Source of the DNA: Candidatus Gastranaerophilales bacterium
GTDB taxonomy: Bacteria > Cyanobacteriota > Vampirovibrionia > Gastranaerophilales > Gastranaerophilaceae
Length of the DNA stretch: 40,126 nucleotides
Assembly: GCA_947588755.1 (NCBI GenBank)
Contig: CANPZB010000013.1
Location: 1 to 40,126 of the forward strand
Direction of reading: 5' to 3'
The first letter of the stretch is position 1; every line of letters begins with the position of its first letter. The position numbers and the translations under genes were made by a program. This document shows positions 1 through 40,126 of this stretch, one piece after another. The notes under the pieces are model-generated. The model ran no database searches. It worked only from the letters and a program-made list of their open reading frames with translations, and was not told the origin of the DNA.

Positions 1-205
1 CATGCTGAATTTATTTCAGTATCTTAGAATTTTCGTGTCTTGCAAACTTAAAAATGACAAAAATAAGATCCTGAAACGTCTTGGATTTGCTCCACGCTCA
101 CAGAGTTTCGCATTTGTGGCTTCGCCACAGTATGCTCAATCTGTTCGCTATCCGGACTCGTTACCACTCCGTCCGTCCGCAAATCCGCAAGTTCAGGATG
201 ACATG
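1..205 (+). repeat. Modular palindromic repeat, partly cut by window edge (carries the 'D' module)
   Basis: A left hairpin half (GCTGAA...TTCAGTAT, about 4-23) is followed by TTTTCGTGTCTT, which recurs next to other copies. Then AAGATCCTGAAAC (66-77), the 16-mer GTCTTGGATTTGCTCC (78-93), a module with its own hairpin TGTGGC-TTCG-GCCACA (115-130), and the closing half GTTCAGGATGACATG (191-205). The whole 66-205 block recurs in reverse complement at 13383-13522, with only a few substitutions and one 1-nt length difference. The open frame of the downstream gene reads through it without a stop. Confidence 0.85.
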
Positions 206-2179
206 GGGTGGTTTAGGTGCGATCTTTTTGGTGCTTTAGCACCCGTAACGAACCTTTCACCTCTCACTTCTCACTTTTCACCAAAACCCGCCTTCACCCT
301 AGCCGAAATGATGGTGGTAATGCTAATTTTAAGTATAGTAATGGCTGCATTCGCACCCGTAATGACAACAAGGTCAAAGGTAGATTTGTCCAGTCCTTGG
401 CGTTATATGGCGAACAATGCGGACATATACTACGGAACGGGAGCAAACCAAACCGCGGTAATCGGGGCGAATAGCAAAACAAACAACCCAAGCAGATTAG
501 AAATCAGCACAAGTTCCAATACGCAGAATCATATATTATTTAGACGCGGTAATGATGTATTAGGTTGGTTGTATATGTCTATCACCTCGTCTCCGATTCA
601 GGCTCACGGAGGTAGCAGTTTAATATTAGGCAATGCACCAATCCATGGTAGTCAAAATGTAATATTAGGCTTGAATAATTTAACAAAAGCAAACAGCGAT
701 GACTATGCACAGAATACAGTTGTTGGTGACAGAGCAATGGGAGATTTCACTATCGGTAACAATAATACGGCTGTAGGATTTTATTCTCAATATGGTGTAA
801 CCACAGTAAATGGTGCAACATCATTAGGTGCAGGAAGCAGGGCTACTGCGAATAATGCAATAGCTGTAGGTGGCTCCGATGATTTTGGAGATGCATCTAT
901 TGCCAGCGGAATAAAATCAATAGCCATTGGGCATTTTGCACAATCAACAGCAGAAAGTGCTGTATCTATCGGAACAGGGAGTAAAGCTACCAGCACCTCG
1001 GCAATAGCAATAGGGAATGGTGCAACTGCAAATAATACAAATATAGCAATAGGAAATGGTGCAACAAGTACGTCTTTTTCATCAACGGCCGTAGGTTATG
1101 GTGTAAATGCTTATGCGAAATACTCAATGGCTATGGGGACTAGCTCAAGTGCTAATGAGAATTCAATAGCCATTGGTCATGATGTCGAAGCTAAAGGAGT
1201 TCAGTCAGTAGCAATAGGTTCTGGTACTGTTTGGGCTTACGCCGAGGGTGCTATAGCTATAGGTCGTGCAGTACGTTCTGGACTTAAATGTATCAGTATA
1301 GGTGATAATGCTTTCGCTGCATGGTCGGAACACTCAATAGCCATAGGTGACAATGCGAAAACTTCAGCACCAAATGGTGGTGGTGGCACTAGTAATAGTT
1401 CAATAGCTATAGGACATCAAGCAACTGCAGACACTCATTATGATATAGCTATTGGATATTCTGCTCAAACTGTTTATTATTCTGATGGTGTCTTTGCTGA
1501 TGGTAGTTCAATAGCTATAGGTAATTCCGCAAAAGTTACTATAGGAAGTAATTCAATAGCTCTGGGCAAATCAGCTTCTGCACGTGGAAAGGATATAATA
1601 GCTCTGGGTACTTCAACTGACGCACGTGGAAGTAATTCAATAGCTATAGGTAATTCAGCTTATGCAGTAGGTAGCAATACAGTAGCTATTGGTTACAATG
1701 TAAAGACTTCTAATAATAATGAATTTGTCTTAGGAAATAGCAGTAACCAAGTTAAAATTCCCGGTAGTTTATTTGTGCAGGGTGCTCAAGTCACGTCAGA
1801 CAAACGATTAAAATACGTTAAATCGGAAAACCATATCGGGCTTGATGCTATCAAAAAAATGAAGGTATATAATTACACTTTCAAAGATGATAAAAAGCAA
1901 GTACCTCGAATCGGTGTCATTGCACAAGACATTCAAAAAATCCTGCCTGATTCTGTATTAAAAGGTTCTGACGGGTTTTTATCGGTCAGGATAGACGATA
2001 TTATTTATACTTTGGTTAATGCGATCAAGGAACTTGACGCAAAGGTTACGGCTTTGACTGCCGCAGTTAAAGAACATACAAATGTATTAAAACAGCATAC
2101 GCAAACACTTATGCAGGTACAAAAAGAAAACAAGGAAATAAAAGCCCGTCTTGACAGGCTTGAACGGCAGTTGAAATAG
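203..2179 (+). CDS. Prepilin-like N-terminus fused to YadA-type head repeats and an S74 chaperone domain
   Basis: A likely surface adhesin of 658 aa from this start. Residues 31-35 read FTLAE, the class III/type IV prepilin cleavage motif with Glu at +5, followed by a hydrophobic helix to about residue 53. Residues about 181-520 hold roughly 20 degenerate 14-residue repeats of the SIAIG-x-x-A-x-A type, the trimeric YadA/Hia head fold. Ser532 begins SDKRLK, the autocleavage motif of peptidase S74 intramolecular chaperones, followed by GVIAQD-like sequence and a C-terminal coiled coil (about 615-658). No YadA beta-barrel anchor is present, so export through a pilus-type system is inferred. The start is uncertain. 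ATG 203 has AGGA at 195-198, but both are supplied by the repeat, and the frame is open back to position 2 and may begin outside the window. A terminator follows at 2238. Confidence 0.8.
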   Translation: MGWFRCDLFGALAPVTNLSPLTSHFSPKPAFTLAEMMVVMLILSIVMAAFAPVMTTRSKVDLSSPWRYMANNADIYYGTGANQTAVIGANSKTNNPSRLEISTSSNTQNHILFRRGNDVLGWLYMSITSSPIQAHGGSSLILGNAPIHGSQNVILGLNNLTKANSDDYAQNTVVGDRAMGDFTIGNNNTAVGFYSQYGVTTVNGATSLGAGSRATANNAIAVGGSDDFGDASIASGIKSIAIGHFAQSTAESAVSIGTGSKATSTSAIAIGNGATANNTNIAIGNGATSTSFSSTAVGYGVNAYAKYSMAMGTSSSANENSIAIGHDVEAKGVQSVAIGSGTVWAYAEGAIAIGRAVRSGLKCISIGDNAFAAWSEHSIAIGDNAKTSAPNGGGGTSNSSIAIGHQATADTHYDIAIGYSAQTVYYSDGVFADGSSIAIGNSAKVTIGSNSIALGKSASARGKDIIALGTSTDARGSNSIAIGNSAYAVGSNTVAIGYNVKTSNNNEFVLGNSSNQVKIPGSLFVQGAQVTSDKRLKYVKSENHIGLDAIKKMKVYNYTFKDDKKQVPRIGVIAQDIQKILPDSVLKGSDGFLSVRIDDIIYTLVNAIKELDAKVTALTAAVKEHTNVLKQHTQTLMQVQKENKEIKARLDRLERQLK

Positions 2180-2237
2180 ATTTATTAATACAAAACAAGT
2201 ACTTGTGTCATAGCGAGTGCTTGTACTTTCATTCCTT

Positions 2238-2267
2238 CTCCCGTAGCCAACCGGGAGTTTTCTTTTT
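2238..2267 (+). terminator. Rho-independent terminator after the prepilin-adhesin gene
   Basis: The stem CTCCCG (2238-2243) pairs with CGGGAG (2252-2257) across an 8-nt loop. It is followed by TTTTCTTTTT (2258-2267). It lies 58 bp after the stop codon of the upstream gene. Confidence 0.85.
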
Positions 2268-2373
2268 GCAATGTTCCCCCGCCCCTTTGCCCTCGCTTCT
2301 TCCCCCCGCCTGTCACCCCCAGTCTCGCCCCACGCACTCCCGCCATGTCATGCTTTTCCATGTCACCTCCCAC

Positions 2374-2629
2374 CATGTCATCCTGAACTTGTTTCAGGAT
2401 CTTAGCCATATCAAGTCTTTTGATAGAATAGATACTAAACCAAAGTCAATATCCCCAACTATGGTCAATAACAAGCCCCTGCCCGCATTGGAGCAAATCC
2501 CAGATGTTTCAGCATCTTAGCCATATCAAGTTTTACATGGCTTAAAACCTTCCCGTATCAATGCTATATGTAAAAGATACTGAACCAATGCGACGAAATA
2601 AGATCCTGAAACAAGTTCAGGATGACATG
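2374..2629 (+). repeat. Compound palindromic repeat unit (basic unit plus 'C' module)
   Basis: Bounded by CATGTCA (2374-2380) and TGACATG (2623-2629). Complete hairpins ATCCTGAA/TTCAGGAT lie at 2380-2400 and 2603-2623. A half hairpin at about 2506-2516 marks where a roughly 105-bp C module (about 2403-2505, ending GGAGCAAATCCCAGAT) joins the basic spacer. The C module recurs at 13619-13722 and 39936-40040. Confidence 0.85.
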
Positions 2630-2673
2630 TGTAGTTTACCCTGACAAAAATGATAACAAGAACACGAAAATTC

Positions 2674-2812
2674 TGTCATGCTGAATTTATTTCAGCATCT
2701 TAGCCTTATCAAGGCTAACATGGCTTAAAACCTGCCCGTATCAATGCTGTATGTATAAGATACTGAACCAATGCCACGAAATAAGATCCTGAAACAAGTT
2801 CAGGGTGACATG
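2674..2812 (+). repeat. Basic palindromic repeat unit, about 140 bp
   Basis: Terminal inverted repeats, each itself a hairpin. Left hairpin ATGCTGAA/TTCAGCAT at 2678-2698; right hairpin ATCCTGAA/TTCAGGGT at 2786-2806, with one T-G wobble. Closed by TGACATG (2806-2812). The spacer carries AACCTGCCCGTATCAATGC, as do the units at 2834 and 13153. Confidence 0.85.
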
Positions 2813-2833
2813 TGTAGGTGTTACTTCCCCCGC

Positions 2834-2974
2834 CATGTCATGCTGAATTTATTTCAGCATCTTAGCCATATCAAGTTTTACATGGTTTAAAACCTGCCCG
2901 TATCAATGCTGTATGTAAAAGATACTGAACCAATGCCACAAAATAAGATCCTGAAACGAGTTCAGGATGACATG
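2834..2974 (+). repeat. Basic palindromic repeat unit, about 141 bp
   Basis: Bounded by CATGTCA (2834-2840) and TGACATG (2968-2974). Hairpins lie at 2840-2860 (ATGCTGAA/TTCAGCAT) and 2948-2968 (ATCCTGAA/TTCAGGAT). The spacer is nearly identical to that of the unit at 2674-2812. Confidence 0.85.
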
Positions 2975-3034
2975 TGAGGGTTTAGGATGACATGTTATTG
3001 TTCAGCAGACACTATTTTTATACCGCATTATCTT

Positions 3035-3709
3035 TTAAAACGGTGAAATGAATGGACTTTTTTCTTTTGCGTAAACTATTTCCACATAATCCTTCAAAAT
3101 GTTTTCAAAAACTTTTAGAACAAATATTTCGCTTTCAAAATGCCCGATATCAAAAAGAACAATTTTACTTTCGACGGCAGTATGGAATTTTAAATCTCCC
3201 GTGACAAAAGCTTCAGCACCGTTATTCACCGCTTCTTCAATAAATTCGGAACCCGAACCCGCACAAAAAGCGATTTTATTAATAACTTTCCGCCCTAAAT
3301 TGTTGACGTATCTCATATTCGGAGAAATTGTCGAAAGTTTTTCCGCAAATTCACCGACCGTAACCCTGTAATCTACATACCTCAAAAAGCCTTGCCCGTA
3401 ACCTTTTAACCCCAAATGTTTTATTAAAACATCTGTCGTTCCGCCTTTTGCACAGTCCATATTGGTGTGAGCACAATATATGTTTATATCACGGTATTTT
3501 AAAGGGACAAAAAACAACGGATGATGCGAAATAATAATATCACAATTCAATGCCTTTGCCTGATTATAAACGTCATCAATAACCGTAAGGCACAACATCG
3601 CTTTTCGGGCTTTTTTATTTCCGGATTTAACAATCCAGCCCGAACAATCCCACGGTTCAGCAAGATTGAGAGGTGCAAAGTTCTCTGTTATCCGAGCAAT
3701 TTCTTCCAT
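3035..3709 (-). CDS. Nif3-like dinuclear metal centre protein (YqfO/YbgI family)
   Basis: A 224-aa cytosolic protein of the Nif3/DUF34 family. It begins in the family manner, MEEIARITENFAPLNLAEPWD, and carries the metal-ligand motifs SHHPLFF (about residues 61-67), AHTNMD (about 81-86) and, near the C-terminus, a DIGHFESE segment supplying the last His and Glu ligands. It is the short form without the PII-like insert found in many Firmicute members. The family's biochemical role is not settled; 'GTP cyclohydrolase I type 2' labels should not be taken literally. The ATG at 3709 is preceded by GAGG six bases upstream and lies inside the 3' end of coaBC, giving a 53-nt overlap and suggesting translational coupling in the gmk-coaBC-nif3 operon. 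Confidence 0.9.
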   Translation of the reverse strand: MEEIARITENFAPLNLAEPWDCSGWIVKSGNKKARKAMLCLTVIDDVYNQAKALNCDIIISHHPLFFVPLKYRDINIYCAHTNMDCAKGGTTDVLIKHLGLKGYGQGFLRYVDYRVTVGEFAEKLSTISPNMRYVNNLGRKVINKIAFCAGSGSEFIEEAVNNGAEAFVTGDLKFHTAVESKIVLFDIGHFESEIFVLKVFENILKDYVEIVYAKEKSPFISPF

Positions 3710-4880
3710 AAATAACCTCTAATATTTGTTTTGCCAGTCTGTTTTTATCAGTTTTTTCGAGTTTTGTTACATTCCCGTCCTTATCGATTATCGTAACCTC
3801 GTTGTAATCACTCGAAAACCCTATATCCGTTCTTGAAATATCGTTCGCTATAATAAAATCACAACCTTTTTGAACTATTTTTGCCTTTGCATTTTCCGTA
3901 AGATTTTCGTTCTCGGCACAAAAACCCGCAACACATACGGAATTGTTCTTCATACTGCATATTTCTTGCAGTATATCGGGATTTTTTACGAGTTCCAGAG
4001 TAATTTCGTCGGAAGAAGTCTTTTTAATTTTCTGCCGCGAATAATTTTTAACCCTGTAATCGGCTACAGCGGCAGCCATTATTACAAAATCGGCATCGGT
4101 AATTTCGGATTTAACAGCACTCTGCATATCAAGTGCCGACTTAACTTTTATAACATTATAACTTTTGTCAACATCAACGGTTGAGATTAACACAACATAA
4201 GCCCCCATTGATTTTGCAGCGTCAGCAAGGGCTATTCCCATTTTGCCCGATGAATAATTTGAAATATATCTGACGGGGTCAATGTCCTCAATTGTTCCGC
4301 CTGCCGTTACAATTACTTTTTTACCTTTTAACATATCCGAAGAATGAAGTATTTCGACAGCTTTTTCAAAAATCTTATCCGTTCGACACAGTCTGCCCTG
4401 CCCCGAATAACCGCATGCCAGAAATCCTTTTTCCGGCTCTAAAATTTCATACCCGAGTTTGTATAATTTAGCGATATTTTCTTTTATTACAGGGTTTTCC
4501 CACATATTACGATTCATTGCGGGAGCAATAATAACAGGTTTATTAAACGCACAAACAATTGACGTCAAAAGGTTATCACAGTAGCCGTTTGCTATTTTTG
4601 AAACGGTGTTTGCGGTTGCGGGTGCAATTATCATGATATCCGCCCCGTCAGCATAAGAAATATGTTCGGGTTTAAAATTCTCCGTTTCAAACTCCCGAAC
4701 GGCAACTTTGTTTTGGCTTAAACTTTGCAAAGTTAATTTTGTAACAAAATTCAAGGCATTCGGAGTGCAAACAATTTTAACATCGGCATTTGCACGCTTA
4801 AACATTCTTATTAATTCGCAGATTTTGTAAGCTGCAATTCCGCCTGTTATACCTATTAAAATTGATTTACCGCTGAGCAT
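3657..4880 (-). CDS. coaBC: Bifunctional phosphopantothenoylcysteine decarboxylase / phosphopantothenate-cysteine ligase
   Basis: Carries out two successive steps of coenzyme A synthesis: CTP-dependent ligation of cysteine to 4'-phosphopantothenate, then FMN-dependent decarboxylation. The N-terminal flavoprotein domain shows GGIAAYK, PATANTVSKIANG, PAMNRNMW and the LACGYSGQGR lid. The C-terminal synthetase shows VTAGGTIEDIDPVRYISN and SSGKMG. Length (407 aa) is normal. I chose ATG 4880 over the upstream in-frame ATG 4907 because AAGGGAG lies seven bases before it and only 14 nt then overlap gmk. The last 53 nt overlap nif3. It is the middle gene of an overlapping three-gene operon. Confidence 0.93.
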   Translation of the reverse strand: MLSGKSILIGITGGIAAYKICELIRMFKRANADVKIVCTPNALNFVTKLTLQSLSQNKVAVREFETENFKPEHISYADGADIMIIAPATANTVSKIANGYCDNLLTSIVCAFNKPVIIAPAMNRNMWENPVIKENIAKLYKLGYEILEPEKGFLACGYSGQGRLCRTDKIFEKAVEILHSSDMLKGKKVIVTAGGTIEDIDPVRYISNYSSGKMGIALADAAKSMGAYVVLISTVDVDKSYNVIKVKSALDMQSAVKSEITDADFVIMAAAVADYRVKNYSRQKIKKTSSDEITLELVKNPDILQEICSMKNNSVCVAGFCAENENLTENAKAKIVQKGCDFIIANDISRTDIGFSSDYNEVTIIDKDGNVTKLEKTDKNRLAKQILEVIYGRNCSDNRELCTSQSC

Positions 4881-5433
4881 TAAGTTCTCCCTTAATAATT
4901 TCTTCAAGCCTGATTACCGCAGTATCCAAATCGTCATTTACAAGCTTATAATCAAAATTTTCCGCACGTTTAAGTTCTTCTCTGACTTCATCCAGTCTTT
5001 TCTTTATTGTATTTTCATCCTCGGTTTTCCTGCCTCTGAGCCTGTTTTCAAGCACTTCCAAAGACGGAGGACAAATAAATATCAATACTGCTTCAGGCAT
5101 CTTTTCTTTTAGCTGCAATGCACCTTTGGTATCAATTTCCAATATGATATTTTTACCTTTTTCCAAACATTCAAAAATATATTTCTTTTTGGTTCCGTAA
5201 TAATTTCCTGCAAATTCTGCCCACTCGAGGAATTTATTATTTTCTATGCATGTTGTAAAATCCTCTTGTGTGAGAAAGAAATAGTTAACGCCGTCGACTT
5301 CACCGACACGCATCTTTCGCGTAGTACACGAAATTGACAACATAAAATCAGGATTTCGTTTGAGGAAATTACTTATAACAGTGCCTTTTCCGACACCGGA
5401 TGAACCCGATATTACGAATAACTTTTTATCCAT
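4867..5433 (-). CDS. gmk: Guanylate kinase
   Basis: Phosphorylates GMP to GDP with ATP. From ATG 5433 the protein is 188 aa, and the P-loop GSSGVGKGT begins at about residue 9. The GMP-binding motif SCTTRKMRVGEVDGVNYFF follows, then RLRGRKTEDENTIKKRL of the lid. An in-frame ATG at 5448 would add five residues. ATG 5433 is preferred because a perfect TATAAT lies at 5440-5445 on this strand, which would make the transcript start at or next to this codon with no leader; no Shine-Dalgarno sequence is present. First gene of gmk-coaBC-nif3. Only 14 bp separate it from the divergent kinase gene. Confidence 0.92.
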   Translation of the reverse strand: MDKKLFVISGSSGVGKGTVISNFLKRNPDFMLSISCTTRKMRVGEVDGVNYFFLTQEDFTTCIENNKFLEWAEFAGNYYGTKKKYIFECLEKGKNIILEIDTKGALQLKEKMPEAVLIFICPPSLEVLENRLRGRKTEDENTIKKRLDEVREELKRAENFDYKLVNDDLDTAVIRLEEIIKGELNAQR

Positions 5434-5439
5434 ATTACG

Positions 5440-5445
5440 ATTATA
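5440..5445 (-). promoter_or_regulatory. -10 box of the gmk operon, placed for a leaderless mRNA
   Basis: TATAAT on the minus strand ends six bases before the gmk ATG (5433). A weak -35 (TTTATC, 5463-5468) lies 17 bp upstream, inside the first codons of the divergent kinase gene. Inferred transcription start is within 0-2 nt of the ATG. Confidence 0.6.
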
Positions 5446-5447
5446 CA

Positions 5448-6608
5448 ATGAATAAGATTAATGATAAAACTATATATAATTTTTTAAAAAAACTCAATAC
5501 ACTGACAAACTATAGAGATTTGAGTTCACAGCTGGCAAAAGATTTGCTTTATGTAACTCATGCTTTCTTATGCACTGTATGCCTTATCAGTCCGGCAAAC
5601 GGTAAAATTATTCTTAAAAAAAATTACTGCTCGGCACTTTGCGATAAAAAATCATTATTATTTAAAGAAGCCGAAAACACATTTCGGGTAGCGGAAGAAC
5701 TGCTTACAAGCAATTTTGAAACCGAAGATGCCATTGATTACTTTAATTCCGTATCACAGGACAAAATAATTGAACCGGTTATATACAACAACAATCTGTT
5801 TGGCTTTGTGGCACTTGCGGGTTTTGATAACACGTTTTACAAAAATAACATAATTCTCACGGGAATTTTTATGGAAAATGTAAATTCACGTTTGGAAATA
5901 ATAAATCTGTTTGAAGAAAAAGAAAAAAATCTTAAAGAAAGAATTGAATTTTTGGCAAGTATTTCTCATGAATTTAAAACACCTTTAAATTCCATCATCG
6001 GGTTTTCGGACATTTTAAAATTAAAATGGGCTGGAAAAGAAAACTACAAATATGCAGATAACATATCAAAAAGTTCACGATTTCTTTTAAGCTTAATTCA
6101 GGATGTACTTGATGTCGCACGTGCGGAATCAAAACCGATGGAATTAAAATATTCCGTTTTTTCTCCCAGCAAAATTATTTCCGATATCATATGGAGTTTT
6201 GAAAAAACATGCCGCGGGAAGAATATTAAATTTAATTATACACTCTCAAATGTGGAAATTTCCGCTGATTTAAAGCGTTTTCAGCAGTTAATCTATAATT
6301 TAATATCAAATGCCGTAAAATTCAGCAAACAAGACGGTATTATAACAATAGTTACATATATAAACGAAAAACATGAATTTGTGTTTGAAATTAAAGATAC
6401 CGGAGACGGTATAAGTAAAAAAGACTGTGACAAGATATTCAACTTCTTTTCGCAGGTAAATCGTAATCAACTAAAACGCCAGCAAGGTTCAGGGGTCGGG
6501 CTTGCCGTATGCAAAACCATTGCCAAAGCACACGGTGGCGACATTAAGTTCAAATCACGCTTAAATCATGGCAGTACGTTCTGGTTTACAATTCCGCAAA
6601 AATTTTAA
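5448..6608 (+). CDS. Soluble sensor histidine kinase, GAF-like domain plus HisKA/HATPase
   Basis: A 386-aa kinase with no signal peptide or membrane segment. Residues about 20-150 look like a GAF-type sensor, leading through a short coiled coil (about 155-165) to the H-box SISHEFKTPLNSIIGF with the phospho-acceptor His174. The catalytic domain has the N-box NLISNAVKFS, G1 DTGDGIS, an F-box region (FNFFSQVNR), G2 GSGVGLAVCK and the terminal GSTFWFTIP. No response regulator is encoded nearby, so it is an orphan in this window. ATG 5448 is chosen because an upstream extension would run into gmk. There is no Shine-Dalgarno sequence, and TACGAT at 5436-5441 could be a -10 box for a leaderless start. 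Its 3' end overlaps the convergent transporter gene by 4 bp. Confidence 0.9.
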   Translation: MNKINDKTIYNFLKKLNTLTNYRDLSSQLAKDLLYVTHAFLCTVCLISPANGKIILKKNYCSALCDKKSLLFKEAENTFRVAEELLTSNFETEDAIDYFNSVSQDKIIEPVIYNNNLFGFVALAGFDNTFYKNNIILTGIFMENVNSRLEIINLFEEKEKNLKERIEFLASISHEFKTPLNSIIGFSDILKLKWAGKENYKYADNISKSSRFLLSLIQDVLDVARAESKPMELKYSVFSPSKIISDIIWSFEKTCRGKNIKFNYTLSNVEISADLKRFQQLIYNLISNAVKFSKQDGIITIVTYINEKHEFVFEIKDTGDGISKKDCDKIFNFFSQVNRNQLKRQQGSGVGLAVCKTIAKAHGGDIKFKSRLNHGSTFWFTIPQKF

Positions 6609-7993
6609 CTGTTTTTCTTCTTTTTTCTTTCGTCAAGCATAATTATTGTGCATATTGAAATACACACCGCCGCCGAGAATACCCAGAAAATTATTGCTCC
6701 GTTCCAGCCGAATTTATCCACCATAAATCCAGTTCCCGTAGCGGAAAGTACTGCACCTATATAGCCGAAAGTCCCCGTAAATCCCGTAGCGGCTGAAGCA
6801 ACTTTCTTGGAACTTGACTCAACGGCACACAATCCGCCTATCATCATTTGAGGGCCGTACGTAAACGCACCCAAAAGCCCTATAAGAACAAAATCCATAT
6901 TGCTTACGGTGTTAAATTTAAGCAGTAATAAACAAATAACAACTCCAGTAAGATAAATCAAATTAACGGGAGCTCTTTGCCCCTTAAAAATTTTATCGGA
7001 AATAAGTCCCGCACAAATCGTACCCGCAATCCCGACAAGAGGAAGCGAACTCAGCTTGACTGCGGCAAGTTCAAGCGGGTTGTTTTTAGCTTCGTTGAGA
7101 TACTTAATCATCCAATCTTCGGCACCAAATCTTATAATATATACGAAAATATAAGCAATAGCCAAAAGCCAGATGGTTTTGTTAAACAGAATATTTTGTT
7201 TAAAAATTTCCACATAAGTTCTTGAATCTTCGTCACAACTGGTTTCATTTGCACCGGGTTCTTCGTTGTAAGTTTCGATATCGGGTAATCCCAAAGACTG
7301 CGGTCTGTCGCGAAGTCTGTCATAAAGCCATATTGCGACTAAAATAGCGGTTACTCCGGGGACGAAAAATGCCATTTTCCAACCCCAGTGTGCAACGAGA
7401 AAACCTGATATAATTACGCTTAAAAATGTACCCGCCTGATGAGAGCAAGACCACAGAGACCATTTGGTACCTCTTTCGGAGTTAGAATACCAGAAAGTCA
7501 AACTTTTTGCGACAGCGGGAAACCCTGCCGACTGAAACCAGCCCGAAGCACCCCAGAAGAAAATAAATAACCAGAGCAAAATAGTATTTGCAGGCAGTCC
7601 GAAAAATGATATTTCACCGGGGGTAATGAACACAGCCGAAAGTCCGAAGCACAAGTTAGCTATAGCGGTCATAATCAAAGCTGTAGGCAAAAATTTTCTT
7701 ACATCCGAACCGTCAGCTAGAACTCCGTTAACAAATTTACCTATACCGTAAGTAAGGTACAACGAACTTCCCAGAAGCCCGAGTTCGGTGTTGGAATAAC
7801 CGTATTCCTGACTCAATCCCGGTAAAGCCACCGCGATATTTTTCTTACAGAGATAAAATACCGTATATCCGATAAAGCATGCGTAAAATATTCTCATTCT
7901 CCAATGACTATACATTTTTTTCACGATTTCTTTATCTTGAATAGTCTCTTTTACGGGCGGCTGCCTGAAAAATTCCGCTAAATTTAATGCCAT
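6605..7993 (-). CDS. Organophosphate:phosphate antiporter (GlpT/UhpT-type MFS transporter)
   Basis: A 462-aa, probably 12-helix major facilitator of the OPA family, which exchanges sugar phosphates or glycerol 3-phosphate for inorganic phosphate in the inner membrane. Family marks are FYLCKKNIAVALPGL in TM1, GSSLYLTYGIGKFVNG, the GWFQSAGFPAVAKSL segment, the cytoplasmic loop LRDRPQSLGLP and IFVYIIRFGAEDW in TM7. In GlpT two arginines (Arg45 and Arg269) bind the phosphate. The second is present (IIRFG), while the first position appears to be Lys (LCKKN). Substrate cannot be assigned; hexose phosphate and glycerol phosphate are both possible. AGGGAAG precedes the ATG and lies in the end of the exonuclease gene two bases upstream, so the two are probably co-transcribed. 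Confidence 0.88.
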   Translation of the reverse strand: MALNLAEFFRQPPVKETIQDKEIVKKMYSHWRMRIFYACFIGYTVFYLCKKNIAVALPGLSQEYGYSNTELGLLGSSLYLTYGIGKFVNGVLADGSDVRKFLPTALIMTAIANLCFGLSAVFITPGEISFFGLPANTILLWLFIFFWGASGWFQSAGFPAVAKSLTFWYSNSERGTKWSLWSCSHQAGTFLSVIISGFLVAHWGWKMAFFVPGVTAILVAIWLYDRLRDRPQSLGLPDIETYNEEPGANETSCDEDSRTYVEIFKQNILFNKTIWLLAIAYIFVYIIRFGAEDWMIKYLNEAKNNPLELAAVKLSSLPLVGIAGTICAGLISDKIFKGQRAPVNLIYLTGVVICLLLLKFNTVSNMDFVLIGLLGAFTYGPQMMIGGLCAVESSSKKVASAATGFTGTFGYIGAVLSATGTGFMVDKFGWNGAIIFWVFSAAVCISICTIIMLDERKKKKNS

Positions 7994-7995
7994 AT

Positions 7996-8913
7996 CTACT
8001 TCCCTGCCTTTATAACCTGAATATTTCTTGTTTCCGTAATTTCCTGACGTGCATCTTTGATAATGTCACGTTTTTCCTGATCGAGTCTGTAACCGCCGAC
8101 CAGCCTGTCAACAAAACCCGTGTTTAATTTTACGGCTTTATCAAATGCTCCGACTTCTTCCAAAACGTCTTTTATTCTGTTCAAATCGTACCCGAAAGTC
8201 TGTTTTGAACTGTAAATGAGTGTATCACCCGACTGAGATGTAATAGGTTGTCCCCCTTGTTCAAAATACAGTTTAAAAACAGATTTTAAATCCTGTAATT
8301 CCGACTGCAAAGTGTTAACCGTATTTTGAATTCTCAAAAACCTTTCAAACAAATATTCAACATTGTCGAGTTGTTTAAATTCCCAGTCGTATTTTTGCAA
8401 ATAGAGTTTTTTAAGTTTCGGATAACACATAGCCAGTCCCATTGTATCAGCCATAGCTCTGTGATGATTAACAAGTTCGACATTAAATTTTTGAGTAAGA
8501 GCATCCAACCCGTGAGCGGGCAATTCGGGATAAATTTCTTTAAACATTTGTTGAGTATCAATTCTCGGATTAGTAATTTCTTTAGAGCATGTTCTCAAAG
8601 CTGCTTCGTTAAGGAACGTATAATCAAAGATGCAATTATGAGCGACAATCGGGTAATCTTGAATAAACTCAAGGATTTTAGGCATCACTTCATTTTCGGT
8701 AGGAGCATCTTTAACCATTTCAGCGGTAATACCATGAATAGCAATACTTGATTTTCTTATATGCTGCTGCGGATTAATGAGAGTTTGAAATTCATCTTTA
8801 ATTTTACCGTTTTCAAGCCTGACCGCCGCAAATTCAACTAATCTTTCTTTAGTAAAGTCCAACCCCGTAGTTTCAGTGTCGAGAACGATTTCAATTACTT
8901 TTTTCCTAGCCAT
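7996..8913 (-). CDS. DEDDh-family 3'-5' exonuclease (DnaQ/PolC epsilon-like)
   Basis: A 305-aa exonuclease-domain protein. Exo I is IVLDTETTGLDF (Asp and Glu metal ligands, residues about 10-17), Exo II is IVAHNCIFDYTFL and Exo III is HHRAMADTMG with the His and Asp that define the DEDDh class. The nuclease domain fills about residues 1-180. The remaining 125 residues are charged and helical, and I do not recognise them. It could proofread as a stand-alone epsilon-like subunit or act in repair or RNA processing; no polymerase gene is nearby. ATG 8913 is preferred to an upstream in-frame ATG (8952) because AGGA lies eight bases before it. It shares an intergenic region with the divergent thioredoxin gene. 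Confidence 0.88.
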   Translation of the reverse strand: MARKKVIEIVLDTETTGLDFTKERLVEFAAVRLENGKIKDEFQTLINPQQHIRKSSIAIHGITAEMVKDAPTENEVMPKILEFIQDYPIVAHNCIFDYTFLNEAALRTCSKEITNPRIDTQQMFKEIYPELPAHGLDALTQKFNVELVNHHRAMADTMGLAMCYPKLKKLYLQKYDWEFKQLDNVEYLFERFLRIQNTVNTLQSELQDLKSVFKLYFEQGGQPITSQSGDTLIYSSKQTFGYDLNRIKDVLEEVGAFDKAVKLNTGFVDRLVGGYRLDQEKRDIIKDARQEITETRNIQVIKAGK

Positions 8914-8945
8914 AATCTTATCCTGTAAGGTTCTGATAAGATAAT

Positions 8946-8968
8946 AGCACAAAAATTTTTTCTGTGCT
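8946..8968. promoter_or_regulatory. Inverted repeat between the exonuclease and thioredoxin genes
   Basis: AGCACA (8946-8951) and TGTGCT (8963-8968) form perfect 6-bp arms around an 11-bp A/T core. The right arm abuts TAAAAT (8968-8973), which with TGC before it reads as an extended -10 box for the thioredoxin gene. It could be an operator or chance. Confidence 0.35.
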
Positions 8969-9000
8969 AAAATAAATTCGTAAAAAAATTTAAGGAGAAA

Positions 9001-9330
9001 ATGATGTCGAACGCAACAGATATTAATGATTCAAATTTTGAAGCGGAAGTATTAAACAGTGATATTCCTGTGGTGGTGGATTTTTGGGCACCTTGGTGCG
9101 GTCCTTGCAGAAAATTAGGGCCTGTATTGGATGAAGTAGCTTCCGAACTGGACGGGAAGGTCAAATTTGTGAAGGTTAATACGGACGAAAACTTAAAGAC
9201 GGCACAGAGTTATGCTATAAGCGGGCTTCCCAGCCTTCTGGTTTTCAAAAACGGCAAAGCACTTGAAAGACTTGTCGGTCTGATGCCTAAATCAACAATA
9301 ATTTCCAATATTGAAAAGCATTTGTCATAA
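9001..9330 (+). CDS. trxA: Thioredoxin
   Basis: A 109-aa classic single-domain thioredoxin, the cytosolic protein-disulfide reductant. The active site is WAPWCGPC (Cys33, Cys36), followed by the FVKVNTDEN strand, the cis-Pro in ISGLPSLLVF and GLMPKSTI near the C-terminus. Two ATGs stand side by side (9001 and 9004). AAGGAG at 8992-8997 is three bases from the first and six from the second, so the second may be the one used. A strong terminator 40 bp downstream makes it monocistronic. No thioredoxin reductase gene is in the window. Confidence 0.96.
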   Translation: MMSNATDINDSNFEAEVLNSDIPVVVDFWAPWCGPCRKLGPVLDEVASELDGKVKFVKVNTDENLKTAQSYAISGLPSLLVFKNGKALERLVGLMPKSTIISNIEKHLS

Positions 9331-9370
9331 ACGGGAATAAATTTAAAAATTATTGTAAATATATATTAAG

Positions 9371-9411
9371 CCGCAATATATACCTGAAATCAGGTTATAT
9401 TGCGGTTTTTT
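9371..9411 (+). terminator. Rho-independent terminator of trxA
   Basis: CCGCAATATA...ACCTG (9371-9386) pairs with CAGGT...TATATTGCGG (9391-9405). This is a 15-bp stem with one bulge and a 4-nt loop, followed by TTTTTT. Confidence 0.93.
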
Positions 9412-9471
9412 AAAATTCGTTTAATTTTTCAATAAATTTCGTTAAAGTTTTACCCGAAAAATTCCGATAAA

Positions 9472-9491
9472 AGATATACAGGACTGTATCT
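9472..9491. promoter_or_regulatory. Imperfect palindrome upstream of the 1204-aa gene
   Basis: AGATATACAG and CTGTATCT form an imperfect dyad (about 9472-9491) 25 bp before the ATG at 9516, between any promoter and the AAAGG ribosome site (9506-9510). It could be an operator or an mRNA hairpin. Confidence 0.3.
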
Positions 9492-9515
9492 TAAAAAAGG
9501 AAAACAAAGGTAAAA

Positions 9516-12500
9516 ATGAGAACCGGCAGTACATCAGGTGAATATGGCGAAGGAACCTTCAATTATAACCATTATACAATTGAAGAACTTATTCGTCTTG
9601 AAGGTGAATCAAGAGAGCATTTCCTTGCAGGGTCTTTTTTACGGCAAAAATTCCTTGAATCGTTAAGCGACGGTGAAGTTCTTGATTCTACCTGGTCGCA
9701 GTATTCTTATGAAGAAATTTTGCAGATGGAAGCTGAAGGGGTTGTAATTCCCGAGGATATTCTTGCCCAAGCACATGCCGCTCAGGCGGAAGATACGGCG
9801 AGTTTGCAGGCACAAACCGATGAGTCGATACAGGATGAAGATATCAACGGAACCGCAAGCGACGAAAACAATGACGATACAACAAAACGCGGGGCATCGT
9901 TTTTTGAGCTTGTCGGAAAAGCTTCGGGGCAAATTAAAACAAGTGAAAAGAAACAAGATGAAATACAAGATGCGATAGATGAGTTAACTCCGCAGGTAAA
10001 AAAACTTACGGGGCAGACGGAAGATTTTAAAAAGTTCCGCGAAAATGCACTTGAAAGACTTAAAGATATAGTAGATGAATGGAAAGATTTAAAACGAAAA
10101 GTTGACAGGGGAGAAAAGCTTACCCCGTCCGAGGGTGAACGCTATCAGGAATTGAGTGCGATGTTTGACAAGGAAAACGACTCTCTGCAGTCAAACAGCG
10201 GTACGGCAAAAAGTGAAATGCGTCATATTGAAAATTCTTTGCGTGAGATAGATGAACTTGCACGACAGGGCGAGGACATAGGGGAAGAAACCATGGATGT
10301 TGGTAATGACCTTAAAAGTTATATAACCAAACCTTCGGTTAAAAACGGATTTAAAATGTTCCTAAATCCTTTTGGCTTGTACGGGTCGTTAGTGTTCATG
10401 TTAATAGCAGGCAGCATAGCAAAAGAAGCGATAAAAAAAGGCGGCGATATCGAAGATTTTTCGGAAGACACACTTATAACCGCAAACCAGATAGCGACTC
10501 TGCTTGATATTGAAAAGCCGTTATCAGAGCCTAAAAACGATGATACGCAGGCGGAAGCTCAGGCAGAACAAGTCGAAGGTGAAACAGGCAGTGTTGATGA
10601 AACGACAGCCGATGTGGCGGAACAGGACGGTGACGAACAAGTTATCACACAAGCGACGGATACACTTGATGGTGCATTAACGGGCATGCCGACAGTTACA
10701 AGTGCGGGAACGGGCGATGTTACACCTGAAACACCTTCGGGCGGCACTTCTTCGGGTTCAAATTCCGAAACGGCAGGCGATGAAGGCGGTCTTTCAACTT
10801 CTTCATCAAGTTTCAGATTATACGGTTCGTCAGTTGCTTCATCAGGTGGTACATCAGGTGGTGCATCAAATTCATCCGACTCTGACGATACAGGCATGAA
10901 TATAGATAAAAATAATGCCAAATCAGAAGGTAAAAAAGCTTCATCCGAAATGGGTGATATGATTAATGATACCAACAAAGCCGCTCAAGAAACAAAAGAA
11001 ACTACAAGGGACGAAGAAAAATCCGAAAAAGAACTCGACAAAGAAACCAAAAAATTAGATAAAGAGATTAAAAAAGATACAAAAGAAATTGAAAAAATTG
11101 CAAAAGAAGGTGAAAAAACTGAAAAAGAATTAATCAAACTTCAAGCACGCAACGAAGAATTGAATGCGGAAAATGAAGAACTTATAAATGCAACTCTTAC
11201 CGAACAACAAAAACAACAAGGGCAGACACCTCAAGTTCAACCCGATAATTTGGCTTCATCTTCTGCATCCGTCGTACTTAACGCTAACGGTAATTCACAG
11301 GAGAAAATAGACCAAAATATATCCCAAATAGACATAAACAGTGCAGAATTAAATGTTAACAATGCAAAATTCAAAATTTTCAGCAGAAAATTGAGCAAAG
11401 GACAGGCAAAAGTAAAATCGTTGTCCAAAAATATAAAAACCCAAACGAAAAAAATGGACAAAAAAGCCAGAACCCGCGATAAAATTGCAAGAGACAGACA
11501 AAAGGCGGAAGAAAAAAAACAGGCAAAAATGCAAAAACAACTTGGAATTGTCGGCATTTTTGAAAACGTATTTTCAATTGTTAGTGCCATAGGTTCAATT
11601 TTGTCATGTTTCCCGCTTACTGCACCTGCCGGTCAAGTACTGCTTTGGATTGGTCTTGCCGGTACCTTAAAATGCGGTATTGAAAAATGTGCAATATATG
11701 CCGCAAACGGTTACATGCAACAGGCATTTGTTGCGTTAGGTATGAGTATCGTTACGGCAGCAGCTTCTGCGGTTTCTTTAGGTGCAGCAGGAGGAGTAGC
11801 CAATGCTGCTTCAAAAGCTGCTCAAATGACTTTAAAACAAGTTATAGCAACATGTACCAGTGCAGCATTAAGTACAGTTTCTGCAAGTACAGGTATGGTA
11901 AATAATGTTCGGCAAACACAAGGTAAAGAAGCCATAGGGGCATTAAATATAGTTTCTTCAACCGCAGGTGCGTTAGCTGCTGCTACCAATTTATCAAGCT
12001 TTAAAAGCGGTAACGCGTTTGAAAAAATAGGTTCTATAGCAAGCACTGCAGGGGCATTGGTAAGCAGTACTTCTTCCGCAATATCCGAGTTTGGCGGTGA
12101 AAAACAGCAAAAATCAGCACAAATTTTAGGTTTAATCGGTACGGGGTTATCTGTAGCAGGTTCAGCTTTCTCAATGGGCGGCGGTATGAAAGCTAAAAAC
12201 GATGCCGCAAAAAATAAAATGGTACAAGCCGAAAATATAAAAATGTCACAGGATTTAAAAACACTCAAAGATGCAACTCCGGAACTCAAATTTCAGCAAA
12301 AAGATATGCTTGCGGAAATAGGTAAAACACTGAATTCAAGGACACAACCGCTTCAAGCCATACCAAGCAAAACAGGTAGTAACCCGCAGACAACGACCCC
12401 TACTACAACGCAAACAACGTCACCGACTACTACGCAAACAACTAATCAGACAACCGCACCCAAGAGCGATGATAATCAAACCACAAAACAAGAAGCCGAA

Positions 12501-13130
12501 ATCGCAAAAGCGGAAGAAACAGCTGAAACAGGTTCAGGCTCTAATACTTTAACAGACCCCAGAGCGGCAGAATTGCAGGCTAAAGCGGATGCAATTCAAA
12601 AAGAAGCACCCGTTGCGGAAGATAAACTTTCGCTTGATTTACAGCAAAACGACTTAGAAGCACAAGACAATATAAACCAACAGGAACTTGACAGAATTAA
12701 ATCGACAGAAAATGACAACCATCAACAGCAAAACAGCAAATCAAGAGAACAAAAACTTGCCGAAGAAGCCGCAAAGAGAAAAAATGACCTCAGTATCAAA
12801 GATGAAGATGTTGATACGGAAGAAATTCCCGAATTTAAAGAAGTTGTCGACAAAAAAGATAACGGCGGCAAAAGCAAATGGGAAAAAGGCTTAGAAATAG
12901 CCGGTGAGGCTCTGGGACTTGGTGCACAAATCAGTACAATAGCCGCAAGCAAAAAACAAAAAGAAGAACCCAAGAAAATAAAACAAATCAATTATCATTG
13001 GGACAGAATTCGATACATACAACGTGCCAACCAACGTTACCTGATGGGAGTAAGAAGATGGACATCAGGCGGGGGTTCTTCCGCATCAAAACTCATTGCC
13101 AAAAAATATCCTAAAAAGAAATTGGCATAA
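9516..13130 (+). CDS. Large protein of unknown function: coiled coils around a long hydrophobic Gly/Ala-rich domain
   Basis: I do not recognise this 1204-aa protein. It has no signal peptide. The N-terminus repeats a short motif (YTIEELIRLEGES, about residues 17-29; YSYEEILQMEAEG, about 63-75). A coiled coil follows (about 145-265), then a hydrophobic stretch (about 276-310), a Ser/Gly/Thr-rich linker (about 342-462), very long Lys/Glu coiled coils (about 489-565 and 629-672), and a hydrophobic, small-residue-rich domain (about 680-890) with several possible membrane helices. The tail holds a Thr/Gln-rich tract (about 952-989) and a very basic end. Coiled coil plus a hydrophobic Gly/Ala domain recalls pore-forming translocators of the IpaB/SipB/YopB kind, but there is no sequence-level proof. 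AAAGG precedes the ATG by five bases. It is a single gene between the trxA terminator and a repeat field. Confidence 0.75.
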   Translation: MRTGSTSGEYGEGTFNYNHYTIEELIRLEGESREHFLAGSFLRQKFLESLSDGEVLDSTWSQYSYEEILQMEAEGVVIPEDILAQAHAAQAEDTASLQAQTDESIQDEDINGTASDENNDDTTKRGASFFELVGKASGQIKTSEKKQDEIQDAIDELTPQVKKLTGQTEDFKKFRENALERLKDIVDEWKDLKRKVDRGEKLTPSEGERYQELSAMFDKENDSLQSNSGTAKSEMRHIENSLREIDELARQGEDIGEETMDVGNDLKSYITKPSVKNGFKMFLNPFGLYGSLVFMLIAGSIAKEAIKKGGDIEDFSEDTLITANQIATLLDIEKPLSEPKNDDTQAEAQAEQVEGETGSVDETTADVAEQDGDEQVITQATDTLDGALTGMPTVTSAGTGDVTPETPSGGTSSGSNSETAGDEGGLSTSSSSFRLYGSSVASSGGTSGGASNSSDSDDTGMNIDKNNAKSEGKKASSEMGDMINDTNKAAQETKETTRDEEKSEKELDKETKKLDKEIKKDTKEIEKIAKEGEKTEKELIKLQARNEELNAENEELINATLTEQQKQQGQTPQVQPDNLASSSASVVLNANGNSQEKIDQNISQIDINSAELNVNNAKFKIFSRKLSKGQAKVKSLSKNIKTQTKKMDKKARTRDKIARDRQKAEEKKQAKMQKQLGIVGIFENVFSIVSAIGSILSCFPLTAPAGQVLLWIGLAGTLKCGIEKCAIYAANGYMQQAFVALGMSIVTAAASAVSLGAAGGVANAASKAAQMTLKQVIATCTSAALSTVSASTGMVNNVRQTQGKEAIGALNIVSSTAGALAAATNLSSFKSGNAFEKIGSIASTAGALVSSTSSAISEFGGEKQQKSAQILGLIGTGLSVAGSAFSMGGGMKAKNDAAKNKMVQAENIKMSQDLKTLKDATPELKFQQKDMLAEIGKTLNSRTQPLQAIPSKTGSNPQTTTPTTTQTTSPTTTQTTNQTTAPKSDDNQTTKQEAEIAKAEETAETGSGSNTLTDPRAAELQAKADAIQKEAPVAEDKLSLDLQQNDLEAQDNINQQELDRIKSTENDNHQQQNSKSREQKLAEEAAKRKNDLSIKDEDVDTEEIPEFKEVVDKKDNGGKSKWEKGLEIAGEALGLGAQISTIAASKKQKEEPKKIKQINYHWDRIRYIQRANQRYLMGVRRWTSGGGSSASKLIAKKYPKKKLA

Positions 13131-13152
13131 AATAATAATTTGTCATCCCCAC

Positions 13153-13293
13153 CATGTCATCCTGAACTTGTTTCAGGATCTTGTTTCGTCGCATTGGTTC
13201 AGTATCTTATACATACAGCATTGATACGGGCAGGTTTTAAACCATGTAAGACTTGATAAGGCTAAGATGCTGAAATAAATTCAGCATGACATG
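13153..13293 (-). repeat. Basic palindromic repeat unit, inverted copy
   Basis: Reverse-complement relative of the units at 2674 and 2834. Hairpins lie at 13159-13179 (ATCCTGAA/TTCAGGAT) and 13267-13287 (ATGCTGAA/TTCAGCAT). The spacer contains GCATTGATACGGGCAGG. It begins 23 bp after the stop of the 1204-aa gene, and its first hairpin is the only stem-loop I see that could end that transcript. Confidence 0.85.
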
Positions 13294-13382
13294 GTGGGGG
13301 GTGACATGGTGGGGGGTGACATGGAAAGGCAGACAGAATTTTCGTGTTCATATCATTCATTTTTGTCATGGTAAACCTAACC

Positions 13383-13749
13383 CATGTCATCCTGAACTTG
13401 CGGATTTGCGGACGGACGGAGTGAAACGAGTCAGGATAGCGAACAGATTGAGCATACTGTGGCAAAGCCACAAATGCGAAACTCTGTGAGCGTGGAGCAA
13501 ATCCAAGACGGTTTCAGGATCTTGTTTCGTGGCATTGGTTCAGTGTCTTTATACATACAGCATTGATACGGGCAGGTTTCAAGCCATGTAAGACTTGATA
13601 TGGCTCAGATGCTGAAATGTCTTGGATTTGCTCCAATGCGTGCAGGGGCTTGTTATTCACCATAGTTGGGGATATTGACTTTGCTTTAGTATCTATTCTA
13701 TTAAAGACTTGATATGGCTTAGATCCTGAAACAAGTTCAGGATGACATG
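13383..13749 (-). repeat. Compound palindromic repeat with both D and C modules
   Basis: CATGTCA (13383) is followed by a hairpin half, the D module (about 13400-13509, reverse complement of 78-190), the other hairpin half (13510-13520), a basic spacer, a further half (about 13608-13617) joined to GTCTTGGATTTGCTCC (13619-13634), the C module, a complete hairpin (13723-13743) and TGACATG (13743-13749). D and C modules both join a hairpin half through the same 16-mer. Confidence 0.85.
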
Positions 13750-13848
13750 GTGGGCATGACATGGCGGGGGGTGACATGGAGGGAAAGACATGGAAAGACG
13801 TGACAGAATTTTCGTGTCTTAATTAATATAGTATTCTATTTAATCAGA

Positions 13849-15396
13849 CTATTTTATTTCCAAATCGTCGACATACAGCACTTGGATTTCCCCCGGATAA
13901 AGTTTGTCTTTTACACTTCCTCTGCCTGTAACGGGAATTCCTTTAATTTTCACGGGAACAACCATGTTTGCCGAAGTTATATGAGGTACTTTAACTTCTG
14001 CTTCAACAGGCATACGGAAGTTCAAATTCCCTATAACAATTATACTTTTTCCGTTCGAAGAAACTGAATATGCAAAAACTTCAGGGTTTGAGGTATGTAA
14101 CGGCACATATTTCCCGTTGTTAATAAAGTTTATAAACCTTAATTTGAAACCGTTTGCCATTACAAAATTTTGGAATAAGTTTCGGTCCTTACCGCCAAGG
14201 GCACGGGAAAAATTGAAAATATCCAACTTTCCTCTGTGAACAAAATAATAATCATCATCCGTAAAAGTTTTCAATGCTTTTTTGTTCGCCCAGTTATATA
14301 TATAATTGTCACCGGTATCAAAGCCGTCGGGGAAATACGAATTGACAGGCAAAGTCGCATTCAGCCAGATAATCATTTCACTGAAAGGTGAACCGTTGAT
14401 TAATATCGGACTGACTTCATCGTGGGTCGTAAAACTCCCGATAACCGATTTTGGTTCGGTATATTTGGTTTTTAACAACTGCAAATCGGAAATTACATCA
14501 TATATCGATTTTGCCGTTTTCCAGTTTTTTAATTCAAAAAACCTTCCGTAAAATCCGTCAAATCCCGCTTGTAAAAGCTTATCGTAAGGAGTAAATACCA
14601 TTCCTTGTGCAACGGGCTGCGTCCACACATCGGAAGCTTCAGCAAGCCAAAGGAATTGTGGGTCTTTCTTCCGTGAATAATCTATAAGTTCTTTCCAAAA
14701 AGCGGCTGGCTTTGAAGTCGCGACATCGGCTCTTATCCCATCCGCACCAAGATTTGTTACCATATCCACAAATTCTTTATACAAGCTTAAAACATCACGA
14801 TTAACATTGCTTTCACTGCCTGCATTCAATATCCTTACGTCCGTCCAGTCAGAAGGAACCATCGGCTGACCCGATTTATCTTTGAGAAACAATTCGGGAC
14901 GCTGTAAATACAAATCATAAGCACCGCAGGAAGGTAAGTCAATTATGACCGCCATTTTGCGTTTATGTGCTTCATCTATAAATTTCATAGCCTGTTCTTC
15001 TATGGTTAATGCACTTTTTTCGCTCTTTAACTGAGGGTTTAAAGTGTTAAAAGAAGATGCGGCATACAACGAACCTGCAGTACCCAATGCTTTTGTTTTG
15101 CCGACGGGAGTAACGGGCAATACATGCAAAACATTCACACCTTTCATGGCGGTTTCGTCAAGCTTTGAAACGGCATTTAAAAATGTCCCGCTTTCCTCCG
15201 CATCATCAAAATCTATTATTCCGTTCTTGTTTGTATCCTGGGCGTTATACGTTCTGAGGTTGATTTCATAAATAATTGCCGCATTATCCTGAAATAATCT
15301 GCGTAAATTATTTACCCAAACATCGGCACTAAATACCACATTACAATTAAAAGTTATAAATAAAAACAGTATTAATGTTTTGCTGAAAAATTTCAT
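13849..15396 (-). CDS. Secreted GH13-like alpha-amylase-family protein
   Basis: A 515-aa protein with a signal peptide (hydrophobic residues about 7-23, cleavage probably after VFSA). An EF-hand-like calcium loop, DTNKNGIIDFDD, lies near residues 54-65. The barrel shows a GIRADVA strand-4 motif with the Asp nucleophile, LAEASD with the general acid Glu, and TTHDE with the third acid. Conserved region I, normally D-x-x-x-N-H, reads DLPSCG and lacks the Asn-His pair. A beta-sandwich-like C-terminal domain ends the protein. Activity on alpha-glucans is likely but specificity is unknown. GGGGAG lies nine bases before the ATG. It is divergent from a ROK sugar kinase gene, so secreted glucan breakdown and glucose phosphorylation may be linked. 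Confidence 0.85.
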   Translation of the reverse strand: MKFFSKTLILFLFITFNCNVVFSADVWVNNLRRLFQDNAAIIYEINLRTYNAQDTNKNGIIDFDDAEESGTFLNAVSKLDETAMKGVNVLHVLPVTPVGKTKALGTAGSLYAASSFNTLNPQLKSEKSALTIEEQAMKFIDEAHKRKMAVIIDLPSCGAYDLYLQRPELFLKDKSGQPMVPSDWTDVRILNAGSESNVNRDVLSLYKEFVDMVTNLGADGIRADVATSKPAAFWKELIDYSRKKDPQFLWLAEASDVWTQPVAQGMVFTPYDKLLQAGFDGFYGRFFELKNWKTAKSIYDVISDLQLLKTKYTEPKSVIGSFTTHDEVSPILINGSPFSEMIIWLNATLPVNSYFPDGFDTGDNYIYNWANKKALKTFTDDDYYFVHRGKLDIFNFSRALGGKDRNLFQNFVMANGFKLRFINFINNGKYVPLHTSNPEVFAYSVSSNGKSIIVIGNLNFRMPVEAEVKVPHITSANMVVPVKIKGIPVTGRGSVKDKLYPGEIQVLYVDDLEIK

Positions 15397-15487
15397 GATT
15401 ATTTTCTCCCCTACTGTGATATGTTAGCAGATTTATACCGTAAATGCAAATTTGTTTTTACCCCTGTTCAAAATCAAAATTTTACAT

Positions 15488-15493
15488 TATAAT
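15488..15493 (+). promoter_or_regulatory. -10 box of the ROK kinase gene, placed for a leaderless mRNA
   Basis: A perfect TATAAT ends eight bases before ATG 15502. A poor -35 candidate (TGTTCA, 15465-15470) lies 17 bp upstream. No Shine-Dalgarno sequence exists, so translation probably starts at or very near the 5' end. Confidence 0.6.
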
Positions 15494-15501
15494 ATCGGTA
15501 T

Positions 15502-16461
15502 ATGAAAAAGTATTCTATCGGAATTGACTTAGGCGGAACAAAAATTCTTATCGGTCTCGTGGATAAAAATACGGGAAAAGTAGTTTCCTACGTTAAAAAG
15601 AAAACCAAAAAAGATAAAGGTGAACAAAAGATAATCAAAAAAATGACAGAAGGTATTCAAGAACTTCTTGATGAAAATTCATTGGATATTGACGAAATTT
15701 CTTCAATCGGAGTCGGTGCCGCAGGACAAAATGACAGAGAAAACGGGATTTTGATTGCTGCGGCAAACCTTGACTGCTACAATCTGAATATCAGGGAAAT
15801 TCTTAATGATAAATTTAAGATACCAGTTTTTCTGGGTAACGATGTTGAAGTTGCCGCCATCGGAGAAATGAAATTCGGTGCTGCAGCGGGTTATAACGAT
15901 TTTGTATGTATATTTGTCGGAACGGGAGTGGGTTCCGCTATAGTTAAAGAAGGTAAAATTATTTACGGTGACACAGGTACTGCTGGTGAAATCGGTCATA
16001 TTATAGTTGATTTGAACGGCAGACCTTGTGCTTGCGGTGCTCATGGCTGTTTGGAAGCTTATGCATCACGTTCAGCCATTGAAACAAGAATTGAAGGTGC
16101 TTTGAAAAAAGGTAGAAAATCTTGCATTTCCGAATATTTGGAACCGGGAAAGTCAATAAAATCTAGCATGATTAAAAAATCCATCGAAAGAGAGGACGAA
16201 CTTGTTATCCAGTGCGTTACGGAAGCTTCGGAATATCTTTCGGGCGGAATTGCAAGCATTATTAATTTTATTAACCCGAAACTTGTGGTACTGGGCGGAG
16301 GACTCATTGATGCCGTTGATTTCTTTTACCAAAAAACGGTAAAAAAAGCCAGAGCAAAGTCATTACCCGTTCCCGCCGAAAAAATAGAATTTAAAAAAGC
16401 CGCATTGGGCGACTTTTCAGGTGTTATTGGTGCAGCTTTTCTTGAGGAAAGAGAAATTTAG
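15502..16461 (+). CDS. ROK-family glucokinase
   Basis: A 319-aa sugar kinase, probably glucokinase (ATP + glucose to glucose 6-phosphate). It shows the ATP-binding GIDLGGTKI near the N-terminus, LGNDVEVAAIGE with the catalytic-base Asp, GTGVGSAIV, the GEIGHI zinc-ligand His and the ROK zinc signature CACGAHGCLE (Cys176, Cys178, Cys183). Length is typical. Some family members act on N-acetylmannosamine or fructose, so substrate is inferred. It heads a tight co-directional cluster: the GT9 gene starts on the next base after its stop. It is divergent from the secreted GH13 protein. Confidence 0.9.
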   Translation: MKKYSIGIDLGGTKILIGLVDKNTGKVVSYVKKKTKKDKGEQKIIKKMTEGIQELLDENSLDIDEISSIGVGAAGQNDRENGILIAAANLDCYNLNIREILNDKFKIPVFLGNDVEVAAIGEMKFGAAAGYNDFVCIFVGTGVGSAIVKEGKIIYGDTGTAGEIGHIIVDLNGRPCACGAHGCLEAYASRSAIETRIEGALKKGRKSCISEYLEPGKSIKSSMIKKSIEREDELVIQCVTEASEYLSGGIASIINFINPKLVVLGGGLIDAVDFFYQKTVKKARAKSLPVPAEKIEFKKAALGDFSGVIGAAFLEEREI

Positions 16462-17526
16462 ATGACCAAAAAAAAAGGTAAAATTCTTATAGTAAGACTT
16501 TCTTCGCTTGGTGATGTTATTTTTTCTTTACCGCTTGCCGCTGTGCTTAAAAAAAACGGGTTTCAAACAGGATGGTTAGTATCGGAAAAAGGTATTGATA
16601 TCGTGAAAAATAATCCCTGCGTTGATAAAGTTTACTTAGCACCTCTGGGGAAATGGAAGAAAAAAGGATTCTGCTTAGAAAATTTTAAGGAATTTTTATC
16701 AATTTTGAAAGAAATCAGAAATGAAAAATATGATATCGCATTGGATTGTCAGCAAGCATTTAAAAGCCTTTATTGGATGTTATTCTGCGGTGCAAAAAGG
16801 AGAATAACCCACAAATATTCCCGCGAATTGGCTTTTCTTGGCGGAAATGAACATATTCCCAACCCTTACAAGTCTGATTTTTCCTGCCATGCCGTTGAAA
16901 TGCATCTTGAATATGCACGATATCTGGGTTTGGAAACACATAAGCCTGAATTTACCCTGCCACCGTGCGATACCGAAACAAGAGAAAAAGTTGATAATTT
17001 ACTTAAAAATATTGATAAATCAAAACCCGTAGCCGTTATTTCTCCCGCAACGACATGGAGATTAAAGCATTGGGATAAAGATAACTGGCGTGAACTCATT
17101 TCATTTTTGAAAGACAAATTTAACCTTATCTTTACTGGAACAACCGATAATAATGAACTGATTACTTACATAAGCGAAGGAAACGGGATTAATCTTGCCG
17201 GGAAAACAACCATAAAGGATTTGGCAGAAATATTTTCCCGCTCAGATTTGGTAATTTCGCCTGATTCGGGAAGTGCTCATGTTGCCTGGGCTGTTCAAAA
17301 ACCCGTAGTTATCGGAATATTTACATGCACTCCGCCGTCACTTTTCGGAGCTTACGGAGACCCGAACAAATATTTTGCTATTAACGGTAAACTTGACTGC
17401 CAGCCTTGTTTTACCAGAACATGCCCGCTTTCCGACGGGAAAGAAAAATGTCTGAAACATCCGACTGCAAAAGAAATAATAAATATTGTTAAAAAAGTAT
17501 TTGAATTTAAAGAAAATTGTGTATAA
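16462..17526 (+). CDS. Glycosyltransferase family 9 (ADP-heptose:LPS heptosyltransferase-like)
   Basis: A 354-aa GT-B glycosyltransferase of family 9, which adds heptose to the lipopolysaccharide core at the inner face of the membrane. Marks are KILIVRLSSLGDVIFSLPLA at the N-terminus, SPATTWRLKHW, the NLAGKTTIKDLAEIF loop, ISPDSGSAHVAWA and the IGIFTCTPPSLFGAYG loop. Cysteines cluster near the C-terminus (CQPCFTRTCPLSDGKEKC), as in WaaF/WaaC relatives. It starts directly after the ROK stop with GAGGAAAGAG upstream, so the two are coupled. The exact sugar and acceptor cannot be told. A diderm envelope with LPS core is implied. Confidence 0.88.
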   Translation: MTKKKGKILIVRLSSLGDVIFSLPLAAVLKKNGFQTGWLVSEKGIDIVKNNPCVDKVYLAPLGKWKKKGFCLENFKEFLSILKEIRNEKYDIALDCQQAFKSLYWMLFCGAKRRITHKYSRELAFLGGNEHIPNPYKSDFSCHAVEMHLEYARYLGLETHKPEFTLPPCDTETREKVDNLLKNIDKSKPVAVISPATTWRLKHWDKDNWRELISFLKDKFNLIFTGTTDNNELITYISEGNGINLAGKTTIKDLAEIFSRSDLVISPDSGSAHVAWAVQKPVVIGIFTCTPPSLFGAYGDPNKYFAINGKLDCQPCFTRTCPLSDGKEKCLKHPTAKEIINIVKKVFEFKENCV

Positions 17527-17527
17527 T
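17500..17527 (+). promoter_or_regulatory. Possible internal promoter before the GGDEF gene
   Basis: TTTGAA (17500-17505), a 16-bp spacer and a perfect TATAAT (17522-17527) lie at the end of the GT9 gene, about 38 bp before the GTG start of the next gene. This could drive the GGDEF-thiL-ispD part of the cluster separately. Confidence 0.45.
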
Positions 17528-17564
17528 AATATACATAATTTTGTTTATTAAAACAGGAGACAAC

Positions 17565-19457
17565 GTGGATTTTTTTAAACGAATAAAAGAATTTAAATCA
17601 ATGATTGCCGAAGTGGAAAGTTCAATTTACGGCGGCAAACAAGACTATTTGGAAATCTACGAAAGAAATATTCAGCTTGAAAAAGAAATCAAACAGCGTA
17701 CAGCCGAACTTAATATAGCAAACAAAAGAATTTTGACCCTGCAGCACATTCTGGACATGATGAATTCGGCAAAACCTTTACAGAGCGTTTTGGAAACAAT
17801 AGTGAACAGTATTCAGGGAGAACTCGGCTACAAGCACTGTAATATTTTACAAAAATTCAAGAATGAAAAAGAAGAATATCTTATGGTTATTGCACAGTCT
17901 GACGATGAATCCATAAAACGCGTAAGCCGAATGATAACCATTCCAATTCAGACAAGAAAACTTGTTTATAACCCAAACAGTATTTATGCTAAATCGCTTC
18001 AAGAAAACCGCATACTTCAAACTCTGGATATCGGAGGGACATTAAAGTCAGTTGCTCCCGATGTTTCCGATAAAATAATTGACGAAATCGTACTCGGCAG
18101 CCCGAGCAAATCAATTATTACCGTTCCTCTTTATTCCCGTAAAAAGCATTTCGGCTGGTTTAACGTGTTTTCTTCAAGAAAAGATATAACGGAAAGCGAA
18201 ATAAATTTTCTTAATATGTTTGCTCAGCAAATAGAAATGGCAATAACAATAGCGGATTTGTTTGAAGCCGTTAAAGCACAAGCCGTAACGGACGGTTTAA
18301 CGGGGCTTTACAACAGAAGATACTTTGAAGAATATCTTAAAAAAGAAACAATTCGTGCTATTCGCCAACAACAGCCGTTTAGTATAATCGGGCTTGATTT
18401 GGACTTTTTAAAACAAATTAACGATAAATACGGTCATGCCTACGGTGATATTGCCATTAAAACAGTAGCATCGGTTCTTCAAAGAAATGCACGTTCAATT
18501 GATATTGCAGCGAGAATGGGCGGTGAAGAATTTAATCTTATACTTCCGGGAGTTGAATCTTCGGGAGCCTTGATAGCTGCGGAAAGAATTCGTAAGGCTA
18601 TAGAACAGGAAGAACTTGAAACTATCGGTCATATTACGGCAAGTATAGGGGTTGCAACATTTTTAGAGCATTCGGACAACATAGAAGAAGTTATTGAACT
18701 TACCGATCAGGCTATGTATAAATCCAAAAGAAACGGCAGGAATTGCGTAACACTTGCCAAACCAGTTACGGAAACTCTCTGGCAGGAAACCGCAATTAAT
18801 ACGTTCGTTGATATTCTGTCCAAGCATAATATACCTATTCAGCAGGATTTATGTGATGAACTTTGCGAAAAACTCAAAAACAGCGAAAGAACAAAAGATG
18901 TTTTGTATTCCGTGGCGGATATTCTCACACAAACTTACAATCCGCTTCATTCAAGCGGGCTTATGAAAACAAAAGTGCAAATAGCCGTCAGCCTTGCAAA
19001 AAGGTTTGACTTGCCGAAACATGAAATTGATAATCTGCGTATAGCAATGCTTCTTTATGATATCGGCAACATTATGCTGCCTGTCGAATTGCTGCAAAAA
19101 ACCGCACCGCTTACGGAAGATGAACGTAATCACATAAAAACTCACCCGATAATCGCGGCAAGAGAAATATTAAAGCCGATATCATACATTCAGGACATTA
19201 TACCAATTGTCGAACATCACCACGAAAATTGGGACGGCACGGGTTATCCCGAACAGAAGTCTAAAGATGAAATACCAATGACTTCCCAGATAATTTTGAT
19301 TGTTGATGCATATTTTGCACTAACCGAACAGAGAACATACCGCCAAAAACTCAGTCCGCGTGAAGCTTTAAAGATTATTCAGGATGAAGCGGGTAAAAAA
19401 TGGAACAACACACTCGTTCAGGAATTTGTTACTTTAATTGAACATGATATTGATTAA
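17565..19457 (+). CDS. GAF-GGDEF diguanylate cyclase with a degenerate HD-GYP-like domain
   Basis: A 630-aa cytosolic signalling protein. A short coiled coil (about 30-60) leads to a GAF-like sensor (about 65-235), a GGDEF domain (about 240-405) with the intact active site GGEEF (319-323) and an inhibitory I-site RSID (310-313) five residues before it, and a C-terminal HD-GYP-like domain (about 440-625). The cyclase should make c-di-GMP under product inhibition. In the HD-GYP part GYP is intact (560-562) with HHHENWDGTG, but the HD dyad is YD (498-499) and the usual following Lys is Asn, so hydrolysis is doubtful. GTG 17565 is chosen because AGGAG lies five bases before it; upstream in-frame starts run into the GT9 gene. 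No PilZ receptor gene is in the window. Confidence 0.88.
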   Translation: MDFFKRIKEFKSMIAEVESSIYGGKQDYLEIYERNIQLEKEIKQRTAELNIANKRILTLQHILDMMNSAKPLQSVLETIVNSIQGELGYKHCNILQKFKNEKEEYLMVIAQSDDESIKRVSRMITIPIQTRKLVYNPNSIYAKSLQENRILQTLDIGGTLKSVAPDVSDKIIDEIVLGSPSKSIITVPLYSRKKHFGWFNVFSSRKDITESEINFLNMFAQQIEMAITIADLFEAVKAQAVTDGLTGLYNRRYFEEYLKKETIRAIRQQQPFSIIGLDLDFLKQINDKYGHAYGDIAIKTVASVLQRNARSIDIAARMGGEEFNLILPGVESSGALIAAERIRKAIEQEELETIGHITASIGVATFLEHSDNIEEVIELTDQAMYKSKRNGRNCVTLAKPVTETLWQETAINTFVDILSKHNIPIQQDLCDELCEKLKNSERTKDVLYSVADILTQTYNPLHSSGLMKTKVQIAVSLAKRFDLPKHEIDNLRIAMLLYDIGNIMLPVELLQKTAPLTEDERNHIKTHPIIAAREILKPISYIQDIIPIVEHHHENWDGTGYPEQKSKDEIPMTSQIILIVDAYFALTEQRTYRQKLSPREALKIIQDEAGKKWNNTLVQEFVTLIEHDID

Positions 19458-19459
19458 AA

Positions 19460-20383
19460 ATGAAAGAAAAAGAATTTATCCGTACAATAAAAAGTATTCT
19501 GAAATCATCATATATAGGTGATGACTGTGCTTACCTGACGGATGAAAATATAGTTGTGACTCAGGACAGTCTTGTTGAGGATGTACATTTTAAAAGAGAT
19601 TTTATAACTCCTTTTGAACTCGGTTTCAAATCAACAGCCGTAAACATAAGCGATATTTGTGCCTCAGGTGCAAAACCCAAATATCTTACCGTATCATTAT
19701 CGCTTCCGCCCGACATTACGAAAAGTTTTGTGGAAGATTTTTATAAAGGTGCAAAATCCGCCGCAAACGGTGCTGCTATTGTCGGAGGCGACTTGACGGG
19801 AAGTGATAAAATATTTGTGAGCATAACGGCAATAGGTTCTGCAGAAGGCAGAAAAATTTCTTCAAGAAGTAACGCAAAAATCGGGTACAAAGTCATTGTA
19901 TCGGGAAATCACGGTTCTTCCGCAGCAGGGTTGAAATCAATTGAAAAAGGTTTAAAGAACAATAAATTTGCCAAAATTCATCTTATGCCCGAACCGCAAA
20001 TTAATTTTTCAAAACAAATAGCCGAAAATATCACCTGCGATTATGCTATGACCGACACTTCGGACGGACTTGCGGATGCATTAATGCAAATTGCTATAGA
20101 AAGTAACAAGGTTATAGAAGTAGATTTTGAAAAAATTCCCTGCGATAAAGAAATTAAAAATTACGGTAATCCTTATGATTTAGTGCTTTTCGGCGGAGAA
20201 GATTACCAACTGGCTGCCGCAGTACCTGAAAATTTACTCGCAAAAATAGAAAATTATACCGTTATAGGCGAAATTCTGCCCGTTGAATACGAAGCGGGAT
20301 TAAAGATTAATTACAACGGACAAAGTTATTTTTACAATCTTGAAAGTATTAACAAGAAAATATATAATCATTTTGAGGAATAA
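19460..20383 (+). CDS. thiL: Thiamine-monophosphate kinase
   Basis: Last step of thiamine diphosphate synthesis: ATP-dependent phosphorylation of thiamine phosphate. The 307-aa sequence shows the ThiL order: IGDDCAYL near the N-terminus, TQDSLVEDVHF, KSTAVNISDICASGAKPKYLTVSLSLP (mostly conserved), VGGDLTGS, TDTSDGLADAL and LFGGEDYQL. It starts two bases after the preceding stop codon with no clear Shine-Dalgarno sequence, so translation is probably coupled to the GGDEF gene. Two bases separate it from ispD. Confidence 0.94.
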   Translation: MKEKEFIRTIKSILKSSYIGDDCAYLTDENIVVTQDSLVEDVHFKRDFITPFELGFKSTAVNISDICASGAKPKYLTVSLSLPPDITKSFVEDFYKGAKSAANGAAIVGGDLTGSDKIFVSITAIGSAEGRKISSRSNAKIGYKVIVSGNHGSSAAGLKSIEKGLKNNKFAKIHLMPEPQINFSKQIAENITCDYAMTDTSDGLADALMQIAIESNKVIEVDFEKIPCDKEIKNYGNPYDLVLFGGEDYQLAAAVPENLLAKIENYTVIGEILPVEYEAGLKINYNGQSYFYNLESINKKIYNHFEE

Positions 20384-20385
20384 AA

Positions 20386-21045
20386 ATGAATTTAAAATAC
20401 AAAGTAAATGCTGTTATACCTGCAGGAGGAACATCTTCCCGTTTCGGGACTAAGAATAAACTTCTTGAAAAAATTAACGGCAAAGAGGTTATAAAGTATA
20501 CCGTCGATGCGTTTGAGTGTTCCGAAATCGACAAAATTATCGTCTGTGCAAATATTGCCATAAAAGATGAATTGGAGCATATTTTCCGCAATTACAAAAA
20601 AACGGAAATTATTCGGGGCGGAGCAACAAGGCAAGATTCGGTATTTAACGGGCTTAAAGCTTGCGAATGTGATTATGTTTTGATACATGATGCCGCAAGA
20701 CCCATGATATCAACTGATTTGATTAATCGCACAATTGAAACCGTAATTGATAAAAAAGCGGTTACGGTTGTCACTAAAACAATAGATACAATTAAAGAAG
20801 TAAAAGACGGCAAAATAATAAAAACGGTAGACCGTTCAAGACTTTATAACACACAAACGCCTCAGGCATTTGAATACAATTTAATCAAACATGCACATGA
20901 AAAACTTCAGGGACAAAATTTTACCGATGATGCAGGGATGTTGGAAAAATTAAAAAAGGATGTTTACATTCTGGACGGCAGTTACAAAAACATCAAAATT
21001 ACAACTTTGAATGACATAGATATAGCCAAAATATATTTGTCCTAA
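20386..21045 (+). CDS. ispD: 2-C-methyl-D-erythritol 4-phosphate cytidylyltransferase
   Basis: Third step of the MEP isoprenoid pathway, joining CTP and MEP to give CDP-methylerythritol. The 219-aa protein has the nucleotide loop IPAGGTSSRFG, GGATRQDSVFNGL, the HDAARP signature and NTQTPQAF, with TDDAGMLE near the C-terminus. GAGGAAT precedes the ATG and overlaps the thiL end. It is the last gene of the cluster; a hairpin lies 15 bp after the stop. The MEP route is consistent with the isoprenyl transferase (uppS) gene elsewhere in the window. Confidence 0.95.
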   Translation: MNLKYKVNAVIPAGGTSSRFGTKNKLLEKINGKEVIKYTVDAFECSEIDKIIVCANIAIKDELEHIFRNYKKTEIIRGGATRQDSVFNGLKACECDYVLIHDAARPMISTDLINRTIETVIDKKAVTVVTKTIDTIKEVKDGKIIKTVDRSRLYNTQTPQAFEYNLIKHAHEKLQGQNFTDDAGMLEKLKKDVYILDGSYKNIKITTLNDIDIAKIYLS

Positions 21046-21060
21046 AATAATCATTAATAA

Positions 21061-21090
21061 AAAGGTTTCCTTTTTCTTTTGGAAACCTTT
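21061..21090. terminator. Bidirectional terminator between ispD and the 474-aa gene
   Basis: AAAGGTTTCC (21061-21070) pairs with GGAAACCTTT (21081-21090) across a 10-nt loop. Reading leftwards the stem is followed by a T-rich tract (TTTTTATT), so it suits the minus-strand gene best. It also lies 15 bp after ispD. Confidence 0.8.
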
Positions 21091-21151
21091 CTCACTAACA
21101 CTAACCGTTTTATATGGATTATCCCTCTTTACCTAATATGAGGAATCTGAC

Positions 21152-22576
21152 TTATTTTAAAATTTCCGCAGGATTTAATCCGGCTTGTTCAAGTGCATGG
21201 CATAGTGATAAATAATCCTTTCCCGTGTAATCTTTTCCTTTGTATCTGATTTTGAATTCTTTAAAATTGCCTTTGGAATCGGTAACAACTTCGACGCCTG
21301 CGGGGATAGCAGTTATATTATCGCGTTCAAGGCATTCTTTCATATCTTTAATAAATTGTTCTTTTTTCTGTTCAATTTTTTCTTTTTGTTTTTTAGATGC
21401 TTCGGCTTTCTTGCTTTCATCAGCTTTTTTTGATTCTTCCGTTTTTTTATCACCGGCTTCAATTTCTTTATAGCAGGCATCTTTTACTTTTTTGACAAGT
21501 GCGTTTACGGTATCTTGAATATCGTCATCATCTCTGTAATTCATCCAGTTTGCTTTCATTGCATTTCTTGCTTTTGTAACTTCTTCGGTAACATCAATTC
21601 CGTACTTTTCCGCTCTTTCTTGAAGTAAATCAACAATAATTGATGCAATTTCTTCTTTTTGACCGAATTCACATTCATCCATAAGAGTTTCAATCAAACC
21701 GTCTTTATCAGCTTTATATCTTCCGACTTTCGCATAGGAATTGTCCCATTGTTCAAACAGTTCCAAAATATTATCGGAATTTACCAGAGACTCATTTATT
21801 AATAAATTTCTAAGTCCGAGTTCATTATCATCATAATTTGTTCCGACATAATAAACAGCTTTATCTATTAACCGGCAAACGCCATCCATATCTTTAACTT
21901 TCTGTTTATGCCGTTCTCTTAAATTTGCAGCAACGGGAGTTTGATTAGCTCCTGCGGGTACTCCGTCAGAATCTCCGGCATCACCATCATCTTCGGCATC
22001 GCCATCTTCATTTTCGGCATTTATTTCCTGAGCAAGCTTACCTGCCAGTTCGGAACATCCCCTTTGAATTTCCTGTATTGACTGAGCCGAACCGGTTATG
22101 GCATCCGCTATGGATTTTGCGGTACAAACATCCGACGTTTCTTTTAATTGTTTTTGTAATTCTTTAAGTTGTTCAAGAGCTTCTTCTACCTGATTATATT
22201 TTTCCTGAAGTTGTGCCTTTTGTTCTTCGCTTAATTGGTCTGATTTTAATATTTCACTTATTTGCGTGGCAGTACCTTCAAGCCCCTTAATAAATTTATC
22301 GGCATCATAATTTCCCCGCCACTGATATCCGTTAACGGGGCTATCGGGCATTTGATTAACCACCCCATATAACATGGGGTTTGTCATTGCATAATATCCC
22401 GTGTTATTGGCAAGCATCATATCAAACGGAGAAGCATCCGTTGGAAAATATCTTGGAGGAATTCCATACATTCCAAAGCAATTCAACGGCAAACTGCAAG
22501 AGTATGTCGAGTCAGCATAAAGCGGGTAACCCGCTCCCGAATTTATTGGTCGTATGTATTGATAGTCAGAAGACAT
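21152..22576 (-). CDS. Low-complexity protein of unknown function with coiled coils
   Basis: I do not recognise this 474-aa protein. There is no signal peptide or membrane helix. Residues 1-85 are rich in Tyr, Pro, Gly, Met and Asn. Residues about 113-145 form a Gln/Glu/Lys coiled coil. About 189-212 is an acidic Asp/Gly/Glu linker. About 215-370 is a folded-looking helical region, about 383-415 a Lys/Glu/Ala tract, and the last 50 residues may be a small alpha/beta domain (VVTDSKGNFKEFKIRYKGKDY). Linker and coiled-coil style resemble the 1204-aa protein, but no homologous segment is obvious. AGGAA precedes the ATG. The gene is transcribed alone and ends at the 21061-21090 hairpin. Confidence 0.75.
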   Translation of the reverse strand: MSSDYQYIRPINSGAGYPLYADSTYSCSLPLNCFGMYGIPPRYFPTDASPFDMMLANNTGYYAMTNPMLYGVVNQMPDSPVNGYQWRGNYDADKFIKGLEGTATQISEILKSDQLSEEQKAQLQEKYNQVEEALEQLKELQKQLKETSDVCTAKSIADAITGSAQSIQEIQRGCSELAGKLAQEINAENEDGDAEDDGDAGDSDGVPAGANQTPVAANLRERHKQKVKDMDGVCRLIDKAVYYVGTNYDDNELGLRNLLINESLVNSDNILELFEQWDNSYAKVGRYKADKDGLIETLMDECEFGQKEEIASIIVDLLQERAEKYGIDVTEEVTKARNAMKANWMNYRDDDDIQDTVNALVKKVKDACYKEIEAGDKKTEESKKADESKKAEASKKQKEKIEQKKEQFIKDMKECLERDNITAIPAGVEVVTDSKGNFKEFKIRYKGKDYTGKDYLSLCHALEQAGLNPAEILK

Positions 22577-22636
22577 TTTAATATTCCTCGCTTGTTTCCT
22601 CGTATATATATAAAAAATCTTTCTTCACGAAAATTG

Positions 22637-22648
22637 CATGCCGGCATG
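22637..22648. promoter_or_regulatory. 12-bp perfect palindrome upstream of the 474-aa gene
   Basis: CATGCCGGCATG, 61 bp before the ATG at 22576 and upstream of a TATATATA stretch that could hold the -10 box. It is a candidate operator on sequence symmetry alone. Confidence 0.3.
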
Positions 22649-22677
22649 TGTTTAAGGCTGTCCGACATAACCAAAAG

Positions 22678-22692
22678 GCTTATCTAATAAGC
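22678..22692 (-). terminator. Weak terminator-like hairpin after the LipM-like gene
   Basis: On the minus strand GCTTAT-TAG-ATAAGC is followed by CTTTT, 37 bp after the stop at 22729. The stem is only six pairs and AT-rich. Confidence 0.35.
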
Positions 22693-22728
22693 GTTTAGTC
22701 AACTGTTAAAATTTGTAACAATTTTCCT

Positions 22729-23388
22729 TTATTGTTTTATTGTGTTGCAAAGAACTTCTATAATGTCATTTTTTGAAATTTCTGGATTAATTTCTTTTAC
22801 GGAAATTATTGACTCAAAATCAATATTTTCGGGGAATATTTTTTTAAGGAGATTTTTATCGTAATCATATAAAATTGAACCATGTTGAAGAATATAACCT
22901 TCTTTACGGAATTGGGCGGAGCCTATAAGTTTTTTCCCTTCAAAGCACAAATCCGCACCCGTTGAAACAAGCATACAATAGTCTTTATGACCGCAGGCTT
23001 TTTTTTGACCGCCAAAGTCAAGATTTACGGAAAGTTTTGAAAATGCTTCAATTAAAATTTGTGAAATTTCTTTATAAGATGTAATTACATTTTCACCGCC
23101 GCGTAAAAAATTTACGGGACAAACAAAACTGTATGTAATCTCGTCGGCATGTAAAAGTGCTCTGCCGCCCGTAAGCCGTCTGACAACGTCAATATTCAGC
23201 TCTTTAAGGAGATTTTTATCAAGAAAATTATCCTTCTGGTTTCTGCCCAGAGAAACACAATACGGTTTCCAACCGTACAAGCGGAATACGGGTTCACGTG
23301 CCGAAAACTTTATCGCATTTGAAAGCAAATCCAAATCCGTCTGCATATTGTTAATTCCGGTATTAACTTCGTATGGTATAAATTTCAT
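22729..23388 (-). CDS. LipM-like octanoyltransferase / lipoate-protein ligase family
   Basis: A 219-aa member of the BPL/LplA/LipB superfamily that attaches octanoate or lipoate to lipoyl domains. It shows RRLTGGRALLHADEITYS (residues 70-87) and GKKLIGSAQFRKEGYILQHG. Cys138, 13 residues before the GKK segment, stands where Bacillus LipM has its acyl-thioester Cys, so octanoyl transfer fits better than ATP-dependent ligation. It is shorter than LipM (about 280 aa), mainly at the C-terminus. The start codon overlaps the stop of the upstream gene by one base (TAATG), so it is translationally coupled to two secreted paralogues with no evident link to lipoylation. No lipoyl synthase or target enzyme is in the window. 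Confidence 0.82.
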   Translation of the reverse strand: MKFIPYEVNTGINNMQTDLDLLSNAIKFSAREPVFRLYGWKPYCVSLGRNQKDNFLDKNLLKELNIDVVRRLTGGRALLHADEITYSFVCPVNFLRGGENVITSYKEISQILIEAFSKLSVNLDFGGQKKACGHKDYCMLVSTGADLCFEGKKLIGSAQFRKEGYILQHGSILYDYDKNLLKKIFPENIDFESIISVKEINPEISKNDIIEVLCNTIKQ

Positions 23389-24281
23389 TATTTATCTTTG
23401 TCTCTCTTTGCAAGTTCCGTTTCAAAATTTCTAAAAACTTCATTACCCACAAACTGTTCCAAAGCGGCACGTTTTGTATAAAAATCCGAACGTGCTTTCA
23501 TCTGCATATCAAGTGCAGTTCTGTAATATGCATCGGTAATTAAAATTATTTCACGCGACGAATTTTGGGACATATCGAAATTTTTCTTTCTGTCTGCGAC
23601 CATTTGATTTACCATGGATAATTTTTTTCTTGAAGTCATATACTCATAATACAAATCAACTGTTTTTTGCTGTAAATCTTCAACTTTTCTGACAAGAATA
23701 ATCATATCGGCATCGGTAACTTTTGAATATTTATAGTTAAGTGCTTTTGTATCCTGTGACATAATACCCAAAACATTTCCGCCCAGTATTGAACCCGTTG
23801 CAAGAATAGGGTTTCCCATGCCTGCACCGATTAACGTCGACATGCCTGCAATAGTTTGTAAAACTTTTTTAACCGATTTTTCATCGGGCTTATCTTCCTC
23901 GGGATTTGCAAGCTTATACAAAGCAAAGTTTATTGTATCGCTCTGAGAAGCTGCACCCTGCCACAAAAGAGACAAGTCACCCGTCATTGTTTCCTTGTCA
24001 ATTTCCAAATCAGTCGATATTTCTTTTGAAATTTGTTTAATACTTAAATCCGCATAGGTTAATTCCGATATATCAGATTTATTCTCCTGAGTTTTAACGT
24101 ACTCTTTTGCAAGCTTTTCGGCTTTACTTTCCTGTTTTGCTTCAACATATTTGTTTTCGGGAACTTCCGAAATCCCTAAACGATAAGCGGCATCATGAAT
24201 TGAAGTTACATCGTCAAGAGTTGCCGCAGAACACGACAGGGAAAAAATTATTGATATGACAACCGGCAAAATTCTTCTCAT
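23388..24281 (-). CDS. Secreted protein of unknown function, paralogue B of a tandem pair
   Basis: A 297-aa exported protein, family not recognised. The signal peptide covers residues 1 to about 20 (hydrophobic core PVVISIIFSLSC). From residue about 100 it aligns with the next gene upstream: LSLLWQGA/IENLWKGT, INFALYKLANPE/IGFALKKLATPE, then a Gly/Ala/Ile-rich hydrophobic stretch (about 140-180), DADMIILVRKVEDLQQKTVDLYYEY and a long C-terminal helical hairpin with TolC-like YY...A spacing. Unlike its partner it has a charged insert (about 40-100). The start overlaps the previous stop by 4 bp (ATGA). It probably acts in the periplasm or at the outer membrane. Confidence 0.82.
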   Translation of the reverse strand: MRRILPVVISIIFSLSCSAATLDDVTSIHDAAYRLGISEVPENKYVEAKQESKAEKLAKEYVKTQENKSDISELTYADLSIKQISKEISTDLEIDKETMTGDLSLLWQGAASQSDTINFALYKLANPEEDKPDEKSVKKVLQTIAGMSTLIGAGMGNPILATGSILGGNVLGIMSQDTKALNYKYSKVTDADMIILVRKVEDLQQKTVDLYYEYMTSRKKLSMVNQMVADRKKNFDMSQNSSREIILITDAYYRTALDMQMKARSDFYTKRAALEQFVGNEVFRNFETELAKRDKDK

Positions 24282-25096
24282 TGCGGCACCGCCTTGCTGT
24301 TTATCAGCGTAGAATTATAATTATACTGATAAAGATTTAAGTTATCAACTACTTTTTTGCCCGCAAGACGCTGTAATTCAAGATGGTACCTCTTAGCGTT
24401 TTCGAAATAATAAAATTCTTCAATCCGCATATTATCGTACAGTGAAGAAGATATGGTAATATCCAAAATATCTTCGCTGTCAAGTGCATTGGTATAATTT
24501 CTGTTATATAAAAGCATTCTCTGTCTTGTTTCTTTCAACTGAGAAAGAGAGTTTTTATAGTTGTAATATGCATTAATAATTTTGTCCTGCAAATTTTCGA
24601 CAAGCCCCGCAAGTTCAATAAGTTCGGTATCGGTAAGCGGGATTTCCTGCGGCATATTTTTTTTGTTGATAAGATTTTGTGCGAGTCTGCCTGCCGCAAA
24701 CGCCGACGACTGTACCAGATAGTCCGAACCCACAAGATAAGGAGCAAAAGATGCTCCGGCTATTACGGCTGATAAAGTTTTTGCCATAAGCGAAGAATGT
24801 ATTCGGCGTTGACTTTCGGGAGTAGCAAGTTTTTTTAATGCAAAACCTATTACCTGATTATTTTCAACCGTACCTTTCCATAAATTTTCTATATCTTCAA
24901 CATCTTTTTCTTTCTGCATTTTTACAAGTTCTTTTAGAACTTCTTCATCGCTTATAACAAGGGATTTTTTCGAATAATCATTATTCTGTAGCTCTATTTT
25001 TTTTTGCTCCACACCGTTCAGCCGAACGCTTTCCTCAGCATAAGAAAACGGAACAAAAAACAGTATTGCCAATATCCCCGCTAAAATCTTTTTCAT
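24278..25096 (-). CDS. Secreted protein of unknown function, paralogue A of a tandem pair
   Basis: A 272-aa exported protein, family not recognised. The signal peptide is MKKILAGILAILFFVPFSYA with cleavage likely before EE. The body is a charged region, a hydrophobic small-residue stretch (about 105-145: SAVIAGASFAPYLVG) and a helical C-terminal half with regularly spaced Tyr, Leu and Arg. It aligns with the following gene along most of its length. ATG 25096 is chosen over an upstream in-frame ATG (25132) because it places the signal peptide correctly. TATAAA (25103-25108) lies six bases before it with no ribosome site, so the mRNA may be leaderless. First gene of a three-gene operon ending in the LipM-like gene. 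Confidence 0.82.
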   Translation of the reverse strand: MKKILAGILAILFFVPFSYAEESVRLNGVEQKKIELQNNDYSKKSLVISDEEVLKELVKMQKEKDVEDIENLWKGTVENNQVIGFALKKLATPESQRRIHSSLMAKTLSAVIAGASFAPYLVGSDYLVQSSAFAAGRLAQNLINKKNMPQEIPLTDTELIELAGLVENLQDKIINAYYNYKNSLSQLKETRQRMLLYNRNYTNALDSEDILDITISSSLYDNMRIEEFYYFENAKRYHLELQRLAGKKVVDNLNLYQYNYNSTLINSKAVPQ

Positions 25097-25102
25097 AATT
25101 AA

Positions 25103-25108
25103 TTTATA
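25103..25108 (-). promoter_or_regulatory. -10 box of the tandem-paralogue operon, placed for a leaderless mRNA
   Basis: TATAAA on the minus strand ends six bases before ATG 25096. TTGGAT (25127-25132) stands 18 bp upstream as a partial -35. No Shine-Dalgarno sequence is present. Confidence 0.45.
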
Positions 25109-25211
25109 ACACAAGAAAAATAATAAATCCAATGACTGATTAAGTTATACATCATTTGGTTGTTCTGCTCAAACGGAAAAAATTTTAGAATATATCTTGA
25201 AGGAAGATATA

Positions 25212-25970
25212 ATGGCAACGGAGAGCATTAATAAAAACGATTATATGACCCCGCCTTGTGCTGAAAAAACGGTTAAATTAAACTCGTATTTTTTGAAAGC
25301 AACTGCTTTAAGGCGTGAAAATCTGTACAAAGAAGCTGTTTCCAACTATCTTAATGCCATACTGGTTGACAGAAACAATGCATATTCATATTACGGTCTG
25401 GGAATATGTTTTAAACACCTTCATAATTACACCAAAGCAATAAAATATCTGGAAAAAGCATCACTGATTAGAGAAGATTTTTACGAAGCGTTTTATGAAC
25501 TCGGTATATGCCATTTGCTTGAAGGTATTCCCTGCGGTGCAATTAAAAACTTTGTACGTGCGGTTCAAATAAATCCCGATAATCCCGATGCCATTTTACA
25601 ACTGGGAATTTCACACGAGATATGTGAAGATTACGAAATGGCGTTGATGATTTACCAGAAACTTATTGAAAATTCGCCGGAATATATAAAAGCTTACGAC
25701 CACAAATCCTCACTTTTAATGAAAATAGGAAAATATAAAGAAGCAAGTATTATTTTAAATAAAATTATTAAAATAAATCCCGATTATTACAAAGCTTACG
25801 CGGGAATAGGAATATGCTTTGACAAACTTGGCAAATATTCGGAAGCCCAAAGATATTACAGAAAATTCCTTATTAAAAAACCGCTTTCAAATAAAGCTGA
25901 CTTCATTAAAGAAAGATTTAACAAAATAAAAATTCAAAAAAATCTTGCCAATAATTTAAAAATTGTATAA
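25212..25970 (+). CDS. Tetratricopeptide-repeat protein
   Basis: A 252-aa cytosolic protein made almost entirely of about six TPR units (residues about 25-235), a protein-protein interaction scaffold. Typical spacing is seen in AYSYYGLGICFKHLHNYTKA, AFYELGICHLLEG, DAILQLGISHEICEDYEMA and KAYAGIGICFDKLGKYSEA. No partner domain is fused, and its role is unknown. ATG 25212 is preferred to the upstream TTG (25197) because AAGGAAG (25199-25205) serves as its ribosome site. It is divergent from the tandem secreted paralogues and lies 65 bp upstream of nusB. Confidence 0.88.
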   Translation: MATESINKNDYMTPPCAEKTVKLNSYFLKATALRRENLYKEAVSNYLNAILVDRNNAYSYYGLGICFKHLHNYTKAIKYLEKASLIREDFYEAFYELGICHLLEGIPCGAIKNFVRAVQINPDNPDAILQLGISHEICEDYEMALMIYQKLIENSPEYIKAYDHKSSLLMKIGKYKEASIILNKIIKINPDYYKAYAGIGICFDKLGKYSEAQRYYRKFLIKKPLSNKADFIKERFNKIKIQKNLANNLKIV

Positions 25971-26035
25971 TATCCCTTAAAATATTTTTTTATGTTAATA
26001 TAAATTTGTCAGTCATATTGTAATGAGGAATTAAA

Positions 26036-26695
26036 ATGCAAGCACGCAGGGCAGCCAGAGAACTGGCATTTATATTATTTTCGCAGTTTGATAAGCAGAT
26101 AACAAGTTATTCAAAAGAAGACCTTGAAAACATAATACTAAAATCCGTAAGAATATTAACAAGCAATGCCGAAGATGAACTCAAAATAACCGTCGGTTCG
26201 CTTCTTGAAATGAAAGCACAAATTGACGATTACGAAGCCGACCACGAAACTAATATTTCACGACCCATCGGCACCCAAAATGTTCCGGTTCCGCTTCCTA
26301 TGACATCCGACATGTCAAAAAGAATTGAAGAAATGATAGATATCGCCGATAAAGCCCTTCTTGCTCTTGATATAGCTGAATTTACGACTCTAGATTCGCA
26401 GCACGAAGTCCAAAATTATTCGGTTAAAATTGCCGAAGAATTTCAAAAAAATCACAAAGAAGTCGACGATATTATCAGAAAATATGCTCAAAATTGGGAT
26501 TTTGACAGACTGGTGAAAATGGACAAAGACATTTTGCGTATAGCTATCATTGAATTGCTGTACATCAAAGATGCCCCGATGAAAGTTGTTGTGGATGAAG
26601 CCGTCGAATTGACAAAAAAATATTCTACCGAAGACAGTTCGGGATTTGTTAACGGGATACTCGCCAAAGTAATTGTGGATTACGGAATTAACTAG
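26036..26695 (+). CDS. nusB: Transcription antitermination factor NusB, long form
   Basis: NusB binds boxA RNA together with ribosomal protein S10 in the rRNA antitermination complex. The N-terminus MQARRAARELAFILFSQFD and C-terminal half (FDRLVKMDKDILRIAIIELLY, VVVDEAVELTKKYSTEDSSGFVNGIL) are canonical. The protein is 219 aa instead of the usual 130-150 because about 70 residues are inserted between the first two helical segments (about 45-120). Cyanobacterial NusB proteins have the same opening sequence and a similar insertion, which supports a Cyanobacteria/Melainabacteria affiliation. GAGGAAT precedes the ATG. Confidence 0.93.
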   Translation: MQARRAARELAFILFSQFDKQITSYSKEDLENIILKSVRILTSNAEDELKITVGSLLEMKAQIDDYEADHETNISRPIGTQNVPVPLPMTSDMSKRIEEMIDIADKALLALDIAEFTTLDSQHEVQNYSVKIAEEFQKNHKEVDDIIRKYAQNWDFDRLVKMDKDILRIAIIELLYIKDAPMKVVVDEAVELTKKYSTEDSSGFVNGILAKVIVDYGIN

Positions 26696-26726
26696 TACCT
26701 GTAAATAATCCGCACTTTTCTTTAAA

Positions 26727-28160
26727 TTAACTTCCTAGTTCAATTATTTCATCTGCCTGAGGAGTTAAATTTTTACCGATGGATTTTTCCAATTGAGCCT
26801 TTGCCTGATTATATTGATATAAAGCGTTATAATAACTCAATTGTGCTTGCTGATAGTTTATCTGTGCGTCTTTTAACTCAGTAGGGTTTGCTTCGCCGAC
26901 TCTGTATCTGCCATATGACAACTCATAGTTTTCTTTTGCCTGCTTAACCTGCAATAAGGCAACAGGCATTTGGTTTTGTTTTTCGGTTAAAGTTAAAAAT
27001 GCATTTTGAATTTCCAAATAAATGGAATTTTGCGTATTCTTTGCGTTGGCTATTTCTTTGTCATACAAATATCTTGCTTCTTTAATTTCGTTTCTGATAA
27101 GCATACCGTTAACCGTAGGGAAATTCAAATAACCGCCGATATTATAACCATGGTTTGAAGTCCAGTTTTTACCCCCGATTTGGAGCTGACCTTCAACCGA
27201 TAACGTCGGGTAATATGATTTTTTTACTAATTTTAATGTCTGATTTGCACTTTCAACTTTTAATTCCGCAAGTTTCAATTCCGGTCTTGCTTCTCTGGCT
27301 ATTTCCACAGCCTGATTAAAAGTTATGTTAACGGGATGATAAGTCAAACGCTCTTGTACATTATATTTGTCTATAAACGGAACGCCCATAACATTATTTA
27401 ATCTTGCTACTGCCAAATTTACCGCATTATCAGCCTGAATAAGCTGTAACTTGGCATTACTAAGGTTAACTTCGGCAATGGTTACGTCTACTTTTGGGTT
27501 CATTCCTATTTCATAAAAAGCCTTTGCCTGATTATAGAACATTTCGAACTTATTTACTGTATCTTCGGCAACTTTTTTGTTTTCAAAAGCAAACAACAAA
27601 TTATAATATGCATCCTTAGTCTGGTATATAACCTCATTTATTGTAGCACCCAGTGTCGCTTTGTAGCCTTCATAGTCTAATCTTCTTATAGTTGCCTGAT
27701 TTTGAGTTACGCCGAAGTCATAAAGCATTTGCTGCAATGTAACTTGACCGAGTATATAATAGTTAAACGTAAGGTTTCTTCCCAAAGCATCAGATAACTG
27801 TAATTGTCTTATTCTCGTATAGCCGGTTTGCCAGCTTAACTGAGGAAAATAATTAGACCAAACCTGTTTTATTCTTGAGTCTGAAGCTAAAATATCATGA
27901 AATGCCGCATTAATTTGAGGATTATTCCCGAGTGCAAGTTCAATACACTTATCAAGGGTCATGTCTATATTTTTTTCAACCGAACCTTCGATAACGAAAT
28001 CAGCCGAACCGTCTGTTTTGGGTTTGGGTAAAACTGCATCGGAATTAGGGTATTCTTTTTCATTTAAAGAGTTTCCTATAGGCGGAAATTCTTCACAATA
28101 TGCCTGCGAAAACATCATTGAAAATAATATTAAAGATACAACCGATAATCTTTTCAACAT
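26727..28160 (-). CDS. TolC-family outer-membrane efflux channel
   Basis: A 477-aa outer-membrane factor, the exit duct of the tripartite RND pump encoded upstream. It has a signal peptide (about 1-22). Two TolC-type halves follow, each opening with the family pattern: MTLDKCIELALGNNPQINAA and FNQAVEIAREARPELKLAE. Both contain long amphipathic helices, with RYRVGEANPTELKDAQINYQQAQLSYYNALYQYN near the end split between two helices. AAGGAAAAG lies just before the ATG, overlapping the end of the pump gene that stops one base upstream, so translation is probably coupled. Confidence 0.92.
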   Translation of the reverse strand: MLKRLSVVSLILFSMMFSQAYCEEFPPIGNSLNEKEYPNSDAVLPKPKTDGSADFVIEGSVEKNIDMTLDKCIELALGNNPQINAAFHDILASDSRIKQVWSNYFPQLSWQTGYTRIRQLQLSDALGRNLTFNYYILGQVTLQQMLYDFGVTQNQATIRRLDYEGYKATLGATINEVIYQTKDAYYNLLFAFENKKVAEDTVNKFEMFYNQAKAFYEIGMNPKVDVTIAEVNLSNAKLQLIQADNAVNLAVARLNNVMGVPFIDKYNVQERLTYHPVNITFNQAVEIAREARPELKLAELKVESANQTLKLVKKSYYPTLSVEGQLQIGGKNWTSNHGYNIGGYLNFPTVNGMLIRNEIKEARYLYDKEIANAKNTQNSIYLEIQNAFLTLTEKQNQMPVALLQVKQAKENYELSYGRYRVGEANPTELKDAQINYQQAQLSYYNALYQYNQAKAQLEKSIGKNLTPQADEIIELGS

Positions 28161-31100
28161 TTACTTTTCCTTACCCTTATTTTTATTAGCTAATCTCTTT
28201 GTCGCAAGACTCTTTGTATATACTTTTATATTTTCAACCATAACATAAAATGCAGGTACCAAAAAAGTACCGATAAAAGCTACCGCCATCATACCGCCGA
28301 ATACCGTCATTCCAACAGAGTTACGGCTTGCGGCACCAGCACCTCTTGCAAAAACAAGCGGAAGCAAACCAAGTATAAATGCGATATTTGTCATCATTAC
28401 GGCTCTAAATCTTAATCTCGCAGCCTGAATTGCCGACTCCTTAATCCCCATTCCGCCTTCGTGTGCATCTTTAGCAAATTCTATAATAAGGATAGCCTGT
28501 TTTGTTGAAAGCCCTATTAGCATTACCAGCCCGATTTGAGAATATAAATCAAGCGAGTAGCCTGAAACGTACTGGAAGAATAATGCCCCGACAAGTGCAA
28601 CGGGCGAGATTAATAATACCGCTATCGGAAGCATCCAACTTTCATACAGCCCGACAAGAAACAGATATACAAAAACCAGCGACATCAAAAGTATCGGACC
28701 TATTTGACCTGAGGATTCCTGTTCCTGTAAAGAACTTCCTGACCATGCGTAACTCATATCCTTAGGCAAAACTTTGTCCGATATTTTTTGCATTGCAGCC
28801 ATTGCCTGACCTGAACTTACTCCCTGACGGGCAGAACCGTTAATAGTAATTGCGGGATACATATTAAATCTTGTTAAACTGTACGGCCCTACAATATTGC
28901 TTACCGTAACAACCGATGATAAAGGCACCATGCTGCCCCGGTTATTTTTTACGTATATTTTATATATGTCGGCAGGTTTTTCTCTGAACTCTGAATCTGC
29001 CTGCAAGTAAACACGATAAACACGACCGTACTTATTAAAGTCATTAACGTATGATTTACCGAAATATCCTGACAGTGCAGAATAAATTTCCGAAATATTT
29101 ACCCCCTGAGCAAGTGCCTTTGCTTCATCCACTTTAATCAACAATTGCGGTAAATTCGCCGTAAACGAAGTGTACACAAGTTGAAAAGCAGAATCATTGT
29201 TTGCTTCCGCAATAAGTTTTTGTGCTTCTTCGTAAAGTTCCTGCGGACTTCTGTCGCCTTTATCCAAAAGTTGATATTCAAAACCGCCGAACATACCCAA
29301 ACCTGAAATAGCCGGAGGTGAAAATACAGCTATAGTTGCGGACGGATAATTGGAAAATTCAGCCTGAATTTTTTTCAATATTGACTGCATTGAAACGTCT
29401 TTGCCTTTACGTTTTGACCAATCCTGAAGCCTTGCGACAATTAATGCCGTGTTTTCACCCGAAAAACCAACCATTGTAATAGTTGTTTCAACGCCTTTAA
29501 TTTTCAAAATTCTTTCTTCGATTTCCGTTGCAACCATGTCGGTTCTTGAAGCTGATGAACCGTCAGGAAGCTGTATTTGTGCGAAAACGGCTCCTCTGTC
29601 CTCCGTGGGCAAAAATCCCGTCGGAATTATGTAAAACATAAACAGAATAAATGCAATAATTGAAGAAAATACAGCCAGTGTTATTTTTGGGGAATTAATA
29701 AATATTTTTGCACCCTCAAGATATTTGTCGCGTACTTTATTAAACCAATTATCAAATTTTTGTATAAATTCAAAATCAGCTTTTTCCTCGCCTGATTTCA
29801 AAATCATAGAGCAGAGTGCGGGAGCAAGAGTTAAGGCAACTAAGGTTGACAACCCTATTGAAGATGCAATACACAAAGCAAATTGTCTGAACATTTGCCC
29901 TGTAATCCCTGCCATAAATGACACCGGAACAAACACTGCCATCAAAACCAGTGAAGTAGCTACAACAGCCCCGAAAACTTCCTGCATTGTTATTTCGGTT
30001 GCGGTTTTTGGGTCTTTACCATCCTGAATATGTCGCTGAGTATTTTCCAATACGACAATTGCATCGTCAACTACAAGTCCTACAGCAAGAACCAGACCGA
30101 AAAGTATTAAAAGATTTATGGAAAATCCCAAAAGACTCATGAATATAAATACGCCGATTAAAGATACCGGAATAGCACAAAACGGTATTAATGCCGCACG
30201 AGCACTACCCAAAAATATGTAAGTTACGAGTCCCACAAGTACGATAGCGAGTCCGATTGCATTTACAACTTCTTTAATGGATTCACGTACAAAGTCGGTT
30301 TCATCACGTTCTATTTTATATTCAATACCTTGAGGAAAGCTTTTGCTTAATTCTTTCATTTTTTTACGGATTTTATTGGACAAATCGATAGCGTTAGCTT
30401 CGGGAAGTTGACCTATTGAAATAATTGCGGAATTTTTTCCGTCTATACGTGAAAAATACGAATAACTTTCCGCTCCGAGTTCCACTCTTGCAATGTCTTT
30501 CAACTTAATTTGAGAACCGTCGGGCTTTGAACGGATAATTATGTTTTCAAATTCGGAAACATCTTTAAGACGTCCTTTTGTCCGCATTGTCAATTTAATA
30601 AGCTGTTTATTTTTCATTGGTTCAACCCCGAGGTCGCCCGCGGGGACCTGAGTGTTTTGGGACTGAATTGCGGAACTGACTTCGGATACCGATACTCCTA
30701 AATTCGCCATTTTTGTCGCATCAAGCCAAATTCTCATTGAATAATCCGAAGAACCGAATACGGTAACCTTACCTACGCCTTTAATACGTGCTAATTCGTC
30801 TTTTATAAATATTGATGCATAGTTGGCAACATACAAAGAATCATAAGTGTGTGTCGGAGAGTTTACGGCTATCATCATAATCCCCGGCCCGCCCGTGGAT
30901 TTTTTAACGGAAAGCCCGTATCTCTTAACTTCTTCCGGCAAACGGGGAGTAACAAGTTGTAATTGGTTTTGTACGTTTACCACAGCCATGTCTGGGTCTG
31001 ACCCGATATCAAAATATAATGTCAGTTGATATTGACCGTTTTGCGACGTTGAAGACATATAAATCATATCCTCTACACCGTTAAGCTGGGCTTCAACAGG

Positions 31101-31301
31101 TGCGGCAATAGTATCTTCCACAACATCTGAACTTGCACCCGCATAAGTTGCCGTCACAATAACCTGAGGGGGAGTGATGGAAGGATATTCCTCCAGAGGT
31201 AATGTATTAACCATCAATATGCCCGCAAGCATTATCGCCAATGAAATAACGATTGCAAGCTTCGGTCTTTTTATAAATAAATTTCCTGATTTTTCAGACA
31301 T
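28161..31301 (-). CDS. RND efflux pump, inner-membrane subunit (HAE1/AcrB type)
   Basis: A 1046-aa proton-driven drug exporter of the hydrophobe/amphiphile RND family, forming a trimer in the inner membrane. It has twelve membrane helices in two halves, with two large periplasmic loops. The proton-relay Asp pair is present in TM4 (GLVVDDAIVV, about residues 410-411) and the matching Lys in TM10 (LSTKQAILII, about 933). The N-terminal SGNLFIKRPKLAIV and GFLPTEDRG are typical. Length matches AcrB/MexB. It lies between the adaptor (10 bp upstream) and the TolC-like channel, a complete adaptor-pump-channel operon. Substrates cannot be told from sequence. Confidence 0.95.
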   Translation of the reverse strand: MSEKSGNLFIKRPKLAIVISLAIMLAGILMVNTLPLEEYPSITPPQVIVTATYAGASSDVVEDTIAAPVEAQLNGVEDMIYMSSTSQNGQYQLTLYFDIGSDPDMAVVNVQNQLQLVTPRLPEEVKRYGLSVKKSTGGPGIMMIAVNSPTHTYDSLYVANYASIFIKDELARIKGVGKVTVFGSSDYSMRIWLDATKMANLGVSVSEVSSAIQSQNTQVPAGDLGVEPMKNKQLIKLTMRTKGRLKDVSEFENIIIRSKPDGSQIKLKDIARVELGAESYSYFSRIDGKNSAIISIGQLPEANAIDLSNKIRKKMKELSKSFPQGIEYKIERDETDFVRESIKEVVNAIGLAIVLVGLVTYIFLGSARAALIPFCAIPVSLIGVFIFMSLLGFSINLLILFGLVLAVGLVVDDAIVVLENTQRHIQDGKDPKTATEITMQEVFGAVVATSLVLMAVFVPVSFMAGITGQMFRQFALCIASSIGLSTLVALTLAPALCSMILKSGEEKADFEFIQKFDNWFNKVRDKYLEGAKIFINSPKITLAVFSSIIAFILFMFYIIPTGFLPTEDRGAVFAQIQLPDGSSASRTDMVATEIEERILKIKGVETTITMVGFSGENTALIVARLQDWSKRKGKDVSMQSILKKIQAEFSNYPSATIAVFSPPAISGLGMFGGFEYQLLDKGDRSPQELYEEAQKLIAEANNDSAFQLVYTSFTANLPQLLIKVDEAKALAQGVNISEIYSALSGYFGKSYVNDFNKYGRVYRVYLQADSEFREKPADIYKIYVKNNRGSMVPLSSVVTVSNIVGPYSLTRFNMYPAITINGSARQGVSSGQAMAAMQKISDKVLPKDMSYAWSGSSLQEQESSGQIGPILLMSLVFVYLFLVGLYESWMLPIAVLLISPVALVGALFFQYVSGYSLDLYSQIGLVMLIGLSTKQAILIIEFAKDAHEGGMGIKESAIQAARLRFRAVMMTNIAFILGLLPLVFARGAGAASRNSVGMTVFGGMMAVAFIGTFLVPAFYVMVENIKVYTKSLATKRLANKNKGKEK

Positions 31302-31311
31302 ATTTTACCTG

Positions 31312-32481
31312 TTATTTTTTATTTTCGGTTTCGGACTGTTGTTTAAGTTGTGACATTTCCTCTTTTGTCACGATTTTTACGGGTTTTCCCGGAACAACTT
31401 TTTGCAGCCCATCAGTGACTATTTTATCGCCTTTTTTTAAGCCTTCGGAAATAATCCAATTATCACCGTTTTGTCCGCTTGTTTTTACGTAAACCAGCTG
31501 TGGTAAATTATTTTCGTCAAGTTTATAAACGTATTTACCCGCCTGATTTTCCAAAACGGCAGTTACGGGAGCAACCGGCACAAGGACAGGTTTATTGGCA
31601 TAAAGTTTGACGGTTACGAATTCGCCGTGAATAAGTTCATTGTCAGGGTTGTCAAAAGTAGCACGCATTGTAACCGTACCTGTCGACTGGTCAACTTTAT
31701 TATCCTGAAAGTCCTGAACACCCGTATGCGAATATATTGTATTGCCGTTCAAAATCAATTCAACTTTTCTGTTTATGTTAGCATCTTTGTCAGCGGAAGC
31801 CAGCAGTGTAAAGTCGTTTGATTCTATCGGGAAAGTTACGTATATGGGGTTTGTACTGTTAATAGTGGTTAAAGCACCTGTGGAAGGACTTACGTAATTC
31901 CCGACAGTAACATTGATAATTCCGACTTTCCCGTCGACGGGGGATTTAACATGTGTATACCCCAGACTGCGATTAGCATCGCTGTAAGATGCTTTAGCGG
32001 CAGCAAGCTGTGCTTTGAGGGCATCTCTTTGAGAAAGCATCTGGTCGTACTGTGCTTTTGCAATGTAATCTTTTTTTACAAGTTCTTCGGCACGCTGGAG
32101 TTGTTTTTGAGCATAATCAAGCTGAGCAGCCAAATTCTTTACATTTGCGGCGGCAGAATTTGCGGCATTCCTGTATTCGGCAGGTTCTATTTGAAACAAT
32201 ACCTGACCTTGCTTTACGTAGTCGCCTTCTTTAAAATAACTTTTTTCCAAATATCCCGAAATTCTGGCAAGAACATCGACTCTGTATTTGGATGTAACCC
32301 TTCCGGGAGCTTCAAAACTTCTTATAACACTCTGTTCTGTTATTTCTTCCGCAACGATTTCGGGGGCGGGTTTATTTTTCATCATCTTGCCCTGCATAAT
32401 TTTACCGAACAAAGAAAACCCGTACCTCAACAATATTGCGGCGATTATTACGGATAAAAATATTATAATATTTTTTTTCAT
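31312..32481 (-). CDS. RND efflux periplasmic adaptor (membrane fusion protein, AcrA type)
   Basis: A 389-aa adaptor that bridges the RND pump and the outer-membrane channel. It has an N-terminal membrane anchor (about 4-28). The split lipoyl domain shows RISGYLEKSYFKEGDYVKQGQ and VKSPVDGKVGIINVTVGNYV around a helical hairpin (about 105-170) rich in Ala, Gln and Lys. Beta-barrel and membrane-proximal parts follow (SGQNGDNWIISEGLKKGDKIV). GGGGAGAGG is the ribosome site. A good promoter lies at 32508-32535, so it is the first gene of the pump operon. Confidence 0.94.
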   Translation of the reverse strand: MKKNIIIFLSVIIAAILLRYGFSLFGKIMQGKMMKNKPAPEIVAEEITEQSVIRSFEAPGRVTSKYRVDVLARISGYLEKSYFKEGDYVKQGQVLFQIEPAEYRNAANSAAANVKNLAAQLDYAQKQLQRAEELVKKDYIAKAQYDQMLSQRDALKAQLAAAKASYSDANRSLGYTHVKSPVDGKVGIINVTVGNYVSPSTGALTTINSTNPIYVTFPIESNDFTLLASADKDANINRKVELILNGNTIYSHTGVQDFQDNKVDQSTGTVTMRATFDNPDNELIHGEFVTVKLYANKPVLVPVAPVTAVLENQAGKYVYKLDENNLPQLVYVKTSGQNGDNWIISEGLKKGDKIVTDGLQKVVPGKPVKIVTKEEMSQLKQQSETENKK

Positions 32482-32507
32482 TGCCTCTCCCCTGTATACC
32501 TGCTTTT

Positions 32508-32535
32508 ATTTTAGAATAAACAGATGTACTGTCAA
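32508..32535 (-). promoter_or_regulatory. Promoter of the RND pump operon
   Basis: On the minus strand TTGACA (32530-32535), a 16-bp spacer and TAAAAT (32508-32513). ACTGT (32528-32532) overlaps the -35, and ACAGT lies about 20 bp further upstream, giving an inverted pair that a repressor such as the adjacent Xre protein might bind. Confidence 0.7.
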
Positions 32536-32596
32536 TCATGTAATATTCATTTACAGTCACCTGTACAAGAACAATATACGGCTGAATAATAACCGA

Positions 32597-32920
32597 TTAT
32601 CTGTTTTTGTGCAATGACATTAAAATATCTTTTATTATTTTAAGTTCTTTTTTATCCGAAATTTGAATTAAATCATAGATTTTATTTCTTAAATCGTCAT
32701 TTAATCCGATATTTTTATTAAAAAATTTATTGATATCTATATCAAGAACTTCAGAAATATTAATAAATGTTTCAAGAGAGGGATAAGAATTACCGTTTTC
32801 TATCATGCACATCTGGCGGGTGGAAATATCAATTTGCTCGGCAAGTTTTTCCTGCGAAATGCCTTTTTCAAGACGAATTCTTTTAATTTTTTTCCCTATG
32901 ATATCTTTACTTATATCCAT
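32597..32920 (-). CDS. Xre-family helix-turn-helix regulator
   Basis: A 107-aa DNA-binding protein. The Cro/CI-type domain spans residues about 8-62: IGKKIKRIRLEKGISQEKLAEQIDISTRQMCMIENGNSYPSLETF. The remaining helical tail (DLRNKIYDLIQISDKKELKIIKDIL) may dimerise. It sits 115 bp upstream of the RND operon on the same strand and is divergent from a prepilin gene. Candidate targets are its own promoter, the pump promoter and the prepilin promoter; this is inference from position. GAGGG lies a few bases before the ATG. Confidence 0.88.
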   Translation of the reverse strand: MDISKDIIGKKIKRIRLEKGISQEKLAEQIDISTRQMCMIENGNSYPSLETFINISEVLDIDINKFFNKNIGLNDDLRNKIYDLIQISDKKELKIIKDILMSLHKNR

Positions 32921-32933
32921 AAACCCTCAAATA

Positions 32934-32985
32934 AAGTATATATTTAATTAAAACCATGTTTAAGGAAATTAACATCCATATACTT
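32934..32985. promoter_or_regulatory. Inverted pair AAGTATAT / ATATACTT over the divergent xre and prepilin promoters
   Basis: AAGTATAT (32934-32941) covers the putative -10 of the regulator gene (TATACT on the minus strand). ATATACTT (32978-32985) runs into the -35 of the prepilin promoter. The arms are perfect 8-bp inverted repeats 44 bp apart, placed where one repressor could control both genes. The left arm may simply be the -10 box. Confidence 0.4.
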
Positions 32986-33012
32986 GACAAATTGATATAA
33001 ATATCGTATATT
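32984..33012 (+). promoter_or_regulatory. Sigma-70 type promoter of the 33044 prepilin gene
   Basis: A perfect TTGACA (32984-32989), a 17-bp spacer and TATATT (33007-33012). The expected start is near 33019, giving a short leader with AAAGGCGG before the ATG. Confidence 0.85.
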
Positions 33013-33043
33013 GTATGAGTGAACTATAAGAAAGGCGGATTAT

Positions 33044-33643
33044 ATGAAATCTAAAAAATTTATGAATGCAAACGCATTTACACTTGCGGAAGTGTTGATT
33101 ACTTTAGGTATTATCGGGGTTGTTGCAGCTATGACTATGCCAACGTTACTGAATTCTACTCAAGGTGCTCAATATAAAACCGCATACAAAAAAGCGTTAT
33201 CAGTTTTATCACAGGCAGTTGTACTTAACATAGCATTAGATGATTACGGTTTGGCCGATACAACAGTAACATCTACAGACGGCACATCTCCAAGTATGTA
33301 CAATTTGTTTAAAAATCGTATGAATGTCGTTAAAACAACCACGAGTACATACAGTATTTCAGGATTTGAACCCAGTTCAAGCAACTATAACTTCTTCTTT
33401 AATGACGGTATTTCGTTATCATTCCCGGATACTGCAAAAGGATGTACGGAAGCTAGCCCTTGTAAAGGTTTTATTGATGTAAACGGTGAAAAAGCTCCTA
33501 ACAAAAAAGTTACATGTGACGGAAATACAAAAGATGATAATTGCGTTGTAAGTAATCCTACAGACGTTTATCCGGTCATCATGTATGACCAATCTATACT
33601 TCCTAACTCTGATGCAGCAAAAGCTGTATTGTTCGGAAAATAA
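33044..33643 (+). CDS. Type IV pilin-like protein (prepilin N-terminal methylation motif)
   Basis: A 199-aa prepilin-type protein. The leader MKSKKFMNANA is short and basic, with cleavage expected before FTLAE (Glu at +5). The hydrophobic helix VLITLGIIGVVAAMTMPTLL follows. The globular part has two close Cys pairs (GCTEASPC and TCDGNTKDDNC) that could form disulfides. It is a single gene with its own strong promoter and terminator, far from any pilus assembly gene in the window, as is common for the many scattered pilin-like genes of this bacterial group. It could be a pseudopilin, a minor pilin or a secreted protein using the same export route. Confidence 0.88.
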   Translation: MKSKKFMNANAFTLAEVLITLGIIGVVAAMTMPTLLNSTQGAQYKTAYKKALSVLSQAVVLNIALDDYGLADTTVTSTDGTSPSMYNLFKNRMNVVKTTTSTYSISGFEPSSSNYNFFFNDGISLSFPDTAKGCTEASPCKGFIDVNGEKAPNKKVTCDGNTKDDNCVVSNPTDVYPVIMYDQSILPNSDAAKAVLFGK

Positions 33644-33669
33644 AGTTCTTGTAAAAACGAATCTTTTAG

Positions 33670-33702
33670 AGACCGGAAATCTTTTATACCGGTCTTTTTT
33701 TT
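33670..33702 (+). terminator. Rho-independent terminator of the prepilin gene
   Basis: AGACCGG (33670-33676) pairs with CCGGTCT (33689-33695) across a 12-nt loop and runs into eight T residues. Confidence 0.93.
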
Positions 33703-33703
33703 G

Positions 33704-34276
33704 TTATTTTTTCAAAAAATCCAAAACTTTTTTTAATGCTCTGCCTCTGTGAGAAATCATATTTTTGTCGTTTTCTGACATTTGAGCCATTGTAAGTCCC
33801 GTATTTTCTACCAAAAATATCGGGTCATATCCGAAACCGTTTGTTCCGCAAGGCTCAAAAGCGATTTGCCCCTGACATTCACCGCGTGTTTGAAATATAA
33901 TTTCACCTTTTTCATTTAAAAGCGTCATTGCACAGACAAATTTTGCACTTCTGTCTTTGGTATTTTTAAGAGCGTTTAAAAGCTTTTCAATTCTGTTTTT
34001 CGGGGTATCCGCATAACGTGCCGAATGAATTCCCGGTTCGTCGTCAAGAGCTTTTACACACAAGCCCGAATCATCCGCCAGAGAGTACATGCCTGTCAAA
34101 CGGTTGGCTTCTTTGGCTTTTATGTAAGAATTTTCTTCAAAAGTCGAGCCGTTTTCATCTGGCATAAAATCTTTCGGCGGAAACACAAATTCCGTATCAA
34201 AACTGCCAAGACTTTTGGCTATTGCTTTTAATTCCTGAATTTTATGTTCATTTCCGGTAGCAAAAACAATTTTCAT
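33704..34276 (-). CDS. rdgB: XTP/dITP pyrophosphatase (RdgB/HAM1)
   Basis: A house-cleaning enzyme that hydrolyses deaminated purine triphosphates (ITP, dITP, XTP) to monophosphates. The 190-aa sequence opens with KIVFATGNEHKIQEL and shows SLADDSGLCVKALDDEPGIHSARYA, NGFGYDPIF and the C-terminal SHRGRALKK, all conserved in the family. Length is normal. It starts two bases after the uppS stop and is probably co-transcribed with it. Confidence 0.95.
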   Translation of the reverse strand: MKIVFATGNEHKIQELKAIAKSLGSFDTEFVFPPKDFMPDENGSTFEENSYIKAKEANRLTGMYSLADDSGLCVKALDDEPGIHSARYADTPKNRIEKLLNALKNTKDRSAKFVCAMTLLNEKGEIIFQTRGECQGQIAFEPCGTNGFGYDPIFLVENTGLTMAQMSENDKNMISHRGRALKKVLDFLKK

Positions 34277-34278
34277 AA

Positions 34279-35025
34279 CTATTTTCCGTATCTTCTGTTT
34301 CTTTTTCCGTATTCTTGTATTGCCAGAGCGAGCGAGTCGCCGTTAAAATCAGGCCAGAACTGATTTGTAATATATATTTCGGAATAAGCTATCTGCCATA
34401 ACAAATAATTGGAAATTCTTTGTTCCCCGCCCGTGCGTATCAATAAATCGGGATCGGGCATGTCTTTAGTGTAAAGATTTTGCATAACGGTATCTTCCGT
34501 AATATCTTCAGGATTTATCAGTCCTTTCTTTACCTTATCGCAAATACTTTGTACGGCACTTACTATTTCATGCCGCGAGCCGTAATTGAAAGCTATTTGA
34601 AAATGCACTCCGCTGTTGTTTTTAGTAACTTCTACCGCATTGTAAAGAATTTTTTGCAGCTTAGGATTTAATTTTTTTATATCACCTATAAAATTAATTA
34701 TTACATTCTCTTTATGCATTTCATCAAGTTCATTTTCAATGGTTTTAGCGAACAATTCCATTAAAAAATCAACTTCTTCCTGTTTTCTGTTCCAGTTTTC
34801 GGTTGAAAACGCATAAACGGTCAAATATTTAACTCCGTATTTGTCGCAAGCTCTCAGTGTTGATTTTAAAGCATCCACACCTTTTTTATGTCCGAAAGCC
34901 GAAGGAAGATTTTTTTCTTTTGCCCATCTTCGGTTCCCGTCCATGATTATTGCAATATGTTTCAAATCAGTTATTTTTACTATTTTTTCCGTATCGGATA
35001 TCAAATTATCAGTTTTTAATTTCAT
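34279..35025 (-). CDS. uppS: Isoprenyl transferase (undecaprenyl diphosphate synthase)
   Basis: A cis-prenyltransferase that extends farnesyl diphosphate with isopentenyl units to make the lipid carrier for peptidoglycan and LPS. The 248-aa protein shows HIAIIMDGNRRWAK (catalytic Asp), the AFGHKKG segment, YAFSTENWNR, AFNYGSRHEI and the C-terminal DLLIRTGGEQRISNYLLWQ with FWPDF. Upstream of the ATG only a weak GGTAAG is seen. It heads a two-gene operon with rdgB and is divergent from pheT. The MEP-pathway gene ispD is also in the window. Confidence 0.95.
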   Translation of the reverse strand: MKLKTDNLISDTEKIVKITDLKHIAIIMDGNRRWAKEKNLPSAFGHKKGVDALKSTLRACDKYGVKYLTVYAFSTENWNRKQEEVDFLMELFAKTIENELDEMHKENVIINFIGDIKKLNPKLQKILYNAVEVTKNNSGVHFQIAFNYGSRHEIVSAVQSICDKVKKGLINPEDITEDTVMQNLYTKDMPDPDLLIRTGGEQRISNYLLWQIAYSEIYITNQFWPDFNGDSLALAIQEYGKRNRRYGK

Positions 35026-35069
35026 AAAACTTACCGGCTTTTATATTCTAAGAATAACACAAATAAAAT

Positions 35070-35098
35070 TTTACAACAGATTTATTTTGTTATATAGT
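35070..35098 (+). promoter_or_regulatory. Promoter of pheT
   Basis: TTTACA (35070-35075), a 17-bp spacer and TATAGT (35093-35098). The start would fall near 35105, 25 nt before the ATG. No leader-peptide attenuator or T-box is seen in this short leader. Confidence 0.65.
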
Positions 35099-35129
35099 TG
35101 GCATATAGATTAGATAAGGAATAAAAAGC

Positions 35130-37595
35130 ATGCAAGTATCATTAAACTGGTTAAACGAATTTGTAGATTTATCGGACGTCGATGTGGAGCAAATAGCACA
35201 TGAGCTTACCATGAGCGGTTTGGAAGTTGAAGGCATGGAAGAAGTTAAGCCTAAATTTACCGATATCAAAACCGTAAAAATTGAAAAAATTGATAATCAT
35301 CCGAATTCGGACAGACTTCATCTCGTAACCGTTAATACGGGTGCAGGATTAAAAACCGTTGTTTGCGGGGCACAAAATATTCAAGAAGGGCAGATTGTTC
35401 CTTATGCAACCGTCGGTTCGCAAGTCCTTGACAGAAAGACCGGTGATATGTTTACGCTTACTGCGGCGGTAATCCGCGGAGTCGAATCACAAGGCATGCT
35501 TTGTTCGGCTGATGAACTCGGTGTTGCGGAAAGAGGTTATCAGGAAGAAGACGGTATTTTAATACTTAACAGAATTTTCCCTGACGTTAAAATCGGTGAA
35601 AATGTTGAAGATGTGCTTGGTTTTGATAAAGATTATATTCTTGACGTTGCACCAACCGCCAACAGAGGAGACCAAATGTCGGTAATCGGGGTCGCAAGAG
35701 AATTGAGTGCAATATTCAATAAACCTTTAAAATTTTCACCTCTTGAATGTACTAAAGATTTGACGACCGACGAATTTAAAGTGGAAATTATTGATAAAGA
35801 TGTTTGCAAATATTATTCGCTGGGGATTTTAAAAGACATAAAAATTAAGCCTTCTCCCGAATGGATGCAAAAAAGACTTACGGCATCGGGAGTCAGAGCG
35901 ATAAATAATGTTGTTGATATAACTAATTATGTCATGCTTGAATACGGGACACCTTTTCACGCATTTGATTCTGACAAGCTTGACGGATATCTTTGCGTAA
36001 GACGTGCAAAAGAAGGTGAAAGCCTGATAACACTTGACGGTATAGAAAGAAAATTAACCCGTGACAGCGTATTAATAGCAGACAAAACCGAAGGCGTTTG
36101 TCTTGCGGGGGTTTTCGGAGGACAAAATTCCGAAATCGATGATAATACAAAAAATATTGCACTTGAAGCTGCGTATTTTACACCTGCAAGCAACAGAAAA
36201 AGTTCAAGAAGTGTCGGTTACAGGAGTGAAGCATGTGCAAGGTTTGAGCGGGGAATTGATATAGAAGCGGTAAAACCTGCACTTATGCGTGCAATGCAGT
36301 TAATGGTTGAATTGGCGGATGCAAAAATAGTCGGAGTTGTTCAGACGGGTGAAAATTCCGCTCAACAAATCGATATTACTTTACGTTACACACAAATAAA
36401 AAGAATTTTGGGTTGTGAAATAGCACCTCAAAGATGTATTTCCATTCTCGAAAATCTCGGGTTTAAAATGCTCGGCGGTAATGAAATTGCAGCAAAATTC
36501 AGAGTTCCTTCCTTCCGTACGGGGGATGTAACACGCGAAATTGACCTTATTGAAGAAGTTGCGAGAATTAACGGGTTTGACAAAATTGCCCCGACACTTC
36601 CCGATAAAAATCAATTACCGCAAATAACTCTTGAAGAAAAAGTTCTCAAAAAAGTTCATGAAATTATGCTTTCATCAGGGCTTAGCGAAATTGTTACAAG
36701 TTCATTAACAGGCAAGCCGACTCTTGAAAAATATATGGTCGGATATGATGACTCCAAAGCGGTTAAAGTTCTTAATTCGGTCAGTGAAGAATGCACAATG
36801 CTAAGGCAGTCTCTTGCCGCAAATATTTTGAATTGCCTTAAATACAACTATGATAACGGGCAGAAAAATATTTTTGCATACGAAACGGGAAGAACATATT
36901 CCGTTGAAAACCCTGCCGATGAAAAGAATTCCGGTGTGAAAGAGACTAAGGTGCTTGCGGGAATTTTGACCGGAGATATTGAAAATTCAAAATGGGAAAA
37001 CAAAAATCAAACTGATTTTTATACTCTGAAAGGAGTTATGGACAAACTTTTTACGGAACTCGGAATTGAAAAGCGAATTAAATTAACGGAATTTTCGTCC
37101 GACGATGTAATGCTTCACCCTTACAGAAGTGCTAAAGTTAACATTTTAGGCAAAAACCTTCTTGATATAGGTTATTTCGGGCAAATTCATCCGCTGTTGA
37201 AAGATAAACTTAAACTTAATCAGGACGCTTTTATATTTGAAATTAATCTTGATGAGATTATTGCCGTTGTAAAAGAACAGACTGCAAGATACAAAAAACT
37301 TCCGCAATACCCTGAAGTAAGACGCGATTTGGCATTTATTATAAATGAAAATGTCAGCTTTGACGATATACAAAAAGTTATTAAAGGCGGTATTCAGCAA
37401 AATATTTTCAAAGGCAGTGAAATATTTGATGTTTATCAGGGTGATAATATCGAAAAAGGCTGTAAAAGTCTTGCTTTCCGGATAAAAATGCAGGATGAAA
37501 ATGCAACTTTGACTGACGAAGTTATTGAAAAGCAGATGGATAACCTCAAAATTAAACTTCAAAAAACTTATCCGGATATTTCTTTCAGAGAATAG
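35130..37595 (+). CDS. pheT: Phenylalanine-tRNA ligase beta subunit
   Basis: The beta chain of the alpha2-beta2 enzyme that charges tRNA(Phe). The 821-aa sequence has an N-terminal MQVSLNWLNEFVD, a tRNA-binding OB fold (about 40-150: HPNSDRLHLVTVNTG, VVCGAQNI), B3/B4 editing domain with VAPTANRGDQMSVIGVAREL before it, a B5 domain (about 400-480), a catalytic-like core (REIDLIEEVARINGFDKI) and a C-terminal anticodon-binding fold (YPEVRRDLAFI). AAGGAA precedes the ATG. The alpha subunit gene pheS, normally adjacent, is not in the window: the upstream neighbour is divergent uppS, so pheS and pheT appear to be unlinked here. Confidence 0.96.
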   Translation: MQVSLNWLNEFVDLSDVDVEQIAHELTMSGLEVEGMEEVKPKFTDIKTVKIEKIDNHPNSDRLHLVTVNTGAGLKTVVCGAQNIQEGQIVPYATVGSQVLDRKTGDMFTLTAAVIRGVESQGMLCSADELGVAERGYQEEDGILILNRIFPDVKIGENVEDVLGFDKDYILDVAPTANRGDQMSVIGVARELSAIFNKPLKFSPLECTKDLTTDEFKVEIIDKDVCKYYSLGILKDIKIKPSPEWMQKRLTASGVRAINNVVDITNYVMLEYGTPFHAFDSDKLDGYLCVRRAKEGESLITLDGIERKLTRDSVLIADKTEGVCLAGVFGGQNSEIDDNTKNIALEAAYFTPASNRKSSRSVGYRSEACARFERGIDIEAVKPALMRAMQLMVELADAKIVGVVQTGENSAQQIDITLRYTQIKRILGCEIAPQRCISILENLGFKMLGGNEIAAKFRVPSFRTGDVTREIDLIEEVARINGFDKIAPTLPDKNQLPQITLEEKVLKKVHEIMLSSGLSEIVTSSLTGKPTLEKYMVGYDDSKAVKVLNSVSEECTMLRQSLAANILNCLKYNYDNGQKNIFAYETGRTYSVENPADEKNSGVKETKVLAGILTGDIENSKWENKNQTDFYTLKGVMDKLFTELGIEKRIKLTEFSSDDVMLHPYRSAKVNILGKNLLDIGYFGQIHPLLKDKLKLNQDAFIFEINLDEIIAVVKEQTARYKKLPQYPEVRRDLAFIINENVSFDDIQKVIKGGIQQNIFKGSEIFDVYQGDNIEKGCKSLAFRIKMQDENATLTDEVIEKQMDNLKIKLQKTYPDISFRE

Positions 37596-37670
37596 TCATA
37601 ATATTTTTTAATATTTTATGGATATTTTCCCGAAAAAGTGATAGTATGTTTTTCAGTCAGGGGTAATGAT

Positions 37671-38327
37671 ATGAAAAAGATATTGTTGTTTATTGCTATT
37701 TTAATGGTGACTGTCGTTTTTTGCGACGTGAAAGTTTATGCATTTGATATTGTTCCGCAGTTTGTGAGCATGGTTCAAACAAACACAGTCGGACTCGTAA
37801 AAGTATCAAATATACTTAATCTTTATTTGGAGCCTGATACAAATTCTCAACCGTCGGATGTTATTGTCTGGGAAAAATCCGGAATTACCCCTAATACAAT
37901 TAATGCACAAGATTTGTTTGTTATTTTTCTTCCTGACGAAAATAAAGCTTATATGGCTGTACAAGAGGAAAACAACGGCTGGTATAAGGTAATTTATAAC
38001 AATACAACGGGAGATACGGCATGGATAAAGTCCGATTCCGACTGTGATTTTTATTTGTGGGAAAATTTTCTTGAAACTTTCGGTAAAAAATACGGATTGA
38101 AAATTTTGGAAGGAACAAACTACGATGAACGGGAAATATATTCGGAGCCTGACGATTATTCAAATGTTATCGGGCATGCAAATAAATTGGAAAAAATTAA
38201 CCTTCATTCCGTAAAAGGCAACTGGGTTTGTGTAAGTGTTACCGACAAAAATGACAAAACTGTTACGGGCTATATTCAGTGGCGGGATGAAAACGGTATA
38301 AAATATCTTTTCCCTGATATTCCCTAG
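37671..38327 (+). CDS. Secreted SH3-like domain protein, first of a tandem pair
   Basis: A 218-aa exported protein with a signal peptide (MKKILLFIAILMVTVVFCDVKVYA). Two regions resemble bacterial SH3 domains: about 35-115 (VGLVKVSNILNLYLEPD ... GWYKVIY ... GDTAWIKSD) and about 145-210 (LKILEGTNYDEREIYSEPD ... GNWVCVSV ... TGYIQWRDENG). Such domains often bind peptidoglycan or peptides in the periplasm; function here is unknown. ATG 37671 is chosen because CAGGGG lies before it and it places the signal peptide at the N-terminus; an upstream start at 37638 would not. The next gene is a clear paralogue along the full length. Confidence 0.85.
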   Translation: MKKILLFIAILMVTVVFCDVKVYAFDIVPQFVSMVQTNTVGLVKVSNILNLYLEPDTNSQPSDVIVWEKSGITPNTINAQDLFVIFLPDENKAYMAVQEENNGWYKVIYNNTTGDTAWIKSDSDCDFYLWENFLETFGKKYGLKILEGTNYDEREIYSEPDDYSNVIGHANKLEKINLHSVKGNWVCVSVTDKNDKTVTGYIQWRDENGIKYLFPDIP

Positions 38328-38330
38328 CTT

Positions 38331-38359
38331 TTGACACAACCTGAGCACAATGATATACT
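38331..38359 (+). promoter_or_regulatory. Promoter of the second SH3-like gene
   Basis: A perfect TTGACA (38331-38336), a 17-bp spacer and TATACT (38354-38359) in the 50-bp gap between the two paralogues. AGGAG (38366-38370) is the ribosome site. The second copy therefore has its own promoter. Confidence 0.85.
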
Positions 38360-38377
38360 AATATCAGGAGATTTGGT

Positions 38378-39034
38378 ATGAAAAAATTTTTAATATTTTT
38401 TGTTTTTTTTATGTTCGAAATTGTATACTCACCTAAAGTTTACACGGCACAGGAGGTAATTCCGCGTTCGGTTATTACAAATAATTTAAACACAATAGGG
38501 CTTTATCAAATTGTTGATAATATAACCGTATACAAAGAACATTCAGAAAACTCGGATATAATCTATTCTGCAAAAATAACCGACGGAAAGCTTTTCCCCG
38601 AAGACATAAACGCAAAAGACCTGTTTTTGCTGTATATGCCGTCAAAACATCTCGGTTTAATTTCCGTTACCGATGAAACTGATGACTGGATAGAGGTCAT
38701 CTATGATATTCCGAAAGGCAGCAAAGGCTGGATTAAGAATGACGACCCTTATAAATTTATGACGTGGTTGAATTTCTATAATATGTACGGACGTAAATAC
38801 GGACTTATGATGCTAAAGGGTATTCCCGAAACGGTAAAAACTTTGCATGTTTCAACGTCTGACACATCTCAAACCGCAGGCACAATCAACATTCCTCAAA
38901 AAATTAATCTTAATGCCATAAAAGGCAACTGGGCATTGGTAAGTGTTTTTGACATTGATAAAACCGCAAAAACGGGTTATGTAAGATGGCGAAGCGACGA
39001 CGGTATAAAATACTTTTTCCCCGCCATAAAGTAA
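38378..39034 (+). CDS. Secreted SH3-like domain protein, second of a tandem pair
   Basis: A 218-aa exported protein, the same length as its upstream neighbour and alignable throughout (INAQDLFVIFLP/INAKDLFLLYMP; FGKKYGLKILEG/YGRKYGLMMLKG; GIKYLFPDIP/GIKYFFPAIK). The signal peptide is MKKFLIFFVFFMFEIVYSPKVYTA. Two SH3-like regions (about 40-115 and 145-212) as in the first copy. The pair has diverged to well under half identity by eye, so the duplication is old. It has its own promoter at 38331-38359. Confidence 0.85.
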   Translation: MKKFLIFFVFFMFEIVYSPKVYTAQEVIPRSVITNNLNTIGLYQIVDNITVYKEHSENSDIIYSAKITDGKLFPEDINAKDLFLLYMPSKHLGLISVTDETDDWIEVIYDIPKGSKGWIKNDDPYKFMTWLNFYNMYGRKYGLMMLKGIPETVKTLHVSTSDTSQTAGTINIPQKINLNAIKGNWALVSVFDIDKTAKTGYVRWRSDDGIKYFFPAIK

Positions 39035-39069
39035 TAAACCGCTCGTTTTTTTTGTCGGGTAATCTTCAG

Positions 39070-39087
39070 ACGGGCAAAGCCCGTTTT
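39070..39087 (+). terminator. Terminator-like hairpin after the SH3-like pair
   Basis: ACGGGC (39070-39075) pairs with GCCCGT (39079-39084) across AAA, followed by TTTCCTCTTT. Stem is strong; the T tract is interrupted. Confidence 0.65.
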
Positions 39088-39105
39088 CCTCTTTGCAGAT
39101 TTTTG

Positions 39106-39819
39106 TCAAAACTTTATCGGGTAATCGTCAGGGATTTTCCACCCGTTATACTGAATTATAGCTGCACAATTCAGTGTTTCATTTGATGTATTAGTATTTT
39201 TACAGCCTGCTTTTAAAGTTTCATAATTACCATCCCAATAATATTTCCAAGGTTCAAAACCTTTGTTATAATTATATCTCCAAGCATAATTAGTTGAATT
39301 AGGCATAAAATTAAAATTAAATGCACATTTGCCAAAATCACATTTACCTTTAGCTGAAGCGTAGAAAAGCCAATCTCTTGTATTAGCAATATTCATTTGA
39401 AGCAACGCTGTTCCGTCGGAGAAATATATTTTTAAACGTCCATACGAATCAATTTCTTCTTTAACTATTTTTAAATTTGGAGCCAGATATTTGTTAAACC
39501 ACTTTTGGGCTTCTGAACTTCCTTCGATAGGTTTTCCCTTTTCATCAAATTGTGCACCACTTAAGTCCTGATACCAGTATTTTTTATCTCCATATTGAAC
39601 TTCCGCCAATTGCACCGCTTGGTTTATTGATGAATAAAACTTTGCTAAACGGGTTTCAACAACTTTCTTTTGGTGCTTCGCGATTAATGACGGCATAGTC
39701 ATTGCCGCTACAATACCGATAATCCCGAGGGTGATTAAGACCTCCGCCAAAGTAAAGGCGAGTCTGTCATTCTGAACTTGTTTCAGAATCTTTTTAACTT
39801 TTAAAATTTTTTCTTTCAT
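39106..39819 (-). CDS. Type IV pilin-like protein with a repeat-encoded leader peptide
   Basis: A 237-aa prepilin-type protein with the motif LAFTLAEVLITLGIIG, cleavage before FTLAE and Glu at +5, then the usual hydrophobic helix (IVAAMTMPSLI). The mature part is rich in Tyr, Trp, Asn and Lys and has two Cys pairs (KCDFGKC and the later AGCK/LNC). Its leader MKEKILKVKKILKQVQNDRLA is longer than normal. The segment ILKQVQND is a translation of the palindromic repeat hairpin at 39769-39789, which here reads ATTCTGAA/TTCAGAAT. AAAGGAAC lies before the ATG. Upstream is a repeat field; downstream lies the convergent SH3-like pair. Confidence 0.88.
   Translation of the reverse strand: MKEKILKVKKILKQVQNDRLAFTLAEVLITLGIIGIVAAMTMPSLIAKHQKKVVETRLAKFYSSINQAVQLAEVQYGDKKYWYQDLSGAQFDEKGKPIEGSSEAQKWFNKYLAPNLKIVKEEIDSYGRLKIYFSDGTALLQMNIANTRDWLFYASAKGKCDFGKCAFNFNFMPNSTNYAWRYNYNKGFEPWKYYWDGNYETLKAGCKNTNTSNETLNCAAIIQYNGWKIPDDYPIKF
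39769..39789 (-). repeat. Palindromic repeat hairpin inside prepilin leader codons
   Basis: Stem ATTCTGAA/TTCAGAAT with the common 5-nt loop, flanked by the usual GTCAT on one side and TCTT on the other. It is in frame in the leader of the 39106-39819 gene and encodes ILKQVQN. Both stem halves carry the matching C-to-T/G-to-A change relative to the common copy, so pairing is kept. Confidence 0.88.
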
Positions 39820-40126
39820 GTTTTGTTCCTTTCTTTTTTTATTAATTACTGTTTATTGAAAACTATAACTACCCATGTCACCCTGAACTCGTTTCAGGGT
39901 CTTATTTATTCGGTATTGGTACATAATCCTGAAACGTCTTGGATATACTTCAATGCATGCAGAGGCTTGTTATTCAACATAGTTGTGGACATTGACTTTG
40001 GTCTAGTTTCTTTTCTATTTAAAGACTTGATAAGGCTCAGATGCTGAAACAAGTTCAGCATGACATGGGTGGGTGTCATTCCGCAACATAACCTGTACAA
40101 AATGTCTGTTTGCAACGATAATGTAT
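39820..40126. repeat. Third repeat field, upstream of the 39819 prepilin start
   Basis: No gene seen. It holds the prepilin ribosome site and presumed promoter (39820-39873) and one compound repeat unit (39874-40067). About 60 bp of unassigned sequence remain to the window edge. Confidence 0.8.
39874..40067 (+). repeat. Compound palindromic repeat unit with C module
   Basis: Bounded by CATGTCA (39874-39880) and TGACATG (40061-40067). Complete hairpins lie at 39880-39900 (ACCCTGAA/TTCAGGGT) and 40041-40061 (ATGCTGAA/TTCAGCAT). A half hairpin ATCCTGAAAC joins GTCTTGGATATACTTC (39936-39951), a diverged form of the junction 16-mer, and then the C module. It is the most diverged C-module copy. 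Confidence 0.85.

Follow-up and report, generated by a model that had tools for sequence, protein, structure and literature searches.

A Gastranaerophilales protein joining a prepilin start, a YadA-type head and an S74 domain: a likely pilus-displayed, self-trimming adhesin

The protein encoded at nt 203-2179 of a 40,126-nt stretch of Gastranaerophilales DNA (the window) is best read as a modular type IV pilin that carries a homotrimeric adhesin module resembling a phage fibre. This module would be folded by a C-terminal S74 domain, trimmed of that domain and displayed at the tip of a pilus; we put the probability of this reading at roughly 0.6. The sequences themselves show which modules are present, how well the catalytic residues are conserved, that a pilus machine is encoded and how the paralogues vary; the proposed mechanism of a pilus-displayed, self-trimming adhesin is likely.

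Anatomy of the fusion protein and its gene

The features of the gene, in window coordinates, are as follows.

203-2179, + strand: prepilin - YadA head - S74 fusion protein of 658 aa, read from ATG203 (Pfam and motif scan)
2-202, + strand: in-frame upstream extension through intergenic repeat copies (CATGCTGAATTTATTTCAG / TTCAGGATGACATG) (DNA repeat comparison)
203-292, + strand: prepilin leader, aa 1-30, ending ...SPKPA, with a predicted prepilin-peptidase cut after Ala30 (Pfam, motif)
293-373, + strand: hydrophobic helix of the pilin type (residues 1-27 of the mature protein) bearing Glu5 and Pro22 (AlphaFold2 helix, family motif)
374-766, + strand: conserved N-terminal beta module (SPWRYMANNADIYYGTGANQTAVIG...) (model and paralogue comparison)
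767-1700, + strand: YadA-type head of 21 repeats of about 14 aa, a left-handed beta roll that varies between paralogues (Pfam, motifs, Foldseek)
1701-1795, + strand: short neck joining the head to the predicted cut site (AlphaFold2 model)
1796-2017, + strand: S74 / intramolecular chaperone domain with the predicted dyad Ser532 (nt 1796-1798) and Lys537 (nt 1811-1813) (Pfam, alignment, fold)
1991-2173, + strand: C-terminal long helix, a predicted trimeric coiled coil, overlapping the end of the S74 domain (AlphaFold2 models)
2238-2266, + strand: intrinsic-terminator-like hairpin, CTCCCG...CGGGAG and then a T-rich run (consensus match only)

The three-module anatomy of this open reading frame (ORF) is certain. 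The only Pfam matches above cut-off in the 658-aa protein are, from the N to the C terminus, N_methyl (PF07963; aa 30-49, 3e-6, 26.9 bits against a cut-off of 21.2), YadA_head (PF05658; 1e-23, 83.6 bits, 11 stretches) and Peptidase_S74 (PF13884; aa 532-586, 2e-13, 50.7 bits against a cut-off of 22), and TIGR02532 is also above its own cut-off. The modules thus lie in one chain at the positions given by an earlier reading made from the letters alone (the sequence-only reading), and the S74 and YadA head profiles that it had proposed as a check both matched. Its count of about 20 head repeats was correct, since the motif scan finds 21 YadA-type motifs at aa 189-494, spaced mostly by 14 residues, and SDKRLK begins at Ser532 (nt 1796), exactly where it had been placed. 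The YadA membrane anchor, which had been called missing, is indeed absent from the 658-aa protein by Pfam, and a profile search with PF03895, the classical YadA anchor, finds it in none of 13 genomes of the order.

The description of the N terminus as a pilin-like anchor stands only in part. A class III signal is present (Ala30 at -1, Phe31 at +1, Glu35 at +5, followed by a hydrophobic helix), as is Pro22 of the helix; beyond the signal, no pilin domain profile of Pfam or TIGR rises above cut-off. The pilin part consists of the leader and about 27 helix residues, with a beta-rich module next in place of a pilin globular domain. Because this globular domain is missing, membership of the type IV pilins is partial; membership of the S74 family is firm.

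Read from an in-frame start further upstream, at nt 2, the ORF would yield 725 aa instead of 658, but the extension over nt 2-202 is probably translated only partly or not at all. Before ATG203 stands AGGATGAC, which derives from the intergenic repeat. Of the 30 prepilins examined, 16 have a repeat of the TTCAGGATGACATG type within their open leader region (window 192-205; L196-L223), and the density for comparison is 12 repeat copies in 40 kb, both strands counted. Since this type of repeat is able to supply an ATG as well as an AGGA stretch resembling a ribosome-binding site, spreading intergenic repeats may create prepilin leaders. Downstream of the gene, nt 2374-2998 hold dense palindromic and direct repeats, among them three 146-nt copies and several 31-nt inverted pairs, which are common to the flanks of paralogues. 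Further along the window, nt 9516-13130 encode a protein of 1204 aa that is hydrophobic in its middle and has long stretches of charged, Thr/Ser-rich and coiled sequence.

Structure prediction was performed with AlphaFold2 on a monomer of the window protein from nt 248. The model has a helix of 23 residues (18-40) and a beta roll that is predicted with confidence over most of residues 170-500; the S74 part is poorly predicted in the full-length monomer, and a long helix forms the C terminus. When the S74 end was modelled separately, with 29 sequences, confidence was good from around residue 50 onward. By fold this end matches the MyRF ICA (7dc3, E 9.5e-6) and then 3gud and 3gw6 with weaker E-values; sequence searches agree, matching the S74 part to 7dc3 and to phage chaperones such as 3gud. 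The sequence-only reading had spoken of a phage-type intramolecular chaperone, and these matches bear it out. According to Foldseek the head is closest to BpaC, then to EibD, CbpF and YadA, and the structures of BpaC (7o23) and YadA (1p9h) are matched by both sequence and fold.

The catalytic residues are conserved throughout. The S, D and K of SDxxxK are invariant among 41 aligned diverse S74 domains and likewise in a 29-sequence alignment that includes phage and Bacteroidota sequences. The same dyad is formed by S587/K592 in MyRF and S911/K916 in endoNF, and in MyRF both Ser and Lys are required and cleavage requires the trimer (PMC8326128). In an S74 adhesive trimer of Bdellovibrio the cut falls at the equivalent Ser, and the substitution S782A abolishes it (PMC10769870).

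The S74 family across the order

The window belongs to a genome of the Candidatus Gastranaerophilales (Melainabacteria) type (1.83 Mb in 89 contigs), and the named relatives, from a search of genome contigs with a single-protein query, are likewise Candidatus Gastranaerophilales / Melainabacteria genomes. The window genome gave four S74 matches, on contigs C13, C17, C23 and C71. Four S74 genes in all are likely, because C17 and C71 begin inside an S74 gene and C35 and C57 end within the 5' halves. The domain is present in 27 of 59 relatives, with up to 12 matches per genome.

A prepilin start is close to a rule in this family. The fetched loci supplied a counted set of 113 S74 ORFs from three families of the order, 100 of them with an intact 5' end, and the prepilin pattern stands at the start of 99 of the 100. 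The sole exception (L155) was rejected as an S74 protein lacking a prepilin, for it is a frame-shifted copy whose prepilin lies upstream in another frame. Glu5 was imposed by the search pattern and the Pfam N_methyl match is independent of that pattern; Pro22, which the pattern did not require, is found in 100 of 102 family members, and Ala or Gly occupies position -1 in 101 of 102. Outside the counted set, a 316-aa S74 ORF of the order (L096:4400-5400) has no prepilin start and no prepilin motif in its locus, and L076 of family f4, a distant S74 protein that has no genuine prepilin, was left out of the count.

Beyond the order, the prepilin start is found in none of seven S74 proteins of other Cyanobacteriota, none of eight S74 matches in more distant genomes (several of which resemble ordinary secreted proteins) and none of 51 related viral ORFs. 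Because these ORFs lack it, the prepilin start is, on the sequences compared, a trait of the S74 proteins of this order and not of S74 at large. The near-universal pairing of pilin and S74 suggests one shared, fast-changing mode of adhesin display in the order.

The ends of these proteins are constant and the heads vary. Within one genome, paralogues share 81-100% identity in the helix, 66-96% in the S74 domain and 24-62% in the head. A DNA comparison of the window gene with the C23 gene gives 91% identity over nt 254-577 and 75% over the S74 end, with no DNA match across the head; the C71 copy shares 86.5% identity with the window over nt 1001-2812. Head exchange or strong diversification leaves such a pattern, which is what one would expect of surface-exposed adhesins.

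The pilus machine, three-gene sets and rival readings

The machine encoded in the window genome resembles a type IV pilus system that has PilT-type ATPases, not a secretion-only type II system. Genes of the PilB, PilC and secretin types form one cluster (C45, L187), a prepilin peptidase lies on C2 (C2:70115), and two PilT-family ATPases score above cut-off. PilB and the secretin are named here by family only, because their scores fall below the strict equivalog cut-offs. A survey of pilB- and pilD-type genes had been suggested from the sequence alone, and both kinds are present; of the pilus or type II-like machine proposed at that stage, the pilus half is favored by these genes and a secretion-only type II system is the less fitting. 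In one relative (G019, locus L193), an S74 pilin gene lies directly upstream of lipoprotein-secretin-PilB-PilC genes, an adjacency that could arise by chance among the 12 S74 matches of that genome. The S74 pilin genes of the window genome do not adjoin pilus genes. PF07963 is above cut-off in 104 ORFs of the window genome, two of which are in the window at nt 33044-33643 and 39106-39819. Other family members have 54-93 such ORFs per genome, those of f6 and f7 have 11-27, and more distant genomes 2-12; the 104 amount to a striking expansion of prepilin-type proteins.

With this machine, display of the adhesin could proceed in five steps, in which the trimer, its cleavage, its position at the tip and ligand binding are what we infer. 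From family knowledge, prepilin peptidase would cut the leader, leaving the helix with Glu5 and Pro22 anchored in the inner membrane and the head in the periplasm. Three chains would be aligned by the C-terminal coiled coil and the S74 domain, templating the beta-roll head. After the trimer has formed, the Ser532-Lys537 dyad would cut before Ser532 and free the chaperone. The three pilin helices would be built into the tip of the filament as it grows, in the way modelled for the TcpB homotrimer, and the head would therefore be carried out through the secretin. There, the exposed head would bind a surface, and paralogues with different heads on constant ends would constitute a changeable adhesin set. 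CofB and TcpB are the precedent for trimeric tip pilins, with the TcpB homotrimer at the pilus tip (PMC9565799). Filament incorporation is uncertain, because the helix is present without a pilin globular domain. The overall account of the sequence-only reading, in which a pilus machine handles a trimeric adhesin that is later released from its C-terminal chaperone, is the best-supported one; the order-wide prepilin rule, Pro22, the invariant Ser-Lys dyad and the conserved ends with a variable head all strengthen it.

Three-gene sets add a further aspect. In families f6 and f7, three S74 pilin genes stand in tandem; next to the triplet, in f7 and at most of the f6 loci, comes a fourth gene of the prepilin type, which has no S74 domain (L058:3722-4690; L066:8423-9322; L050:10121-11605). 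In a tree of the S74 domain, built on 88 columns and without resolution at its deep forks, nine species of genus g8 each have one member of three clades with moderate support (87/67, 91/91 and 87/95). Genomes G024 and G027 have S74 triplets of their own, each forming a separate clade. Every triplet member retains its own S74 domain and dyad. One speculative and doubtful proposal is that the triplets make heterotrimeric pilus tips, in which the S74 domains would select three different pilins, bring them into alignment and afterwards cut themselves off. The product would be a chaperone-made complex filling a minor pilin role of the GspI-J-K type, and the dispersed, head-varying homotrimeric adhesins, the window protein among them, would follow the same plan.

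Set up as a rival explanation of the family, with S74 pairing the three pilins of each set and single-copy members such as the window protein forming homotrimers, this proposal is unlikely. The tandem genes with the ordinary prepilin gene behind them, the one gene per clade in nine species and the triplets of G024 and G027 all speak for it, and three genes for a three-fold fibre invite the idea. However, a dyad and an S74 domain in every member are what homotrimers would need, the S74 proteins known so far are homotrimers, and three genes may be merely three adhesins. A minor but real chance attaches instead to a trimeric adhesin that sits on a prepilin-type helix in the inner membrane, reaches into the periplasm and never enters a pilus. 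Such a protein would need only the transmembrane part of the pilin, which is all that remains here, and the 104 N_methyl ORFs, too many for one pilus, are compatible with a general anchor signal. A plain anchor would not need both Pro22 and Glu5, yet these are kept nearly throughout; the genome also encodes a pilus machine with a secretin, and the variable heads suggest exposure outside.

The remaining two explanations concern the origin and the activity of the S74 domain, and both are very improbable. A captured prophage tail fibre gene with a spurious signal and no role in the cell would account for the resemblance of head and S74 to phage tail fibres, but it is contradicted by window neighbours that read as ordinary cell genes with no phage structural genes alongside, by the absence of a prepilin start from the 51 viral ORFs and by retention of the fusion across three families. 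That S74 is a protease acting on other proteins, with the pilus presenting a peptidase, follows the 2021 survey of modular pilins, which reads the architecture IPR012902-IPR030392 as peptidase activity (PMC8179133). S74 instead acts in cis on its own chain and as a trimer only (PMC8326128, PMC10769870), and its place after a YadA head, with a coiled-coil end, is the layout of a chaperone.

Relation to known systems and significance

The combination of pilin and S74 has a precedent. Raynaud et al. (2021) counted it as one of the 15 commonest architectures of modular pilins, and their survey implies that it occurs in other phyla as well (PMC8179133). Like the type IV pilins of that architecture, the window protein has a prepilin start and then S74, a functional module grafted on a pilin; unlike the survey text, which gives none of these, the present account adds the YadA head, the trimer and the chaperone reading, and the survey's figure legend names no member of the Gastranaerophilales order (PMC8179133). 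The window protein differs further in lacking a pilin globular domain, and within the order nearly all S74 proteins show the pairing. The surprise that the sequence-only reading had implied for the fusion is reduced, as the architecture was already listed and is the normal form in this order.

Turning to other trimeric fibres, the mosaic adhesive trimeric (MAT) fibres of Bdellovibrio bacteriovorus are also cellular and multi-copy, with a constant N-terminal region and variable adhesive parts, and 13 of the 21 end in S74 (PMC10769870). The window family shares the S74 end, the variable fibre and the multiple copies. In MAT fibres a signal peptide precedes a separate N-terminal domain some 130 aa long, with no pilin anchor reported (PMC10769870), and the window protein is set apart by description through its prepilin start. 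With the trimeric autotransporter adhesins YadA, BpaC and SadA it shares a left-handed beta-roll head of repeats of about 14 residues; unlike them, it has an N-terminal pilin-like anchor and an S74 chaperone and no C-terminal beta-barrel. It resembles the minor pilins CofB and TcpB in being large and modular and, as proposed here, in trimerising at the pilus tip. Those proteins have a pilin domain with other beta domains and no S74 domain described, and self-trimming by S74 would be new for pili. The MyRF ICA and the phage endosialidase chaperones share the S74 fold, the Ser-Lys dyad and the C-terminal coiled coil. In MyRF the membrane anchor follows S74 and the N-terminal part is freed, whereas in the window protein the anchor is N-terminal and S74 would be freed. 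No paper linking S74, YadA heads and pilins was found in the open-licence literature; a BpaC paper that mentions S74 and pilin proved unrelated. What is new here is the YadA head, the chaperone reading, the near-universal pairing and the recurring three-gene sets.

If the pilus-tip reading is true, it shows a cell displaying a long trimeric fibre on a pilus, with a viral-type chaperone that folds the trimer and then departs, so that no bulky folding domain would be left on the tip. The peptidase reading of pilin-S74 proteins would become a testable folding mechanism, the paralogues would offer a collection of naturally varying heads that are already mounted on constant ends, and the three-gene sets make the stoichiometry of the pilus tip directly testable. 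For the organisms themselves, it would suggest a mode of attachment for these gut relatives of cyanobacteria.
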